64,000 bases of DNA, taken from Jeotgalibacillus malaysiensis. GTDB lineage: Bacteria; Bacillota; Bacilli; Bacillales; Jeotgalibacillaceae. The translations under genes and the position numbers were made by a program. The stretch is from the NCBI GenBank assembly GCA_000818095.1, contig CP009416.1:197501-261500 (forward strand). Reading direction: 5' to 3'. Under the pieces are notes generated by a model. That model made no database searches and was not told the origin of the DNA. It was given only the letters and a program-made list of their open reading frames with translations. The number at the start of each line of letters is the position of its first letter. The first letter of the stretch is position 1. This document shows, one piece after another, positions 1 to 64,000 of the stretch.

Positions 1-112
1 AAAAGCTAGGAGCTGAAACTGGACTAGGTTGATTCTCGGATAATCACCTTACATTGATGTCGTATCCAGTTTTGAGAGAACGAATTTTTTCGTTTTTTCT
101 CCAAACCTGTTG

Positions 113-142
113 TTGAAATCAGCAATGGAAACTTGGTATAAT
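113..142 (+). promoter_or_regulatory. promoter inside the 23S-5S spacer
   Basis: A -35 box TTGAAA (113-118) and a perfect -10 box TATAAT (137-142) are separated by 18 bp. They lie just upstream of the 5S gene and just after a U-rich hairpin (about 74-102, arms GAGAGAACGAA / TTCGTTTTTTCTC) that could be a processing stem or a terminator. Nothing in 1-112 looks like 23S rRNA, so this is the intergenic spacer. The site could give 5S and the tRNAs transcription independent of the upstream rRNA promoter. Confidence 0.55.
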
Positions 143-170
143 AGATTTTGTTCCAAGTTAAGCAGATTAG

Positions 171-286
<116 letters not shown>

Positions 287-291
287 ATTGT

Positions 292-366
292 TCCACAGTA
301 GCTCAGTGGTAGAGCAATCGGCTGTTAACCGATCGGTCGTAGGTTCGAGTCCTACCTGTGGAGCCA
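292..366 (+). tRNA. tRNA-Asn (GTT)
   Basis: A complete cloverleaf of 75 nt with anticodon GTT at 324-326 in a CTGTTAA loop, a TTCGAGT T-loop and an encoded CCA end. It is the first of eight tRNAs that follow the 5S gene on the same strand. Confidence 0.97.
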
Positions 367-373
367 TTTTTCT

Positions 374-449
374 GCTTCCATAGCTCAGCAGGTAGAGCAC
401 TTCCATGGTAAGGAAGAGGTCGCAGGTTCAAATCCTGTTGGAAGCTCCA
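374..449 (+). tRNA. tRNA-Thr (GGT)
   Basis: A 76-nt cloverleaf with acceptor arms GCTTCCA / TGGAAGC, anticodon GGT in an ATGGTAA loop, and an encoded CCA. The T-loop reads TTCAAAT. Confidence 0.96.
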
Positions 450-453
450 CAGA

Positions 454-528
454 GGCCCGTTGGTCAAGTGGTTAAGACACCGCCCTTTCACGGCGGTAAC
501 ACGGGTTCGAATCCCGTACGGGTCACCA
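454..528 (+). tRNA. tRNA-Glu (TTC)
   Basis: A 75-nt cloverleaf with acceptor GGCCCGT / ACGGGTC, anticodon TTC in the CTTTCAC loop and an encoded CCA. The sequence is near-identical to the Bacillus tRNA-Glu as I remember it. Confidence 0.97.
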
Positions 529-546
529 TTTAAACTTTATTCCCAT

Positions 547-622
547 GGAGAATTAGCTCAGCTGGGAGAGCATCTGCCTTACAAGCAGAGGGTCGGCGGT
601 TCGAGCCCGTCATTCTCCACCA
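547..622 (+). tRNA. tRNA-Val (TAC)
   Basis: A 76-nt cloverleaf with acceptor GGAGAAT / ATTCTCC, anticodon TAC in a CTTACAA loop, TTCGAGC T-loop and an encoded CCA. Confidence 0.97.
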
Positions 623-627
623 TTTTT

Positions 628-703
<76 letters not shown>

Positions 704-719
704 GTTTTCAACTTTATAT

Positions 720-803
720 GGAGGGGTAGCGAAGTGGCTAAACGCGGCGGACTGTAAATCCGCTCCTTCGGGTTCGGCAGTTCGAATCTGCCCCCCTCCA
801 CCA
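720..803 (+). tRNA. tRNA-Tyr (GTA)
   Basis: An 84-nt class II tRNA with a long variable arm (CTCCTTCGGGTTC region), anticodon GTA in the CTGTAAA loop and an encoded CCA. Confidence 0.97.
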
Positions 804-871
804 TTTTTTTAAAAAAGGACATGCTTTTGAGGTGTCTTTTCGTTTTTTCAGGGTATATTACTTTTAAGCAA

Positions 872-946
872 TGGGCTATAGCCAAGCGGTAAGGCAACGG
901 ACTTTGACTCCGTCATGCGTTGGTTCGAATCCAGCTAGCCCAGCCA
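872..946 (+). tRNA. tRNA-Gln (TTG)
   Basis: A 75-nt cloverleaf with acceptor TGGGCTA / TAGCCCA, anticodon TTG in the CTTTGAC loop and an encoded CCA. The 68-nt gap to the preceding tRNA holds an AT-rich stretch with a possible small hairpin (AAAAGG...CCTTTT type arms) but no gene. Confidence 0.97.
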
Positions 947-951
947 TTTAT

Positions 952-1024
952 GAGCCATTAGCTCAGTTGGTAGAGCATCTGACTTTTAATCAGAGGGTCG
1001 AAGGTTCGAGTCCTTCATGGCTCA
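952..1024 (+). tRNA. tRNA-Lys (TTT), CCA not encoded
   Basis: A 73-nt cloverleaf with acceptor GAGCCAT / ATGGCTC, anticodon TTT in the CTTTTAA loop. Unlike the other seven tRNAs of the cluster, the bases after the discriminator A are CTC rather than CCA, so the CCA tail must be added by tRNA nucleotidyltransferase. This is the last tRNA before the operon terminator. Confidence 0.95.
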
Positions 1025-1029
1025 CTCAC

Positions 1030-1070
1030 AAAGCTTTTCAGCGATGACAACATTGCTGGAAGGCTTTTTT
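1030..1070 (+). terminator. rho-independent terminator of the 5S-tRNA operon
   Basis: A stem of about 16 pairs (AAGCTTTTCAGCGATG with CATTGCTGGAAGGCTTT, GU pairs included) closes an ACAA loop and is followed by a run of six T. It begins 6 nt after tRNA-Lys. Confidence 0.9.
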
Positions 1071-1134
1071 ATTTGCTTCAGAGTGTTATACTATTGCGAG
1101 ACAGATTGCTTACGATGAGAGGCGTGAATCGCGT

Positions 1135-1761
1135 TTGAAACTTGAAGATACTGGCGAGAGAATTATTCCTGATGAGATGAAACCTTCTAACATGATGCTG
1201 CTTGAGCACATGGCAAGATATCAGTTCGCTTTTCCTTATGTGAAAGGAAGGGTGCTGGATCTGGCATGTGGTTCAGGGTATGGCAGTGTAATGGCAGCCA
1301 GACAGTCGAAGCGAAAGATCAGCGAAATGGTTGCAGTGGATTTTTCTGAAGAAGTGCTTACTTACGCGCGGGGAAGGTATCATCATCCAATGATTACTTA
1401 TACATGTCATAACGCGGCTGATCCATTACTTCCGGACAAGCTGAGTACTTTTGATTGTATTCTTTCTTTTGAGACCTACGAGCATATTGCAGAGGAAGAC
1501 GTATTTTTAGATAACCTATTCCGGCTGCTGAAACCGGGCGGCATACTTGTGTTATCGACTCCTTTTGGAGAAGGAAGAGGCAAGCCGTCTTCAGAGCCAT
1601 TCCATGTTCATCAGATTACGAGAGATGAATTCAGGGGCCTGTTTGACAAGTATCCATATGCTCAAAAAGACTTTTATTATCAGTCTGGCGTACTGGTGGA
1701 GCCTTTGCGAGAAGGAATGAATTATCAGATGGGGATTGCTGTGTGCAGGAAAGAAGATTAG
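1135..1761 (+). CDS. class I SAM-dependent methyltransferase
   Basis: Predicted 208-residue cytoplasmic methyltransferase. The SAM-binding motif I is VLDLACGSGYG at residues 40-50, an acidic motif II (VAVDFS) follows at about 69-74, and a LKPGGILVLSTPFG stretch at about 131-144 matches the post-motif III strand of methyltransferase type 11/25 domains. The substrate cannot be read from the sequence. The start is TTG at 1135; a GAGAGG site lies about 13 nt upstream, so a slightly different start is possible. It ends just before uspA, with which it may be cotranscribed (32-nt gap). Confidence 0.8.
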   Translation: MKLEDTGERIIPDEMKPSNMMLLEHMARYQFAFPYVKGRVLDLACGSGYGSVMAARQSKRKISEMVAVDFSEEVLTYARGRYHHPMITYTCHNAADPLLPDKLSTFDCILSFETYEHIAEEDVFLDNLFRLLKPGGILVLSTPFGEGRGKPSSEPFHVHQITRDEFRGLFDKYPYAQKDFYYQSGVLVEPLREGMNYQMGIAVCRKED

Positions 1762-1792
1762 TGTAGAACTTTATCATTTGAGAGGTGTAAAC

Positions 1793-2209
1793 ATGAAAAA
1801 ACTTTTAGTAGCTACAGATGGTTCAGAGCATGCGAAAAGAGCTTTATTGAAGGCAATTGAAGTTGCAGGTCAAGATCAGGAAGCTGTTATTGATCTTGTG
1901 TATGTCGTGGATGGTGAGACTTCTAAATCAGACGTACTTCATTATGGTGATTCAGATACCGCGAGCTATAAGCGTGAGAAGAAGTTTAAAGAAAGTGTTG
2001 ATTTGGTGGAGTCAAAAGGTGTTAAAGCGAATCTGCTCATCAAACACGGAGATCCTGAAGAAGTATTGATTGATTACGCGAACAGCAATGAGTATGATCT
2101 TGTATTTGTCGGCAGCCGCGGCCGTAATAAGTTCCAGACGATGGTGCTAGGCAGCGTGAGCCATAAACTAGTGAAGCATATTGATGCCCCGGTGATGGTT
2201 GTAAAATAA
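1793..2209 (+). CDS. universal stress protein, UspA family
   Basis: A 138-residue single-domain Usp protein. It starts MKKLLVATDGSEHAKRAL, the usual first strand and helix, and carries the ATP-binding pattern G-x2-G-x9-G-S near the C-terminus (VGSRGRN...GSVSHKLV), followed by the terminal strand PVMVVK. The ATP-binding subclass is therefore likely. The start is ATG 1793, preceded by AGAGGTG 7 nt upstream. A hairpin terminator follows at once. Such proteins respond to stress or stationary phase; the specific role is not visible here. Confidence 0.9.
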   Translation: MKKLLVATDGSEHAKRALLKAIEVAGQDQEAVIDLVYVVDGETSKSDVLHYGDSDTASYKREKKFKESVDLVESKGVKANLLIKHGDPEEVLIDYANSNEYDLVFVGSRGRNKFQTMVLGSVSHKLVKHIDAPVMVVK

Positions 2210-2221
2210 GTCAGATGGAAA

Positions 2222-2258
2222 GCCCTTTTCGTTCAGTGGTGAACGGGGAGGGTTTTTT
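2222..2258 (+). terminator. terminator after the UspA gene
   Basis: CCCTTTTCGTTCA pairs with TGAACGGGGAGGG around a GTGG loop and is followed by TTTTTT. The 13-bp stem includes GU pairs. Confidence 0.85.
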
Positions 2259-2322
2259 GCATTGAAGAGGCTGAAGTGCGTGAATTCCTTCATCACTTGA
2301 GATTTATCTATCATATTTGCAG

Positions 2323-2422
2323 TTAATTCCACCATCTTTTAGGTTAATTCAACGTTCGGCTGTCTGAGTTCATTTAATTCAATCAGCATTTGCGATATAT
2401 GTCTCATCTCTTAGTTTAACTC
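2323..2422. repeat. degenerate ~21-bp periodic repeats, intergenic
   Basis: TTAATTC-like words recur at 2323, 2344 and, weaker, at 2365 (exact 21-bp steps), with out-of-phase copies at 2374 and 2416. The stretch lies in the 350-bp gap between the UspA terminator and the arginase promoter and contains no convincing reading frame. Confidence 0.45.
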
Positions 2423-2497
2423 TATCTCCTTTTGAATTATTTGACAGCACCTCGTACCAGTCGCACCCCATGTATATTCATACATTATACTGCGCAG

Positions 2498-2527
2498 TTG
2501 AACCACCTGAAATGTAAGCGTTACAAT
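2498..2527 (+). promoter_or_regulatory. arginase promoter overlapped by a cre (CcpA) box
   Basis: TTGAAC (2498-2503) and TACAAT (2522-2527) are 18 bp apart and fit a SigA promoter. The 14-mer at 2513-2526, TGTAAGCGTTACAA, matches the cre consensus TGWAARCGYTWNCW at 13 of 14 positions and overlaps the -10 box. Such a position predicts repression by CcpA when a preferred sugar is present, which suits a catabolic arginase. Confidence 0.65.
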
Positions 2528-2562
2528 AGCTGGGTGAGACAAATTTCAGGGGGTATAAAGAG

Positions 2563-3465
2563 ATGCAGAAAAAGAACATTTCAGTGATCGGTGTGCCAAT
2601 GGATTTAGGGCAGATGCGCCGTGGAGTAGATATGGGACCAAGTGCAATCCGTTATGCCGGTTTGCTTGAGCGTTTAGAGGCAATTGGTCATACAGTGACG
2701 GATCTAGGTGATATCCAGATTGATCAGCCGGAGCGTGTACATACGGCAGATACAAACCTGAGAAATCTGGATGCCGTTGTAAAAGGAAGCACAGCGCTTG
2801 CTGATCAGGTGAAAAAGGTCAAAACAGATGGTGACTTCCCGCTGATTTTAGGGGGAGACCATAGTATTGCCATCGGGTCGCTTGCAGGAATCAGTAGCAG
2901 CTACGAAAACCTTGGTGTGATCTGGTATGATGCACACGGCGATTTAAATACAGGTGATACGTCACCATCAGGCAATATCCACGGGATGCCGCTTGCTGTG
3001 AGTCTGGGTATTGGTCATGAGGACCTTGTGAACATCCACGACTATACGCCAAAAGTGAAGCCTGAAAACATTGTGATTATCGGTGCGCGTTCACTTGATG
3101 AAGGTGAAAGAGTGCTGATCAAGGAAAGAGGTATCCGTGTGTACACAATGCATGAAGTGGACCGCATGGGAATGACGAAGGTGATAGAAGAGTCAATTGA
3201 GTATCTGAAGGGTCGTACAGATGGTGTGCACCTGTCGCTTGATCTTGATGGGCTCGATCCAAATGACGCACCAGGCGTCGGAACACCAGTCATTGGCGGT
3301 ATTAGCTATCGTGAGAGTCATCTGGCAATGGAGATGCTTGCAGAAGCAGATATCCTGACGTCAGCAGAATTCGTTGAAGTAAATCCGATTCTGGATGAGA
3401 AAAATAAAACAGCTACAGTTGCTGTTGCACTTGTAGGGTCATTGTTTGGTGAGAAGCTTCTATAA
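2563..3465 (+). CDS. rocF: arginase
   Basis: A 300-residue ureohydrolase that splits arginine into ornithine and urea, the first step of the Bacillus arginase pathway. The manganese ligands are all visible: GGDHS at 97-101, DAHGD at 123-127 and SLDLDGLDP near 225-233, together with the substrate-loop HGMPLA at 140-145 and a C-terminal EVNP motif. Length and start (MQKKNISVIGVPMDLGQ) match Bacillus RocF. The ribosome binding site AGGGGG lies 9 nt before the ATG. It is monocistronic, with its own promoter (cre box) and terminator; rocD and rocE are not next to it here. Confidence 0.95.
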   Translation: MQKKNISVIGVPMDLGQMRRGVDMGPSAIRYAGLLERLEAIGHTVTDLGDIQIDQPERVHTADTNLRNLDAVVKGSTALADQVKKVKTDGDFPLILGGDHSIAIGSLAGISSSYENLGVIWYDAHGDLNTGDTSPSGNIHGMPLAVSLGIGHEDLVNIHDYTPKVKPENIVIIGARSLDEGERVLIKERGIRVYTMHEVDRMGMTKVIEESIEYLKGRTDGVHLSLDLDGLDPNDAPGVGTPVIGGISYRESHLAMEMLAEADILTSAEFVEVNPILDEKNKTATVAVALVGSLFGEKLL

Positions 3466-3471
3466 TCATGT

Positions 3472-3507
3472 GGACCGTCTGTGGTGAATGCTGCAGACGG
3501 TTTTTTG
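3472..3507 (+). terminator. terminator after rocF
   Basis: ACCGTCTG (3474 on) pairs with CAGACGGT around a GTGGTGAATGCTG loop, followed by TTTTTT. Confidence 0.88.
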
Positions 3508-3534
3508 ATGAAATGAAAGTAGGTATATTTACAC

Positions 3535-3660
3535 TTTTCTACGAACGATGATGTTTTTTCTGAGAACCAGCCGTGTTTTTCTAAGAACAACATCTGCTTT
3601 TCTAAGAACACCACACGCTATTCTCCGAACAACACTCATTTTTCTACGAACCGCCCCACC
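3535..3660. repeat. six-copy tandem array, exact 21-bp period
   Basis: The core TTCT recurs at 3537, 3558, 3579, 3600, 3621 and 3642, every 21 bp. The consensus unit is about TTTTTCTAAGAAC followed by AACA and a variable tail. Copies differ by several substitutions but never in length. On the minus strand the unit could encode a degenerate heptad (FLEK core), but no ribosome binding site or start context supports translation. It lies between the rocF terminator and the sigW promoter. Confidence 0.8.
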
Positions 3661-3830
3661 CACGCCTCACCCCAAAATACCCCCACCCGCTATTCCAAAA
3701 AATCCCTGACATTTTTGCAATAACTGGATGACACTGTACTACAATTAATAGTACAATAGAAATGCGTGTTTATAATCAGATTCGACAAATACCTTTACAT
3801 AAAAAATCTCAAAATAAAAATAAAAAAGCG

Positions 3831-3857
3831 TGAAACCTTTTGCGCGTTACTTACGTA
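3831..3857 (+). promoter_or_regulatory. SigW-type autoregulatory promoter
   Basis: TGAAAC (3831-3836), N17, CGTA (3854-3857) matches the ECF SigW consensus (TGAAAC-N16/17-CGTA). It lies 37 bp upstream of the sigW start, as expected from the positive autoregulation known for this operon. Confidence 0.85.
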
Positions 3858-3893
3858 AATAGGTTAGAGCCGCATGGAGCGGAGGTACAGAAA

Positions 3894-4457
3894 ATGGAAT
3901 CCATAGTGAAAAAACGAATACAGCAGGTGCGGAAGGGAGATCAGGATGCGTTCGGTGAGATCGTGGAGCTCTTTAAGGACAGAGTATATCACGTCTGCTT
4001 CAGAATGCTGGGTAACCGTCATGAAGCGGAGGATATTGCACAGGAGGCATTTATCAGAGCGTATACGAACATTCACACGTTTGATATTGATCGTAAATTT
4101 TCGACGTGGCTGTTCCGTATTGCGACAAACCTGTGTATCGACCGGATTAGAAAGAAGAAACCTGATTATTATTTAGATGCTGAAGTCTCCGGAACAGATG
4201 GCCTGACGATGTACTCTCAGGTTGAAACAGACGGTCCTCTTCCTGAAGAAGAAGTCGAGTCAATGGAATTACAGGAATCAATTCAAAAAGAAATATCCAG
4301 ATTACCCGACAAATATCGTTCTGTTATCGTATTAAAATATATAGAGGAGCTTTCTTTAAAAGAGATCAGTGAAATTCTTGAGCTGCCAATCGGGACAGTC
4401 AAGACTAGAATTCACAGAGGAAGAGAAGCGCTCCGTAAGCAATTAAGATCAATATAG
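3894..4457 (+). CDS. sigW: RNA polymerase ECF sigma factor SigW
   Basis: A 187-residue ECF sigma factor, the same length as Bacillus subtilis SigW and very close to it as I recall. Region 2 (AEDIAQEAFIRAY ... KFSTWLFRIATNL) recognises the -10 box and region 4 (LPDKYRSVIVLKYIEELSLKEI ... TVKTRIHRGREAL) the -35 box. The family directs the response to antimicrobial peptides and envelope-active compounds. The ATG at 3894 is chosen because GGAGG lies 8 nt upstream and because it gives the family N-terminus. It is followed by rsiW after 15 nt, in the usual sigma/anti-sigma operon. Confidence 0.95.
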   Translation: MESIVKKRIQQVRKGDQDAFGEIVELFKDRVYHVCFRMLGNRHEAEDIAQEAFIRAYTNIHTFDIDRKFSTWLFRIATNLCIDRIRKKKPDYYLDAEVSGTDGLTMYSQVETDGPLPEEEVESMELQESIQKEISRLPDKYRSVIVLKYIEELSLKEISEILELPIGTVKTRIHRGREALRKQLRSI

Positions 4458-4472
4458 GAGAGGGTGAGTAAA

Positions 4473-5102
4473 GTGAACACTTGTCCTGAACATATCGTGC
4501 TGTTGATGCATGATTATTTAGATGAAGAGATTTCACATGAAAACGAAAAGGAGTTGAAGGCGCACCTTCAGTCTTGTGAAGCGTGCAAAACTCATTTTCA
4601 TGAATTGAAAAAGACAGTTGCGCTTGTTCAAAGCACTTCACATATACAGGCACCATCGAACTTTACACAAAATGTGATGGCGAAGCTGCCGAAGGAAAAG
4701 AAAAGAGCAGGTGTGGAGCGCTGGTTCCACCGTCACCCGCTGATGGCCGCGGCTGCAGTATTCTTTTTACTGATGGGTGGCAGTCTGTTTACGAACTGGA
4801 ACGGGTCAGAGGAGCTTTCATTTACACAGAGTGAACAGGTTGTAGTAGAAGGGAATACAGTTGTCGTACCTGAAGGAGAAACGATTCAGGGCGATCTGAC
4901 TGTCCGCAATGGCGACCTCCGCATTGAAGGAACGGTCGAAGGAAACGTGACGATCGTGAACGGCGAGCAGTTCATGGCTGGTGCCGGTGGTGTCACGGGT
5001 GAAATTGAAGAGATCGATCAGGCATTTGAGTGGTTATGGTACTCAATGAAGTCAGCTGCTAAAGAACTTGGCAGCTTTGGACAGGAAAATACTGAAGAAT
5101 AA
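4473..5102 (+). CDS. rsiW: anti-sigma-W factor RsiW
   Basis: A single-pass membrane anti-sigma factor of about 209 residues. The cytoplasmic zinc-binding domain carries HLQSCEAC (H31, C35, C38), and a membrane segment lies at about 88-108 (HPLMAAAAVFFLLMGG). The external part has a repetitive beta-rich stretch (GDLTVRNGDLRIEGTVEG-like, about 135-165). It holds SigW inactive until regulated proteolysis of the external and membrane parts. GTG 4473 is preferred over GTG 4464, which sits only 3 nt after AGGAG, and gives the family start MNTCPEH. Confidence 0.9.
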   Translation: MNTCPEHIVLLMHDYLDEEISHENEKELKAHLQSCEACKTHFHELKKTVALVQSTSHIQAPSNFTQNVMAKLPKEKKRAGVERWFHRHPLMAAAAVFFLLMGGSLFTNWNGSEELSFTQSEQVVVEGNTVVVPEGETIQGDLTVRNGDLRIEGTVEGNVTIVNGEQFMAGAGGVTGEIEEIDQAFEWLWYSMKSAAKELGSFGQENTEE

Positions 5103-5107
5103 AACGC

Positions 5108-5140
5108 AATGCGCCGGCAGAAACAGCCGGTGCATTTTTT
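5108..5140 (+). terminator. terminator after sigW-rsiW
   Basis: ATGCGCCGGC and GCCGGTGCAT form a GC-rich stem around AGAAACA, followed by TTTTTT. Confidence 0.9.
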
Positions 5141-5222
5141 ATAGGAAAATAGAAAGATCTGCTAAAATAATGACAGAAAATTCTATTATTATTTCGAGAA
5201 TTCTTATATGATACTATTAGGG

Positions 5223-5251
5223 TTGCTTTCGTATATTAAAAACTACATAAT
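5223..5251 (+). promoter_or_regulatory. probable SigA promoter of the diguanylate cyclase gene
   Basis: TTGCTT (5223-5228), 17-bp spacer, CATAAT (5246-5251). It lies about 60 bp upstream of the start codon in an AT-rich gap. Confidence 0.4.
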
Positions 5252-5310
5252 GAAGTAAAATAGGTAAAAATAATCACTTTATAGATAATAATATACAGTA
5301 AGAGGAGGGT

Positions 5311-6363
5311 GTGGAGAATTTGAAGGATGTTAAAACAGAACAGATTTTTTCTTATCTGAGGTGGATTTTTCTAATCGGCATACTGGTTACCTATCTGATT
5401 CCTTTTCTTAATGAAAAAATCGGTTACAATGGAAATTCTTTTATTCTACTCGTTACGATCTTTTTCATATTTACAGTCATCTCTCAGTGGCAGCTTTATA
5501 TTAGTACAAAGAGAGAAATTAATTTTCCACTTCTGATCAGAACGAGTGTCTGGATAGACTACGGGGCGTATGTCTGGCTGATTGCGATCACAGGTGGCAT
5601 TGAAAGTGACTTCTTACCGATCATGTATGTGATTTTAATGCATGCGATGGTGCACTGGAAGGAGCGGGGTGCGATCTGGATGACTGCTGCACTGATCGTC
5701 GGATTGTGGTCAGCGCCATTTTATTCTGTCGGCTACACAGCTGAAGCAGTCGTAACAGGTGCAGTGCAGACCTTTGTATTAATCGTAATGACAACATTCA
5801 GCGCAGTCTTAGTGTTGAGAGAGCGCAGATATTTTTCTCAGGCAGCGACCCTTGGGAACGAGCTGAAAATGGATCATCTAACCGGCTTATATAATGTTCG
5901 TTATTTTAAAGAGCAGATGAAGGCAGTGGAGCAAAAGGGTGAGCCATTTCATTTGCTGATTGGTGACATTGATTTCTTCAAGATAGCGAATGATCATTAT
6001 GGCCACTTGTTCGGTGACCAGGTGCTTTCTGTGATCGGTCCGATTTTAAAGAGGGTGACGAGTGCACATAATGGTACGGCTTTTCGCTATGGAGGAGAGG
6101 AATTTGTCTTTTTATTTCCCGGGAAAGATTTTTATGTCGAAGACTTTTTATATGAGTTGAGAAATGAGCTTGAACGTGCGGATGTCAGACAGAAGGACTG
6201 GCGATTGAGCCTGAGTTTTGGACATGCTGTCAGCGATGAAGGAGCGGGTACGGAAGCAGTCATAGCGCTGGCTGACGCAAGGCTATATCAGGCGAAGGAA
6301 AATGGACGGGCGTGTGCAGTGTTAAATAATGATGAAATCCTGCCTTATTTGTACGCACTGTAA
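5311..6363 (+). CDS. membrane diguanylate cyclase (GGDEF)
   Basis: A protein of up to 350 residues with about six membrane helices (residues 15-170) and a C-terminal GGDEF domain. DHLTGLYNVRYF marks the domain start at about 188, and the active-site loop is GGEEF at 261-265, an intact catalytic form. It should make cyclic di-GMP from two GTP. I see no RxxD inhibitory site just before GGEEF, so product inhibition may be absent. AGGAGG is 2 nt before GTG 5311 but 11 nt before TTG 5320, so translation may really start at 5320. Confidence 0.85.
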   Translation: MENLKDVKTEQIFSYLRWIFLIGILVTYLIPFLNEKIGYNGNSFILLVTIFFIFTVISQWQLYISTKREINFPLLIRTSVWIDYGAYVWLIAITGGIESDFLPIMYVILMHAMVHWKERGAIWMTAALIVGLWSAPFYSVGYTAEAVVTGAVQTFVLIVMTTFSAVLVLRERRYFSQAATLGNELKMDHLTGLYNVRYFKEQMKAVEQKGEPFHLLIGDIDFFKIANDHYGHLFGDQVLSVIGPILKRVTSAHNGTAFRYGGEEFVFLFPGKDFYVEDFLYELRNELERADVRQKDWRLSLSFGHAVSDEGAGTEAVIALADARLYQAKENGRACAVLNNDEILPYLYAL

Positions 6364-6418
6364 CAACTTTTAATTTTATGTTTCAACTGAACAATGTAAG
6401 ACTTCGGCAGCGGGGTTG

Positions 6419-6427
6419 TGTTATAAT
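6419..6427 (+). promoter_or_regulatory. extended -10 promoter of the cdaA operon
   Basis: TG-T-TATAAT (6419-6427) is a perfect extended -10 element about 60 bp upstream of cdaA. No clear -35 box is present, which is normal for this promoter class. Confidence 0.5.
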
Positions 6428-6490
6428 AAGATGGTTTAAATTTGTTGGGTTATAGAGAGATTTTTTAAATAGATAATTGGAGGAAGTCAC

Positions 6491-7330
6491 ATGCCGTTTG
6501 CCGACCAGTTTTCAGATTTAACGGTGTTAGACCTTGCTGTTCATGCAATTGACATACTCCTCGTGTGGTTTGTTTTATATAAGCTGATCACGGTGATCAG
6601 AGGGACAAAAGCTGTACAGCTGTTAAAAGGAATATTTGTTATTGTTGTCGTCCGCGTCTTCAGTGAGTTACTTGGATTTAATACGCTGGCGTGGATCATG
6701 GAGCAGGTGATGCTCTGGGGGGTTCTCGGGATTATGATTATCTTCCAGCCTGAGCTGCGGCGTGCACTTGAGCAGCTTGGACGGGGTAAATTATTTGCCA
6801 GAGGTAACCTCCAGGAAGAAGAGGAACGTAACCGCTTAGTAGAAGCTGTAACCAAATCAGTGAGCTATATGGCGAAGCGGAGAATCGGTGCCTTAATCAC
6901 ATTTGAACGTGAGACGGGTATGGGAGACTATATTGAAACTGGGATCCCAATGGATTCGAACCTTACTTCCGAACTGTTAATTAATTTATTCATTCCTAAT
7001 ACACCGCTTCACGATGGTGCGGTGATTATCCAGAAAAACCGTATTGCAGCGGCGGCATGTTATCTGCCGCTATCTGAAAGTCCGTTTATTTCTAAAGAAC
7101 TTGGTACACGTCACCGGGCAGCCCTTGGTGTCAGTGAAGTAACCGACAGTATTACAGTCGTGGTTTCAGAAGAGACAGGTGCGATTTCCGTTACAACCAA
7201 TGGTGAGCTACAGCGTGACCTGGAGCTGGATGAATTCAGCAAGATCATCCGCCGTGAATGGTTCGGTGAAAAAGAATCAGCAGACTCTTCAGCACGATGG
7301 AACTGGAGGGGGAAAAAGAATAATGGATAA
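6491..7330 (+). CDS. cdaA: diadenylate cyclase CdaA (DacA)
   Basis: A 279-residue membrane enzyme that makes cyclic di-AMP from two ATP. Three N-terminal membrane helices (about 13-85) precede the DisA_N catalytic domain, with the conserved DGA at 175-177 and RHR at 207-209. Cyclic di-AMP controls potassium uptake and wall homeostasis in Bacillales. The start is ATG 6491 behind TTGGAGGA. The gene overlaps cdaR by 8 nt and is followed by glmM, the conserved cdaA-cdaR-glmM arrangement. Confidence 0.96.
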   Translation: MPFADQFSDLTVLDLAVHAIDILLVWFVLYKLITVIRGTKAVQLLKGIFVIVVVRVFSELLGFNTLAWIMEQVMLWGVLGIMIIFQPELRRALEQLGRGKLFARGNLQEEEERNRLVEAVTKSVSYMAKRRIGALITFERETGMGDYIETGIPMDSNLTSELLINLFIPNTPLHDGAVIIQKNRIAAAACYLPLSESPFISKELGTRHRAALGVSEVTDSITVVVSEETGAISVTTNGELQRDLELDEFSKIIRREWFGEKESADSSARWNWRGKKNNG

Positions 7331-8669
7331 ATTCCTTGAAAGCCGCTGGTTCCTGAGAGGATTTGCGTTGCTGGTGGCTGTACTGATGTTTATCACGGTC
7401 AATACTGAAGAAGAAGGAACAAACACTTCTGCAAGCTCTCAAAACGATGTGGAAGTGATTGAAAGCGTTCCGGTTGATACGATCTATAACGAAGAAGAAC
7501 TCGTTGTAACGGGTGTGCCGAATACGGTTGACGTTACCATCCAGGGGCCTACTCAGTTTGTCACCAGAACCAATGCGGTGAGGGATTTCCGTGTGTTTAT
7601 TAACCTTGCAGATCTTGAGCTTGGTACACATGAAGTTGAACTGCAGCCTGAAGGTTTTTCATCACAGCTGACTGTAACGATTTCTCCTGCGGTTGCTACT
7701 GTCACAATTGATGAGCGGGTGACAGAAGAATTCGCTGTAGATGCTGAATTCAACCAGTCAATTATTCCTGAAGGCTTTGAGCTTGAGGGGATTGAATCAG
7801 ATCCTGCAACGGTTCAGGTAACCGGAGCAAGAAACGTTATTGAGTCCATCCGCTACGTCAGAGCCTCAGTGGATATAGAAGGTCAGGTCGAAGATGAACA
7901 GACCATCGAATCGACCGTTCAGGTGCTTAATGCCAATCTGGACAAGCTGCCTGTAACGGTTGAACCACAAACGGTGGATCTGTCTGTCAGCGTTACGCAG
8001 CCGAGCAAAGAAGTAGCGCTTGTGCCGGCAGCGTCCGGTACGCCTGCAGAAGGCTTTGAACTTGAGTCAATTGAGCTGGCAAGTGACACGGTGACCATTT
8101 ATGGGCCAACAGACACGATTGACAATATTAGTGAAATTGAAGTACCATTTGATCTTTCGGGTGTTTCAAATGATGGTTCACGTATGGAAGTACCGATTCC
8201 GGTTCCAGAAGGTGTGACAAGCTTATCCAGTGAAACAGTCGCAGGTGTGATCTCACTAACTGAATCAGATTCAGATGAGGGAGCGGCGGCTGATACATCA
8301 GAGGAGACAGCAGAAACACCTGCACCTGAAGAAGAGGAAGAACCTGCTGAGGAGAATGATACTGCCTCAGATAATAATAATGAATCAACAGAGGAGCTGA
8401 CATTGTCGGCTCTTCCTGTTGAAATGCGCAATATAGGCGATGAACTGCAGGCGACTTTTTTGAGTCCAGCCAGCGGGGAGCTTAACTTACGCGTAACCGG
8501 AGAACCGGAAACGCTTGAAGAGTTGTCAGAAGACGACGTCTCACTGTTTGTAGATGCGGAAGGGTTAGAAGAAGGCGAACATGAAATGGAAGTCCAGATC
8601 GAAGGACCTTCCAATGTGACATATATTTTATCGCAGTCCAGTATTTCATTTTCACTGGCGACTGCATAA
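7323..8669 (+). CDS. cdaR: CdaA regulator CdaR (YbbR repeats)
   Basis: A 448-residue protein anchored by one N-terminal membrane helix (about 8-23, FLRGFALLVAVLMFI) with an external part of four YbbR-like beta domains. It regulates CdaA activity in the known operon. An acidic linker rich in E, D, S and A (about residues 315-355) separates the third and fourth domains. ATG 7323 lies behind GGAGGGGG and overlaps the end of cdaA. Such acidic linkers vary between species. Confidence 0.92.
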   Translation: MDKFLESRWFLRGFALLVAVLMFITVNTEEEGTNTSASSQNDVEVIESVPVDTIYNEEELVVTGVPNTVDVTIQGPTQFVTRTNAVRDFRVFINLADLELGTHEVELQPEGFSSQLTVTISPAVATVTIDERVTEEFAVDAEFNQSIIPEGFELEGIESDPATVQVTGARNVIESIRYVRASVDIEGQVEDEQTIESTVQVLNANLDKLPVTVEPQTVDLSVSVTQPSKEVALVPAASGTPAEGFELESIELASDTVTIYGPTDTIDNISEIEVPFDLSGVSNDGSRMEVPIPVPEGVTSLSSETVAGVISLTESDSDEGAAADTSEETAETPAPEEEEEPAEENDTASDNNNESTEELTLSALPVEMRNIGDELQATFLSPASGELNLRVTGEPETLEELSEDDVSLFVDAEGLEEGEHEMEVQIEGPSNVTYILSQSSISFSLATA

Positions 8670-8710
8670 GCCCTGGGAGGGGCCGTTTATAAGAAGGAGC
8701 GATGTTTATC

Positions 8711-10060
8711 ATGGGTAAATATTTTGGAACAGACGGGGTCCGCGGAGTAGCAAACGCTGAGCTTACGCCGGAAATGGCATTTAAGCTTGGGCGCTTCGGA
8801 GGCTACGTGCTGACAAAAGAAACAACACGCCCAAAGGTTTTAATTGGACGTGATACAAGAATTTCAGGTCATATGTTAGAAGGCGCGCTTGTCGCTGGTC
8901 TTCTATCAATCGGTGCGGAAGTCATGCGTCTTGGCGTTATTTCTACACCAGGTGTAGCATTCCTGACAAAAGCAATGGGTGCACAGGCTGGCGTGATGAT
9001 CTCAGCTTCACATAACCCGGTGCCTGATAATGGAATCAAGTTCTTCGGTCCTGACGGCTTTAAGCTGACAGATGAGCAGGAAGCTGAAATTGAAGCACTA
9101 ATTGATGCGGAAACAGATACAACACCACGTCCAACAGGCGGCGACCTTGGCGTTGTAACAGATTACTTTGAAGGCGGACAGAAGTACCTTCAGTATCTGA
9201 AGCAGTCAGCTGACGAAGATTTCAGCGGTATTCACGTAGCGCTTGATTGTGCACACGGTGCAACATCAGCACTTGCGACACACCTGTTTGCAGACCTTGA
9301 TGCAGACCTTTCAACAATGGGCGCATCACCAAACGGACTGAATATCAATGAAGGTGTAGGGTCAACTCACCCTGAAACACTTGCTGACTTTGTAAAAGAA
9401 AAAGGTGCAGACGTTGGTCTTGCATTTGACGGAGACGGCGACCGGATCATCGCAGTTGATGAAAACGGACAGGTTGTAGATGGTGACCAGATTATGTTCA
9501 TCTGCGCAAAGCACCTGAAGAGCGAATCTCGTCTGAAGCAAAATACAGTCGTATCAACTGTCATGAGTAACCTTGGTTTCCATAAAGGGCTTGAAGAAGC
9601 AGGAATCCTGAGCATTCAGACAGCTGTTGGTGACCGTTATGTTGTTGAAGAAATGAAAAAAGGCAGCTACACACTTGGTGGTGAGCAGTCAGGACACATT
9701 ATCTTCCTTGACTACAACACAACTGGTGACGGACTGTTAACAGGTCTTCAGCTTGTCAATATCATGAAGCTGACAGGCAAGAAGCTTTCTGAGCTTGCTG
9801 CTGAAATGGAGATCTTCCCGCAGAAGCTTGTGAATATCCGCGTTAGCGATAAGCACGGTGTAACGGATAATGCTGAAGTCAAAGCGATCATTGAACAGGT
9901 GGAAAAAGAGATGGATGGCAACGGCCGTATTCTCGTACGTCCATCAGGTACTGAGCCGCTTGTGCGTGTGATGGCTGAAGCACCGACGAAAGAGCTTTGC
10001 GAAGAGTATGTAAACCGCATTGCTGAAGTGGTTGAGAATGAAATGGGCGTTAAAGCTTAA
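8711..10060 (+). CDS. glmM: phosphoglucosamine mutase
   Basis: A 449-residue enzyme converting glucosamine-6-phosphate to glucosamine-1-phosphate for wall precursor synthesis. The phosphoserine loop ISASHNP is at 97-103 (Ser100), the metal loop is DGDGDR near 240, and the phosphate-binding RPSGTEP is near 408. ATG 8711 (MGKYFGTDG, the family start) is preferred over ATG 8702, because AAGGAG at 8694-8699 is only 2 nt from the latter and 11 nt from the former. It is the last gene of the cda operon and is followed by a long hairpin. Confidence 0.96.
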
Positions 10061-10072
10061 TATAGATGTATG

Positions 10073-10120
10073 AAAAAGGAGAAATACACTGTGATTGTGC
10101 AGTTGTGTTTCTCCTTTTTG
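10073..10120 (+). terminator. terminator of the cdaA-cdaR-glmM operon
   Basis: AAAAAGGAGAAATACAC pairs with GTTGTGTTTCTCCTTTTT around a TGTGATTGTGCA loop, 12 nt after the glmM stop. The T-rich arm supplies the U tract. Confidence 0.85.
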
Positions 10121-10277
10121 TATGGGTCTAGGCGTGGCGGTGAATGGGAGTGAGTGGCGGGACGGTGAAGGAATTGTGCTCGTAAATGAAGGGAAACTTT
10201 CAGCGTTTGAAGGGAATACTGGACTTTATGATAGAAATAACCCCGTTGGAATCCGACCTGAGAGAATCGAAATCAAT

Positions 10278-10346
10278 ATTGAAGCAATCATTCTCAAATT
10301 GAAGCAATTATTTTTCAAATTGATGGTAAAATTCCTGAAATGAATG
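10278..10346. repeat. degenerate 20-21-bp tandem repeats
   Basis: ATTGAAGCAAT at 10278 and 10298, ATTGATGG at 10319 and ATGAATG at 10340 form four weakening units at steps of 20, 21 and 21 bp. The rest of the gap 10121-10390 holds no convincing gene. Confidence 0.5.
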
Positions 10347-10390
10347 AAAAGCCCATGCCCATCAGCGCAGCCGTTGCACCCGACCACACT

Positions 10391-10422
10391 AAGAAAGGCA
10401 TACGCTCCTAAAGCGCACGCCT
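10391..10422 (-). terminator. probable terminator of the DUF2207 gene
   Basis: On the minus strand AGGCGTGCGCT pairs with AGCGTATGCCT (11 bp, two GU pairs) around TTAGG, followed by TTCTT, just past the stop codon at 10434. The U tract is weak. Confidence 0.5.
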
Positions 10423-10433
10423 TCTCTCTAAAA

Positions 10434-12152
10434 TTAGACTGATTTTTCACCCATCATCTCATAAGGATGAACACCTTTTGCCACTAAATACGTCAGTGGC
10501 ACTGCTTTGAGCGGCTGGTGGTCCTGATGGATATAATCTTTCAGATCAACGCCGTGGACAGGCATTTGGATTGCACGGATCATCCATGGGTCAATGGCAT
10601 CTTTTGTAATTGAGAATGAGTCATCTGTAGTGAGCATGTATTTGAATGATAAGATGCTATCCTCAAGCTGCGGTTTTTTATAGTTAAACGATAGTGGTTT
10701 GACTAAAAAGACCAGTACGGCAAGTGTAAGTCCGTACGTTAAAAAGGTCAGATTGAGTCCAATATCGGTCAGCGCAATGCCTGTAAAGATATTCAGGAAG
10801 ATGGCGATCATCCAGAGCCATTTGTTCAGCGTGAACTTAAATGTCAGTGCGAACAGAATACCGGGTACGAAGACGAATATGAAAATGGCGGCCGGGTGAC
10901 TGTTCTCGAGCAGGTGGTTAATCACAAGCAGCACGAACATCAGCCCCATCAGAATTCTAAGCAGGAGGAGCGGCCTTTTGTTTGGCCCGAATTGTGCATT
11001 GAACTCTTTTTTCGCAAGCTTTTCCCACTTAGCATAATGCTGTGACGAAAACTCCTGCAATAGAGACTCATTTAACGTCACTTCATCATGAGTTTTGAAC
11101 AGAGTATCTAATAGAAACTGTTCACTCTTTGTCAGGGGTACAGATTGTCCGCTCTTTTGGAATGTCAGATGATCACTATTCATCCCAGTCGTTAATGCAC
11201 CTTTTTCCTTCAGCGTATAGAGTGCTGCAAGGAGGCTTTCAGACTGCTTGGGCTTCTCATTTTGTCCAAAGAGAACAGCCAGTGGTGTGAAATTCATGAC
11301 ATTTTCCGCATGTCCGGAAGCTCGTTTTCTCATGATAAACATTAAGATGACTGACAGGATAATGGCGATGATCAGAAAGATATTAAACCACTTCACTGCA
11401 GAACCGATAGCAGATTGCTGTTCGAAGTTCTTATCTGCTTCCGCATAAATGGCTTCCTGGTCCTGCACGGCTTCATTAAGTGACATAGGCGCCGGCACAG
11501 GGTTCGCCTCCGTCATCACATCTGATGGGAATAGAATCCTTACTTCAGAGTTCGTGAACATCGGTGAGGAAGGTGTGTAAAACCGGACACCTGACTCGTC
11601 CTGGTGCGTGATCTCCCCATTCCGGTCCGGGAAAAAGACTTCCGTCTGATCCGGGGGAACAGGTCCCGGGAAAATCACGTCAATATAAAGCTCATTCATA
11701 TCCTCATCATGATGCGACCCGTCACTGAAAAATGGCAGGTAGGCATCAGTGTATTCCTCGTAGACCCTGACTGCATCTTCAAGCGTATATGTATAAAACA
11801 CTTTAATCGTTTCGTACTCTCCATCTACAGTCGTCCATACTGTCTCATCACCGTACTCATAATCAAGCATCGTAAGGTCGGCACTCTGGATAAAACCGGG
11901 TTCATCATTTGATCCGGTAATAGCGTAGGCTTCAAAATCATCCACACCACTGTGCCCTTCACGATAAAGCGTCCGTCCTACTTCCTCTTCATATTCAGTA
12001 AATGAATAATGGAACACCTCATTGACCGTGACATCGCCATTTGGTTGGATCCAGGCACGGACTTTCGCTTCCTCAACTGTATACGCAGCTGCGTCAGCTA
12101 TAGCAAAAAGCCATAGGAAGCCTGCTATAATCACTAATTTATTCAACATCAT
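10434..12152 (-). CDS. DUF2207 domain membrane protein
   Basis: A 572-residue protein with a signal peptide (about 1-22), a long external domain with the DUF2207 pattern (VRAWIQPNGDVTVNEVFHYSF and later ADLTMLDYEYGDETVW), a membrane helix near 255-275, a cytoplasmic linker, and several more helices near 395-490. The function of the family is unknown. The start is one of two adjacent ATG codons behind AAGAAGGTGA. It is transcribed alone, opposite to the neighbours on both sides. Confidence 0.8.
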   Translation of the reverse strand: MMLNKLVIIAGFLWLFAIADAAAYTVEEAKVRAWIQPNGDVTVNEVFHYSFTEYEEEVGRTLYREGHSGVDDFEAYAITGSNDEPGFIQSADLTMLDYEYGDETVWTTVDGEYETIKVFYTYTLEDAVRVYEEYTDAYLPFFSDGSHHDEDMNELYIDVIFPGPVPPDQTEVFFPDRNGEITHQDESGVRFYTPSSPMFTNSEVRILFPSDVMTEANPVPAPMSLNEAVQDQEAIYAEADKNFEQQSAIGSAVKWFNIFLIIAIILSVILMFIMRKRASGHAENVMNFTPLAVLFGQNEKPKQSESLLAALYTLKEKGALTTGMNSDHLTFQKSGQSVPLTKSEQFLLDTLFKTHDEVTLNESLLQEFSSQHYAKWEKLAKKEFNAQFGPNKRPLLLLRILMGLMFVLLVINHLLENSHPAAIFIFVFVPGILFALTFKFTLNKWLWMIAIFLNIFTGIALTDIGLNLTFLTYGLTLAVLVFLVKPLSFNYKKPQLEDSILSFKYMLTTDDSFSITKDAIDPWMIRAIQMPVHGVDLKDYIHQDHQPLKAVPLTYLVAKGVHPYEMMGEKSV

Positions 12153-12302
12153 TTCACCTTCTTATTTCGTGCTATATGTCCTTACGCATAATAGCAGGAA
12201 AAAGTTTCAAAAAGAAGGACACAAGCGAAACTGAAAAGCATTTGTAACCCACGTAACAAACCAACATGGTATACTACTTCTCGTGCGTCACAAAAAATTA
12301 GA

Positions 12303-12332
12303 TTGACGTAAATTTCGTTCATGACGTATGAT
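12303..12332 (+). promoter_or_regulatory. glmS promoter
   Basis: TTGACG (12303-12308), 18-bp spacer, TATGAT (12327-12332). A second possible extended -10 (TGGTATACT, 12267-12275) lies upstream. Either gives a leader that contains the ribozyme. Confidence 0.55.
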
Positions 12333-12433
12333 AAGGTAAGTGTATTTTTCCCAAAATAGGGTATACAGGAAAAGTCGCACTTTTATTCAAAATAGAAAGA
12401 GAGGGCTGTGAGGTACACAATACGATACAAAAA

Positions 12434-12600
12434 GCGCCAGGACTGCCCAGCGTAGCGGCAGTTGACGAGGAGAAGGAGCATCGAGTGTTCGGCGGATGCC
12501 TTCCGGCTGATGACTGCACAGCCGAAAACCTGTTTTTTGAAATCACAGAGGCGACTCAGTGGACAAAGAAAACAGGACTGCAGCACCCTAAAAAACTAGA
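12434..12600 (+). ncRNA. glmS ribozyme / riboswitch
   Basis: The leader contains the conserved glmS ribozyme blocks in order: AGCGCC at the cleavage site (cut expected between A12433 and G12434), GGCAGTTGACGAGGAG, TTCGGCGGATGCC, CCGGCTGATGACTGCACAGCC, and the P3/P4 domain ending in AACAGGACTGCAGCACCC. In this class glucosamine-6-phosphate acts as a cofactor for self-cleavage, and the cut mRNA is degraded, giving feedback on GlmS. Its 3' boundary is approximate. The glmS start codon is about 270 nt further downstream, much farther than in Bacillus subtilis. Confidence 0.93.
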
Positions 12601-12654
12601 TTAGCGATGTTGAAGTATAGAAAGACAATCTTTGAGATTGCACAGCTGAGTGAT

Positions 12655-12771
12655 TGGAGCGGAAGGCGACGACTCCGGAGCGATTAGTGGGACAGCTGAG
12701 ACCCCGCAACCGAAGGTGAGGAGGCTCAGCGACCACCGCTCGGAAAGCGTTCGCCTGAAGCGGAAATCACC
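12655..12771. repeat. Bacillaceae palindromic repeat element
   Basis: The run starting GGAGCGGAAGGCGACGACTC, with internal GGGACAGCTGAGACCCCGC and GAGGAGGCTCAGC and ending GCCTGAAGCGGAAATCACC, is the widespread high-GC repeat seen between genes in many Bacillaceae (from memory; the exact name is uncertain). Its ends (GGAGCGGAAGGCG / CGCCTGAAGCGGAAATC) and centre can fold. It sits inside the transcribed leader between ribozyme and glmS. Confidence 0.7.
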
Positions 12772-12810
12772 AGTTAACTTTAACAGGGCAAAAAACTAAT
12801 AGAGAGATAA

Positions 12811-12848
12811 AGGGGGCACGTCCGTCCTCTTATACGGTCATGCCCTCC
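12811..12848 (+). other. hairpin just before the glmS ribosome binding site
   Basis: GGGGGCA (12812-12818) pairs with TGCCCTC (12841-12847) and CCGT with ACGG inside it. No clear U tract follows (CCTTATCATC), so it is a leader structure rather than an obvious terminator. AGGAGG follows at 12860. Confidence 0.5.
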
Positions 12849-12873
12849 TTATCATCACAGGAGGATACTAATT

Positions 12874-14676
12874 ATGTGTGGAATTGTAGGATATATTGGA
12901 TCAAACGATACGAAGGAAATTTTGCTGAAAGGTCTTGAGAAGCTTGAATACCGCGGTTATGACTCTGCTGGAATCGCAGTAAAAAATGACGACGGCGTAT
13001 CTGTATTCAAAGAAAAAGGACGCATCGCAGACCTTCGTGCAATCGTGGACGACAGCGTGAGCGCTAACATCGGAATCGGCCATACGCGCTGGGCAACACA
13101 CGGTGAACCAAGCCAGGTGAACGCACACCCTCACCAGAGTACAACAAGCCGTTTTACGCTTGTACACAACGGTGTAATCGAGAACTATGCACAGCTGAAG
13201 CGTGAGCACCTTGCAGACGTTGAGCTTGTATCAGAAACAGATACAGAAATCATCGTTCAGCTGATCGAAAAGTTTGTAAAAGAAGGCCTTGAAACAGAAG
13301 CAGCATTTGCAAAAGCACTAACAGAACTGAAAGGTTCATATGCAATCGCGCTTTTAGATAACCAGGACGAAGACACAATCTTTGTTGCGAAAAACAAGAG
13401 CCCGCTACTAGTTGGTCTTGGTGAAGACTTCAACGTTGTTGCATCTGATGCAATGGCTATGCTTCAGGTAACTGATGAGTATGTTGAACTGATGGACAAA
13501 GAAATGGTTATCGTAACGAAAGAAAGCACAACAATTAAAACGCTTGATGGCGAAACTGTTGCGCGTGATTCTTACAAAGCAGAAATCGATGCAAGCGACA
13601 TCGAAAAGGGTACGTACCCTCACTATATGCTAAAAGAAATCGACGAGCAGCCTGCAGTAATGCGTAAAATCATTCAGGCTTACCAGAATGAAGAAGGCGA
13701 GCTTTCAATTGCGAAAGATACGCTTGACGCTGTAAACGCAGCTGACCGCATCTATATCATTGCTTGCGGAACAAGCTACCATGCAGGACTTGTAGGGAAA
13801 GAGTACCTTGAAAAAACAGCGAAAATCCCAACAGAAGTACACGTAGCGAGTGAGTTCGTATACAACACACCGTTACTATCTGAAAAGCCATTATTTATCT
13901 TTATTTCTCAAAGTGGTGAAACAGCAGACAGCCGTGCCGTACTTGTACACGTAAAAGAACTGGGACACCCTGCACTGACACTGACAAACGTAGCAGGCTC
14001 AACACTTTCACGTGAAGCAAACCACACACTTCTGCTGCACGCAGGACCAGAGATCGCGGTAGCTTCAACAAAAGCTTACACTGCACAAATCGCAGTCCTT
14101 GCAATCCTTGCAGAAGCAGCTGGAAAAGCAAAAGGCTTCGAAATGAAGTTCGACCTTGTTCAGGAAATGGGTATCGTTGCTAACGCAATCCAGACACTGA
14201 CAGACGACAAAGAAGCATTCGAGCAAATCGCACGTGACTTCCTAAGCACAACGCGCAACGCATTCTTCATCGGACGCTCAATGGATTACCATGTCGTTCA
14301 GGAAGCTGCGCTAAAGCTGAAAGAAATCTCTTACATCCAGGCTGAAGGTTTCGCAGGCGGCGAGCTGAAGCACGGAACAATCGCACTAATCGAAGACGGC
14401 ACACCAGTCGTTGCCCTGGCAACACAGGAAAACGTCAACCTGAGCATCCGCGGTAACGTCAAAGAAGTAGCAGCCCGCGGCGCCAACCCATGCATAATCT
14501 CAATGAAAGGCCTTGAAGAACAAGGCGACAGCTACGTGATCCCACACGTACACGAACTGCTTGCACCACTGGTATCAGTTGTACCGACACAGCTGATTGC
14601 TTACTATGCAGCACTTCATAGAGATTGTGATGTTGATAAGCCACGTAACCTTGCGAAGAGTGTTACTGTAGAATAA
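12874..14676 (+). CDS. glmS: glutamine-fructose-6-phosphate transaminase
   Basis: A 600-residue enzyme making glucosamine-6-phosphate from fructose-6-phosphate and glutamine. The N-terminal glutaminase domain begins MCGIVGYIG with Cys2 as nucleophile, and two SIS sugar-isomerase domains follow (about 285-425 and 455-590; SQSGETADS and STKAYTAQ are sugar-phosphate contacts). The C-terminus [13 protein letters not shown] is typical. ATG 12874 lies behind CAGGAGG. It feeds GlmM, encoded 3 kb upstream, and is controlled by the ribozyme in its leader. Confidence 0.97.
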
Positions 14677-14700
14677 TTATAAAAATCCTGATGAGCTAGT

Positions 14701-14790
14701 TGTAGCTTTGAAATAAAGTTGCGATGTTTATAAAAAAGATACGATGTTTAAAGTAAAGTCGCGGCGTTTGTAAAAAAGTTGCTGTCCTCA
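14701..14790. repeat. four-copy degenerate tandem array, 20-bp period
   Basis: Units beginning GCGATGTTTA, ACGATGTTTA, GCGGCGTTTG and GCTGTC occur at 14721, 14741, 14761 and 14781, exactly 20 bp apart, each followed by a TAAAAAAG- or TAAAG-like A-rich half. The array starts about 25 nt after the glmS stop codon. Confidence 0.65.
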
Positions 14791-14835
14791 CGCAAAAAAC
14801 TCTTACCAAAGGTAATAAAGTTTTACAGAACGTGA
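14785..14835. other. long hairpin between repeats and terminator
   Basis: CCTCACG (14785-14791) pairs with CGTGAGG, and inside it AAAACT-CTTACC pairs with GGTAA-AAAGTTTT around a short AAA loop. No T tract follows on the plus strand, so its role is unclear. Confidence 0.4.
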
Positions 14836-14880
14836 GGAAAAAACGAGGGAAACAGGGCATGAAATAGCATGAAAAAAGAG

Positions 14881-14927
14881 GACTGAACACGTACCATCTG
14901 GTACGCTGTTCGGTCTTTTTTTTTGCG
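14881..14927 (+). terminator. strong terminator downstream of glmS
   Basis: GACTGAACA-CGTACC pairs with GGTACG-CTGTTCGGTC around ATCT, followed by nine T. It is the first clear terminator after glmS, 200 nt past the stop codon and beyond the 20-bp array. Confidence 0.85.
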
Positions 14928-15138
14928 TCTACAAATGAACAGCAGGTGAGAAAAAACAGGAGGAAAAAAGAGAGGAGAAAGCAGGAGAAAGCCCGCCGTA
15001 TCAACAAGCATGAAGAAAAAGAGAGAGAAAAAGCATGAGCAAAAGCCAGCTTCTCTTCTCCCTGAAAATGTCCCGCTCCTCCACGAAAAGATCTCTCTTA
15101 ACCCTAATCCTTATCCAATCCTTCACCCTGATTTCTTG

Positions 15139-15232
15139 GTAAAACTTCATTACATTTTCGGCATCTTTTCTCGGACATTTTTTCATCCATTTCGTTAGAA
15201 ATCAGCGGTTTTTCTGTAAAACTTCATTACAT
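15139..15232. repeat. 17-bp direct repeat
   Basis: GTAAAACTTCATTACAT occurs at 15139-15155 and again at 15216-15232, 77 bp apart. The gap 14930-15490 otherwise shows only AT- or G-rich low-complexity sequence and no supported gene. Confidence 0.5.
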
Positions 15233-15490
15233 CAGATTTGTGTGCAAAAGTGGGTTGAGGGCAGGTGTGGTAAGGGTTTGGAGGGGGTGGGGGTTTGGTA
15301 AGGGTTTTTTGCGTGGAGACACATGGCGAATACTTTATTTAATAAACTTAATTATTGATCAATATCTTACATACCTGAAGAATAGCATCATACTTCTTTT
15401 GTCTTTTACCTACAAATTTAATTTCTATTCCCATTTGACTTTAGAAAATATGCTTCATTAGTGTTTCACACAAAGTTCAATTATTAATTG

Positions 15491-15637
15491 ATGAAAAATA
15501 TAAAAACCAAGAAGGAACGCGCTTTTTATAAGGTCATGCTTAGAAACTGCACACTTTTGTTATATCAGCGTAATGATAAAGTAATAGTAATGAAACTAGT
15601 AGATCAGTTGGTAAATGTTATGATTATTCTAGGTTAA
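15491..15637 (+). CDS. possible 48-residue protein, unsupported
   Basis: An open frame beginning MKNIKTKKERAFYKVM and ending VNVMIILG. The N-terminus is basic and the rest mildly amphipathic. There is no ribosome binding site before the ATG and I recognise no family. It precedes the M23 peptidase gene by 57 nt and may be chance. Confidence 0.2.
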   Translation: MKNIKTKKERAFYKVMLRNCTLLLYQRNDKVIVMKLVDQLVNVMIILG

Positions 15638-15694
15638 GAAAAAGATACTTCTGCATTAGAAGAATACATAACTAAGAAAGTGAGAAATTAATTG

Positions 15695-17038
15695 ATGAAA
15701 TTTATAGGTAAAGTCTTGGGGAGTTTGGTTTTATTTGCAGGGTTTACAGGAAGCAGTCTGTTTAATTTTAGTGATACAGCTCTATCAGAAAGTATTGATA
15801 GTTTAGAAGAAAAGAAACAGGAAATACAGGGAGAGCGAGAGTTAATTCAAGATGACATCTCTCTTAAAAATAATGAAATTGACAAGTTGATTAAGAAACA
15901 GGAAGAAATGCTTACACAAATTAATGAGCTTGATAATGAAATTGCAGATACTCAAAATAAAGTTGAAGTTGTAAATAAGAATTTAGAGAAATTAAAGCAG
16001 GAGATCAATGGGTTACAAAACGATATAGAAGAATTAATGACTAAAATAGAAGAAAGAACAAGCCTTCTTGAGGAGCGTGCCAGAGCGATTCAATTAACTG
16101 GGGGGTCAGTAGACTATGTTGAAGTACTCATGGGTGCGGAGGATTTCGGGGATTTTATAGACCGCTTTTCTGCAGTTAACCAATTAATGAGTGCCGACAG
16201 AGATATTATGAAAGAGCAAAAGAAGGATCAGGAAGCACTTAAAGATAAAAAATCAGAAATGGAAAATCGATTGAATGAACAAAAAAGTGAAAAAAATGAG
16301 CTCGATCAATTAATTTCCAGTCTTTCTTCTAAAAAAGAAGAAAAGAATCAGCTGTTTGAAAAATTAGAACAAGAGCAGCAGGCAGCTGAAGAAGAAAGAA
16401 CGGATCTTGAAGAAAAAGAATCTGAGCTTTATTCCCTGGAAGAAGGGATAGAAGCCGATATTATGGCTGAACAGGAAAGACAGAAGGAGCTGGCCAGACA
16501 AAAAGAACTTGAGAAGCAGGCAGAATTAGAAAAACAGGCAGCTGAAGAAGAACGTTCAAGAGAAAGTAAACGTGAAATTAATCAGACCGTTGAGAATTCA
16601 GTTTCCAGCCCACCACCGTCACCGGTTTCTGGTGATTGGGGTGCACCAGCAAATGGGAGATTTACAACTGAATTTGGTTATGATGTTTTAAATGGCAAAC
16701 CAAGATTCCATTACGGTATGGATATTGCCGGCGCAACCGGGACACCTATTCTCGCAGCAGCAGATGGGTATGTAACCACAGCTGAAACAAGTAATTCTTA
16801 TGGGAATTGGATTATCCTTACACATAGTATTAATGGCCAAACTTATTCTACCGTATATGCTCATATGAACAACCTTTCAGTTGGGCAGGGACAATATGTA
16901 GAAAAGGGTCAGCAAATTGGCGGCATGGGCAATACCGGCTTTTCATTTGGAACGCATCTTCATTTCGAACTTCATGAAGGCGCTTGGAATAACGGAAAAT
17001 CTAATGCAGTCAACCCAAGAAAATACGTTAATTGGTAG
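15695..17038 (+). CDS. secreted coiled-coil M23 peptidase (EnvC/CwlO-like architecture)
   Basis: A 447-residue exported cell-wall hydrolase. A signal peptide or anchor spans about 1-30 (KVLGSLVLFAGFTGSSLF), followed by a long charged coiled coil (about 32-290, rich in E, K and Q), a Ser/Pro linker, and a C-terminal LytM/M23 domain (about 325-440). The zinc ligands are in FHYGMDIAG and HLHFELHEG, so the domain looks active and should cut peptidoglycan cross-links. The coiled coil resembles regulators of division-linked hydrolases such as PcsB and EnvC. ATG 15695 is used; TTG 15692 is also in frame. The ribosome binding site (AAGTGAG) is weak. Confidence 0.85.
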   Translation: MKFIGKVLGSLVLFAGFTGSSLFNFSDTALSESIDSLEEKKQEIQGERELIQDDISLKNNEIDKLIKKQEEMLTQINELDNEIADTQNKVEVVNKNLEKLKQEINGLQNDIEELMTKIEERTSLLEERARAIQLTGGSVDYVEVLMGAEDFGDFIDRFSAVNQLMSADRDIMKEQKKDQEALKDKKSEMENRLNEQKSEKNELDQLISSLSSKKEEKNQLFEKLEQEQQAAEEERTDLEEKESELYSLEEGIEADIMAEQERQKELARQKELEKQAELEKQAAEEERSRESKREINQTVENSVSSPPPSPVSGDWGAPANGRFTTEFGYDVLNGKPRFHYGMDIAGATGTPILAAADGYVTTAETSNSYGNWIILTHSINGQTYSTVYAHMNNLSVGQGQYVEKGQQIGGMGNTGFSFGTHLHFELHEGAWNNGKSNAVNPRKYVNW

Positions 17039-17052
17039 ATAATAGTTAGTTA

Positions 17053-17085
17053 CACCCTCAGATCTTACTTGATCTGAGGGTATTT
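17053..17085 (+). terminator. hairpin after the M23 peptidase gene
   Basis: ACCCTCAGATC and GATCTGAGGGT form a perfect 11-bp stem around TTACTTG, followed by ATTTAAGG. The T tract is short. Confidence 0.6.
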
Positions 17086-17144
17086 AAGGATTTACAGTCA
17101 TTTAAAGTGTCTATTCTAAAATTAAATGTAAAGTGAGTGGTTTG

Positions 17145-17279
17145 ATGGTTATAATCAATTATATTATTGTATGTCTGCTTGCTGCAGTCCCAACAATCGG
17201 TGTATTTTGGATAATGAAACGGAAGTCATCTAAAGAATTAGAGGAGCTAGAGCAGAGGCACAAGATTGAAAAAGTATAA
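17145..17279 (+). CDS. small single-pass membrane protein
   Basis: A 44-residue frame: one hydrophobic helix (about 3-24, INYIIVCLLAAVPTIGVFWIM), then a basic and acidic cytoplasmic tail (KRKSSKELEELEQRHK). GTGAGTGG lies upstream of the ATG at a usable distance, and a bidirectional terminator follows. The tail pattern (ELEELEQR) resembles small Bacillus membrane proteins of unknown function. Confidence 0.5.
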   Translation: MVIINYIIVCLLAAVPTIGVFWIMKRKSSKELEELEQRHKIEKV

Positions 17280-17310
17280 AAAACCATAGATGTGTACAAA
17301 GTAGAGAACA

Positions 17311-17353
17311 AAAGCTTCCAGGGTGCAAGAAATTGCGTCCTGGAAGCTTTTAT
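17311..17353. terminator. bidirectional terminator between convergent genes
   Basis: AAAGCTTCCAGG pairs with CCTGGAAGCTTTT across a 16-nt loop. A/T tracts on both sides allow it to serve the small membrane gene on the plus strand and czcD on the minus strand. Confidence 0.75.
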
Positions 17354-17379
17354 AAGATAACCTATCTTTTATTTTGAGT

Positions 17380-18300
17380 TTATACTAGTAGATCACTATG
17401 GTGAAAATCTGACTTTTCCAACTGAATTGTTGCGTGGTCAATGTGATACTTCTTTCGTATCAGTTCTGTAGTAGCTTTCAAAATGGTCTGTTCATCATAT
17501 TCATCTTGAATTTTCAGATGGCAACTTAGTGCGTCCAATCCTGAAGTAATCGTCCATATGTGAAGGTCGTGAACATTTAGTACACCTTTAATGTTCATGA
17601 GATCACTTTTCAGGTCTTCTGTTTTAATCGTTTTTGGGGCGCCTTCCATTAAGATGTGAACAGATTGTTTAATGATGCCCCATGCACTCTTTAAAATTAA
17701 CAATGAAACAAAGACTGAAATTAACGGGTCCGCCAGATACCATCCAGATACCAGCATGATGATTCCAGCAGCAATTGCCCCTAAGGATCCGAGTGCATCT
17801 CCAATCACGTGTAAATAAGCGCTGCGGAGATTTACATTATCTTTTACATCCCCTTTTCGCATTAAAAACCACGCACTTAGTAAGTTTGCTATTAGACCAA
17901 TTATAGCAATAATCATCATTGTTCCACTGGCGACTGCAGGGGGATCCATAAAACGTTCATAGGCTTCTTTTAAAATGAAACCTGAGATGATAAATAAAGT
18001 AACCCCGTTAAAAAGTGCGGCTAATATTTCAAAGCGATAAAAACCATATGTTTTATTTTTAGAAGCTTTTCTTGATGCAAACCAAATGGCAACAAGACTG
18101 AGTAATAGTGAGCTTGCATCACTAAGCATATGCCCTGAGTCAGCTAATAACGCAAGGCTGTTTGTTAATAATCCGCCAAAAAACTCTAATAACATGATGA
18201 ACGTTGTGATGATCAGAGCAATCAGCAAACCCTTTTTGTTGCCTTGTCTTGATTCTTCAAAATTCGAATGATTGTGGCCATGTTGATGTGAATGCCCCAT
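17380..18300 (-). CDS. czcD: cation diffusion facilitator, CzcD type
   Basis: A 306-residue zinc/cadmium proton antiporter. A His-rich N-terminus (HSHQHGHNH) is followed by six membrane helices (about 26-205) with the metal site residues in LLADSGHMLSD and LHVIGDALGS, and a C-terminal cytoplasmic domain with LHDLHIWTI. It exports Zn(II), Cd(II) or Co(II) from the cytoplasm. AGGAGAGG precedes ATG. It lies 136 nt downstream of cadA on the same strand and is probably expressed with it, though a hairpin lies between them. Confidence 0.9.
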   Translation of the reverse strand: MGHSHQHGHNHSNFEESRQGNKKGLLIALIITTFIMLLEFFGGLLTNSLALLADSGHMLSDASSLLLSLVAIWFASRKASKNKTYGFYRFEILAALFNGVTLFIISGFILKEAYERFMDPPAVASGTMMIIAIIGLIANLLSAWFLMRKGDVKDNVNLRSAYLHVIGDALGSLGAIAAGIIMLVSGWYLADPLISVFVSLLILKSAWGIIKQSVHILMEGAPKTIKTEDLKSDLMNIKGVLNVHDLHIWTITSGLDALSCHLKIQDEYDEQTILKATTELIRKKYHIDHATIQLEKSDFHHSDLLV

Positions 18301-18401
18301 GAATATCCTCTCCTGCTCACGATTAATAGTTTTAATTACCGGGCTTAATTGCTGATCATTTCAAGACAAAATGATCCACCCTTATGCTTGGGAATGATTG
18401 A

Positions 18402-18432
18402 AAGCAGATCTCTGTCTAAAAGAGATCTGCTT
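18402..18432. terminator. hairpin between cadA and czcD
   Basis: AAGCAGATCTCT and AGAGATCTGCTT form a perfect 12-bp stem just past the cadA stop codon. The downstream tract on the minus strand is only TTTC, so termination may be partial and allow read-through to czcD. Confidence 0.5.
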
Positions 18433-18436
18433 CGTT

Positions 18437-20890
18437 TTATTTTAGCTTTAACAGGCGCATACTATTCAAAATCACAATCAACGCCGCACCTGTATCACTC
18501 AGTACAGCCATCCACAGTGTAAGAAAACCTGGGAAAATCAGCACAAGTGCTGCAAGCTTTGTGATGATTGAAAACCAGATATTCTGCTTAATGATTGTGA
18601 GCGCTTTTCTGCTCAGGCGGATTGTGTGCGGCAATTTTTCCAGGTTATCAGCCATGAGCACAATATCTGCTGTTTCCATTGCGGTATCTGTCCCTGCACC
18701 ACCCATTGCAATACCGAGGTCAGCAGTCGCAAGTGCAGGCGCATCATTTATGCCGTCTCCGACCATAGCTACCTGCTTCCCTTCATTCTGCAGTTTCTTC
18801 ACAGCTGTTACCTTATCTTCAGGCATCAGCTCTGCAAAGTAGCGATCCACGCCAGTTTCAGCAGCCATCTTCTTTGCAGTACCCTCATTATCACCTGTCA
18901 GCATCACCATCTCGCTGATGCCTGCCTGCTTCAGTTTTTCAATCGAACTGACTGTAATATCACGGACTGTGTCAGCTACTGCGATCAAGCCTAGGATCTG
19001 ATCCCGTGTACCGACCGCGACAAGTGTATTCCCTTCATTTTGCATTTCATCAATGCGCTCATTAATGTGTGCTGTTGATATGCCCATTTCATTAAAAAGT
19101 TTCGGTTTACCTGCAAAATATTCAGTGCCATCAATCACCGCAGTGGCACCTTTTCCGGCAATGGCAGTGAAATCACTGCCATCTTTAGCTGAAATATTTC
19201 TTTCATTGGCGTAGCTGATAACAGCCTTCGCAATAGGATGAGTTGAATGTTCTTCAATTGTTTTTGCAATACTGACAAGCGTGTCGCTGTCGTCCTGCAG
19301 AGCAATCACCTGCGTTACTTTTGGTTTTCCTTCTGTTAACGTTCCTGTTTTATCAAACGCGATTGCTTTAATTGCACCGGCTTTTTCGAGGAAGGTGCCA
19401 CCTTTAATCAGTACCCCGTTACGTGCTGCATTACCAATCGCTGACACAATGGCAACAGGCGTTGAAATCACCAGGGCACATGGACAGGCAACGACTAATA
19501 GTGCAAGTCCTCTGTAAAACCATTCACCCCACGTACCAAATCCTGCGAGTGGAGGGACTACCATAACCAGTAGTGCAAGAATAAAAACAATTGGTGTATA
19601 GATAGCTGCAAAGCGATCAATAAATGCCTGCGTCGGCGCTTTTTTCTCCTGTGCTTCTTCTACCAGATGAATGATTCGGGCGATTGTTGTGTCTTCTGAC
19701 AGTCTCGTAACCTTAACTTCCAGAGAACCACTTTCATTCACTGTTCCCGCATATACATTATCACCAGGCTCTTTGTCCACGGGCAGGGACTCCCCGGTTA
19801 TCGGTGCCTGATTCAGACTCGATATACCTGCTATAATTTCGCCATCTAGTGGAATCTTTTCACCAGGCTTAATGATCATAATCTCATTGATAGAAATGTC
19901 TTCAACATTTTTCTTCATCTGACCGTTTTCTGTTTTAATCATTGCTTCTGATGGTGTCAGATTAATGAGGCTGCGGATGGAATCTCTTGTGCGCTCAATT
20001 GACCGATTCTGAAGTGAGTTCCCAAGTGCAAAGAGCCACACAACTGTTGCTCCTTCAAACCATTCTCCAATCACAGCTGCACCAATTGCGGCAGATACCA
20101 TCAATACATTCATATCAAGTGATCGGCTTTTTACTGCGTAAAAGGCACTTCTCGCTGGCTTATATCCGCCAATTACAATAGCAGCAGCATAAAAAGCAGT
20201 GACTACCCATTCAGGGACCGCAGTGAAAGATCCTAAGAATCCAAGTGCCAGCAGAATACCAGAAACTGTTGTCACAGGGAATGCTTTTATTGCTGGTTGA
20301 TCTTCATTTTTTTGATTGCGAAGTGTTACCGGCTTAGCATCAAAACCTGATTTTTGCACTTCTTTAACAATTTGTTCACTAGTAAGGGTGTGAGAAATAT
20401 GCATTTTACCGGTTGAGAAATTGACGCGCACGCTTTGCACATCTGAGTTGCCGCCTAGGTGCTTTTCAATCGTTGCAGCACAGGAGCCACAGTCCATTCC
20501 GGCAATTTCATATACATCAGGTTTTTTTGCAGTATGTTCTGCTTCAGCTTCAAAACCGAACTTTTTCACATATCCAGGGATCGTTTCAAAAATACCTGAA
20601 TTTACAGCACTCACAGTCATTTTACCGGCAGCATAATTGACCTTAACGGATTCAACACCATTTCTGTTTGAAAGACCTTTCTCAAGTGTTACCGCACATG
20701 AAGGACAATCCATTCCGGTTACTCTAAAAGTTTTCGTAGCGTTTGCGAATTTTTCATTAGTTTCTTTTGATTGAACGCTTTCTAAGCTGCTGGAACAGCA
20801 GGAGGAATTGACCTCAGTTTCCTGTCCGGTTGCATCAGTTGAGCAACAAGATGATGGTGTTTCTTTTGCTTTATGTTCAGTTTTTTGCAC
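18437..20890 (-). CDS. cadA: P1B-type Cd/Zn/Pb-exporting ATPase (first CadA)
   Basis: An 817-residue P1B-2 ATPase. The N-terminus has extra Cys pairs (SSCCSTD, SSCCSSS) and two heavy-metal domains with GMDCPSCAVTLEK and GMDCGSCAATIEK. The transport site is CPC ([11 protein letters not shown]), the phosphorylation motif DKTGTLTEG, the HP locus EHSTHPIA and the hinge GDGINDAPALA. It pumps Cd(II), Zn(II) or Pb(II) outward. GTG 20890 is preferred to ATG 20905, because GGGAG is 9 nt before the GTG and the ATG has no spaced site. Its promoter is bracketed by CadC-like operators. It is distinct from the transposon-borne copy at 44.6 kb. Confidence 0.93.
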   Translation of the reverse strand: MQKTEHKAKETPSSCCSTDATGQETEVNSSCCSSSLESVQSKETNEKFANATKTFRVTGMDCPSCAVTLEKGLSNRNGVESVKVNYAAGKMTVSAVNSGIFETIPGYVKKFGFEAEAEHTAKKPDVYEIAGMDCGSCAATIEKHLGGNSDVQSVRVNFSTGKMHISHTLTSEQIVKEVQKSGFDAKPVTLRNQKNEDQPAIKAFPVTTVSGILLALGFLGSFTAVPEWVVTAFYAAAIVIGGYKPARSAFYAVKSRSLDMNVLMVSAAIGAAVIGEWFEGATVVWLFALGNSLQNRSIERTRDSIRSLINLTPSEAMIKTENGQMKKNVEDISINEIMIIKPGEKIPLDGEIIAGISSLNQAPITGESLPVDKEPGDNVYAGTVNESGSLEVKVTRLSEDTTIARIIHLVEEAQEKKAPTQAFIDRFAAIYTPIVFILALLVMVVPPLAGFGTWGEWFYRGLALLVVACPCALVISTPVAIVSAIGNAARNGVLIKGGTFLEKAGAIKAIAFDKTGTLTEGKPKVTQVIALQDDSDTLVSIAKTIEEHSTHPIAKAVISYANERNISAKDGSDFTAIAGKGATAVIDGTEYFAGKPKLFNEMGISTAHINERIDEMQNEGNTLVAVGTRDQILGLIAVADTVRDITVSSIEKLKQAGISEMVMLTGDNEGTAKKMAAETGVDRYFAELMPEDKVTAVKKLQNEGKQVAMVGDGINDAPALATADLGIAMGGAGTDTAMETADIVLMADNLEKLPHTIRLSRKALTIIKQNIWFSIITKLAALVLIFPGFLTLWMAVLSDTGAALIVILNSMRLLKLK

Positions 20891-21098
20891 TTTGACCACT
20901 CCCATTCTTCTTTCGCAAAAATTAACGCAATTGATTCAAGATTTTGTTCTTTTCCGTAATTCTCAGGCTTCATATTTCAGGTCAGCTTCAGGTGGTTAAA
21001 GGCGATTGCTGTTGAAAAGCCAATAATCATCGTAATATCGTACAGGCCAGAAGCTCTTCCTTTATTGCCTGATTTTTTGATATAACCATATTCATCTC

Positions 21099-21176
21099 AT
21101 TCAAATGATCGTTTGATTATAGTGTATGCCCGATGCGTTAAAGATGTCAACACAATATTCAAATGATTATTTGAAT
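21099..21176 (-). promoter_or_regulatory. cadA promoter bracketed by two CadC-type operators
   Basis: On the minus strand TTGACA (21150-21145) and TACACT (21126-21121) form a promoter with an 18-bp spacer. The palindrome ATTCAAAT-GATT-ATTTGAAT (21157-21176) lies just upstream of -35, and ATTCAAAT-GATC-GTTTGATT (21099-21118) just downstream of -10. Both resemble ArsR/CadC operators and match elements in front of cadC. Metal-released repression by CadC (22411) is the simplest reading. Confidence 0.7.
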
Positions 21177-21200
21177 GTTGTTATGCAAAATCCTCGTTTT

Positions 21201-22232
21201 TTATTTGTTAAGGTGACTACTTATATGCCTGGCATCATCACCAACTCCCTGAATCAAAGCAGATGATCTGTTGTGTTGCCAGGGAAGACCGAGGAAATAT
21301 AAGCCTTTTATAGAAGTGATCCCTCTGTTATGAATTGGGGAACCTTTACTATCAATTACTTCACTGAACTTAATCCAGCCGTAGTCAGGTTTATACCCAG
21401 TTGCCCAAATAATATTATCTATTTTTATTTGTGAGTGATCCTGGAATAAAATCGTATTATTTTTGGAGGAATGGGCTCTGGGAACTAATGTTATTGTTCC
21501 TTCTTTAATTAACTTTTTTAACTCAAATCCAAAAATAGGATCAGGTTTATTTTTTAAAATTTTTCCTAAAGGTGAATCATGCCTTGCTTTGTATACGCCT
21601 AATCTATCTAAATACCAAAAGATGCTTTTATGACCAACTTCCTGGGGCAAGAATCTCATTTTGTGACCGATTGATAAATAAACCTTGTGATTTTCAACGA
21701 GTTCAACAGCAATTTGTGAGCCGGAGTTTCCGCCACCTACAACTACAACAGAACCCTTTCGTATTTGATCCGGATTTTTATATTCTGATGAATGGAGTTG
21801 TAATACTTCCTCAGATAAGTTTTTTGAGAAACGGGGAATGTTTGGCACTTGAAAAGGTCCTGTTGCCACGATTACATTGTCAGCCTGGATTGATCCCTTA
21901 CTGGTTTCCACCATAAAAACGTCATTGTTTAAAAAAAGTTTTGTCACTTTAGTATTGAGTTGAACCGGAAGCGTGAATGTCTTTGCGTATAACTTTAAAT
22001 AGTTAGCAATCTCGTCTTTAGTCGGATAAGAATTTGCCTCAAGCCGTAACCCGGGGAGCGAGCTGAGATAATCAGGTGTAAATAGACGTAAAGAATCATA
22101 CCGTTTTTTCCATGTCTCACCGATCTCAGATGATGCATCCACGATTAAAAAAGAAACATTTCTTTCTTTCAAGTAATACCCCATTGCGAGTCCGGCTTGT
22201 CCGCCCCCGATAATTACTGCGTCATACTTCAA
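21201..22232 (-). CDS. CzcO-like flavin-containing monooxygenase
   Basis: A 343-residue FAD/NADPH oxidoreductase. The FAD site is VIIGGGQAGLAMGYYL at the N-terminus, the NADPH site VVVGGGNSGSQIAVEL at about 168-183, and an ATGY motif (IIWATGYKPDYGW) near 278. This family is often annotated CzcO because it neighbours czcD-type genes; its substrate is not established. It lies between the two divergent cad units, on the cadA strand, and may be read from its own promoter in the 22.23-22.35 kb gap. Confidence 0.85.
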   Translation of the reverse strand: MKYDAVIIGGGQAGLAMGYYLKERNVSFLIVDASSEIGETWKKRYDSLRLFTPDYLSSLPGLRLEANSYPTKDEIANYLKLYAKTFTLPVQLNTKVTKLFLNNDVFMVETSKGSIQADNVIVATGPFQVPNIPRFSKNLSEEVLQLHSSEYKNPDQIRKGSVVVVGGGNSGSQIAVELVENHKVYLSIGHKMRFLPQEVGHKSIFWYLDRLGVYKARHDSPLGKILKNKPDPIFGFELKKLIKEGTITLVPRAHSSKNNTILFQDHSQIKIDNIIWATGYKPDYGWIKFSEVIDSKGSPIHNRGITSIKGLYFLGLPWQHNRSSALIQGVGDDARHISSHLNK

Positions 22233-22332
22233 ACTTCTTCACTCCTCATCCGGAATTTTTATGCAAAAAAAAACCTTTTGAAAAATATGTATTTTCTTTC
22301 CTCGTCACCAGAATTGAACGTTTAATGAACAG

Positions 22333-22394
22333 TCAAAAGAATGTTTGATTATAAAAATACATATCTATATACTTTTAGTCAAACAAATATTTGA
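22333..22394 (+). promoter_or_regulatory. cadC promoter with two CadC-type operators
   Basis: TTGATT (22345-22350), 17-bp spacer, TATACT (22368-22373). The palindromes TCAAAAGAATGTTTGA (22333-22348, overlapping -35) and TCAAACAAATATTTGA (22379-22394, after -10) share TCAAA/TTTGA arms with the operators at cadA. This predicts autorepression of the operon that starts with cadC. Confidence 0.7.
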
Positions 22395-22410
22395 ATAAAG
22401 GGGTAATGTC

Positions 22411-22800
22411 ATGTCTAAACAAGATGTTTGTCAGATATCGTGTGTACATGAAGAGAAGGTAAGCAGAATTAAAGAAACATTATTTACTCACAACACACTT
22501 GATGTTGCAAAAATCTTTAAGGCCCTTGCTGATGATACACGGATAAAAATTGCCTATATACTGGCCTTGGAAGAAGAGTTATGTGTATGTGATATCGCAG
22601 CAATTATTGATGCTTCAACAGCGACAACCTCCCATCATTTACGTCTGCTACGAAAAATGGGGCTGACGAAATATCGGAAGGAGGGAAAGCAGGTCTATTA
22701 CTCCCTGGATGATGATCATGTGAAAGATTTAATTAAGATTGCATTTGAACATCAGCAGGAAATAAATAATCGTTTAGCGGAAGAAGTGGTTAAAAGCTAA
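22411..22800 (+). CDS. cadC: ArsR-family metal repressor, CadC type
   Basis: A 129-residue winged-helix sensor. The N-terminal cysteines (DVCQISCVHEEKV) and the ELCVCD pair in the recognition region match the CadC Cd/Pb/Zn site, and the DNA-reading helix is TATTSHHLRLLRKMGL. It should leave the DNA when metal binds. It is read divergently from czcO and cadA and leads a run of seven or more same-strand genes for thiol redox and copper uptake. It shares the family core with the transposon CadC at 46.8 kb but clearly differs. Confidence 0.92.
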   Translation: MSKQDVCQISCVHEEKVSRIKETLFTHNTLDVAKIFKALADDTRIKIAYILALEEELCVCDIAAIIDASTATTSHHLRLLRKMGLTKYRKEGKQVYYSLDDDHVKDLIKIAFEHQQEINNRLAEEVVKS

Positions 22801-22830
22801 TGGTGGAATTGTTACGGAGTTGGTATAGAA

Positions 22831-23538
22831 GTGGTTGAAATAAATTATTTTCTGGCATTTGGGGCAGGACTGTTATCATTTGTGTCTCCGTGTTCTTTGC
22901 CTTTATATCCTGCATTCCTTTCATACATTACAGGAATGTCTGTTAGTGATTTAAAACATAATAAGCATTTGGTTAGCAAAAGCGCAGTCATTCATACGCT
23001 ATTATTTTTATTGGGCTTTTCGTTTATTTTTCTGGCACTTGGATTATCCACCTCACTCATTGGATCGTTCTTTTTCTTATACCAGGATTTACTGCGTCAG
23101 CTCGGCGCTATCATTTTAGTGTTCTTCGGCTGTGTACTGGCAGGAATGTTAAAGTTTGATTTTTTGATGAAAGAAAAGAAAGTTCAATTTAGAAAGAGAC
23201 CTTCGGGTTATCTGGGAAGTGTCTTAATCGGTATTGCATTTGCTGCAGGATGGACCCCCTGTTCAGGCCCTATATTAGCTGCGGTTATGGCCATGGGAAT
23301 AACTGACCCGGGTAAAGGTTTATCCTATATGCTTTTTTATGTGTTAGGCTTTGCTATTCCATTTTTAATACTTTCTTTATTTATTGGGAAAATGTCATTC
23401 CTCCAAAGAAACAGCAATCTGTTTATGAAAGCAGGCGGAGTATTAATGATTTTTATGGGTATCCTTTTATATTTTGATATGCTGACCAAGATTATTTCGT
23501 TTTTAACTGGTTTATTTGGAGGGTTCACGGGATTTTAA
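22831..23538 (+). CDS. ccdA: CcdA-family thiol reductant transporter
   Basis: A 235-residue membrane protein with six predicted helices. The two reactive cysteines lie in SFVSPCSLPLYPAF (helix 1) and GWTPCSGPILAA (helix 4), the CcdA signature. It passes electrons from cytoplasmic thioredoxin to extracytoplasmic thiol proteins, presumably the TlpA-like protein encoded next. GTG 22831 is the start, 30 nt after cadC, with GGAG 12 nt upstream. Confidence 0.9.
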   Translation: MVEINYFLAFGAGLLSFVSPCSLPLYPAFLSYITGMSVSDLKHNKHLVSKSAVIHTLLFLLGFSFIFLALGLSTSLIGSFFFLYQDLLRQLGAIILVFFGCVLAGMLKFDFLMKEKKVQFRKRPSGYLGSVLIGIAFAAGWTPCSGPILAAVMAMGITDPGKGLSYMLFYVLGFAIPFLILSLFIGKMSFLQRNSNLFMKAGGVLMIFMGILLYFDMLTKIISFLTGLFGGFTGF

Positions 23539-23560
23539 ATTTTGTCTGGAGTGAATCAAC

Positions 23561-24109
23561 ATGAAAAAGAATAAAAAAACAAAAAGATTGATTTTACGTG
23601 TATGTCTTCTGAGTTTATTTTTAGGGGCGGCTGGCTACTCTATTTATTCCTCTGTTACAGGAGATAGTCGATCACTCATAAAAGCAGGGGATGCTGCACC
23701 TGACTTTGTATTAACTGACTTGGACGGTAATACTCATCAGCTTTCCGATTACAAAGGACAAGGGGTATTTTTAAATTTCTGGGGTACCTGGTGTAAACCA
23801 TGTGAAAAAGAAATGCCTTATATTGAAAATCAATATAATGATTTTAAAGACAAGGGTGTACAAACCATTGCAGTTAATGTAGGTGAGTCAGATTTTCAAG
23901 TTCAAAATTTTGTAGATGAATATAGCATGAGTTTCCCTGTAGTCATTGATCAAAAGAAAGATGTTCAAAATGCTTACACAATAGGTCCATTGCCTACAAC
24001 ACTTTTGATCAATCCGGAGGGTGAAATCATAAAAGTGATCACGGGTGAAATGACAGAAGAAGATATAAAGAAGTATATGCAAATGATACAGCCAGCTGAA
24101 GACCAGTAA
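23561..24109 (+). CDS. membrane-anchored thiol-disulfide oxidoreductase, ResA/TlpA type
   Basis: A 182-residue thioredoxin-fold protein with one N-terminal membrane anchor (about 10-28) and the active site WGTWCKPCEKE at about 80-90. The GDAAPDFVLTDLDG start of the fold is typical of ResA. It likely reduces disulfides outside the membrane using electrons from CcdA, as in haem or copper-centre maturation. TGGAGTG precedes the ATG. Confidence 0.9.
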   Translation: MKKNKKTKRLILRVCLLSLFLGAAGYSIYSSVTGDSRSLIKAGDAAPDFVLTDLDGNTHQLSDYKGQGVFLNFWGTWCKPCEKEMPYIENQYNDFKDKGVQTIAVNVGESDFQVQNFVDEYSMSFPVVIDQKKDVQNAYTIGPLPTTLLINPEGEIIKVITGEMTEEDIKKYMQMIQPAEDQ

Positions 24110-24130
24110 ATGATTCTGATAGGTGATAAT

Positions 24131-24640
24131 ATGAAAAAAATAGTTTTTACATTTAGTTTGTTTTTATTTTTTACTTTTCCATTCAATGGGATCGCGCATA
24201 CATATCTTTCTTCTTCTACACCAGAGGACGGTCAGGTATTAACGCAGCCTGTCGAGGAGATTGTTTTGCAGTTTGAAACAGAAGTGGAAGAATTAAGTAC
24301 CATGAGGTTATATAGAAATGATGAGCTTGTAGAAATGGATGTTCTCCGTACTGACCAAAATCAACTTATAGGAGATATTCCTGAAGAATTAGCAAATGGG
24401 ACATACGTTGTTGACTGGTCGATTATTGGTGAAGACGGACATCCTATTGAAGGGGAAATCTCATTTAGTATTGAAGCAAAAGAAAATACTGATAAAGAGC
24501 GTACAGAGAATCAAAATATTGAATCCACTGAAGTTGAGGAAGATGAGCCTGAGAGTGTGGTTCCTATTATTTTAACAGCACTATTTGCTCTTATTACTAT
24601 AGCGGGGATTTGGTTATTATTTAGGACTAAAAAGAAATGA
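24131..24640 (+). CDS. copC: CopC-domain copper-binding protein
   Basis: A 169-residue exported protein. The signal peptide ends near IAHTYLSSSTPEDGQVL, leaving His at the mature N-terminus as in CopC, where it binds Cu(II). The DWSIIGEDGHPIEGEISFSI motif near 98-117 adds further ligands. A C-terminal membrane helix (about 145-163) anchors it. ATG 24131 follows AGGTGAT at good spacing; the in-frame ATG 24110 has none. It overlaps copD by 4 nt, so the two are translationally coupled. Confidence 0.88.
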   Translation: MKKIVFTFSLFLFFTFPFNGIAHTYLSSSTPEDGQVLTQPVEEIVLQFETEVEELSTMRLYRNDELVEMDVLRTDQNQLIGDIPEELANGTYVVDWSIIGEDGHPIEGEISFSIEAKENTDKERTENQNIESTEVEEDEPESVVPIILTALFALITIAGIWLLFRTKKK

Positions 24641-25719
24641 TAGAGATCCTGATACCAATCGCTGAAACGATTACCTATTTATTGTTTGCGTTTTTATGTG
24701 GGTATGTAGCGCTGCGTTATGTTCCCGAATCTAAAAAGCCGTCTTTTGCTGTACCTCAACCGGCTTTGTTATTAGCAACACTCGGCATTATTTTATTTTC
24801 AATGGGCTCTATTATTCAGGTAGTGTTATATTTTTCAGATAGTGTAGGATTCATACAGACAACAATATCTGTCTTTACAGATTTCCAGGTAGGAAAAGCA
24901 TGGATTTTCATTAGTATATTTGCAACGTTTTTATGGATGGCGCTCCATGCTAATGCTTCAAAACACTTACAGGCTATCCTGTTGCTTGGTATGGTGTGCG
25001 GGGTGGGCTATGCAAGTCATGTAGCATCACTGGATTTTTGGCCAGGTTTTATTTCACATACCACTCATTTTTTATTAGTTATGGTATGGTCAGGCATTCT
25101 GATTCATGTGTCATTTTTCTCTGGGAATCTTAAAAACTGGACTCAATTTCTAAAGTGGTTTACACCTTATTCCATCATCTCGCTTTTAATTATTTTTGGG
25201 GCAGGTATCTTCATTACATCTTATTTAGTAGATGGTCAGGATTATATAAATGCCTGGGGGCTTTCTTATGGTCAAACGCTTTTATTAAAACACATTAGCA
25301 TCATACCGCTGATTGTTTTTGCATGTATTAATGGATGGCTGGTGAAGAAATCAGCACAGTCTGAATTTGATCCAAAATCATGGCTGAGAGCAGAGGGGTT
25401 ATTTATTCTGATTGTTTTCAGTTTAACGAGTGTGCTTGGTACATTAGCTCCACCGCATGACGTTGATGTAACGCTTCTGTCAGAAGGACCTGCACCTATG
25501 ATTGAGTCACTGTTAAACGAAAATATAAGTACACCGATTCAGGCAATCATAGATGTTTCATTCACAGGTATCCTTGTTTTATCTATGGCCGGATTTTTTA
25601 TTTTGATGATCTTTGCAAGCTATTATAAAAAGCTGCCCGTTCTAGTGTCCATCTTTTTTGGACTGGCGTTTATTTGTGCGCTATACGTTGGACTGATGTT
25701 AAATCTATCATTTAGTTAG
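24637..25719 (+). CDS. copD: CopD-family copper import membrane protein
   Basis: A 360-residue protein with about eight or nine membrane helices. Histidines in SHVASLDFWPGFISHTTHFLLVMVW and HISIIPLIV are in CopD-like positions. With CopC it forms the CopCD or YcnJ-type copper uptake unit. The ATG overlaps the copC stop codon (ATGA). The pairing with a metal repressor and thiol-redox genes suggests supply of copper to an external enzyme, an inference. Confidence 0.85.
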   Translation: MIEILIPIAETITYLLFAFLCGYVALRYVPESKKPSFAVPQPALLLATLGIILFSMGSIIQVVLYFSDSVGFIQTTISVFTDFQVGKAWIFISIFATFLWMALHANASKHLQAILLLGMVCGVGYASHVASLDFWPGFISHTTHFLLVMVWSGILIHVSFFSGNLKNWTQFLKWFTPYSIISLLIIFGAGIFITSYLVDGQDYINAWGLSYGQTLLLKHISIIPLIVFACINGWLVKKSAQSEFDPKSWLRAEGLFILIVFSLTSVLGTLAPPHDVDVTLLSEGPAPMIESLLNENISTPIQAIIDVSFTGILVLSMAGFFILMIFASYYKKLPVLVSIFFGLAFICALYVGLMLNLSFS

Positions 25720-25731
25720 GAGAATATGAAA

Positions 25732-26397
25732 ATGAAAAACAAACCATTTAGAATAGCGATGATTGTTGCACTCTTGCTATTTGCTGTTGTTACAACAATT
25801 GTGCTTTTAAATCAAAATGATCAGGCGGGAAACACCAAGAGCGAAGGATATCCTCCAATTGAAGGACAGCCGACTATGGGGAATACTGAATCTGCAGTGC
25901 AGGTAGTGGAATTCGGAGATTTTAAATGTCCTTCTTGTAAAGCATGGGGAGAAATGGTCTATCCACAGTTAATCAGTGATTACGTAGAAACTGATAAAAT
26001 TTCTTTTTCATACATTAATGTATTATTTCATGGCAAAGAGTCAGAACTTGCGGCACTCGCAGCAGAATCCGTGTATAAGCTGGACCCTGATTCTTACTGG
26101 GATTTTCAGAAAAAGCTTTATGAAGAGCAACCAGTAGAAGATCATGACGCTGAGTGGATCACCATTGATAAGCTTCTGGAAGTCGCAGGTCAAACGACTG
26201 AAGTGGATTTAGATGAGCTTGAAAATGAGTTAACTGAGAGAACGATGCAGGATGAAGTTGATCTGGATGCTGAACTTGTAGATGAATTTGCCGTGCAGTT
26301 TACACCAAGCATTATGGTGAACGGAACAATGCTTGACGATCCTTTTGACTATGAGGCAATCAAATCGCTGATTGATCAGGAACTAGAGGGAAATTAA
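25732..26397 (+). CDS. bdbD: DsbA-like thiol-disulfide oxidoreductase (BdbD type)
   Basis: A 221-residue membrane-anchored thioredoxin-fold protein with a helical insertion. The anchor spans about 7-25 and the active site is DFKCPSCKAWG near 62-72. The C-terminal cis-Pro region reads FAVQFTPSIMVNG. It makes disulfides in exported proteins and is reoxidised by BdbC, encoded 2 nt downstream. ATG 25732 gives 8-9 nt to AGGAG; ATG 25726 is too close. Confidence 0.9.
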   Translation: MKNKPFRIAMIVALLLFAVVTTIVLLNQNDQAGNTKSEGYPPIEGQPTMGNTESAVQVVEFGDFKCPSCKAWGEMVYPQLISDYVETDKISFSYINVLFHGKESELAALAAESVYKLDPDSYWDFQKKLYEEQPVEDHDAEWITIDKLLEVAGQTTEVDLDELENELTERTMQDEVDLDAELVDEFAVQFTPSIMVNGTMLDDPFDYEAIKSLIDQELEGN

Positions 26398-26399
26398 TC

Positions 26400-26834
26400 A
26401 TGAAAACAAATAATTTTAGTAGTGTACTGCTTTTTGCAGCCTGGCTTGTATCGATGATTGCTACATTTGGAAGCTTGTATTTCAGCGAGATTAGAGGGTT
26501 TATTCCCTGTGATCTTTGCTGGTTCCAGAGAATATTCATGTATCCTCTGACACTCATCCTAGGGATTGGCGTATTTCAGAACGACTATTCAGTTAAAAAA
26601 TTTGTGTTCCCTCTTGCCATTGGTGGAGGTACAATATCAGTTTTTCATTATATGGAACAGAAAATTCCCGGCTTTGGAGGTATAAAACCCTGTGTCAGTG
26701 GAGTGCCATGCAATGCAGAGTACATCAACTGGTTCGGTTTCATTACCATTCCGTTTCTCGCTTTAACTGCATTTGTTCTTATTACGATCCTGATGATCTT
26801 TGTGCATGTCTTCTCTAAGAAAACGGCTGCATAA
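26400..26834 (+). CDS. bdbC: disulfide oxidoreductase BdbC (DsbB family)
   Basis: A 144-residue protein with four membrane helices and two cysteine pairs: CDLC (about residues 37-40) and CVSGVPC (about 100-106). It reoxidises the BdbD partner and passes electrons to quinone. It follows bdbD after 2 nt. Confidence 0.92.
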   Translation: MKTNNFSSVLLFAAWLVSMIATFGSLYFSEIRGFIPCDLCWFQRIFMYPLTLILGIGVFQNDYSVKKFVFPLAIGGGTISVFHYMEQKIPGFGGIKPCVSGVPCNAEYINWFGFITIPFLALTAFVLITILMIFVHVFSKKTAA

Positions 26835-26880
26835 ACACACGTTCTCTAAAACATTAATATTCTAATTGAGGTGAAAAGGA

Positions 26881-26982
26881 ATGCCGGATTGGCCGCCGTA
26901 CTATTTTATGATGATCGGAGCCGGTGCAGCCGTGTTACTGATGATCGCTAGGTTGATATTCAGCTATTTTAGAAAGAAATAA
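26881..26982 (+). CDS. small membrane protein, 33 residues
   Basis: MPDWPPYYFMMIGAG start, one membrane helix (about 8-29) and a basic end (SYFRKK). GAGGTGAAAAGG precedes the ATG. It is 46 nt after bdbC and likely in the same operon. No family recognised. Confidence 0.55.
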   Translation: MPDWPPYYFMMIGAGAAVLLMIARLIFSYFRKK

Positions 26983-27096
26983 TCGTCAGATACTTAGATT
27001 TGGTTCCAATGCATCATTTCTCGATAAGTTTATTTTATTATATTCATGTGATTGAAACAGAATGGAATGATTATACTCACAAAGGAGATGATGATT

Positions 27097-27345
27097 ATGA
27101 TGAATGGTTCTGGCATGATGGCAGGTGGAATGTGGATCGGCATGCTGCTTGTTGGGTTGGTGATCATACTTGTGATATTCGCATTCTTTAAACTGCTTAA
27201 TTCGAGAATAGACGGTGATTCCGCTAAACATCAAAATGAAGGAGATTTTTCTTTGATCATCCTGAATGAACGGTTAGCGAAGGGTGAGATACAAGTAGAA
27301 GAATACAATCATCTGAGAGGTATAATCCTTAAGTCAGACAAATAA
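27097..27345 (+). CDS. SHOCT-domain small membrane protein (copy 1)
   Basis: An 82-residue protein: a Met/Gly-rich N-terminus (MMNGSGMMAGGMW), one membrane helix (about 13-33), and a C-terminal SHOCT motif (LIILNERLAKGEIQVEEYNHLRGII, about 55-80). AAAGGAG lies 9 nt before ATG 27097; two earlier in-frame ATG codons overlap that site. The Met-rich segment suggests copper binding, an inference. An almost identical gene lies at 52759. Confidence 0.85.
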   Translation: MMNGSGMMAGGMWIGMLLVGLVIILVIFAFFKLLNSRIDGDSAKHQNEGDFSLIILNERLAKGEIQVEEYNHLRGIILKSDK

Positions 27346-27424
27346 AAGTATTTTAGACATCTTGCTGAAATATTAAACAAGTTCAGCATCGACAATCACA
27401 GTAAGCAAAGTTGGGTGAAATGCA

Positions 27425-28159
27425 GTGAATGATTTGTTTTGGCAAGTCAGTAATACTTTCAGTGAACCATTTTTTGAATTGTTCCATCAGGCGCAAAGCT
27501 TTCCAATCATTGCTGCTTTTTTTCTAGGTATTGTTGGTGCACTGGCCCCCTGTCAGTTCACTGGTAATCTTGGGGCTATCGCAATTTACGGCAATCGTTC
27601 CATTCAGAACAAAATCGCGTGGACTGAGGTTTCGTTTTTTATTGTCGGTAAAATCTTTGTCTTCTCACTTCTTGGTTTCGTTGTCTGGCAGTTTGGAAAT
27701 AAAATTGAACAAAACCTGATTACTTACTTTCCGTGGCTCAGAATGATCGTTGGACCGTTATTAATCATCATTGGATTATTTTTGTTAGGCGTATTTAAAT
27801 CGAGAGTGGGAATTCAATTCATCAGAATTCCTGAGAGGTGGTTTAAAAGAGGTAAATTCGGTGCTTTTTTAATGGGTGTTAGCTTTTCTCTTGGATTTTG
27901 TCCAACAATGTTCGTTTTGTTTTTTGTCACGCTGCTGCCATATTCATTTACTGTAAGTTACGGATTTGTATTGCCAGCTATATTCTCGGTGGGAACATCA
28001 CTTCCGTTGCTGATTGCAATGTTCTTATTATGGTTCTTTGACATTGACAATAGAAATATGAAAAAGAATGGACGAAAAATCGGAAACTACGTACAGAAAA
28101 CTGCCGGAATATTTATCATTTTTTTAGGCATAATTGATATCACTACTTACTGGATGTGA
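27425..28159 (+). CDS. DsbD/UreH-like membrane protein (copy 1)
   Basis: A 244-residue protein with about six membrane helices. Conserved cysteines sit in GALAPCQFTGNLGA (helix 1) and SLGFCPTMFVLFF (helix 4), the pattern of DsbD_2 / CcdA-like proteins often annotated as TauE/SafE exporters. A role in thiol or metal transfer is likely; the substrate is unknown. GTG 27425 is the start, with GGTGA nearby. It is paired with the SHOCT gene upstream in both copies of the duplication. Confidence 0.8.
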   Translation: MNDLFWQVSNTFSEPFFELFHQAQSFPIIAAFFLGIVGALAPCQFTGNLGAIAIYGNRSIQNKIAWTEVSFFIVGKIFVFSLLGFVVWQFGNKIEQNLITYFPWLRMIVGPLLIIIGLFLLGVFKSRVGIQFIRIPERWFKRGKFGAFLMGVSFSLGFCPTMFVLFFVTLLPYSFTVSYGFVLPAIFSVGTSLPLLIAMFLLWFFDIDNRNMKKNGRKIGNYVQKTAGIFIIFLGIIDITTYWM

Positions 28160-28251
28160 TGTAAGTATTGTGTGTCAGTGTTAATAATCTCTCTTATAAT
28201 ATTTGTTTTGATCAATCTTTTTTATAAAAATATCAACCATAAAAAAATTCG

Positions 28252-28300
28252 ACCTCTTCATTTTAACTGATCTTTATTTAAAATGAAGAGGTTATTTTAT
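28252..28300 (+). terminator. terminator after module copy 1
   Basis: CCTCTTCATTTTAA pairs perfectly with TTAAAATGAAGAGG across an 11-nt loop, followed by TTATTTTATT. Confidence 0.85.
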
Positions 28301-28477
28301 TCTAAAATCAACTCCTGCAGCATGTTTTTGATTAAACTTTATTTCAAACCTACAGAAGTAGGCTCATCAGGTTTTTTGATTTATTTTCATTTTGTTGATA
28401 CATCTCAATGAAATGTGGAGGGATCTTCAGGGCAGGAAGTATACATCAATTTTTTGCAACTTCTTCACTTTAAATAT

Positions 28478-29761
28478 TTAATAATCAAAAATGAAATGTT
28501 TAGATTTCTCCCCCACACAGTGATTCCAACTGCGTAGAGAATCTGCTTGATTAGATTCAATTAACCTTTGAGTAACATGAAAATGAATTTTTTGTTGTGT
28601 TATGGTGTTGCAATCCGGATGTTCATAAGCATTCTTATAACAACTTACAGCTTTTTCATAGTGGGTTTCTGATAAGAAAGTATCTCCAATCAACAATTTA
28701 AATTTTAATACGATCGTTCCTGGAAAGTTAGCGTACAAATTTTTATTAAAAAATGCATAAAGGCTGTGTACTTTTTCATTATTTTTCATTTTAAAGTAAA
28801 CAATTGCAAGCTCGTAACAAGTATTTAATACCCCATATTTGTTATTTAATTTCTTAAACTCATCATATGATTGATTTAGGTAACGAATGGATTCTTCATA
28901 TTTTTCAGAACGTCGATAAAAAATCCCGAGATTGGTTAAAGTGCCAGCTAAATTAAAGTGATCATTAGTTCCCTTCAAAAAAGAAATGGCTTTTTCATGT
29001 ATAACTAATGCCTCACTGTATTTCCCTTGCCTTCTGTAACATAGCCCTAAAACCATAAGTGCTGGACCTGTATTAGTGTGAATGCCAGTCTTTTCACTGA
29101 TCTTTAAAGCCTCTTCTAAAAACCTGATGGCAGATCGATACTCACTTGATTTTGCATGGGCCACTCCTAAATTAATGATTAACTTTATATATTCAGGACC
29201 AGATATTTTATATGAAATCGCTTGACTATATGCGCTATCCAAGTAATTAAAAGATGAAATTAAATCATCCTGCTCTACTAAAATTGCTACCAAGTCGTTT
29301 AAACTTCGTAACTTATTTTCTATTAAGTTGCTCTGTTGATACAAATCGACGCTTTGTTTATAAGAAGAGATACAATCAATTAACTTATTTTCATACCTTT
29401 CCAACCGGGCTTTACAAAAGAAATAAAGAGCTAAATCACTTTGATTTAATAGATCTGTATGACCCTTAACTAATTCAAATTCTTCCAATCCTCTTTGGAA
29501 TTCTCCTCTTAATATCAAGTGCTCTACGGTTGCAAGTTGTTTCTTAACATCTAGAGAAATAATTTCCTGATCTAAAAACAAGTCCTCAAGCTCACAGTTT
29601 AATCGTTCGCAAATCTTCCTTAAAATTTTTATCGAAGGTTGTACTATTCCCTTTTCAATCTGACTAATATAACTTCTGTTGGTTATCCCCTCTGCTAACT
29701 GCTGCTGTGTTATTTTTTCTTTATTTCTTAGTTCTTTAATTTTATTACCGACAGAGTTCAT
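28478..29761 (-). CDS. HTH-TPR regulator, RRNPP-like
   Basis: A 427-residue protein: an N-terminal HTH_3 domain (about 6-62, KIKELRNKEKITQQQLAEGITNRSYISQIEKG) followed by TPR repeats (for example GKYSEALVIHEKAISF and EKYEESIRYLNQSYDEF). Length and layout match NprR/PlcR-type quorum-sensing regulators that bind secreted peptides. No convincing peptide pre-protein gene follows it, so it may sense a peptide made elsewhere or another ligand. Upstream on the same strand lies a small membrane gene (29953-30171). Confidence 0.85.
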   Translation of the reverse strand: MNSVGNKIKELRNKEKITQQQLAEGITNRSYISQIEKGIVQPSIKILRKICERLNCELEDLFLDQEIISLDVKKQLATVEHLILRGEFQRGLEEFELVKGHTDLLNQSDLALYFFCKARLERYENKLIDCISSYKQSVDLYQQSNLIENKLRSLNDLVAILVEQDDLISSFNYLDSAYSQAISYKISGPEYIKLIINLGVAHAKSSEYRSAIRFLEEALKISEKTGIHTNTGPALMVLGLCYRRQGKYSEALVIHEKAISFLKGTNDHFNLAGTLTNLGIFYRRSEKYEESIRYLNQSYDEFKKLNNKYGVLNTCYELAIVYFKMKNNEKVHSLYAFFNKNLYANFPGTIVLKFKLLIGDTFLSETHYEKAVSCYKNAYEHPDCNTITQQKIHFHVTQRLIESNQADSLRSWNHCVGEKSKHFIFDY

Positions 29762-29952
29762 GGTTACACCTCGATTCTTTAATTTTGACAGCTAATAATT
29801 AGGGGAATGTACGAAATTTTATTTGTATTTTGGGCAGATATGACAGTCTTTTTAGTAGAGTAAATCAAGATTCTTATTGCATAAAAAACAAGTATTTTGA
29901 TCAGAATAGGCAGGCAATCAGTATTAAATAAAAAATATAAATATATGGTAAC

Positions 29953-30171
29953 CTAAGTAAGTTTAATCTTTATTAAAATAATTTGGTGAAAAAATAAAGT
30001 ACTCCCTAATGCAAAAACAATAATGATAGGTAAGAATGTAATGAAATTTAATACGCCATTTGTGTTAATTTGACCTGCAGCTAAAATGGCTTCAGTTATT
30101 TCACCTGAAACTAGTACTAAAGAAAATGTTAATAAAGACAGACCTATTAATAAAAGCCTTACTTTCTGCAT
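29953..30171 (-). CDS. small hydrophobic protein, 72 residues
   Basis: Two hydrophobic helices (about 5-22 and 43-62) separated by a short polar loop. The ribosome binding site is weak (TAGG). It is read toward the HTH-TPR regulator, 190 bp away. No family recognised; it could be a real small membrane protein or chance. The first 25 residues resemble a signal peptide. Confidence 0.35.
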   Translation of the reverse strand: MQKVRLLLIGLSLLTFSLVLVSGEITEAILAAGQINTNGVLNFITFLPIIIVFALGSTLFFHQIILIKIKLT

Positions 30172-30507
30172 TGTTTAGCCTACTAATAAGTTTTTATATT
30201 AAATCAAGCAGTATATTCCCTTTTTTAAAAGTCGCTTCCTAATTAAGTTTGAAATTTTCACACTACAAGTGATTTTAGCATAAGATTTCTTTCGAAGACT
30301 AATAAATCATCCAAAAATGTTATTTAAATTATACATTGTTATATTATTTTATTTAGTTATAATAAATATAACAAAAAATATTATATTATTCAGAAAAGTA
30401 ATAAGAGTTAACTAAATAAAATCGAGCAAAAAGATTAACTTTGTTATTGCAACCGAAGTTGCGGTTATCTTATTAACTTTCGAGAAAAATAAATTGTGGA
30501 GGACAAT

Positions 30508-31392
30508 ATGATTTTAAGGGTGTCAAAAGTTCAGAAGTCATATGGAAAAGAAAAGGTTTTGAAAAACATATCATTTGAGATTCAAGAGCCGAAAATCGTT
30601 GCGTTAATTGGACCTAATGGATCAGGAAAATCAACGTTGTTAAGTATTATTACGAATCTGATTCAGGCTGATCGTGGTGATGTTGAGGTGTTCGGAGAAA
30701 GTAATCGGAATCCGCATATGTTTAAACAGATTTCATTTATGCAGGATAATACGGTCCTGTATGACTATTTAACTGGATATGATCATCTTCAGTTTATTGG
30801 AGACGCTCAGGGAATTGCTAAAAAAGATTTGTTGAAAACTGCTGAACGTATTGGTATTACAGATTACTTACATAAGAAAGTAAAACAATATTCGCTTGGT
30901 ATGAAGCAGCATCTGCTTTTAGCGTTGGCAATTGTGAATCAACCGAAGCTATTGATCCTGGATGAGCCGTTGAATGGATTAGATCCAACGAGCGCAATCA
31001 GGGTGAGAAACCTGCTGCTGGATCTTGCAGAAAAAGGCACCACGATTCTTTTATCCTCTCACAACCTCGGTGAAATAGATCGTGTTACCTCACACATTTT
31101 ATTTCTCAAAGATGGTGAATTATTAGAAGAGAACTTGTCTGACTACCAACAGACGGCTTTTGAGATCGAAACAAACCAGCCAGACCACCTTAAAGAAATC
31201 GCCAGAAATTACGGGTTTAAGACAGGTGGATCGAAAGGAGAGCGTGTGGCGATTATCTTAAACGGAAAATCTGTTTCGGAATTTTTTGAGATGCTGTCTA
31301 AAGAGAATATGGATATACGAGATATGGAGAAAAAAGTATTCGGGTCTGAAGAAAGATATCAACGGCTTTTTAATAGGGAGCCTTTATTATGA
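30508..31392 (+). CDS. ABC transporter ATP-binding protein
   Basis: A 294-residue ATPase of the CcmA/drug-export group. Walker A is GPNGSGKST (about 34-42), the signature is YSLGMKQHLLLALAI, Walker B LLILDEPLNGLDP, and the switch histidine is SSHNLGEID. GGAGG is 7 nt before ATG 30508. It overlaps the permease gene by 4 nt. Confidence 0.93.
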   Translation: MILRVSKVQKSYGKEKVLKNISFEIQEPKIVALIGPNGSGKSTLLSIITNLIQADRGDVEVFGESNRNPHMFKQISFMQDNTVLYDYLTGYDHLQFIGDAQGIAKKDLLKTAERIGITDYLHKKVKQYSLGMKQHLLLALAIVNQPKLLILDEPLNGLDPTSAIRVRNLLLDLAEKGTTILLSSHNLGEIDRVTSHILFLKDGELLEENLSDYQQTAFEIETNQPDHLKEIARNYGFKTGGSKGERVAIILNGKSVSEFFEMLSKENMDIRDMEKKVFGSEERYQRLFNREPLL

Positions 31393-33908
31393 AGATGATG
31401 GTTTTTGAGTGGAAAAAGTTATGGAAGCAGAAGAAGATCCTGCTGATTTTGACCCTTATCATTGCTTATGGGATGATCACTTATCTGCAGAATGTGAGTG
31501 ATCAGGACCGTTTTAAGGAGCAGTTATATCACGATACAGAGAACGTTCGGATTGAACTGGCGGCGCTCATGGAACGATTTGCCGAGGAGCAGGAGGAGGG
31601 GGAACTGGATCAAGCACGTCAAGACCAGGAGGAGTATGCAAAGGAGGCGCAATCTGCTCTATATGCATTGAGGGCAGACATTGATACAGAACAGTGGGTA
31701 GCGATCCCTGAAAAAGAAAAAAATTTTCTAGCTGCTATAGAGTCCTTCACAGAGTCAGGAGGAGTTCTCAGCTCATTAAATGGTCATGAGCTGGACCTTG
31801 CCATTCAGAAAAATAACTGGCTGAACAAATACGAACTGCCCGTCGAAAATGAACGTGTACCAGTATCTCCTCACTCATTTACAAAGGAATTCTCCACCAC
31901 CATACTCAGCATCGCTGGATTAGCTTTGATCCTCCTGCTGCTTGGAAATAGTCTTGTGGGTGAAAAAGAACAAAATACCTGGTTACTGATCAAAACGCAG
32001 CCTGTCTCAAAACGCAGGGTGCTGATCGCTAAATACTTCACAATGGTTTTTGCGCTGCTTTGTACAGTCATTATCACGATTGGGTCAAGCATCCTCATCG
32101 CACTTGCATTTGGGGATGGCAACCTGACGCTGCATTACCCGGTTTTACTCAGCGATGGGACAAGGATTGAAATCATCACAATAGGTACTTATTTGATCAG
32201 ACTATTCATCTTGTTTTTTTCAGCGGGTCTAATCGCTTTTTCAATTAATATGATCTTTAATTCACTGCTGAACCAGTCATTTATTGCGATTGCCTGCACG
32301 TTTGTGGTGCTTGGATCAGGCATTCTCCTGACGCATTCTTTTCAAATACTTGAGACGTATGTGAATCCATTCAGTCTGTTTTTAATGTCAGATCTTCTCG
32401 AAAGGATACCTGGCAATACAGATGTGCTATACCTGTTAAGTGCTGCTTTATGGAGTACTTTGCTCCTATGGGTTGCTATTAAAATACCTGATCAGCAAAG
32501 AAAACGGACTGCTGCAGAAAAAGAGCAGAAGCCTTTTCGTAAAGGGGAGACTTATAACAAAACTAACCGCCTATGGATCATGATGGTTTTTGAATGGAGA
32601 AAGCTTGTAAGAAAGGGACTTTATAAGCAGGGAATGCTCCTTTTAACTGTGCTTGTCCTTGGTGGATACTTGCTTGTTTCCATGGAAAGTAAGGCCAGAG
32701 AAGAAGCATATATAGCGGAATTACAAGAAAGAAAAGAAAACGAATTCATCTTCGTAGAAAATCTAACAGCTTTTATCGAGAGTTTTGAAAAAGACCTGGA
32801 AGATCAAGATGATGATTTTATGAAAAGTTCGATACAGAAAAACATTGATATGACATATGAAAGTATAGGCTTATCACAAGATTTTATTAAGCAGCTCGAC
32901 CGTGCACTGAACGGTTATGAAGAGAAGGACTGGTCCTCTTTTAATGACTATCTCCTGTGGCAGGTTCGTTTTGATAATGGAGAGTATGATACTGAAACCT
33001 ACATTAATAACCGGTTCGAATTATATGGACAATTTACGGTACAAGCAAGCATGGAAGAGAAACGATTGCTGGTTGAGCGCAATCTTCAGCCACTTTTCCC
33101 AGGTGCATATATCCCAACAATTTTCGATAATTGGGGTGATGATGAAGAAGGGCGACAGGAATTCCAAAAAGCAAACGAAAAAGTAGATCACAGCGGGCTA
33201 TATACTTTTTATCTGTTTTTTACATCATACGGATATGGGATTGTATTTTTTGTGCTCCTGTTTGTTCTTGGTGTCGGATTGACTGCTGAGAAAGGAAAGA
33301 AGAATACGATACGTTTATTAGCAACTCAGCCTATCTCCGGATATCAGTTATTTTCAGGAAAACTGCTTGTTGCATCCTTAACAGCGGTTTTAAGCAGTGC
33401 TTTTATATTTGGTCTTATCGTTCTGCTTGGGACTACCATGAATCGGATAGGTGACTGGAATTACCCGATTCTGCATTACGATCATTCAGATCTTGCGAAT
33501 GCCGAAGGGTATACGGGGACAATCGTACAGGGTAACGGCTTTCATTTTATCACGCTTGGGGAGTATCTACTCTCAAGTATGATGCTCTATACCTTATTAG
33601 TGTTATTTACATTAACCCTTGCAATGCTTGTGTCACTTTTTCTCAAGAGAACCATGGCAGTGCTCACCCTGACAGCGGTCATCATTGCAGGGGGCTATCT
33701 GATTGGCACCGAGTTTCTATCCGAATGGTCATGGCTTTCACCTTTTACTTATTTTAACCTTCCGCATGTAATCAATGGACAACTGTCTATCAATGTAGAT
33801 GCCCCCAACCTTAACAGGCAAATAGGAGCTATTGTGCTTGTGGTATGGATTGTTGTAACCTTTTTTATCTGTAGCATTGCGGCAATAAGAAGAAATATTG
33901 AATATTGA
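31389..33908 (+). CDS. double-length ABC-2 type permease
   Basis: An 839-residue membrane protein made of two similar ABC-2 halves. Each begins with the same motif (MKMMVFEWKKLWKQ at 1-14 and IMMVFEWRKLVRK near 397-409), a helix, a large extracytoplasmic domain rich in charged residues, and a helix bundle containing VGEKEQNTWLLIKTQPVSKRR or AEKGKKNTIRLLATQPISGYQ. It looks like a tandem fusion that would let one ATPase pair with one polypeptide. The ATG overlaps the ATPase stop codon (ATGA). Substrate unknown. Confidence 0.88.
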   Translation: MKMMVFEWKKLWKQKKILLILTLIIAYGMITYLQNVSDQDRFKEQLYHDTENVRIELAALMERFAEEQEEGELDQARQDQEEYAKEAQSALYALRADIDTEQWVAIPEKEKNFLAAIESFTESGGVLSSLNGHELDLAIQKNNWLNKYELPVENERVPVSPHSFTKEFSTTILSIAGLALILLLLGNSLVGEKEQNTWLLIKTQPVSKRRVLIAKYFTMVFALLCTVIITIGSSILIALAFGDGNLTLHYPVLLSDGTRIEIITIGTYLIRLFILFFSAGLIAFSINMIFNSLLNQSFIAIACTFVVLGSGILLTHSFQILETYVNPFSLFLMSDLLERIPGNTDVLYLLSAALWSTLLLWVAIKIPDQQRKRTAAEKEQKPFRKGETYNKTNRLWIMMVFEWRKLVRKGLYKQGMLLLTVLVLGGYLLVSMESKAREEAYIAELQERKENEFIFVENLTAFIESFEKDLEDQDDDFMKSSIQKNIDMTYESIGLSQDFIKQLDRALNGYEEKDWSSFNDYLLWQVRFDNGEYDTETYINNRFELYGQFTVQASMEEKRLLVERNLQPLFPGAYIPTIFDNWGDDEEGRQEFQKANEKVDHSGLYTFYLFFTSYGYGIVFFVLLFVLGVGLTAEKGKKNTIRLLATQPISGYQLFSGKLLVASLTAVLSSAFIFGLIVLLGTTMNRIGDWNYPILHYDHSDLANAEGYTGTIVQGNGFHFITLGEYLLSSMMLYTLLVLFTLTLAMLVSLFLKRTMAVLTLTAVIIAGGYLIGTEFLSEWSWLSPFTYFNLPHVINGQLSINVDAPNLNRQIGAIVLVVWIVVTFFICSIAAIRRNIEY

Positions 33909-33925
33909 TTCTGGGTCATGCTAAT

Positions 33926-33996
33926 CCCACACAAGTTCCTTTCACATAACTCAAGTGTATTGTGTGGTAGTTGTTTTTAGGATAGGGAGCAAAGGT
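33926..33996. repeat. degenerate relative of the 90-bp palindromic element
   Basis: CCCACACAA and TTGTGTGG arms followed by TAGTTGTTTTTAGGATAGGGAGCAA resemble the elements at 34830 and 35130, with many changes. Confidence 0.4.
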
Positions 33997-34002
33997 CAAA
34001 GG

Positions 34003-34126
34003 AACTTTATCATAATCAAACGCCAACACTTACCACTGCAGACTGAAAGGATGGGTAGAGCGTTTTAATGGTGAAGCAACCAATTACCTCGGGTGATTCC
34101 GGGTGCTTTAGATCATCAAGCACCAA
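34003..34126 (+). pseudogene. IS1595/ISXO2-family transposase remnant
   Basis: The plus-strand translation NTYHCRLKGWVERFNGEA followed by TNYLG resembles the C-terminal signature of ISXO2-like transposases (RLK-W--RF-GVAT-YL--YL-WF--LD). Stop codons (TGA, TAG) interrupt the WFRVLD part, and the rest of the gene is missing. Confidence 0.5.
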
Positions 34127-34246
34127 CTCAACAAAGTTACAGTTAATGATATGGTAATTAAAAGGAAATAAAATCTTATTTTCTAAACATATGATACGTT
34201 GAGGTTATATAAGTTCAAGAAATAATAGTAATTAAGGGGGAACAAT

Positions 34247-34756
34247 GTGAAGCGAATTATATTTATAGTAAGTTTATGGAGTTTATTTCTTTTAGGTGCT
34301 TGTTCGAATGAAGAAGTTAAATACGACGGGGCATTTTTAAGAATTGCTGTGGTTGGTGATATTCCTGAATTAATTAGCGAAAAAATTTATTTTGAATCAA
34401 TTTCATTAAGTGAATTTAGTGAAAAGAAGATGGAAAATTCAACAGATTTTGATGCTGTAATGATAACGCCAGTGATGTTTGAAAAAGCATCAAATGATGA
34501 TCTTGTCCAAGTATATAATAGTTCTGAATTGCCCTTTATATTTTTTGATTCAACAAAACGTCATTTTCCTTTTATAAGAGAAGGGGTTACCTATGAAACA
34601 GCCGATTGGGGATCGCTGGATAATGGCTCTCATACGACCATTTATTTATCAAATGTAGATGGAAGTAGAGAAGATGCTTGGCATTTCTATTTAAAAGATG
34701 AAAAAGAGTTAAATAAACTTTACAAAGAGATTTTTCAAAAGGTTGAAACACTATAA
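34247..34756 (+). CDS. predicted lipoprotein of unknown function
   Basis: A 169-residue protein with a lipoprotein signal (SLFLLGACSNEE; lipidated Cys19). The mature part is acidic and globular with no family I recognise. GTG 34247 follows AAGGGGG. It has its own upstream gap and no operon partner. Confidence 0.7.
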   Translation: MKRIIFIVSLWSLFLLGACSNEEVKYDGAFLRIAVVGDIPELISEKIYFESISLSEFSEKKMENSTDFDAVMITPVMFEKASNDDLVQVYNSSELPFIFFDSTKRHFPFIREGVTYETADWGSLDNGSHTTIYLSNVDGSREDAWHFYLKDEKELNKLYKEIFQKVETL

Positions 34757-34829
34757 ATATAGGCTTTTATTTATTGCAGAGTCATTTAAATAAGATGTTA
34801 TTTCTTATTTAACGGAGTGCGTTAGTTGT

Positions 34830-34919
34830 TGTCCTTGTGTTGAACACAACTCCCACACAATTTTTCTAATTTATATAATCAGATTGAATTGTGTGGAACT
34901 TGTTTCTGACACAGGGACA
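34830..34919. repeat. 90-bp palindromic element, copy A
   Basis: Starts TGTCCTTGTGTTGAACACAA and ends TGTTTCTGACACAGGGACA. Inner arms CCCACACAAT and ATTGTGTGG also pair. It is the same length as copy B 300 bp downstream and closely similar. Confidence 0.75.
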
Positions 34920-35072
34920 TTCATTATGATGGCTTTTGGCGCTGTTTTTTACTTAATTCGAATTCTATTGACGGAAAAATATCAGCGGAAAACGGTACAA
35001 GGTTTGAAATAGTTAATTAAGCCCACACGGAAGGAAATCTGCAACTAATAACGTTATCTGATATCGTTTTTT

Positions 35073-36422
35073 CTATATGTAAAAGTAATTCATTACCTCG
35101 AACTTACATTTATCAGTACAGTTAAATCTTGTCCCTGTGTTGAACACAACTCCCACACAATTTTCCTTGTTTATATAACAAGAATGAATTGTGTGGAACT
35201 TGTTTCTGACACAGGGACATTCATTGAATCGTAGCTTACGCTTTTTATGGAGCTTCTCATTGAAAAGGATTTTGGCTCGTAAGGCATCAAACGAGTAACC
35301 TCTACCCATTCGCTCTACCTGCCTAATAATGCTGTTAATTGACTCCGTATAAGCATTAGTGAGCCTTTTATCAAAGTAGTTGAATATTTCGACATGCCAG
35401 TTGTCTACGGCTCTCACGAGGTCTTTATATGCGTCTTTAGAGTTGCTGGACATACAACGGTGTCTCCATTGACTATAACGAAGATGACCTTCATCTGGAT
35501 CAGGAGTATCCCATATCCAGTAAAACTCTTCTTTGAGTTCATAGGCTTCTTTTAAAGCAGGAAGATTACCTAACCAAGTATCTAAGAGGAATGATTCACG
35601 TTCATTTAGATCGTGTTTACGCTTTAGAAGGATAAACCTTTCACGCATAAGGGTACGTCTTTCTTTTTGGCTCATATGGGCTTTCAAAGACTTTCTGACG
35701 TTATCTAAGGCTTGATTAGCCATTCTAACTACATGAAACTTATCTACGACAACTTTAGCGTGTGGAAGGATAGTGTTCACTGCGTCTTTGTAGGGCTTCC
35801 ACATATCCATTGTGACGTACTCAATGTAAGTCCTGTCACTGATTTCTGAAAGACGTTGGATGACTGTTTCCTTGTTACGGTTAGGCTTGATGTCATAAAT
35901 AGTCCTGCGTTCAATATTAGTCAATACAAGCCGAGGTCTACGGATAATATGTATCTCGTCTATCCCAAGCCACTTAGGAGTTTCAAACTGGTATTCACGT
36001 TCTTTGAGTGCCACATAGTCCTTAAAAACGTTCCTAATGGTTTTCTCGTCAACACCAACGCTTTCTGCGACTTCTACAAAGGTCTTAGACATGGATTGCT
36101 CTTGAATGGACTTTAAAAGCCTTTTGGTCATACTACGCTTTTCATCTACAGATATTAGGCGTTCCCAGAAGGTAGATCCGCATTCACGACACTTGTATCG
36201 TCTACGGTTCAATTGTAAGCCCACTCGCTTTAAACGAATGGGCAAATCCATAATTAGTTGATTTCTTGAACTGTGTTTGTACAACTTGTCAAAACCACAT
36301 TCAGGACAACGTTCAGGTGGTCCGACTGCTTCAACTTTAAACATCATATCGGTTTCATTTTCTTGTGGCGGTTCTATTGTTTTAATGTCTGGTAGGGATA
36401 ATAAGTCTGACATATTATTCAT
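35073..36422 (-). CDS. ISL3-family transposase
   Basis: A 449-residue DDE transposase of the ISL3 family. N-terminal zinc-ribbon cysteines (CPEC near 38-41, CREC near 77-80), an HTH (VAESVGVDEKTIRNVF), then GIDEIHI, VTMDMWKPY and AYTESINSIIRQVERMGRGYSFD give the acidic triad region. The last ~50 residues, after KKRKLRFNE, are encoded by the palindromic element at 35130-35219 and its flank, not by family sequence, so the original C-terminus has been replaced or extended. Whether the protein is still active is uncertain. Confidence 0.85.
   Translation of the reverse strand: MNNMSDLLSLPDIKTIEPPQENETDMMFKVEAVGPPERCPECGFDKLYKHSSRNQLIMDLPIRLKRVGLQLNRRRYKCRECGSTFWERLISVDEKRSMTKRLLKSIQEQSMSKTFVEVAESVGVDEKTIRNVFKDYVALKEREYQFETPKWLGIDEIHIIRRPRLVLTNIERRTIYDIKPNRNKETVIQRLSEISDRTYIEYVTMDMWKPYKDAVNTILPHAKVVVDKFHVVRMANQALDNVRKSLKAHMSQKERRTLMRERFILLKRKHDLNERESFLLDTWLGNLPALKEAYELKEEFYWIWDTPDPDEGHLRYSQWRHRCMSSNSKDAYKDLVRAVDNWHVEIFNYFDKRLTNAYTESINSIIRQVERMGRGYSFDALRAKILFNEKLHKKRKLRFNECPCVRNKFHTIHSCYINKENCVGVVFNTGTRFNCTDKCKFEVMNYFYI
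35130..35219. repeat. 90-bp palindromic element, copy B
   Basis: Closely matches copy A (34830-34919): TGTCCCTGTGTTGAACACAA at the left, GACACAGGGACA at the right, with inner CCCACACAATTTT / AATTGTGTGG arms. It overlaps the 3' end of the ISL3 transposase gene. Confidence 0.8.
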
Positions 36423-36572
36423 CCTTTATTACTCTGCGGTGTTAAGGTATCAATTATAGATTTGATGTCGAAATCATCAGTGTTAAATTATTTTTGTGAC
36501 CACAAATGCACTTAGAAAATCCCTTAAAGCATTAGCTGGTTCACTTGAATAGGGAGTTGTAAAAAAGTTCCC

Positions 36573-38213
36573 TTAGCCTGCACAACAAGATAATTTCGAA
36601 ATATCTTTATCGAACGTAAGTGCAGCTAATTTTAGCCCTTCAGCCATTGTTAAATATGGTGCTAGGGTTTCTGTTAAATCTTCTATCGTTAAGCCAAATT
36701 TAACAGCTAATGATGCTGCATAGATGACATCTCCTGCATTCTCAGATACAATATGAACCCCTAATACTTTTAGTGTTTCTGCATCTGCTACTAGTTTAAA
36801 TACACCGGTTGTTTCACGGTTTACAATTGCTCTTGGAACAGCATCTAAAGGTAATACAGATGTCTTCACATCATACCCTTTCTCTTTTGCTTGTTCTTCT
36901 GTTAAACCAACCGTTGCAACCGTCGGATTCGTAAACGTAACAGCAGGAACTACCGATAAATCTATTTTTTTGTTTAATCCACCAATAGCATTATCAGTAA
37001 TAATTCCACCTTCATAGGCTGCTACATATACAAATTGTGGTCCTAAAGTCACATCTCCTGCTGCATAAATCTTTTTATTACTTGTTTGACCAAAATCATT
37101 GATCAGGATTTCATTATTTTTTCCAGTTTCAACACCTGCTGCACTTAAATTTAAAGAATCCGTATTTGGTTTTCTTCCAGTGGCAACAAGTAACTGATCT
37201 GATTCAATGACTTCTCTACTGCCATTTACTGTTACGTAAACCCTTTTTATCTCTCCACTTTGTTCAACACGCTCAAAAGTTGCCCCTTTGACAAGGTTTA
37301 TACCCTGTTCAATTAACGCTTTTTCAACTGACTCTGAAATCTCAGGATCATACTTCTTTAAAAGTCGCTCACTTCTTTGCATAAGCGTTATTTCTGAACC
37401 TAAATGATGAAATAGTTGTCCAAGCTCCATTCCAATGTATCCTGAACCAATTACAGTTAATCGTTTTGGTATTTTCTTTAACTCAAGAAGTGTTGTACTA
37501 GTTAAATAGTCCATTTTTTCAAGTCCTGAAATTTGGGGCAACGAAGGCGATGCACCTGTTGCAATTAAAAAGCGTTTTGCAGATAACTTTGCCCCATTGA
37601 CCTCAACCGTACTAGCATCAACGAATTTTGCTTCACCTTTAATTAAATCAAAATTATATTCATCAATTAAATCCATATATTTTTGATTCCGAAGTTCGCT
37701 CACCAATTTATCCTTTTGCGTGATTAAACTAGCTAAATCCACTTCTCCAGCGGATGTTTGTAAACCTATAAACGGATTGTCTTTTGATAAATGATTGATT
37801 TCCCCTGCCCTAAGAAGAGTTTTTGACGGAACACAGCCAATATTCACACAGGTTCCCCCAACCGTTCCACGCTCAATCATTCCAACTTTTGCACCGTATT
37901 CTATAGCTTTAATTGCCGAAGAAAAGGCAGCAGCACCAGAACCAATAATAAGAAGGTCATAATTGTCTTCATTAATTAACGCCACGTTTTCTAGTGATGA
38001 TACTTCTTCAATTTCTCCGGCTTGGTAATTTGCTTCATCAATCGCCTTTATTGCACTTTCAACCTCAATATCATCGGGCAGTTCAAATACTGCTTCACCA
38101 CGACGATAACTAGACTCAATATTTTTAGCACCTATCTTTTCAAGTGCTGATTCTACGTGTTTTTCACAACCCGTACAAGTCATTCCTGAAATGTTTACCT
38201 TAAATTTATTCAT
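36573..38213 (-). CDS. merA: mercuric reductase
   Basis: A 546-residue flavoenzyme that reduces Hg(II) to Hg(0) with NADPH. It has one N-terminal metal domain ([13 protein letters not shown]), the FAD site [11 protein letters not shown], the redox-active pair [16 protein letters not shown], and the C-terminal Cys pair KLSCCAG that hands Hg(II) to the active site. GAAAGGAGC precedes the ATG. It lies 28 nt after merR on the same strand. No merT, merP or merB gene is visible nearby. Confidence 0.96.
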
Positions 38214-38241
38214 AAAAAAGCTCCTTTCGTTAATTAATCTC

Positions 38242-38634
38242 TCATGTTAATGTTTCTATTATTGGACACGAATGTAATTGCTTTTCATCTGGACATCGTT
38301 GTTTTAAATCGTCTAACATAGTTTCAATTCGTTTTAAATCCTCTATTTGTTTTTGCACTTCCTTTTGTTTTTTAGAAACAAATTCGAACATATCTTGACA
38401 ACGAACTTCATCTTTATCTACAACACCAAGTAATTTATAAATCTCGCTTAAAGAAAAACCAAGTTCCTGTATTCGTTTAATAAACCCAACACGCTTAACG
38501 TCATCATATGAATATATCCGATAACCAGCTTCCGTTCGGTGAGGTTCTTGTAATAAATTTTTTCGCTCGTAATATCTGATCGTTTCTTTATTAACTCCAC
38601 ATTTATCTGCAAACTCACTAATGCGATAAATCAT
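38242..38634 (-). CDS. merR: mercury-responsive regulator MerR
   Basis: A 130-residue MerR protein. The HTH region has [14 protein letters not shown] and [16 protein letters not shown]. The three Hg ligands are visible as Cys in [15 protein letters not shown] and LHSCPII. It twists the long-spacer mer promoter just upstream into an active form when mercury binds. It is cotranscribed with merA, the Gram-positive order. Confidence 0.95.
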
Positions 38635-38653
38635 CTTATTTCACCCCATGAAT

Positions 38654-38685
38654 ATTATAAACCGTGTACCATAGTACACGGTCAA
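38654..38685 (-). promoter_or_regulatory. mer operator-promoter
   Basis: On the minus strand TTGACC (38685-38680) and TATAAT (38659-38654) are 20 bp apart, the unusually long spacer typical of MerR-controlled promoters. Between them lies a perfect dyad, ACCGTGTAC-CATA-GTACACGGT (38661-38682). It drives merR-merA. Confidence 0.93.
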
Positions 38686-38818
38686 GTAAACTGGACTATT
38701 TTATTTTTTTCCCAAAGTATCACTCGTATGTGATTGATACTTTTATATAATACTATTGATTATCCTAACGCCCCACCAGAAAATCCGATTTAAACACCAG
38801 TTGTTTTTAAACTATTAA

Positions 38819-39580
38819 GAAAGTAATTCCACTATATATTCCGAAGACCCATTAAAATACAGTGAAGATGAATGGTATGAAACTACGCGCGACAATCATG
38901 ATTACATGGGCTTTACGTCATTTGAAGAAGGTTTTTACGCAAGCGGACACCCTGAAAAAGGAAGCAAAATTGAAAACCCTCTGGGGCTTATAAAAAGTAC
39001 TGATCAAGGAAAAAGTATAGAATCTCTGGCTTTTTCTGGGGAAACTGACTTTCATTTATTAGCAGCAAGTTTTGAGGGTGAGACGATATATGGAGCTTTA
39101 AGTCAGCCGAATAGTGTACTTACTTCACCTGGTTTGTATAGAACACAAAATGAAGGTGAAGATTGGGAACAACTTTCACTAGCTGGGCTAAAAGCAACAA
39201 CTATAAATGGTCTTGTAGTTCATCCTTCTAATGATGAACAACTAGCTTTATCGAGTGAAGAGGGCATATTTATTTCTAACGACTTTGGTGAAACATTTTC
39301 GATTATTGAAGGAACATTGAATACAACCGGACTTACTTTTACTGAAGATTCATTATTATTTTCTACAAATGATGGAGAAAAGGTATCCTTTAATAGTTAC
39401 CAGTTAAACCAGAAAGAACTAACACTAAGAGGTACTCTGTCCGTAGAACCAGGAAGCAATTTATACTTGGCAGTTAATCCGGATAATGCAGATGAAGTAT
39501 GGGCTGCAGTAGAAAATAATTTGTTTTTAAGTAATAGTGGCGGAGCAACCTGGGACAATATTAACCCCGGATCCAATTGA
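38819..39580 (+). pseudogene. 5'-truncated BNR-repeat glycosylhydrolase-like gene
   Basis: The frame is open from 38819 but has no start codon before ATG 38906; residues before it (EDEWYETTRDNHDYMGFT) look like family sequence. Downstream are BNR/sortilin-type repeats (IKSTDQGKSIESLAF, LYRTQNEGEDWEQLSL, IFISNDFGETFSI, LFLSNSGGATWDN), as in the F510_1955-type proteins. The signal peptide and first repeats are missing. About 254 codons remain. A hairpin follows. Confidence 0.7.
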
Positions 39581-39582
39581 TC

Positions 39583-39621
39583 TCTCAATGACATGTCATT
39601 TGCAACGGCATGTCATTGAGA
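39583..39621. terminator. hairpin between convergent genes
   Basis: TCTCAATGACATG pairs perfectly with CATGTCATTGAGA across 13 nt. It sits between the BNR remnant and the MATE gene and could serve both strands; T tracts are weak. Confidence 0.55.
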
Positions 39622-39636
39622 ATTTACTTAGCTTTT

Positions 39637-41082
39637 TTAGTAGCTGTTCGTACATATTGAAATATCTTCTTTACTCGTTTGAGGATGACAATCATCACCT
39701 GAACCAACAGATCCATCTGCTTTTTGAACCCTCCATTTATCCCTTGAGAATTGAACCAATAACACAACGGCCCTAAATATAATATCAAGTCCGATGGCAA
39801 TCCATACTCCGAGTAATCCCCAGCCAACTTGAACGGTTAACAGATAAACAAATGATGTGCGAATCAACCACATCCCAAAACCAGTCAAATACATTGGAAA
39901 CTTTGTATTGCCGGCTCCCTGAAAAACTCCAGTTAAAATCAAGACAACAGCTAAAAAAGGTTGGAATATCCCTGAGACTTTTAAAGCGATAGAAATATCA
40001 TTTATCACATCTTGATCCTGTGTAAAGAAACTACCTGTCCAAGAGCCGAGAAAAAATAATAAGACCCCTAACACAGTCATAGAGCCTACTGACAGCCAAA
40101 CACAAAGCCATGCATATTGCTTGGCTTCTTTAATATTACTAGCACCCAGTAATTGCCCAACAATGATTGTGGCAGCTGTAGCAAAGCCGTATCCTACCAT
40201 ATAAGAAAAAATCTCGATGTTCCCAGCGATTTGGTGAGCCGCAAACACGTTGGTACCTAATGCCACTACAAAACCAAAATAAACGATTTGTCCTATTCTC
40301 ATGATAAGTCTCTCGCCTGCTGCAGGGCCGCCCAGACTCAATAATTCTACTAGATGATCTTTATCTGGTTTCCAGTAAGATTTTTTAAATTTTATTTCTT
40401 TAGTTTTTCGAATATACATCAAAAGTCCAATTGTACCTAAAATACGAGAGATTACAGTTGCAATGGCTGCTCCAATAATACCGAGTTCCGGGATGAACCA
40501 AAAGCCAAATATAAAAACATAATCTAAAACGGCATTTACAATGTTAATCATAATACTTATTTTCATAGGAGATTTTGTATCACCGACACCCCTTAATATA
40601 GCACTGAGCACGAACATTAAAGACATGAAAATGGAAGGAATCGCTACGATTCTGAAATATGTGGAGCCTGCTTGTAAAACATCATCTTCAATACCCATTA
40701 ATGTCAAAAGAGGTTCAGCAAAAAATAATGTAATAATCCCTGTGACAATCCCTATTACAATAGCAATAATGATTGCCTGTTGAGCAATATGCCTTGCTCG
40801 TTCTACCTGCTTAGCTCCAATAGAATTAGCAACATATATATTCACCGCAACGCCTAACGCCATAAATAATGCAAAGTAAATAGCGAGTACAGCGTTTGTA
40901 ACTCCTACCGCTGAAACTTCTACTAAGCCGATCTTCGAAACAAAATAAGTGTCTATAAATCCTAAAATTGTTTGAAAAAAATTTTCTATTACGGCCGGTA
41001 GCGCTAACAACAGAATAATTTGTATTTTCTTTTTATTAGTATCAGCATGATCAAATGAACTATCCTTAACATTAAGTGACAA
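39637..41082 (-). CDS. MATE-family efflux transporter
   Basis: A 481-residue membrane protein with twelve predicted helices in two similar halves. LALPAVIENFFQTILGFIDTYFVSK near the N-terminus and SLGGPAAGERLIMRIGQIVYFGFV at the start of half 2 are MATE signatures. It exports organic cations or drugs with Na+ or H+. The start is TTG 41082, 9 nt after AGGAGG. It lies downstream of copB on the same strand, separated by a hairpin. Confidence 0.92.
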   Translation of the reverse strand: MSLNVKDSSFDHADTNKKKIQIILLLALPAVIENFFQTILGFIDTYFVSKIGLVEVSAVGVTNAVLAIYFALFMALGVAVNIYVANSIGAKQVERARHIAQQAIIIAIVIGIVTGIITLFFAEPLLTLMGIEDDVLQAGSTYFRIVAIPSIFMSLMFVLSAILRGVGDTKSPMKISIMINIVNAVLDYVFIFGFWFIPELGIIGAAIATVISRILGTIGLLMYIRKTKEIKFKKSYWKPDKDHLVELLSLGGPAAGERLIMRIGQIVYFGFVVALGTNVFAAHQIAGNIEIFSYMVGYGFATAATIIVGQLLGASNIKEAKQYAWLCVWLSVGSMTVLGVLLFFLGSWTGSFFTQDQDVINDISIALKVSGIFQPFLAVVLILTGVFQGAGNTKFPMYLTGFGMWLIRTSFVYLLTVQVGWGLLGVWIAIGLDIIFRAVVLLVQFSRDKWRVQKADGSVGSGDDCHPQTSKEDISICTNSY

Positions 41083-41117
41083 ATCGGTATACCTCCTTAC
41101 TTGCTCCTAATAAATAA

Positions 41118-41155
41118 CAGCCTTCTGACTAAAACAATACAGAAGGCTGCTAGGA
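41118..41155 (-). terminator. terminator after copB
   Basis: CAGCCTTCTG and CAGAAGGCTG form a 10-bp stem in the copB-MATE gap; on the minus strand it is followed by TTATTTATT. Confidence 0.7.
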
Positions 41156-41166
41156 TATTAAACCAA

Positions 41167-43215
41167 TCATATTTTAAGTAATTTTGCATTTATAGCAACA
41201 ACGACTGTGCTAACAGACATTAAAATTGCACCAACTGCTGGACTTAACACAATGCCAATATTATATAAAACACCAGCAGCAAGAGGGATAGCCAGAATAT
41301 TGTACCCTGCAGCCCACCATAGGTTTTGAACCATTTTTCTGTAAGTGACTTTCGACAACTGAATGATGTTTACAACATCCTGCGGGTTACTTTTAACAAG
41401 AATCACATCAGCTGTTTCAATCGCTACGTCTGTCCCGGTTCCAATAGCAATTCCTAAATCTGCTTTAGCTAAAGCAGGAGCGTCATTGACTCCATCTCCT
41501 GTCATAGCAACTTTTCGACCTGTATTCATAATCTCTGTGATTTTTTCTGACTTTTGGTGAGGAAGAACTTCAGCATATACTTTATCTATACCAATTTGCT
41601 TACCTACATATTCTGCTACCTGATGATTATCCCCTGTCAGCATAATTGATTCTATACCTAGTTTTTTTAAATCACTAACTGCATTTTTAGCAGTTTCTCT
41701 AACAATATCTGCTAGTGCAATCATACCTGCAATCTCTTTATCAATAAGAACAAATACGACAGTTTTGCCTTCTCTAGACCAATCATCAAAGTTGGATGTA
41801 TCATAAGAAATGTCGTTCTCTTTTACATAGCCCGGGCTTACAACCATGATAGCTGAACCTTCAACTGTAGCTTGTAAACCTTTACCTGTAATTGATTGAA
41901 AATCACTTATTTTTTTAAGAGGAAGTTTTCGCTTTGCAGCTTCCTTTACAATACCTTTTGCAATTGGATGCTCAGATTGTGATTCTACTGAAGCTGCGTA
42001 TGTGATCAAGCGATCTTCTTCAAAACCCTTCATTACTTTGATATCTGTTATTCCGAATTGCCCCTCAGTGAGGGTGCCGGTCTTATCAAACACTACAGCA
42101 TTTATTTTTCTGGCATTTTCAAAATTTGTTCGATTACGAATTAGCAACCCTTTTTTAGCTGAAATCGCAGTAGAAACTGCAACAACGAGTGGAGCCGCAA
42201 GACCAAGTGCGTGTGGACATGAAATGACCATGACAGTAACTGTTCTTTCAATAGCAAATGAAAGGGGATAACCTAATAATGTCCATATTAAGAACGTAGT
42301 AACTCCTGCTGCTAAAGCTAAATAAAATAGCCATTTTGCTGCTCTGTTAGACAGGTCCTGAGTCTTCGATTTAGATTCCTGTGCTTCTTTGACCAGACTG
42401 ATTACCTGTGCTAAGTATGTTTCTTCTCCAATTTTCTGAACTTTTAACGTAATGGAACCTTCCCCGTTTATAGAACCTCCTATCGCTTCGTCTCCATCTG
42501 TTTTATCTACGGGTACAGACTCACCCGTTAACATGGATTCATCAATTGTAGATTTTCCTTCAATAATTAATCCATCTACCGGAATTTTTTCACCTGGCTT
42601 TACTAATACGTTGTCTCCGTTTTGAATTTCATTAATCAGTACATCTTTAATCGTGCCATCTTCTTGTATCAGATGGGCTTCAGACGGCATTAGTTTTACA
42701 AGTTCTTCTAAAGCGCGCGAAGCTCCTAAAATTGATCGCATCTCAATCCAGTGACCGAGTAGCATAATATTTATGAGAGTAGCTAACTCCCAGAAAAAGT
42801 CATTACCCCCAATACCGAATACAGTAAACGAACTATATACATAAGCTACTGAGATTGCCAGGGTAATTAGTGTCATCATCCCAGGTGATTTGTTTTTCAA
42901 TTCATCTGTAGCTCCTGTAAGAAACGGCCAGCCCCCATAGAAGAATATAAAAGTAGATAGACTAAATAAAATATACATATCATTTTGGAACCGCCAGTCG
43001 ACGTTTAGGAACATCTGAATCATTGGAGATAATATTAAAATAGGAATCGTGACAATAATGGAAATCCAGAAACGTTTTTTAAAGTCCTTAATCATATTCT
43101 CATGATGATGACTATGATCTTCTTTGTTTTTTGAATGTTCTGTGCTTTTGTGATCATGGTGATTATGTTTTGCATGGTGATCATGTGTTGTGTGATGTTG
43201 ATGGTTTGTTGACAT
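41167..43215 (-). CDS. copB: copper-exporting P1B-3 ATPase, CopB type
   Basis: A 682-residue ATPase. Instead of a heavy-metal domain it has a long His-rich N-terminus (about 25 histidines in the first 50 residues). The transport motif is CPH (VISCPHALGLAAP), which marks the CopB group, with DKTGTLTEG, SEHPIAKG and [11 protein letters not shown]. It exports copper. ATG 43215 is chosen because AGAAGGGAG lies just upstream. Its upstream region ends 91 bp away at the left end of the cad transposon. Confidence 0.93.
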   Translation of the reverse strand: MSTNHQHHTTHDHHAKHNHHDHKSTEHSKNKEDHSHHHENMIKDFKKRFWISIIVTIPILILSPMIQMFLNVDWRFQNDMYILFSLSTFIFFYGGWPFLTGATDELKNKSPGMMTLITLAISVAYVYSSFTVFGIGGNDFFWELATLINIMLLGHWIEMRSILGASRALEELVKLMPSEAHLIQEDGTIKDVLINEIQNGDNVLVKPGEKIPVDGLIIEGKSTIDESMLTGESVPVDKTDGDEAIGGSINGEGSITLKVQKIGEETYLAQVISLVKEAQESKSKTQDLSNRAAKWLFYLALAAGVTTFLIWTLLGYPLSFAIERTVTVMVISCPHALGLAAPLVVAVSTAISAKKGLLIRNRTNFENARKINAVVFDKTGTLTEGQFGITDIKVMKGFEEDRLITYAASVESQSEHPIAKGIVKEAAKRKLPLKKISDFQSITGKGLQATVEGSAIMVVSPGYVKENDISYDTSNFDDWSREGKTVVFVLIDKEIAGMIALADIVRETAKNAVSDLKKLGIESIMLTGDNHQVAEYVGKQIGIDKVYAEVLPHQKSEKITEIMNTGRKVAMTGDGVNDAPALAKADLGIAIGTGTDVAIETADVILVKSNPQDVVNIIQLSKVTYRKMVQNLWWAAGYNILAIPLAAGVLYNIGIVLSPAVGAILMSVSTVVVAINAKLLKI

Positions 43216-43306
43216 AGAAAAACTCCCTTCTGGTCTATTTTCTTCTCTTATCAATTTACTTTACCCAAAAATTTTGAAGAAATCATGCAGATCAAAATTT
43301 AATTAT

Positions 43307-43345
43307 GGGGTACCACCAACAGTTTGACATAAAACCCACGCTAAG
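43307..43345 (+). repeat. left terminal inverted repeat of the cad transposon
   Basis: Begins GGGGTACCACCAAC and ends CCACGCTAAG, the classic Tn3-family GGGG start and CTAAG inner end. ATTAT precedes it. Confidence 0.88.
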
Positions 43346-43360
43346 CAAATTTCGACATAA

Positions 43361-43403
43361 AATAAGCCGATGATTCTCTACGCTAAGGAATCATCGGCTT
43401 ATT
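43361..43403. terminator. perfect 16-bp inverted repeat inside the left end
   Basis: AATAAGCCGATGATTC and GAATCATCGGCTTATT flank an 11-nt loop. It may end transcription leaving or entering the transposon. Confidence 0.55.
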
Positions 43404-43459
43404 AGTAACTATTCTAGCCGTTTTATTATCTGTATAAATCCAGACATATTTCCATTTAG

Positions 43460-43639
43460 TTATTCATGATAATCAATCCAAACATGCTGGTACTTGCCAT
43501 TTTTAGGGTTCCTTTGTGGTAACTCCTCAGTTTTTTCTATTGAAATGTTAGTTAGCCAATGTGTTGCAAAGTAATCTAATAGGGCTTCATAAGCTGCACA
43601 CTGTATTAGTGACGGGATATGACCAATCCTATATTTACT
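43460..43639 (-). pseudogene. C-terminal gene remnant, unknown family
   Basis: A minus-strand open frame of about 59 codons ends at 43460 and reads like real protein (IQCAAYEALLDYFATHWL, later NPKNGKYQHVWIDYHE) but has no start codon or ribosome binding site, and a stop lies just upstream. It is probably the tail of a gene lost during transposon assembly. The remaining 43640-43829 holds nothing recognisable. Confidence 0.4.
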
Positions 43640-43829
43640 TTAATGATCCACTAGCAAACACAAAGAATAAAAGGCCGAAATAGCAGACTTTGAAGCTGCA
43701 TGGGTGCAACTGGGTAGACAAGCAATTACTTGTATCCAATAGTTAGTTGGTTAAGGTAGGTTCCGTTATTTGTAAATAAGAAAACAAAAGTCCCAACTGT
43801 TAACTAGAGGGACTTTTGAAGATTATTTT

Positions 43830-44498
43830 TTAATAATTTATTAAACTCAAAAGGGCACTGAAAGTTTCGTTCTCCACCATGATATAGATTCCTAAACCAA
43901 TAAAGACAATGGGTATAATCCATCTACCGTAATTCTCTAAGGTTTCAGAGACATGTTTAAAAGCTGCCAAACGATATCCAATAAAACACCAAATCGCAAC
44001 CATAATAAAGAAAGTAATAACCGTTACTGCTAGTTGGTTCATGGTTAAAGTAGAGAAGAAAGGAACATATATTCCAATGTTATCTCCGCCATTAGCAAAT
44101 GTTATAAATGCTACACTTAAAAAGACACTATTATACTTTCCAGAATTTAAACTTGAAAGAATTGCATTTTCATCCTCATCTTCTCCCTTTATAAACAACA
44201 TAATCCCTAAATAGATTGGGATTAGTCCAAGTAATCCTACCCATTTCTCTGGAATTAACATAACTCCAAAAGTTCCTAAGAGACTAACTACTACTAACAA
44301 GGTAAAACCTAGATATTGTCCAATAATTATATCCTTAGGGGATATATGCTTATTCTCTGTCTGGTTACCTTTTAAACCTTCACTCGGTTTCACCTGTGCT
44401 TTTGCCTGTGAAAATAGCAGCATCAAAACAAAAATATCATCAATATTGGTAACTATAAATGCCCCTATTGCAGAAATAACGTTCAAAATTAAAGTCAA
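43830..44498 (-). CDS. cadD: CadD-family cadmium resistance transporter
   Basis: A 222-residue membrane protein with about five helices and the CadD start pattern (IGAFIVTNIDDIFVLMLLFSQ), a family related to LysE exporters. A conserved FITFANGGDNIGIYVPFF stretch lies near 133-150. CadD gives low-level cadmium or zinc resistance in staphylococci. The start is TTG 44498; its ribosome binding site (GAG-TGATG) is modest. A terminator-like hairpin separates it from cadA. Confidence 0.88.
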   Translation of the reverse strand: MTLILNVISAIGAFIVTNIDDIFVLMLLFSQAKAQVKPSEGLKGNQTENKHISPKDIIIGQYLGFTLLVVVSLLGTFGVMLIPEKWVGLLGLIPIYLGIMLFIKGEDEDENAILSSLNSGKYNSVFLSVAFITFANGGDNIGIYVPFFSTLTMNQLAVTVITFFIMVAIWCFIGYRLAAFKHVSETLENYGRWIIPIVFIGLGIYIMVENETFSALLSLINY

Positions 44499-44562
44499 TT
44501 ACATCAACTCACTAACTGATTTTTTATTATATTTAGAAGTTATACTAATAATGAGTCCTTTT

Positions 44563-44602
44563 TAAAAAAGGACTTTCCATCTGTCTGGAAGAGCCCTTTT
44601 TA
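44563..44602 (-). terminator. terminator after the transposon cadCA
   Basis: On the minus strand AAAGGGCTCTTCC pairs with GGAAAGTCCTTTTTT around AGACAGAT. The second arm ends in a T run. Confidence 0.7.
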
Positions 44603-44614
44603 GCACTTTTTCCT

Positions 44615-46786
44615 TTATTCTTTCACTCTCATTAGTCGCAAACCATTTAGAGCTACTAGAAGGGTTGCGCCCATATCGGAAAGAATGGCAATCCAGAGCG
44701 TTAACCAACCTGGGATAACCAATAGTAAGGCAATAAATTTAATAGCAATTGCAAAAGTAATGTTAGCTTTGATGATATTAAGAGTTTTCCGGCTAAGTTT
44801 TACAGTGAATGGAAGTTTTCTTAAATCGTCTCCCATTAGAGCGACGTCTGCAGTTTCTAAGGCTGTGTCTGTACCAGCTCCACCCATTGCAATACCAACT
44901 GTTGAGGCCGCCAATGCAGGTGCATCATTGACCCCATCTCCTACCATTGCTACGTTGCCATACTCGGATCTCAACTGTTTAATAAAGTCTAATTTGTCCT
45001 GTGGCATTAATTCTGCCTCTATATCAGATACTCCAACCTGCCCTCCGATAGCATTCGCAGTACCTTTGTTATCACCAGTAAGCATAATTGTTTTTTTGAT
45101 TCCAAGTTGATGTAACTTTTGAAGAATTTCCTTACTTGACTCACGAACTTCATCAGCAACTGCAATAACTGCAAGTATTTCTTTTTCGGTTCCAATAATC
45201 ATGGCTGTCTTACCTTGATTTTGAAGAGTAATAACATTTTGCTCTAAGTCTTTATCGAAATCATTAGTCAATAATTCCTTAAAGAGTTTCGGGCTACCGA
45301 TGTAATAAGTCGTCCCGTTTACGATACCCTTTATACCCTTTCCTGTGATAGAAGAGAAATCCTTTACCTGTACGTCAGAATAAGTAATGTTTTCTTCTTC
45401 TGCTTTTTTCATGATGGCTGAAGCAAGAGGATGCTGAGAACGATACTCCAATGCAGTAATAATGGATAGTAATTCTTTTTCATTTATCTGTTTGTTCAAC
45501 ACATTATAATCAGTTACAGCTGGGACCCCTTTTGTTAATGTTCCTGTTTTATCGAATGCAATAGCCTTTAAGGCGCCCATTTCTTCTAAATACACTCCGC
45601 CTTTTACAAGGACCCCTTTTTTCGCAGCATTTCCAATCGCTGAAACAATAGAAATAGGAGTCGATATAACCAACGCACAAGGACAACCAACAACAAGAAC
45701 AGCTAATCCTTGATAAATCCATGTTTCCCAACTGCCATCAAAGAATAATGGAGGGACTATAGCAACTAATGCTGCAATGATCATAATAATCGGTGTGTAA
45801 TATTTTGCGAATTTATCAACAAATGCTTGCGAAGGAGCACGTTCCCCTTGTGCTTCCTCTACAAGATGAATAATTTTAGAAATTGTTGTATCTTCTACAA
45901 GTTTCGTTATTTCTACTTCAAGTAATCCTTCTTCATTTAAGGTACCTGCAAATACTTCATTATCAACCGTTTTCTCAACAGGGACTGATTCACCTGTAAT
46001 AGCTGCTTGGTTAACGGCAGAGTACCCACTTACAACTACACCATCCATCGCAATCTTTTGACCAGGTTTTACAATCATGATATCCCCAACAGCAATATCA
46101 TCAACATGAATCATTATTTCTTGTCCATTACGTCTAACAAGTGCCTCTTTAGGAGCGATATCCATTAATGAACGAATCGATTGTCTTGCTCTATCCATAG
46201 AGAATCGCTCAAGTGCTTCACTGATTGCAAAGAGAATAACAACAATGGCAACTTCTGCCCATTCTCCAATAATAGCACCACCTATAACAGCCACTGTCAT
46301 AAGGGTTTTCATATCAAATTCAAAACGTAGTAAGTTTTGCAAACCAACTTTAAAAAGTGATAATCCTCCGATAAACATGGATGCTAAAAACAATAAGGTA
46401 GTAACAATGTTCTCTTCTCCATTCACATACGAGGAAAGATAACCAAAGGCAATCAATAAGGAAGCATAAAGTAGAGTACTATGCTTTTTATAAAATGGCA
46501 CTTTATCTTCTTTCGTATCTTCTTTTACCTCTTGTGATGCTTGGCGAGCAGATTTTTCAGGTGTCACTTTGAGATTCTCAAATGCACCTGCTTTTTCTAG
46601 TTCTTCTATCGTTGCATTACCATAAACAGCAATTTTAGATGCACCAAAATTTACTTTTGCATCCTCAACTCCAGATAGCTGTTTTACATTTTTTTCGAAT
46701 TTACCCGCGCAGTTTGCGCAAGTAAAACCTTGTACACGATAGGCCTTCATTTCTTGTTCAGATGTTATTGCCTTTTGATCAGACAT
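44615..46786 (-). CDS. cadA: Cd(II)-exporting ATPase CadA (transposon copy)
   Basis: A 723-residue P1B-2 ATPase, very close to staphylococcal plasmid CadA as I recall it. It has one heavy-metal domain ([15 protein letters not shown]), the CPC motif in [28 protein letters not shown] and [12 protein letters not shown]. The ATG at 46786 gives the familiar start MSDQK and proper spacing from AAGAAGTGA; ATG 46792 is also in frame. It overlaps cadC by 8 nt, indicating coupled translation. Confidence 0.95.
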
Positions 46787-47147
46787 TGACATTCACTTCT
46801 TTCTTATGTTCTAGTACAATCATCATTATTTGTCTAATATGTTCATCGTCTAACGAATAAAACGCTAGTTTTCCTTCTTTTCTATATCTTACAATCCCCT
46901 GCTTATGAAGGGTCCTTAAATGATGAGAAGCATTTGCCACCGTAATACCAATAATATTTGCTATATCACACACACATAACTCTTCATCTTGACACAAAGC
47001 ATAGGTAATCTTTGCCCTATTTTCATCCGCAATTGCTTTTAACATTTGGGCAACACTAACAATATCGATTGTTTTTAAATCACCTTGTATTCGATTGACC
47101 TTTTCCTCGTCATAACAAAAAATTTCACAAGTATCTTTCTTATTCAC
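46779..47147 (-). CDS. cadC: CadC metal repressor (transposon copy)
   Basis: A 122-residue ArsR-family repressor almost identical in pattern to staphylococcal CadC ([20 protein letters not shown] ... [10 protein letters not shown] ... [10 protein letters not shown]). The metal-site cysteines in TCEIFC and CVC are present. It represses cadCA until Cd, Pb or Zn binds. Operators lie directly upstream. Confidence 0.96.
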
Positions 47148-47162
47148 ATTATCACCCCATTG

Positions 47163-47230
47163 ATATTCAAGTGTTCACTTGAATATAGTATATACCTTTT
47201 CTTGGTTAATATTCAAGTGAATATTTGAAT
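47163..47230 (-). promoter_or_regulatory. cadCA promoter with two CadC operators
   Basis: On the minus strand TTGAAT (47216-47211) and TATACT (47192-47187) are 18 bp apart. A dyad with arms ATATTCAAGTG / CACTTGAATAT spans 47163-47186 and covers the start site, and a second, ATTCAAGTG / ATTTGAAT, spans 47211-47230 over the -35 box. Confidence 0.75.
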
Positions 47231-47273
47231 GAAAAACATAAAATGATTTTTCTAATAGTAATTCCCATTAACG

Positions 47274-47371
47274 AACGTTTTAGGGAATTTTTTTGCACGC
47301 TTATATTTACATAGTTTTGAACTGTTTACCATTCCCTAAACTATTCCCTTTAACTTATTCCCTAAAATTGA
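47274..47371. other. resolvase recombination site (res) region
   Basis: The gap before the resolvase gene has repeated TTTTAGGGAAT and ATTCCCTAAA words in both orientations (about 47277-47287, 47332, 47342, 47361), as expected for resolvase subsites. Exact subsite limits cannot be set by eye. Confidence 0.6.
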
Positions 47372-47417
47372 CGGTACCCCCGTATTAGAGAATAATTAAT
47401 TTCAGGAGGGGAATAGA

Positions 47418-47972
47418 ATGGGGAAAATTTTTGGATATGCTCGAGTTTCTACTCAAGATCAAAATTTAGAATTACAAATGGATGCCTTACAAAAAGCTGG
47501 TGCAGCTGTTATCTACAAGGAAAAAATGACGGGCACAAAAAAAGAGCGTTTAGAATTAGAGCAACTCTTAAAAGCAATAAGTGAAGGAGATACAGTGGTT
47601 GTCTATAAACTAGATCGTATCTCAAGATCTACCAAGCACTTAATTGAATTAGCAGAAACCTTTGAGGAAAGAAAAGTGAATTTTGTTTCTATAAGTGACA
47701 ACATTGATACGTCAACTGCAATGGGACGTTTTTTCTTCCGTACCATGGCAAGTATTGCTGAGTTAGAACGGGATATCATCAGTGAACGTACTAAAGCAGG
47801 GTTACAATCTGCAAGAATTAGAGGTAGAAACGGCGGAAGACCAATTAAGGATCCAAAATTAGTAGAACGAGCATTAAAACTACATGCTTCTAAGGAGTAC
47901 AGTATAAAAGAGATTTCAGATATGACTGGTGTTAGTAAATCTGTGTTGTATCGAGCTATAGAACGTATATAG
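47418..47972 (+). CDS. tnpR: serine resolvase TnpR
   Basis: A 184-residue small serine recombinase. The N-terminus GYARVSTQDQN includes the catalytic serine, with VVYKLDRISRS and the AELERDIISERTKAG helix, then a C-terminal HTH (YSIKEISDMTGVSKSVLYRA). It resolves transposition cointegrates at the adjacent res region. CAGGAGGGG precedes the ATG. Confidence 0.94.
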   Translation: MGKIFGYARVSTQDQNLELQMDALQKAGAAVIYKEKMTGTKKERLELEQLLKAISEGDTVVVYKLDRISRSTKHLIELAETFEERKVNFVSISDNIDTSTAMGRFFFRTMASIAELERDIISERTKAGLQSARIRGRNGGRPIKDPKLVERALKLHASKEYSIKEISDMTGVSKSVLYRAIERI

Positions 47973-47993
47973 AAATGAACAGGAGGCATTATC

Positions 47994-48464
47994 TTGTATT
48001 TGAGAGCAAGAGAACTACTTACACCTGAACAACGTATAGATTTCATGACAATTCCAGCTGATATTAGCGAGTGGGAAATAGCTACCTCCTACACTTTATC
48101 ACCACATGATTTAGAAGTGATTAAACGTCGAAGACGAGACTATAATCGACTTGGATTTGCCGTTCAGTTATGTCTGTTTCGCTTTCCGGGATGGACATTA
48201 TCGGATATTAAAGAAATACCTAAGACAGTTTTACTGTTTATTGCCAATCAAATTAAGGTTGACCCCTTAGAATTTCAATCATATGCCGAACGGGAACAAA
48301 CTAAGCATGAACATATGGTTGAAATTCGGAAAGAATATGGTTATAGGAACTTCTCAACAAGAGAATATCGTAACATCTCTTCTTCTTTACTAAGCCATGC
48401 AATGGAAAATGAGAACTCAATGTATTTGATTAGGACGGCTATCGAAGAGGACTCAACTCTTTAA
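47994..48464 (+). pseudogene. tnpA: truncated Tn3-family transposase
   Basis: Only the first 156 codons of a family protein normally near 1,000 residues. The Tn3 N-terminal domain is clear (LLTPEQRIDFMTIP ... SDIKEIPKTVLLFIANQI), and the frame stops after RTAIEEDSTL. Translation could start at TTG 47994 behind AGGAGG. The catalytic DDE part is absent, apparently by an internal deletion that left the right inverted repeat in place. Confidence 0.9.
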
Positions 48465-48539
48465 GACCATTAGATCGATAAACTCCAGAGCCGGTACCCT
48501 TAGAGTAAAGGATATCGGTTTTTATATGGTAAATAATGT

Positions 48540-48578
48540 CTTAAAGTGGGTTTTGTGTCAAAATGTTGGCAGTACTCC
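48540..48578 (-). repeat. right terminal inverted repeat of the cad transposon
   Basis: Read on the minus strand from 48578 it begins GGAGTACTGCCAAC and ends CCCACTTTAAG, matching the left repeat at 32 of 39 positions. ATTAT follows at 48579-48583. Confidence 0.85.
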
Positions 48579-48752
48579 ATTATGATCTAAATAATGACCA
48601 TATCATACTGAGATTTTCATAAAATACAAACTCAGTTCAGCTAATGAATTCATTTTGTTAAAAGTCAAAGAAATGCTACCATTCCTCCGCCAAATATGCA
48701 TATTTATGAGTTAAGGTGAAAGCAAATACTAATGAAAGAAGGGATTGAGATA

Positions 48753-50252
48753 ATGCAAAAAAAATTGCTAAAAGGAACCTTATCTATTTTAGCTGCAATA
48801 ATCTTATCGGCTTGCACAGGTGATAGTGGGGGAATGAACTCTAGTATGATGATGGATAATGAAGATAATCCTGATCAAGGTATGGATCAGGATGGTATGA
48901 ATGAAATGATGGATCATGGGGAGGTACCTTCACTTGCATCTTCTGAAGGAGTAAATGAGTTGGTGATTCCTCCATTATTAGAAAAGCAAAAAGGAAAAAA
49001 CTATGATTATGAAGTGACGGCACAAGAAGGGATCACTGAATTTTTCGAAGGAATCTCAACTGAGACTTACGGATATAATGGTGATTTGCTTGGTCCCACA
49101 CTGAAAATAGAAGAAGGAGAGAGTGTGAATGTTAAAATTACAAATGACTTAAATGAACCAACTACATTTCATTGGCATGGTTTGGAAGTTGCCAGTAAAA
49201 TAGATGGTGGACCCAGTGATGAAATTCAACCAGGAGAAAGCCGGATCATTACATTAGAAGCTGATCAACCAGCTGCTACATTATGGTATCACCCACATGT
49301 TCATGAAATGACTGCTGAACAAGTATTTAGAGGACTCTCAGGAATGTTAATCATTGACAATTCCATTAATTCAGATTTGGAGATTCCAAACGAATATGGG
49401 GTTAACGATATTCCGCTTATTTTTCAAGACCGTCTTTTTGACGAAGATAAGCAATTAGATTACGACAATCTCATGAATGTAGACGGCACTTTGGGTGACG
49501 TTTCCATGGTGAACGGAACAATCAATCCAAAGATGACTGTCACAGAACCTATTATGCGATTTCGTTTATTAAATGGATCAAATGCACGTAATTATACATT
49601 TCGCTTAAGTAATGGTGATAATTTCACTCAAATTGCCTCTGACGGCAGCTTACTCGATGAGCCAGTTGACCGTAAAGAACTTACACTCGCTGCTTCGGAG
49701 CGTGCTGAAATTCTTATAGATTTTTCGAAATTAACTGAAGAGGAATCACTTTCTATCATTAATGAAGAAGGTGTAGTGCTACTCCCATTTGATGTGAAAG
49801 ATACTGATTCAACAGCGGGCTCTATTAAAACATGGACCACTGATGAGCCGTTTTTGACAGATGAGGAGAAAGAAATGCCTGTTACTAAAAACATTGAATT
49901 ATTTGGAATGATGGATATGGTATCTATTAACGGAAAAAAATTCGATGCTGATCGTATTGATTTGCGTCAGGAGCAGGGCGTGACAGAAGTGTGGGAAATT
50001 TATAATAAACCGGATATGATGGGTGGTATGGTACATCCATTCCACATTCATGGTACCCAGTTCAAAGTAATTTCCCGTGACGGTGAAGAAGTGGAAGAAA
50101 GTGAACAAGGCTTTAAAGATAGTGTTGCAGTTGAACCTGGTGAAAGAGTAAAATTGCTCGTCACTTTTCCTGAAAAAGGGGTTTACGTATTCCATTGCCA
50201 TATTTTAGAACATGAAGATAATGGCATGATGGGACAGATTGAAGTGTATTAA
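48753..50252 (+). CDS. mco: multicopper oxidase lipoprotein
   Basis: A 499-residue exported multicopper oxidase. A lipoprotein signal (LAAIILSACTG) precedes a Met/Asp/Gly-rich linker (about 28-60). The four copper motifs are HWHGLE, HPHVHE, HPFHIHG and HCHILEHEDNGMM, so types 1, 2 and 3 copper sites are complete. It probably oxidises Cu(I) outside the cell. ATG 48753 gives a proper lipoprotein N-terminus; ATG 48732 is also in frame. It starts 175 bp past the transposon's right end and points away from copB. Confidence 0.93.
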   Translation: MQKKLLKGTLSILAAIILSACTGDSGGMNSSMMMDNEDNPDQGMDQDGMNEMMDHGEVPSLASSEGVNELVIPPLLEKQKGKNYDYEVTAQEGITEFFEGISTETYGYNGDLLGPTLKIEEGESVNVKITNDLNEPTTFHWHGLEVASKIDGGPSDEIQPGESRIITLEADQPAATLWYHPHVHEMTAEQVFRGLSGMLIIDNSINSDLEIPNEYGVNDIPLIFQDRLFDEDKQLDYDNLMNVDGTLGDVSMVNGTINPKMTVTEPIMRFRLLNGSNARNYTFRLSNGDNFTQIASDGSLLDEPVDRKELTLAASERAEILIDFSKLTEEESLSIINEEGVVLLPFDVKDTDSTAGSIKTWTTDEPFLTDEEKEMPVTKNIELFGMMDMVSINGKKFDADRIDLRQEQGVTEVWEIYNKPDMMGGMVHPFHIHGTQFKVISRDGEEVEESEQGFKDSVAVEPGERVKLLVTFPEKGVYVFHCHILEHEDNGMMGQIEVY

Positions 50253-50275
50253 GCAGAAAACTCAATATAGTACAA

Positions 50276-50318
50276 AGAGTCTCCAAAGGTTAAGTTTTCA
50301 CCTTTTGGAGACCCTTTG
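50276..50318 (+). terminator. terminator after mco
   Basis: GTCTCCAAAGGT pairs with ACCTTTTGGAGAC (one bulge) around TAAGTTTTC; the following bases are only moderately T-rich. Confidence 0.6.
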
Positions 50319-50436
50319 GATTATTTGCTTTATTATGCCTTGAAAACCTTACATTTAATTAATCAAAAAAGTTGGCTTATCATCGAGGCAGAGGCTAACT
50401 TATTTTTTGATTGTGCGAAGTTTGGGTAATAATAAA

Positions 50437-50476
50437 AAGCTTGCAGTGTCCCATCAATTATGAGCACTGCAAGCTT
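50437..50476. terminator. bidirectional terminator between mco and copL
   Basis: AAGCTTGCAGTG and CACTGCAAGCTT form a perfect 12-bp stem with A/T-rich flanks on both sides; it lies 11 nt past the copL stop on the minus strand. Confidence 0.75.
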
Positions 50477-50487
50477 ATTTATTTCAT

Positions 50488-51126
50488 TTATTCCGGCTCT
50501 TTTAACTCTTCCTCTGTAATCCATTTATGATTAGTCACTTCATCTCCGTTTTCTAAAGTAAAGTCAACTATATAAACAGTTGTCTCCTCGGCAGTATCAA
50601 TTTCAGCCATTGCACCTTCCATACCTTCCATGTGTGAAGCTTCTACCTTTACTTCATCACCTTTTTGGTAAGACTCTTCCTGTCTGTCAGAAATTTCTTC
50701 ATGAATAACCCATTTATGATCTTCTACTCTATCTCCACCATCGGTTGGGTCATAAGAAATACTATAAGCTACAGTGTCATAGGCTCCTACAATTGTAGCT
50801 TCTGCACCCTCCATGCCTTCCATATGTGATGCAGTGATTATTGCTGTGTCACCAGCCTCAAACTTCGGTGCCTCGGCCTCTTGCAGACCTTCAGGAATTT
50901 CACCTGAACCGGACATATCCATACCTGAATGGTCCATCTCCTCGGTAGAATCGCTTTGTTCTGAAGAATTCTCTTCGTCCATTGATTCCATTTCATTTTC
51001 AGTTTCTTCGGTCTCAGAATCATTCACTGCGCCAGATTCTGCTCCTTCATTATCTGCACAGGCAAATAAAATTGTACTTGCTGCCAGTGAAAATGTACCT
51101 ATCATCAGTCTTTTACTCAATGCCAC
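50488..51126 (-). CDS. copL: CopL/YdhK-type copper-binding lipoprotein (DUF1541)
   Basis: A 212-residue lipoprotein (signal ending LFACADNEG) with an acidic Met/His-rich linker (EEMDHSGMDMSGSG) and two tandem DUF1541 repeats. Each repeat has AxHMEGMEGA followed by HKW. The family includes YdhK and the staphylococcal copper-binding CopL. It likely binds copper at the outer face of the membrane. GTG 51126 follows GGGAGG by 8 nt. Confidence 0.88.
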   Translation of the reverse strand: MALSKRLMIGTFSLAASTILFACADNEGAESGAVNDSETEETENEMESMDEENSSEQSDSTEEMDHSGMDMSGSGEIPEGLQEAEAPKFEAGDTAIITASHMEGMEGAEATIVGAYDTVAYSISYDPTDGGDRVEDHKWVIHEEISDRQEESYQKGDEVKVEASHMEGMEGAMAEIDTAEETTVYIVDFTLENGDEVTNHKWITEEELKEPE

Positions 51127-51154
51127 TAATATAACCTCCCAATATCGTTATATA

Positions 51155-51169
51155 AATGGGATACCCATT
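51155..51169 (-). promoter_or_regulatory. CsoR-like copper operator upstream of copL
   Basis: AATGGG-ATA-CCCATT is a dyad 29 bp before the copL start. The GGG/CCC arms resemble CsoR boxes (ATACCC...GGGTAT type). No csoR gene is in the window. Confidence 0.4.
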
Positions 51170-51262
51170 ATTTTGTGCAGAAATGATGGAGGATTGAAAA
51201 TAAAATTAAAATTTTTTTGTGATAAAACACATTATAAACAAGGAGGCTATGTCGATGTAATT

Positions 51263-52027
51263 TCAATTGACTTGGAAAATATCTTCCATTCCTTGTTCCT
51301 TATGGTTTGGTAATGAGCAAAAGAAGGGAACTTGAGTAGCTTTTTTTGCAATTAATTGGACCGATTTCGATTCACCAGGTTTCAAATGTATATGTACTTT
51401 ATTTGAATTAGTTCCATGATTATGTGTATTACTTAAGTTATTAAGGATTTCTATTGTATTATTTTCAAATTGAAGGTCATGATCGATTGTTCCGGTGTTA
51501 GTCAGTACTATCTCAGTTAAAGAGCCCTTTTGCAATTGTATCTTTGAAGGATAGTAAGTATATTCGTTCATTTTCACCTCTACTTTTTCTGATATGCTGG
51601 ATTGTGGTTCTTTTGTGGTATGATTTTCAGATAAAATTTGATTGTTATTTACATGGGGGTGGCTTTTAATTTCATTTATAAAAAATAAAGGTCCAGTCAT
51701 TTCAACTATAAAAAATAAAATTATAAATATGACCCCTGCTTTTAATGGGTTAGAGACAGCATTTATCAATAATTTTCTAGTGCTATTTACTTCATCTCCG
51801 ATTAATCTAATAACCAATGCTGAAATAAAACAATGACTAAAGAATAAAATCTTTACCATAGAATCGTAATTTTCACTTTGAATCATAGATCCCAGCATAA
51901 CCCCCATCATTCCGGCCATCATGCTGTAAACCGTTGCAATAAATAAGTTGTCTGAAAAATATATTCCTAAAATGGTTCCATACAATATAAATGACAGGGC
52001 AATAATCACGAGCAATCCTACATTCAA
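51263..52027 (-). CDS. membrane protein with C-terminal cupredoxin domain
   Basis: A 254-residue protein with four membrane helices (about 4-115) and a cupredoxin-like domain (about 145-254). Likely copper ligands are in TIDHDLQF (His), FFCSLPNHKEQGM (Cys, His, Met), the type-1 or purple-like set. A role in copper storage or transfer near the membrane is likely. The start is TTG 52027 behind GGAAGGA. Confidence 0.75.
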   Translation of the reverse strand: MNVGLLVIIALSFILYGTILGIYFSDNLFIATVYSMMAGMMGVMLGSMIQSENYDSMVKILFFSHCFISALVIRLIGDEVNSTRKLLINAVSNPLKAGVIFIILFFIVEMTGPLFFINEIKSHPHVNNNQILSENHTTKEPQSSISEKVEVKMNEYTYYPSKIQLQKGSLTEIVLTNTGTIDHDLQFENNTIEILNNLSNTHNHGTNSNKVHIHLKPGESKSVQLIAKKATQVPFFCSLPNHKEQGMEDIFQVN

Positions 52028-52098
52028 TAGATCTAATTCCTTCCTGTATTTAATTTTTTGGTTAATATATTTTTATCATATGCAAAAAACACCTTTAC

Positions 52099-52115
52099 AT
52101 ACCTAGTATGGGTAT
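52099..52115 (-). promoter_or_regulatory. CsoR-like copper operator upstream of the cupredoxin gene
   Basis: ATACC-TAGTATG-GGTAT is a near-palindrome 72 bp upstream of the start codon and resembles the CsoR consensus. Copper-released repression is the inferred function. Confidence 0.45.
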
Positions 52116-52369
52116 ATTATTATATTTATAATAGGTTCCAATAATTGATCAAATAATCTCTTACAATAAAGAGTGTGCTTTTTCGCTAACGAAATTTAGT
52201 TTGGTAATAAAAGGTTTTCGACATGAGCTAAACTTAATTGAATAATAAACGCGTTAGATCTAGAAGATAATTGAAAAAGTATGTATTTGTTGAATTGTAT
52301 ACAGTAGATTTGTAATAACGTTTCAGAAGTGATTATTTGAAAAAATTATAATGGCGAGGAGGATATAAA

Positions 52370-52579
52370 ATGGAGAGTGTATCACTAAAAGTTACAGGTA
52401 TGTCTTGTCAGAATTGTGTAAAATCTATTGAAAAAAACCTTGGTAAGATGCAGGGTGTTGAGAAAGTTTCTGTTTCACTTCAAGAAAACATTGTCAATGT
52501 AAACTATAATGAAGATGAGGTTTCTTTAGATCAAATGCAAGTTGTAATAGAAGATCAAGGTTACGAAGTTAATAAATAG
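52370..52579 (+). CDS. copZ: copper chaperone CopZ
   Basis: A 69-residue HMA-fold chaperone with the Cu(I) motif GMSCQNC at 10-16. It delivers Cu(I) to export ATPases. GAGGAGG precedes the ATG. A SigA-like promoter, TTGAAT-N17-TAATAA, lies about 60 bp upstream. The adjacent ATPase is not CopA but the gene sits among other copper genes. Confidence 0.93.
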   Translation: MESVSLKVTGMSCQNCVKSIEKNLGKMQGVEKVSVSLQENIVNVNYNEDEVSLDQMQVVIEDQGYEVNK

Positions 52580-52758
52580 TATCTTAGAATTTGTTCGAGC
52601 CCGTTAGAATAACAAAATAGTCTACAAGGAGCAATTGCTACTTGTAGACTATTTTGTTTTTTTGTGAGAGAATGCATCATTTCTCGATAAATTTACTATA
52701 TTATGTTCATGTGATTGAACCAGAATGAATGACTATATTCATAAAGGAGATGATGATT

Positions 52759-53007
52759 ATGATGAATGGCTCTGGCATGATGGCGGATGGAATGTGGCTC
52801 GGTATACTGCTTGTTGGTTTGGTGGTCATACTTGTGATATTCGCATTTTTTAAACTGCTTAATTCTAGAATAGACGGTGATTCCGCTAAGCATCAAAATG
52901 AAGGAGATTTTTCTTTGATCATCCTCAATGAAAGGTTAGCGAAGGGTGAGATACAAGTAGAAGAATACAATCATCTGAAAGGTATAATCCTTAAGTCAGA
53001 AAAATAA
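52759..53007 (+). CDS. SHOCT-domain small membrane protein (copy 2)
   Basis: An 82-residue near-duplicate of the product at 27097: Met-rich start (MMNGSGMMADGMWLG), one helix and the SHOCT motif (LNERLAKGEIQVEEYNHLKGII). AAAGGAG is 9 nt upstream. Changes from copy 1 are conservative, so both copies look functional. Confidence 0.85.
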   Translation: MMNGSGMMADGMWLGILLVGLVVILVIFAFFKLLNSRIDGDSAKHQNEGDFSLIILNERLAKGEIQVEEYNHLKGIILKSEK

Positions 53008-53094
53008 AAAAATAAAAGTATTTTAGAAATATTGCTGAAATATTGAACAAATTCAGCATTGACAATCACAGTAAGCAAAGTTGGGTGAAATGCA

Positions 53095-53829
53095 GTGAAT
53101 GATTTGTTTTGGCAAGTCAGTAATACTTTCAGTGAACCATTTTTTGAATTGTTCCATCAGGCGCAAAGCTTTCCGATCATTGCTGCTTTTTTTCTTGGTA
53201 TTGTCGGTGCATTGGCACCCTGTCAGTTCACAGGTAATCTGGGGGCTATCGCAATATATGGTAATCGTTCAATTCAGAACAAAATCGCGTGGACTGAGGT
53301 TTATTTTTTTATAGTCGGTAAAATCTTTGTATTCTCACTCCTTGGTTTTGTTGTCTGGCAGTTTGGAAATGAAATCGAACAAAGCCTGATTACTTACTTT
53401 CCATGGCTCAGAAGGATCGTCGGACCAATATTAATTGTCATTGGATTATTTTTGTTAGGCATCTTTAAATCACGTTTGGGAGTTCAATTCATAAGACTTC
53501 CAGAAAGGTGGTTTAAAAGAGGGAAGTTAGGTGCTTTTTTAATGGGCGTTAGCTTTTCTCTTGGGTTTTGTCCAACAATGTTCGTTTTATTTTTTGTCAC
53601 GCTGCTACCATATTCATTTACTGTTAGTTACGGCTTTATATTGCCTGCCATATTCTCAGTGGGAACATCACTTCCATTGTTGATTGCGTTATTTTTATTA
53701 TGGTTTTTTGACATTGAGAATAGAAACTTAAAAAAGAATGGGAGAAAAATCGGAAACTACGTACAGAAAGCTGCTGGGATATTTATCATTTTTTTGGGGA
53801 TAATCGATATCGCTACTTACTGGGTGTGA
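53095..53829 (+). CDS. DsbD/UreH-like membrane protein (copy 2)
   Basis: A 244-residue near-duplicate of the product at 27425, with the same Cys motifs (ALAPCQFTGNLGA and SLGFCPTMF). Roughly 20 residues differ, mostly V/I/L swaps, and no stop or gap has arisen, suggesting selection on both. GTG start as in copy 1. Confidence 0.8.
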   Translation: MNDLFWQVSNTFSEPFFELFHQAQSFPIIAAFFLGIVGALAPCQFTGNLGAIAIYGNRSIQNKIAWTEVYFFIVGKIFVFSLLGFVVWQFGNEIEQSLITYFPWLRRIVGPILIVIGLFLLGIFKSRLGVQFIRLPERWFKRGKLGAFLMGVSFSLGFCPTMFVLFFVTLLPYSFTVSYGFILPAIFSVGTSLPLLIALFLLWFFDIENRNLKKNGRKIGNYVQKAAGIFIIFLGIIDIATYWV

Positions 53830-53920
53830 CGTAAGCATCTTATGTCAATGATAAATAACCTCTCTCATAATACTTGTTTTGATCAATCTTTTTTATAAAA
53901 ATTTCATTTATATTAAATTC

Positions 53921-53972
53921 AACCTCTTCATTTTAACTGATCTTTGTTTAAAATGAAGAGGTTATTTTATTC
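53921..53972 (+). terminator. terminator after module copy 2
   Basis: AACCTCTTCATTTTAA pairs with TTAAAATGAAGAGGTT, followed by ATTTTATT; the same hairpin as after copy 1. Confidence 0.85.
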
Positions 53973-54085
53973 TGAAATCAACTTTTGTAGCATGTTTTTG
54001 ATTAAACTTTTTTCAAACCTACACTGGAGAATTAGCTCATCAGGATTTTTTTGATGTTAAAAAGATTATCTGCAGGGCGGCAATC

Positions 54086-54145
54086 ATGATCTCTGGTAAC
54101 TATCCGAAAGATAGCGCGTGGGGAACCTTTCCCACCTCAGATCAT
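54086..54145 (+). other. possible three-way-junction RNA
   Basis: ATGATCT (54086) pairs with AGATCAT (54139-54145). Inside are CTATC-CGAAA-GATAG (54100-54114) and GTGGG-gaaccttt-CCCAC (54118-54135), joined by short linkers CTGGTAA, CGC and CTC. I do not recognise it as a known riboswitch or ribozyme. The next gene starts 260 nt downstream. Confidence 0.4.
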
Positions 54146-54403
54146 CTTCGTGGTATTCATTAGTATAATATACAAGTTATTTTAAAGTACGAGCGAAATG
54201 ATTAAGTAATTTTCGTCAGTACTAATATTACTAACGTTCTTATAGTAAAATCTCCAAATGACATCTCAGAATCTTTGAACGCATAACTCTTTATCTATTC
54301 CATGGGAATTGTATTTAAGATAGGTATAAAGCATTTATACGCATTTAGTGATGGGGTTTAATATTAAAATTTAAATACAGTCAATTTATTGAGGAGAACA
54401 ACT

Positions 54404-55255
54404 ATGACTTCACTATCTTATACTGTTCCGTTAGCAGCATCTGAGTTAAAGAAAGTCTTGAAAGTTATACAAGAGGGAGAAACAATCTGGGAGAAGGACC
54501 AAGAATACCTTTACATTAAATCAATGGTAGAACACATTGGTTCGACCGACAGTGAATTACGAGACAGTTTAATCTATGGCACCTTTTGCAAATTGACCTT
54601 AGATAAACAATTGGATCAACAGCTGTTAATCGAACTTTTGAAGTTGTGCCTGGGTGATAATATGCTCTTTAAAGGTATAGGGGAATCCGGATCAGATACC
54701 GTTTTCACCAGATCATTTACAACATTATTAATCGCGCTTATTTTATATAGAGATAATGAAGAAGGCTTTCTTTCATCCGAAATGGTTTTAGAGATAAAAG
54801 ATCAACTGATTGATTATATCAACCTTGAAAATGATATGAGGGGATACGTTCCACGCAAAGGTTGGGCTCATAGTGTTGCTCATGTTGCTGATGCTTTTGA
54901 TGAACTTGTGAAGAATAAAAATATCACAGAGGACTTATATGAAGAGCTCCTAATTGCGCTTTGGAACAAGGTATTTGTTGCTGATACTGTTTATGTTCAT
55001 GATGAAGATGAACGACTGTTGGGCCCAATGATGGAAATGTTGGATAGAGGATTGAAACATGAGGTTATTAAAAACATGATACAGGTGATTCATGTAGAGC
55101 TAGAAAAACAAAAAGAGATGCTTGAGGAAGAAAGCTATTGGATTTTATACGCCAACGTTAAGAATTTCTTGAAGAGTTTTTATTTAAGGACTGATGGTCT
55201 CGCTAACCTGAATTCTCTTCATATCAGCATTAAACAAAGTATATTGAAGATGTGA
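54404..55255 (+). CDS. DUF2785 domain protein
   Basis: A 283-residue all-helical protein. The central RKGWAHSVAHVADAFDELV (about 151-169) is the DUF2785 signature. No function is established. ATG 54404 follows GAGGAG at good spacing; TTG 54389 is in frame but overlaps that site. Confidence 0.75.
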   Translation: MTSLSYTVPLAASELKKVLKVIQEGETIWEKDQEYLYIKSMVEHIGSTDSELRDSLIYGTFCKLTLDKQLDQQLLIELLKLCLGDNMLFKGIGESGSDTVFTRSFTTLLIALILYRDNEEGFLSSEMVLEIKDQLIDYINLENDMRGYVPRKGWAHSVAHVADAFDELVKNKNITEDLYEELLIALWNKVFVADTVYVHDEDERLLGPMMEMLDRGLKHEVIKNMIQVIHVELEKQKEMLEEESYWILYANVKNFLKSFYLRTDGLANLNSLHISIKQSILKM

Positions 55256-55433
55256 AGTGCTGAGAATAGACAGAGAATTTTATGCTCTTTTAAACGATTT
55301 AAAGGAATAGACGTTAAATGCAGAACAACTATCTCAACTTGAAATCAGGTGAACGCTAAATGGAACAACCACATTCTGCCGTTCAAAACCTTTTATCATT
55401 GCTGCAGTTTTCTCGAAAGGTGATCTATTCCTG

Positions 55434-55526
55434 GGAGCAAACCTCCATACTGACAGCGGTGACGATGATGCGGAATTCGATATTGATGCAGTGACAGGTG
55501 AAGTTTTAGAGATGGATATGGACTAA
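55434..55526 (+). pseudogene. PepSY-like gene tail joined to a repeat end
   Basis: From 55449 the plus strand reads TDSGDDDAEFDIDAVTGEVL and ends EMDMD before a stop at 55524, the usual C-terminus of PepSY-domain proteins. Just before it, GGGAGCAAACCTCC (55434-55447) matches the right end of the elements at 58465 and 61425. The N-terminal part of the gene is gone; 55256-55433 has no other recognisable content. Confidence 0.45.
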
Positions 55527-55544
55527 ATTGAATAGGTTAGAGAG

Positions 55545-55571
55545 AGCCGGCCGGGTGTGGCCGGCTTTTTC
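55545..55571 (+). terminator. terminator after the PepSY remnant
   Basis: AGCCGGCC and GGCCGGCT flank GGGTGT and are followed by TTTTT. Confidence 0.85.
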
Positions 55572-55833
55572 GTGTTGCGGTGCAGGGTGAAGGGTGAAGG
55601 AATGTCCGCCAGTCGCAAGCTCCGGCACCGCCCGCTATTTGCTAAGCCACATCATCCTAACCTCAATCTAAAGGAATCTACCCCCGAAGCCGAGAATAAT
55701 AATAGAAATACATCAGTCTTACAGGTCATGTATCGTTTCCTGCATCTCATGTTCTGAATCCCGCATGTGATGCAAAAAGTGAACAAGACTGGAAAGACAA
55801 ATTACATAATGAAGTAGAAGAAGGGGAGGCAAA

Positions 55834-56331
55834 ATGAAGATAAAAATTGACATTGACCCTCAGCATGAGGAAACGCCTGTCATTACGATACAGGTGAAGG
55901 AATGGACAGACGAGGTGGAAGCAGTTGTGAAAATGCTCAGACAGCATGAGTCAGAAATGCCGGACGCAAAAGGTGCCGCTCAGCCAAAACGGATTGTGGC
56001 ACTTGAAGAGGATCGTTCAATTTTACTGCAGCCGTCAGAGATAGATTATATTTTCGCAGAGAAGCGGAAGGTCTTTGCGATGGCAGGTGGTCGTACACTT
56101 GAAATGAGAATGAAACTCTATGAGCTGGAAGAGGTTTTGTCATCGCAAGGCTTCATTAGATTCTCAAAATCCGTTCTTGGCAATCTGGATCAAGTTGACC
56201 GTTTCGAGCTCTCATTTAATGGGAATCTTTGCGTGTATTTTAAGTCAGGCAGCAAGGAATATGTGACAAGGAAATATGTTCATGGCCTGAAGGAGCAGCT
56301 GTTGGATGGAGGTGGACAGCGTGATGAGTAA
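55834..56331 (+). CDS. LytTR-family DNA-binding regulator
   Basis: A 165-residue protein. The C-terminal LytTR domain (about 52-155) is clear: ILLQPSEIDYIFAEKRKVFA, LYELEEVLSSQGFIRFSKSVLGNLDQVDRF and YVTRKYVHGLKEQL. There is no receiver domain. Such stand-alone LytTR proteins usually sit next to a DUF3021 membrane protein, as here, and control a neighbouring ABC transporter. It overlaps the DUF3021 gene by 8 nt. AAGGGGAGG lies upstream of the ATG. Confidence 0.88.
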   Translation: MKIKIDIDPQHEETPVITIQVKEWTDEVEAVVKMLRQHESEMPDAKGAAQPKRIVALEEDRSILLQPSEIDYIFAEKRKVFAMAGGRTLEMRMKLYELEEVLSSQGFIRFSKSVLGNLDQVDRFELSFNGNLCVYFKSGSKEYVTRKYVHGLKEQLLDGGGQRDE

Positions 56332-56734
56332 TGTGATTCTGCGTATTTTTGGCGGTTTTGGCGTTGGTGCGTTAATTACGCTGGTGGCATTAATTCTGTC
56401 CTTTGATGGATCTGATCAGGTGGAGGTTACGACGATCATATTAAACCTTTTGGGCAGTATGCTCACGGGTGCTTACTTTAGTGTTGCTGCGCTCATATTC
56501 AGCATTGAAAAGTGGAGCATGCTGAAGCAGACTGTCATACACTACAGCTTATCACTTATCCTGATGTTTCCGGTATTTACACTGTTAACGGGGTGGTTCC
56601 CGCTTAATGCGCGCGCGCTGCTCATTGGGTTCATTGTTTTTACAGTGACTTATATCCTGAACTGGTTCGGATGGCACTCCTACTATAAACAGCTTGAAAA
56701 AAGAATGAATCAATCCATTCAAACACGACGTTAA
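56324..56734 (+). CDS. DUF3021 membrane protein
   Basis: A 136-residue protein with four membrane helices (about 5-25, 37-58, 70-88, 95-115). DUF3021 proteins accompany LytTR regulators and probably tune them from the membrane. ATG 56324 follows GGAGGTGG. Confidence 0.8.
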   Translation: MSNVILRIFGGFGVGALITLVALILSFDGSDQVEVTTIILNLLGSMLTGAYFSVAALIFSIEKWSMLKQTVIHYSLSLILMFPVFTLLTGWFPLNARALLIGFIVFTVTYILNWFGWHSYYKQLEKRMNQSIQTRR

Positions 56735-56757
56735 CACAAGGGAAAGGGGATAGAAAA

Positions 56758-57672
56758 ATGATTAATATTCGTGAAGTCAGTAAAAGTTACGGCCCGATTA
56801 AGGCGTTGCAGCATGCGGATCTTCATATTGAAAAGGGCAGCTGTTTCGGTCTGGTTGGTCCAAATGGTGCCGGGAAGTCCACGCTGATGAAAATATTAGT
56901 CGGGATACTGGAAGAGTTTGGTGGGACTGTGGAGATCGGAGGCAAACCGGTTCAACAATACCGCCGCGATATTAAGCGTCAGATCGGCTATGTGCCGCAG
57001 GATATTTGTCTGGAAGAAACATTGACGGCACGTGATAATCTGCTGCTGTTCGGTCAGTTGTACGGTCTATCCGGTAAGGATTTGAATGAACGGATCAGTG
57101 AAGTGCTGACACTTATTGGCCTTGAAAAGCGTGAGAAGTCTATTGTCTCAACTTTTTCCGGTGGGATGAAGCGACGCCTGAATATCGGATGTGCTCTGCT
57201 GCACGCGCCTGAAATCATTATTCTCGATGAACCAACTGTTGGCGTCGATCCGCAGTCGCGCCGGGCGATTTTTGAACTGATTCACGAGTTGAAAGCAGAA
57301 GGGAAGACGATTGTCTATTCGAGTCATTACATGGAAGAGGTTGAGCAGCTGTGTGACAGCATCGGTTTTATTGATCAGGGCATGGTGGTTGAACATGGGA
57401 CGATGAAAGAGGTTTTCGAGAAACATCGACACTCTTCTATCTTTATCGAAGGAGAACAGATTACAGAAGAAGTTCTTGCACCTTATGGAGAATTGACGGT
57501 GCGGGAAAATGGTTATGTCATTACCAGTATTGACCCGCTGGCCACACTTCAAAAGGTTGCACTTGCACTGCACAGTCAGGCTGTTCAGCCGACGCGGCTG
57601 GAACTAAGCCAGACGAAGCTTGAAGGTATCTTTTTTGAACTAACCGGGACACAACTGAGGGATAAAGGATAA
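56758..57672 (+). CDS. ABC transporter ATP-binding protein (DrrA type)
   Basis: A 304-residue ATPase. Walker A GPNGAGKST (about 38-46), signature FSGGMKRRLNIGCALL, Walker B IIILDEPTVGVDP, switch SSHYMEEVE. The C-terminal ~80 residues match the drug-export accessory domain. It is followed after 13 nt by its permease. Confidence 0.93.
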   Translation: MINIREVSKSYGPIKALQHADLHIEKGSCFGLVGPNGAGKSTLMKILVGILEEFGGTVEIGGKPVQQYRRDIKRQIGYVPQDICLEETLTARDNLLLFGQLYGLSGKDLNERISEVLTLIGLEKREKSIVSTFSGGMKRRLNIGCALLHAPEIIILDEPTVGVDPQSRRAIFELIHELKAEGKTIVYSSHYMEEVEQLCDSIGFIDQGMVVEHGTMKEVFEKHRHSSIFIEGEQITEEVLAPYGELTVRENGYVITSIDPLATLQKVALALHSQAVQPTRLELSQTKLEGIFFELTGTQLRDKG

Positions 57673-57685
57673 GGAGGAGCCTGTT

Positions 57686-58429
57686 ATGAATGCTATTGCA
57701 AAGCTGGAGTTTAAAAAGAAAATACAGGATAAGGGTCTATGGTTCTGGACATTTATTCTGCCGATTGTTTTTATTGTTGGATTTATTTCGATTTTTGGTG
57801 GCAATACAGGTACTGATTCCGAGCAGCTTGTCGTTCAGATTGTGCCCGGCTATACGGTGATGTTTTCGTTCTATATCATGATATCAATTGTGATCGCGTT
57901 TATTAAAGACCGTGACAGCGGAATGACAGCCAGGATTGCGAGTACCCCGCTCCCGACGCTGCAGTATTTTATGGGCAAGTGGATCCCTTTCATACTGATT
58001 GTGCTGATTCAGATTGCCGTGCTGTTCGGATTTGGGGTAGCTGTCTATGATATGCCGCTTGGAAACGCATTTGCGCTGATCATGATTTCGGTGGCTCTGG
58101 CCTTTGTCTCAACAGGATGCGGGATGGCGATGGCTGTTATCGCAAAGACTGAAAATATGGGGATCGCCCTGACACAGGTCATTGCGCTCGGAGGTGCGAT
58201 GCTTGGCGGACTCTGGATGCCTGTAGAGTTCATGCCGGATATCATGCAGAATATCGCACAATTCCTGCCGCATTATTGGGCGCTTCAGGGCTACCAGACG
58301 GTGATTCTTGACGGAGGAAATGTACTTGATGTTTGGGCTTCGCTGCTTGTGCTGATTGCTTACGGCGCTGTCTGTATTAGCATTGCACTGTCTGCTTATC
58401 CACGTTATTTAAAGTTATCAAAAAGCTGA
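57686..58429 (+). CDS. ABC-2 type permease
   Basis: A 247-residue membrane protein with six helices. FIKDRDSGMTARIASTPLPTLQYFMGKW and LGGLWMPVEFMPDIMQ are ABC-2 export motifs. With the ATPase before it, it likely exports a drug or lipid under LytTR control. AAGGAGGAG lies 7 nt before the ATG. Confidence 0.9.
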   Translation: MNAIAKLEFKKKIQDKGLWFWTFILPIVFIVGFISIFGGNTGTDSEQLVVQIVPGYTVMFSFYIMISIVIAFIKDRDSGMTARIASTPLPTLQYFMGKWIPFILIVLIQIAVLFGFGVAVYDMPLGNAFALIMISVALAFVSTGCGMAMAVIAKTENMGIALTQVIALGGAMLGGLWMPVEFMPDIMQNIAQFLPHYWALQGYQTVILDGGNVLDVWASLLVLIAYGAVCISIALSAYPRYLKLSKS

Positions 58430-58464
58430 TCTGCAGAAGGCTACGTGTTTCTTATAGAGAAAAC

Positions 58465-58608
58465 CTCCCTGTCCTGAACACTATTCTGACAATACAAGTC
58501 AATTGCATAAGTGAAAGTAAGAAGTAAGTGATTAAAGCACTTTGCGGTGAATTAATTGAATAGTTATTTGTAGGTGCAAATATTCATAAATGTGTTCAGG
58601 ACAGGGAG
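58465..58608. repeat. 144-bp inverted-repeat element (MITE-like), copy 1
   Basis: Bounded by perfect 17-bp inverted repeats: CTCCCTGTCCTGAACAC (58465-58481) and its complement at 58592-58608. AACCTCC follows the right end as well as forming the left boundary. It encodes nothing. The body and left end recur at 61425 in the same orientation. Confidence 0.8.
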
Positions 58609-58672
58609 CAAACCTCCACAAGAGAGCAAATGTACTTTCAATAGATCCTGCAAATAAAAAAGCAACTATAAC

Positions 58673-58699
58673 TTGACTTGAATTTCTAAAAACTATAAA
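58673..58699 (+). promoter_or_regulatory. probable promoter of the first TPP-controlled unit
   Basis: TTGACT (58673-58678) and TATAAA (58694-58699) with a 15-bp spacer, 23 bp before the riboswitch. Confidence 0.4.
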
Positions 58700-58721
58700 G
58701 TAGGGCTAACTTAAATATAAT

Positions 58722-58803
58722 CACTAGGGGTGTTATATAACTGAGATGAGTGTTTACTCAAACCCTTTGAACCTGAACTAGTTAAAACTAGCGTAGGAAA
58801 GTG
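58722..58803 (+). promoter_or_regulatory. TPP riboswitch 1
   Basis: The THI-box core is complete: CACTAGGGGTG, CTGAGATGAG (58741), ACCCTTTGAACCTGAACTAG (58762 on), and AACTAGCGTAGGAAAGTG, with CACT/AGTG closing P1. It binds thiamine pyrophosphate and lowers expression. A terminator follows at 58873. Confidence 0.95.
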
Positions 58804-58872
58804 TAGATTTCATTACATAACATATTTTAAGGACGCAGGCGCCTTAATTTCTCGATGTAATTATGGATATTT

Positions 58873-58911
58873 ACGCAGCTTTCCTATAGGAAAGCTGCGT
58901 TTTTTGTTTTA
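58873..58911 (+). terminator. terminator under TPP riboswitch 1
   Basis: ACGCAGCTTTCC pairs with GGAAAGCTGCGT around TATA and is followed by TTTTTGTTTT. It lies between riboswitch and the SDR gene, so control is probably at transcription termination. Confidence 0.85.
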
Positions 58912-58971
58912 TCTATTTCTATCACTTTATTATTTAAGTGTCATCAAGACTAATAAGTAGGAGTGGTTAAA

Positions 58972-59724
58972 ATGGGAAAAGTAGTATTAGTAACAGGCAG
59001 TAGCAGAGGTTTGGGAGCCACTATCGCCAAAACCTTAGTTCAACAGGGATTTAAAGTGGTTATTAATTTCTATAAGAGTCAGAATGCTGCTGAAGAACTT
59101 GTTAATGAACTCGGCCAAGAGCATGCAATTGCGATCCGTGCAGATGTTACAAATCGAAAAGAAGTGGAAGCGCTAATCGAGCAGGCAACCCAGCACTTTG
59201 GTCAAATAGACGTTGTAGTGAGTAATGCTTTAGTAGACTTCAAGTTTGATCCAACGGGTCAAAAGCCTTTTAAAGATCTTTCCTGGGAAGATTATCAAAG
59301 GCAATTAGATGGAACTTTAAAAGCTGCGTTTAATGTAGTTCAAAGCGTATTACCACAATTCATAGAACGTAAGAATGGCAGTATTATCAGCATTGGAACC
59401 AATTTATTTCAAAACCCAGTTGTCCCTTATCATGAATATACAACAGCTAAAGCTGGACTGATTGGCTTTACACGTAATATCGCTGCGGAGTTAGGGCAAT
59501 ATGGTATAAAAGCAAATGTAGTTTCAGGCGGTTTGCTAAAGATGACTGATGCCAGTTCCGTCACTACTCCGGAAGTATTTGAGTTAATTGCTCAGTCAAC
59601 GCCATTAAAAAAGGTAACGACTCCTGAAGATGTAGCCAGTATGGTCGCTTATCTGGCTTCAGAAAATGCTGCTGGCATTACAGGTCAAAACTTTACAGTC
59701 GATGGCGGTCTAACAATGAACTAA
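58972..59724 (+). CDS. SDR-family oxidoreductase under TPP control
   Basis: A 250-residue short-chain dehydrogenase, FabG-like. The cofactor loop is TGSSRGLGATIA (about 8-19), VSNALVDF replaces the usual NNAG region near 86, and the active site has Ser142 region (IISIGTN) and YTTAKAG (Tyr/Lys near 155-159). The C-terminus is NFTVDGGLTMN. ATG 58972 follows TAGGAG. The substrate is unknown, but control by a TPP riboswitch points to thiamine synthesis, salvage or breakdown. It is followed by a second TPP riboswitch. Confidence 0.85.
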   Translation: MGKVVLVTGSSRGLGATIAKTLVQQGFKVVINFYKSQNAAEELVNELGQEHAIAIRADVTNRKEVEALIEQATQHFGQIDVVVSNALVDFKFDPTGQKPFKDLSWEDYQRQLDGTLKAAFNVVQSVLPQFIERKNGSIISIGTNLFQNPVVPYHEYTTAKAGLIGFTRNIAAELGQYGIKANVVSGGLLKMTDASSVTTPEVFELIAQSTPLKKVTTPEDVASMVAYLASENAAGITGQNFTVDGGLTMN

Positions 59725-59855
59725 TGACTTAACTTACACTTCAGCGCGACGGTCTCTCAGACGGATTATTTTTTAGAGAACACCCTATACGATGAGATCA
59801 ATCTACTGCAGACGAGGCCATAATTACTTTGGTTCTTAAAAATTTTATATAAAAA

Positions 59856-59937
59856 CACTGGGGGAGTCTATTTAGACTGAGATGGAGATATCCGGACCCT
59901 TTGAACCTGATCTGCTTAAAACCAGCGTAGGGAAGTG
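59856..59937 (+). promoter_or_regulatory. TPP riboswitch 2
   Basis: A second complete THI-box: CACTGGGGGAG, CTGAGATGGAG (59877), ACCCTTTGAACCTGATCTGC and AACCAGCGTAGGGAAGTG, with CACT/AGTG closing P1. Its peripheral helix differs from riboswitch 1, so it is not a recent copy. Confidence 0.95.
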
Positions 59938-59973
59938 GCTGCTATATACTGAGACGATTTTAAGGTATAGCCT

Positions 59974-60004
59974 AAACCACTTCCTCGCTGAAGTGGTTTT
60001 TTAT
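59974..60004 (+). terminator. terminator under TPP riboswitch 2
   Basis: AACCACTTC and GAAGTGGTT flank CTCGCT and are followed by TTTT, between the riboswitch and the LLM gene. The 60005-60120 stretch holds no gene. Confidence 0.85.
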
Positions 60005-60120
60005 GTGTCAGCTAATATTTTATCTGCTCTGAGAACGAAAGTGAGAGACGGAACAATTAGCACATATTATCGTTGCCATCGATGAAAACACAAATATAGA
60101 GATTGAAGGTGTAAATGCTT

Positions 60121-61419
60121 ATGAAGAGTAAAAAACAATTACATTTAGGTGTGCTGTTAATCGGATGTGGCCATCATCAGGCTGCCTGGTTAATGGAGGA
60201 TTCAAGCATTGAGCAGATCGGAGAAGTTTCGTATTATCAATCTTTAGCAAAGCTGGCGGAGTATGGATGTTTCGATGCAGTATTTTTTGCTGACAATCAA
60301 TCGTTACGGGCAGAAAATGATCGTGTATTACCGGCTTTTTGGCTTGATCCGGTAGTGAACTTGACTGCTATTTCGCAAGTAACGAAATATATAGGCTTAG
60401 TGACGACCATTTCAAGTACTTTTTCTAACCCTTTTACTGCAGCAAGACAGCTGCTAAGTCTCGATCATATAACGAAAGGGAGAGTTGGATGGAATTTAGT
60501 CACATCAATGACAGATTGGGAAGCTCATAATCATGGTTTAGAAGAGTTGCCTCCACGCAATAAACGGTATGAAAAAGCTGAGGAATTTGCTGATTTAATG
60601 AATCAACTTTTTTTGTCATGGGATAGTAAGGAACTTTTATATAAACGTACAGAAAACAAACTAATCAACTCTGCTAATATAAAACCTATCAATCATCAAG
60701 GTAAATACTTTAAAGTAAAAGGGCCGTTAACGACGCCAAAAAGTCCTCAAGGCAAGCCGGTATCGATGCAGGCTGGCGCATCCGGTCAAGGTATTGAGCT
60801 CGCTTCTAAATATGCTGATGCCGTTTATTCTGTATCATGGAACTTGAACCAGGCAACAAAATTCCGAAATAAATTGGTTGAACAAGTTGATAAAAACAAC
60901 AATGTTGATCGGCACGTTAAAATATTTCCGGGTTTAGTTACATATGTCGGGCGTACTTATGAAGAAGCCCTTGCAAAAAAAACAGCTTTAGATGAAAAAT
61001 TACCTTTGGAAACCTCTTTAAACCAGTTGAGCTTTTTTCTTCAACAGGATTGTTCAAGCTGGGATATTGATAAGAAAGTACCTTCATTACCTCCAGTCGA
61101 GGAATTTAAAGGACCAGTAGGAAGATATGAAACAATTTTAGAAATTATTAACGATACCGAACCTACCGTTAAAGAACTCCTGGGTTACTTGAGTGCAGGT
61201 GGGGGTCATCTTACATTAGTTGGTACGCCTGAGAAAATTGCAGATGAAATGGAGAGGTGGTTAGAGCTGGGAGTTGCTGATGGCTTCAACCTTATGCCTC
61301 CTACTTTACCAGAAAGTTTAAATGACTTTATAGAATTAGTTGTGCCGGAATTACAGAAAAGAAATATCTTTAGAAGGCAATATTCAGGTAAGACTCTTCG
61401 TGAACATCTGGGTTTATAG
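60121..61419 (+). CDS. LLM-class flavin-dependent monooxygenase (NtaA/SnaA/DmoA group) under TPP control
   Basis: A 432-residue flavin monooxygenase of the NtaA/SnaA/DszA group, which uses reduced FMN from a partner reductase. Family blocks include [84 protein letters not shown] and [20 protein letters not shown]. ATG 60121 is 9 nt after AAGGTG; ATG 60115 is too close. The riboswitch suggests action on a thiamine-related heterocycle, for example an N- or S-containing precursor or degradation product, an inference. Confidence 0.88.
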   Translation: [432 protein letters not shown]

Positions 61420-61424
61420 AAAAC

Positions 61425-61598
61425 CTCCCTGTCCTGAACACTATTCTGACAATACAAGACAATTGTATGAGTGAAAGTAAGAAGTAAGTGATTAAAGCAC
61501 TTTGCGGTGAATTAATTGAATAGTTATTTGTAGGTGCAAATATTCATAAATGTGTTATCTCTATTATTTGGGGGCTAGACTACAGGGAGCAAACCTCC
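61425..61598. repeat. inverted-repeat element (MITE-like), copy 2, right end altered
   Basis: From CTCCCTGTCCTGAACAC through ATAAATGTGTT (to about 61556) it matches 58465-58596 with a few substitutions. The right inverted repeat is then interrupted by about 26 nt of other sequence before CAGGGAGCAAACCTCC (61583-61598). Confidence 0.8.
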
Positions 61599-61630
61599 CA
61601 GGAAAAGTAAGTTTTTCATCACTTCGGGTA

Positions 61631-61659
61631 TTGCGTAAATTTTTTAAAATGTATATTCT
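61631..61659 (+). promoter_or_regulatory. promoter of the leader-fusB unit
   Basis: TTGCGT (61631-61636), 17-bp spacer, TATTCT (61654-61659). It lies 25 bp before the leader start codon. Confidence 0.45.
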
Positions 61660-61683
61660 GTTACTAAATGGAGGTGATACCTG

Positions 61684-61746
61684 ATGACCTTTGTGAATGA
61701 TATGCAGGCGTCAGAATTGGCACCGACTCATGCAAAGCCTGAATAA
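61684..61746 (+). CDS. 20-residue leader peptide upstream of the FusB-type gene
   Basis: A short frame, MTFVNDMQASEL... ending THAKPE, with a very strong ribosome binding site (GGAGGTGAT, 6 nt upstream). The last codons (CAT GCA AAG) form the left arm of a hairpin (61729-61737 with 61757-61765). This is the layout of an inducible-resistance leader. It is 114 nt upstream of the EF-G-binding protein gene. Confidence 0.6.
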   Translation: MTFVNDMQASELAPTHAKPE

Positions 61747-61849
61747 GTAGGCGATACTTTGCATGGGGTTAAGGTACGTTATTAATCGCCAATCAATGTA
61801 TCTTTCTATCAGGTTTTGCACTTATCTAATCATTTAAAAAGATAAGGAG
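61729..61849 (+). promoter_or_regulatory. putative translational attenuator
   Basis: Segment 1 (61729-61740) can pair either with segment 2 (CTTTGCATG, 61757-61765) or with segment 3 (AGGTTTTGCA, 61811-61820; ten pairs including one GU). Next to segment 3, CTTATCT (61821-61827) pairs with AGATAAG (61840-61846), which covers part of the AAGGAG ribosome binding site (61844-61849). The two states could switch access to that site. Confidence 0.5.
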
Positions 61850-61859
61850 CGGATAGAAA

Positions 61860-62519
61860 ATGGATACAGCTAAAAAAACGGAACAGACGTTTATTCGAAA
61901 TGATCAATATAATTTTATTGCACGGCAGGTCTACTTTATTATTCACACTCAAAATACTGTGAATCATCAGGATACAAGGAACGGAGTAAAGCTTCATGCG
62001 ATTGCAAAAGTCAGAGAGATGATTCCTGAAATGACTGAGGAGCAGGAAACGCTTCTGAATCGTATGACTGAATTGGAAAGTGAGTCCGAAGCACGCAAGT
62101 TTCTGGATGAGTTAAAACATGATTACGTGATCCCGTTTCAAAAATTGTCTAAGAAAAAGGTAGAGAAGCTATTCCCGAAAGCGAAAAAGCTTCAGGTGCC
62201 GGATCTGGATACGCTGGACTTTCAGCGGTTATCTTACCTTGGATGGTTTGATACGCGGGCACATAAGCAGTATCTGATCGTAGAGTATCAGGGAAAGTTA
62301 AAGGGCATATCAGGCCACTTTGCCAACAGCAACAACAAAGGAATTTGCAGTATTTGTAACCACCTGGGTGAAGTCGCATTGTTTATGACAAAGGTTAAAA
62401 GTGGAAAAGAGACCTACACTAGCAGAGGGAACTACATTTGTAAGGATAGTCAGATGTGCAATGAAAATATAACTGATATAAGAAAGTTAGAAGTTTTTCT
62501 GGATTACCTTTTTCAGTAG
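61860..62519 (+). CDS. FusB/FusC-type EF-G-binding protein
   Basis: A 219-residue cytoplasmic protein of the FusB family, which binds elongation factor G and rescues it from fusidic-acid-stalled ribosomes. An N-terminal helical bundle (1-80) is followed by the C-terminal treble-clef zinc domain: CSIC (about 161-164), then CKDSQMC near 193-199 give the four cysteines. Length fits FusB (213) and chromosomal relatives. ATG 61860 follows AAGGAG. Chromosomal members occur in many Bacillales, so clinical resistance is not implied. Regulation by the leader is inferred. Confidence 0.88.
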   Translation: MDTAKKTEQTFIRNDQYNFIARQVYFIIHTQNTVNHQDTRNGVKLHAIAKVREMIPEMTEEQETLLNRMTELESESEARKFLDELKHDYVIPFQKLSKKKVEKLFPKAKKLQVPDLDTLDFQRLSYLGWFDTRAHKQYLIVEYQGKLKGISGHFANSNNKGICSICNHLGEVALFMTKVKSGKETYTSRGNYICKDSQMCNENITDIRKLEVFLDYLFQ

Positions 62520-62655
62520 AAATGACCGCAAATAGAGAGAATTGAGTAAACGCTTTTTGGCTGGTATGAAGACAGTGTTGAACTGGGCTTATGCCAGCCA
62601 ATTTTATTATCAGGTTCAGGAACAAATTCAATGATCCTCATAAAGGAGCGATGGT

Positions 62656-63165
62656 ATGAAAATACGCATAGTTGGCTCTGTTGGCAGCGGAAAGACGACT
62701 TTGGCGAGGCGGCTTTCTGATGAATACGGTACGCCATTTACTGAGTTAGATCAGGTTGTATTGGAACGCAATAAAGAAGGGCTGGAGGAGAGGAGGAGAA
62801 CGGAAGCGGAAAGGGAATTGGTATTACATGATATTCTTGGCCGCTCTTCATGGATCATTGAAGGTGTGCATTCTGAAGAGTGGACACACAGTACGTTTGA
62901 AAAAGCAGATGCTGTTGTATTTTTGGATCCACCGCGTAATGTTCGGAAATAGAGGATTACAAAACGCTTTATCAAACAGCGGCTGAAGCTGGAACCCGTC
63001 CATTATGATCCAACCTGGACAATCTATAGAAAAATGTTCAAATGGGACCGCCACTTCGAAGAAAACGGAAAGCCGAATGTGATTCAGGTTTGTAAGGATT
63101 TTCAATGTCGTCTGATCATGATAAAGAATCAGGCAGATCAAGAACGTTTTATAAAGGAATATTGA
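62656..63165 (+). pseudogene. P-loop kinase-like gene with an in-frame amber codon
   Basis: Residues 1-98 form a typical start of AAA/adenylate-kinase-like topology modulators: Walker A GSVGSGKTT (7-15) and EGVHSEEW near 68. A TAG codon at 62950-62952 interrupts NVRK-RITKRF, and the same frame continues for 70 more codons with family-like sequence (KLEPVHYDPTWTIYRKMFKW, KYxx-type NVIQV) to TGA 63163. A single base change, or a sequencing error, would restore about 169 codons. AAAGGAG lies before the ATG. Confidence 0.7.
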
Positions 63166-63256
63166 GTCTGTGCAGGGGTTCCATCCGACCAAAGCGCTAC
63201 TTGAATTCTTAAAGTGTAATCACTATCCAAGTACCACAAGAAAGGACTCATCTCAT

Positions 63257-64000
63257 ATGACAATAACCAGCATCATCAAACACTTCGGCCTCTCCACACA
63301 ATCCATCAGTGATGTAGCCGATTCGCACAGCTCAACTGTTTATAAGGTGCTGCTTTTAAATGGAGAGACTGTATACATAAAGATTCCGTTCAGTAAATTG
63401 AAGTTTCATTTAGAGATTGAGGCGTATACGATTCTTCATGGGCGTATCTCGGTTCCCCGCTTGCTTGATGTGTGGGAGGGTGACGATGAGACAGTGGGTG
63501 CGCTGCTGCTATCAGAGCTTGAGGGGGATCCGCTTGCGCCAAAGCTTTCGACTTCTCTTGCTTATGAAATAGGTGTCTACCATGCTTCGATGCATGCGAT
63601 TCAGCCGCCTGCTGGTCAGGATTTATTACATATCAAAAATGAATTTCCAAACTGGTCTGAATTTATGGATCGGATGTTTTACGGGTTTGCAGAGGATACA
63701 AAAAAGGTGATTGAGCCATCCCTGTATGAACGGTCTATCCAAAAATATATTGAGCTGAAAAAGGAACTTCCTGCGCCGGATGGTCCTGCGTTCATTCATA
63801 TGGATTTTCGTCCGGCAAATATTCTGGTGAAGGGCGATCAGGTGATGGGGACCATCGATTTTGAAAGCGTCCGTTTTGGGGCAACTGAGATGGACTTCAC
63901 AAAAATCCATCGTGACTTTTTAAGTCTGGATCCGTCTCTAAAGCTGGCGTACGAGAAAGGGTATCGCAGTATCCGCCCGCTGATTGATCTTGATCGTGTG
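63257..64000 (+). CDS. aminoglycoside phosphotransferase-family kinase, 3' end outside window
   Basis: The first 248 codons of a choline/aminoglycoside kinase-fold protein. Motifs are TVYKVLLLNGETVYIKI (ATP site), FIHMDFRPANILVKG (catalytic loop, Asp near 201) and MGTIDFESVRFG (metal site). AAAGGA lies 10 nt before ATG 63257. The substrate is unknown; most chromosomal members are not drug-resistance genes. It runs past the end of the window. Confidence 0.85.
   Translation, partial: MTITSIIKHFGLSTQSISDVADSHSSTVYKVLLLNGETVYIKIPFSKLKFHLEIEAYTILHGRISVPRLLDVWEGDDETVGALLLSELEGDPLAPKLSTSLAYEIGVYHASMHAIQPPAGQDLLHIKNEFPNWSEFMDRMFYGFAEDTKKVIEPSLYERSIQKYIELKKELPAPDGPAFIHMDFRPANILVKGDQVMGTIDFESVRFGATEMDFTKIHRDFLSLDPSLKLAYEKGYRSIRPLIDLDRV

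Follow-up and report, generated by a model that had tools for sequence, protein, structure and literature searches.

Oxidative cleavage of C-S or C-N bonds is the chemistry of CmoJ, BdsA, NTA- and EDTA-monooxygenase, DmoA and riboflavin lyase, which are also the structural kin of the LLM-class flavin monooxygenase considered here. A TPP-regulated SDR named oarX was reportedly listed by Rodionov et al. in 2002. Salvage of base-degraded thiamin by TenA/YlmB (cited in PMC5627462) is likewise a TPP-regulated recovery of thiamin fragments, but it uses different enzymes from the SDR-LLM pair described below, and hydrolytic chemistry where that of the pair is presumed to be oxidative. For thiaminase I, HMP-nucleophile compounds (HMP*) have been proposed as salvage substrates (PMC5627462). 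That proposal likewise predicts the reuse of such compounds, but as set out in its main text the kinases act after import and no oxygenase is involved; neither "monooxygenase" nor "dehydrogenase" occurs in that text. Among the matches listed from titles and abstract openings of the open PMC literature, none described an SDR-LLM pair.

Architecture of the locus and its leaders

The pair lies in a window of 64,000 nucleotides from Jeotgalibacillus malaysiensis (Table 1). Rfam searches, protein profiles and repeat alignment confirmed the layout given in the first-pass annotation, namely an SDR and an LLM monooxygenase, each with its own riboswitch, between direct copies of a short element. The statement that no thi gene is adjacent also held, as none was found around the pair among the eight window proteins scanned; the other five TPP riboswitches of the genome are distant from it.

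Table 1. Features of the SDR-LLM locus, in window positions
Feature	Position	Strand	Details
MITE copy 1	58465..58608	+	144 bp; 17-bp terminal inverted repeats 58465-58481 and 58592-58608
TPP riboswitch aptamer 1 (RF00059)	58716..58816	+	Rfam 83.7 bits
Intrinsic terminator 1 (predicted)	58873..58900	+	5' arm complementary to 3' end of aptamer 1 (58793-58802)
SDR-family NAD(P)-dependent oxidoreductase	58972..59724	+	NF006393, 394 bits; GTG at 58963 is an alternative start
TPP riboswitch aptamer 2 (RF00059)	59850..59950	+	Rfam 74.5 bits; homologous to tenI-thiOSGF operon leaders
Intrinsic terminator 2 (predicted)	59974..59999	+	5' arm complementary to 3' end of aptamer 2 (59930-59938)
LLM-class FMN-dependent monooxygenase, NtaA/SnaA/DszA (TIGR03860), TPP-linked clade	60115..61419	+	466 bits; tree; predicted fold
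MITE copy 2	61425..61589	+	Orientation as copy 1; right end altered from about 61556; starts directly 3' of the LLM stop codon

Both aptamers are full length and exceed the RF00059 gathering score of 54.3 bits, and a terminator-like hairpin is predicted downstream of each, in line with the two complete THI-box riboswitches read from the sequence earlier. Candidate antiterminators, with G-U pairs allowed, are predicted to comprise 10 pairs in the first leader (58793-58802 with 58878-58887) and nine in the second (59930-59938 with 59977-59985). Each leader is thereby predicted to form an expression platform with mutually exclusive antiterminator and terminator, and TPP probably represses transcription of both SDR and LLM. 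A terminator scan of 58400-61900 found two, against 2.2 expected from shuffles; since this is no more than in the shuffles, the weight of the terminators rests on their position.

The leaders appear to differ in origin. Among the best matches listed, leader 1 shares 76-80% identity across some 300 nt with the pair leaders of other Bacillales. Leader 2 (within 59824-60023) aligns at 79-84% identity with five tenI leaders of the Planococcus group and at 79% with the tenI leader of its own genome. The second riboswitch appears to be a leader captured from a tenI operon. On these alignments, two separate riboswitches for the pair are a peculiarity of Jeotgalibacillus, the second being homologous to tenI operon leaders.

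Family assignment and spread of the two enzymes

The description of the LLM protein as an NtaA/SnaA-type flavin monooxygenase is well founded. It matches the TIGR03860 NtaA/DmoA profile over its full length (cut-off 279.7 bits), and its structure model (mean pLDDT 83.2) has the family fold, aligning to CmoJ by Foldseek with E 4e-37 and TM 0.82. The nearest solved structures are CmoJ, BdsA, NTA monooxygenase, LadA and EmoA. Profile and fold are thus shared with the NtaA/SnaA/DszA FMN monooxygenases, including CmoJ/YtnJ, but identity to the solved TIGR03860-type members is only 26-34% (Foldseek ranks 1-25), the maximum being reached by CmoJ/YtnJ and by a structure named NTA monooxygenase. At this distance we do not regard LLM as the same enzyme as CmoJ/YtnJ, NtaA, EmoA, DmoA or BdsA, and the tight clustering with a known non-thiamine enzyme for which we looked was absent. 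Unlike CmoJ/YtnJ and its kin, LLM has a TPP riboswitch and belongs to a separate clade, whose clade-wide differences include Met132, His140, Tyr238 and Gly363. In the tree, which leaves out two loci with interrupted LLM frames (L093 and L155), the 66 TPP-linked LLMs form one clade against 29 other homologues, with support 100/100. TPP linkage does not extend to every LLM of the TIGR03860 family, as a riboswitch was seen in 0/29 homologues outside the clade in the stretches examined (0/23 Bacillales loci, L030-L052, of about 4.3 kb each; 0/6 plasmid loci, L156-L161, of about 11 kb each).

A pattern search across 84,980 species recovered 63 relatives of the LLM, with 46-96% identity. All 63 have a TPP riboswitch upstream, which answers for homologues outside this genome the question whether the regulation is conserved, and 59 have an adjacent SDR. 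The riboswitch scores above the Rfam gathering score in Actinomycetota and Alphaproteobacteria loci as well (L148, L153, L154). Plasmids of Rhodococcus and Pseudochrobactrum also carry the pair, which places the module in three phyla; further plasmid copies occur in Mesobacillus and Exiguobacterium, the LLM of the latter being interrupted. The module appears to be horizontally mobile.

The SDR passes the NF006393 equivalog cut-off of 292 bits, as do those of Rhodococcus (423 bits) and Yaniella (435 bits). Its glycine-rich nucleotide motif and Tyr-Lys pair are present, with G9, G13, G15, Y156 and K160 invariant in a 12-row alignment; Thr143 occupies a site which, following SDR motif conventions, we take to be usually Ser. 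The label "FabG-like SDR" is apt as far as SDR membership goes, and the NF006393 model itself also bears the name 3-oxoacyl-ACP reductase, but the SDR falls under every cut-off of the models named FabG or 3oxo_ACP_reduc (187 vs 222, 176 vs 298 and 175 vs 296 bits).

In other Bacillales, cousins of this SDR (53-58% identity) are TPP-linked without an LLM of the TPP-linked clade. They share its family model with the TPP-regulated SDR reportedly listed as oarX, and a riboswitch precedes 22/23 of their loci (the exception being G156, L060). Downstream of these SDR-only copies stands thiM in 13/23 loci and thiW in 3/23 (confirmed by family model in 9/13 and 2/3), giving thiM/thiW operons in 16/23. 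The 30 SDR-only genomes of the Fisher tests were picked by hand, none with an E value above 4.4e-75, and whether they have ThiC and ThiG was likewise read off by hand; the riboswitch test covers 23 of the 30 loci. The earlier view that neither family is a standard thiamine gene and that the system is undescribed therefore stands for one half: only the LLM looks unreported, whereas the pair is widespread and the SDR was already TPP-linked, reportedly as oarX.

Thiamin context and proposed function

The pair or the LLM lies among thi genes in 10/63 loci (weak YkoD matches and a weak ThiO-like match of 90 bits in L115 were excluded from the count). The gene orders are tenI-thiO-thiG-thiF-SDR-LLM in five loci, in which pairs of the Planococcus group come after thiF as the last genes of the thiazole operon, and SDR-LLM-thiM-thiD-thiE-thiW, SDR-LLM-thiD-MFS-thiM-thiE and tenA-ykoE-LLM in one locus each; in two loci the pair is divergent from a TPP-tenI operon. 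In Psychrobacillus the pair precedes thiM-thiD-thiE-thiW and takes the first operon position, which in Jeotgalibacillus malaysiensis is held by tenA.

The pair very probably serves some form of thiamin salvage or recycling. We put at about an even chance a narrower reading, that of a TPP-repressed, horizontally mobile module for thiamin-precursor salvage in which the LLM would release an aldehyde oxidatively and the SDR would reduce it. We infer the reactions and the substrate of the pair as follows. At low TPP, both leaders would fold into the antiterminator form, allowing SDR and LLM to be transcribed. The LLM, with FMNH2 and O2, would oxidise a carbon beside the N or S of a thiamin fragment, whose bond would then break to leave an aldehyde, and the SDR with NAD(P)H could convert this to a primary alcohol. 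Kinases of the salvage pathway would trap the alcohol (ThiD in the case of the pyrimidine HMP, ThiM in that of the thiazole), and ThiE would couple the two halves. For the oxidative route to a thiamine building block suggested in the first-pass annotation, the thiamin link is strongly supported by the 63/63 riboswitches and the thi operons, whereas the putative cleavage itself would be compatible with family chemistry and operon contexts.

A substrate on the pyrimidine side is favoured, though at slightly less than an even chance, and our preferred class is a 5-(X-methyl)pyrimidine, such as an HMP-nucleophile adduct from thiaminase I or another breakdown product. Against this, 45/50 pair genomes have a gene of the TenA family, the established enzyme of HMP salvage, no clear thi gene was found in 53/63 loci within up to 8 kb per side (less on short contigs), and kinases could phosphorylate HMP* directly, which would make an oxygenase superfluous (PMC5627462, main text). 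The link to ThiC is also weak: in the order sample ThiC occurs in 0/7 pair genomes and in 110/299 of all genomes (Fisher p about 0.05, kinship ignored), and of the 50 named pair genomes 39 lack it (33 of them with ThiG) and 11 keep it, which weakens ThiC compensation as the whole explanation. These 50 were taken from the 63 pair genomes and tested for ThiC, ThiG, TenA and ThiM; the other 13 (L089, L098, L099, L101, L105, L118, L125, L126, L129, L130, L139, L146, L150) were already in the order sample, MAGs, on a short contig or near-duplicates. Contigs below 3 kb were left out of the assemblies, and some gene absences may be gaps.

The same oxidise-then-reduce logic would serve salvage on the thiazole side, so that the confidences of the two readings overlap. 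Here the LLM would free or repair an oxidised or substituted thiazole, and the SDR would supply ThiM with hydroxyethylthiazole by reducing a thiazole aldehyde. We consider this alternative less likely than not. It draws on the thiM and thiW neighbours of the SDR-only copies, on the five Planococcus-group pairs behind thiF in tenI-thiOSGF operons, and on the shortage of ThiG in SDR-only genomes (14/30 vs 204/262; Fisher p 0.0006, uncorrected). However, ThiG is present in 44/50 pair genomes and 2/50 have no ThiM match; Sutcliffiella deserti, with the pair and ThiG and without ThiC, lacks a ThiM match, and ThiM-dependent thiazole salvage is thus an unlikely use of the pair there. NtaA-type chemistry also favours a heteroatom-bearing carbon, and the thiazole side chain has only a hydroxyl. 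Transporters point both ways: ThiW is described as thiazole-specific, but in Secundilactobacillus the LLM stands with a TenA-family gene and YkoE, and ykoC-F is given as a putative HMP transporter (both in PMC5627462).

That the substrate is intact thiamin or an analogue, the role being partly detoxification rather than salvage, is unlikely. It is similarly improbable that the pair detoxifies or reuses antimetabolites of thiamin or its oxidised form; in that case low TPP would signal poisoning and the pair would clear the analogue. The plasmid copies of the four genera named above would suit a resistance-like trait, as would the sporadic occurrence (2/11 same-genus genomes of the order sample, its own included), but copies of the SDR without the LLM are part of ordinary salvage operons, and the pair is retained across many Bacillales. 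Very improbable is oxygen-dependent pyrimidine production from a non-thiamin precursor as a substitute for ThiC; the absence of ThiC from the order-sample pair genomes and most named ones agrees with it, but 11/50 keep the gene and ring construction by two such enzymes is hardly conceivable. Unrelated housekeeping enzymes (a fatty-acid reductase and a sulfonate or NTA monooxygenase) with chance riboswitches, as the automatic names would have it, are ruled out for practical purposes by the 63/63 riboswitches, the three phyla and the thi operons.

Returning to pyrimidine salvage, a further-reaching version, which we consider doubtful, would be an oxygen-dependent supply of HMP without ThiC or TenA, running from a 5-substituted pyrimidine through the aldehyde to HMP under its own TPP riboswitch, moving between phyla and completing vitamin B1 in thiazole-making, ThiC-less bacteria. 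Many of the genomes searched are ThiC-less yet ThiG-bearing, and the pyrimidine source of such bacteria in nature is only partly known. If the salvage reading is true, a conserved TPP-controlled oxygenase-reductase pair would form an oxidative branch of vitamin B1 salvage and could explain how adducts left by thiaminase I or by chemical damage are used again. In dozens of genomes, plasmids included, it would also supersede the automatic labels "3-oxoacyl-ACP reductase" and "NtaA-family monooxygenase", which say little about function.

Flanking elements

The short element noted earlier on both sides of the module proved to be a MITE of about 144 bp with a 17-bp terminal inverted repeat, its two copies being direct and 98% identical over 136 nt or 97.2% over 142 nt, depending on the alignment. 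A composite transposon was considered and rejected, as by eye no transposase-like ORF of at least 80 aa lies in 58400-61900 and the flanks are MITEs. Around the homologous block of J. alimentarius these MITEs are absent. None of the six relatives' loci compared showed a clean empty site, as they do not have the left flank in common; on the right-hand side, genus synteny restarts at 61626-61649 in four of these loci and at 61669 in two. Elsewhere the element is repeated, with 10 matches in the genome, six of which cover at least 136 nt, both flanking copies counted.

Predicted regulation of the SDR and LLM genes

The 4.12 Mb genome of J. malaysiensis carries seven TPP riboswitches, two of them inside the window, one before an NF006393-family NAD(P)-dependent oxidoreductase gene (SDR) and one before an NtaA/SnaA/DszA-type FMN-dependent monooxygenase gene (LLM). 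The other five precede a lipoate-ligase-family gene with lipA, tenA-thiM-thiD-thiE-thiW, thiT, a ykoF-ykoE operon and tenI-thiO-thiG-thiF. The first-pass annotation had described two complete riboswitches with terminators, one for each gene; both aptamers were found, and the 3' end of each is predicted to be complementary to the 5' arm of its own terminator. Terminators at the locus, taken alone, are no more numerous than in shuffled sequence. Given that such pairing is the usual layout of a terminating TPP off-switch, we infer that TPP would repress both genes.

Features of the SDR-LLM locus and other annotated elements (window coordinates)
Feature	Position	Strand	Remarks
Skipping-rope sRNA (RF02924)	54065-54145	-	51 bits
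TPP riboswitch 1	58716-58816		upstream of SDR gene
SDR gene	58972-59724	+	
TPP riboswitch 2	59850-59950		upstream of LLM monooxygenase gene
LLM monooxygenase gene	60115-61419	+	
EF-G-binding protein, FusB-like fold	61860-62519		Pfam EF-G-binding_N, FBP_C

Conservation and genomic context of the pair

The LLM orthologue group is sharply separated, with at least 69% identity in seven of 299 Bacillales genomes (J. malaysiensis included) and 41% in the next best. The same seven encode an SDR at least 78% identical (next best, 58%), directly 5' of the LLM in each, and a TPP riboswitch is present at the locus in every one of the six relatives. A scan of 84,980 species with two conserved peptide patterns, which is biased to close relatives and silent on loci missed, yielded 63 LLM loci, mostly from Bacillales and also from Yaniella (Actinomycetota) and Secundilactobacillus. 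As to whether homologues elsewhere would share the regulation, a TPP riboswitch lies 5' of the pair or LLM in all 63, and the SDR adjoins the LLM in 59 (exceptions L104, L109, L133 and L149). A tree of 95 LLM sequences places the 66 TPP-linked members together, set off from the rest by one branch (support 100/100); near the 29 homologues beyond this clade, no riboswitch match was found in the stretches examined. Apparent decay was observed in L093 and L155 (Planococcus beigongshangi and an Exiguobacterium acetylicum plasmid), where the LLM frame is interrupted, and in L143 (Salinicoccus halodurans), where the SDR frame is split.

The first-pass annotation had noted that no thi gene is adjacent, which also describes 53 of the 63 loci in the stretch examined; thi genes stand alongside in the other 10. 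Five Planococcus/Planomicrobium loci have tenI-thiO-thiG-thiF and then the pair in a single array behind one riboswitch (thiG of one, L144, being found only by a separate ThiG genome search), and in two Sporosarcina loci the pair and a TPP-controlled tenI-thiG-thiF array are divergently oriented. In Psychrobacillus the pair lies 5' of thiM-thiD-thiE-thiW, the position filled by tenA in J. malaysiensis, in Yaniella it is followed by thiD-MFS-thiM-thiE, and in Secundilactobacillus ykoE and a TenA-family gene, the latter a weak match at 39.7 bits, lie 5' of the LLM.

Of 23 loci with SDR cousins (53-58% identical) in genomes lacking an LLM of the TPP-linked clade, 22 have a TPP riboswitch (exception L060). 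The gene that follows is thiM at 13 of the 23 and thiW at three (nine and two, respectively, confirmed by family model, the others by eye). At L063 and L066 the riboswitch and SDR are followed by a 210-aa nitroreductase-like gene, by eye only, which looks like a different redox partner of the same SDR family.

A probable role in thiamin salvage and the candidate substrate

That the pair serves thiamin salvage is well supported, as the first-pass annotation had suggested; the oxidative cleavage by which it would yield a thiamine building block is a proposal. Judged by its predicted model (mean pLDDT 83.2), the LLM is an NtaA-type enzyme, sharing 26-34% identity with its matches CmoJ, BdsA, an NTA monooxygenase, EmoA, DmoA, LadA and riboflavin lyase. 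It is not demonstrably identical with any characterised member, and the tight grouping with a known non-thiamine enzyme considered earlier was not seen. Residues that set the clade apart include Met132, His140, Ala222, Tyr238, Val275 and Gly363; each is conserved in 18 or 19 of the 19 aligned clade members and absent from all 13 sequences outside it. The SDR scores below the cut-offs of models named FabG and carries a family signature around GTNL-QNPVV-YH-Y-AK common to three phyla.

Thiamin halves enter salvage as primary alcohols, the kinases being ThiD and ThiM. An NtaA-type oxygenase would oxidise the carbon beside a C-N or C-S bond and cleave that bond to give an aldehyde, which the SDR could convert to the alcohol needed by the kinases. 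A pyrimidine-side compound is the favoured LLM substrate, because in thiamin and thiaminase I adducts the pyrimidine half has its heteroatom on exactly the carbon that such an enzyme would oxidise. The rival candidate is the thiazole side, for which the SDR-only copies adjoining thiM and thiW and the pair's presence within thiazole operons both speak.

Gene content only tilts this choice, and all of the following comparisons ignore kinship and rest on assemblies excluding contigs <3 kb. ThiC occurs in none of the seven order-sample pair genomes versus 110 of 299 overall; among 50 named pair genomes, ThiC is found in 11, strong ThiG matches (E <1e-90) in 44, TenA-family genes in 45 and ThiM in 48. 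ThiG, present in 224 of 299 order genomes (E up to 1e-60), is scarcer in SDR-only genomes (14/30 versus 204/262). Sutcliffiella deserti has ThiG, with no match for ThiC or ThiM.

The SDR half, which we take to be oarX, was reportedly described in a 2002 thiamin comparative-genomics paper. Among the matches listed in the open-access PMC literature searched, none described the LLM as a thiamin gene under TPP control. One study assigns TPP regulons to thiamin biosynthesis and transport categories, its main text containing neither 'oxidoreductase' nor 'monooxygenase' (PMC3766115). We class the module as a probable thiamin salvage module with a candidate oxidative step.

Probable mobility of the module and a further TPP riboswitch locus

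Riboswitch 1 and its leader are 76-80% identical over ~300 nt to pair leaders elsewhere (best matches), and riboswitch 2 with its terminator is homologous (79-84% identity) to the leaders that precede tenI operons in J. malaysiensis itself and in Planococcus relatives. Since a riboswitch between SDR and LLM is limited to J. malaysiensis and J. alimentarius among 73 loci compared, riboswitch 2 looks like a captured leader.

The element copies said earlier to flank the module are MITEs with 17-bp inverted repeats, with further copies elsewhere in the genome; around the homologous J. alimentarius block, none was found within the 20 kb examined. That block is 92.6% identical over 58637-61418, from ~30 nt past the first MITE to the start of the second. 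The FusB-like gene, whose product scores well below FusB/C/D/F cut-offs, adjoins the module here; in J. alimentarius it lies ~7.6 kb from the module, on the opposite flank. The surroundings thus differ between the two species; this, together with carriage on plasmids of Mesobacillus, Exiguobacterium, Rhodococcus and Pseudochrobactrum (riboswitches of 65.7 and 69.4 bits in the last two, both above the Rfam gathering score), supports a mobile module, which the MITEs may have moved. Diverged copies of this MITE family cluster at G000:C1:817.7-821 kb and 2740-2747 kb of this genome (L014, L016-L021), some matching at one end only, and no transposase bearing such ends was identified.

A TPP riboswitch of 70.7 bits also lies 5' of the lipoate-protein-ligase-family gene and lipA (lipoyl synthase) at L008 4253-6194 (G000:C1:954252-956193), and one of 72.7 bits precedes their homologues in Planomicrobium (L092, from 12114). 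This shared arrangement suggests that two cofactors of 2-oxo-acid dehydrogenases are under joint control.
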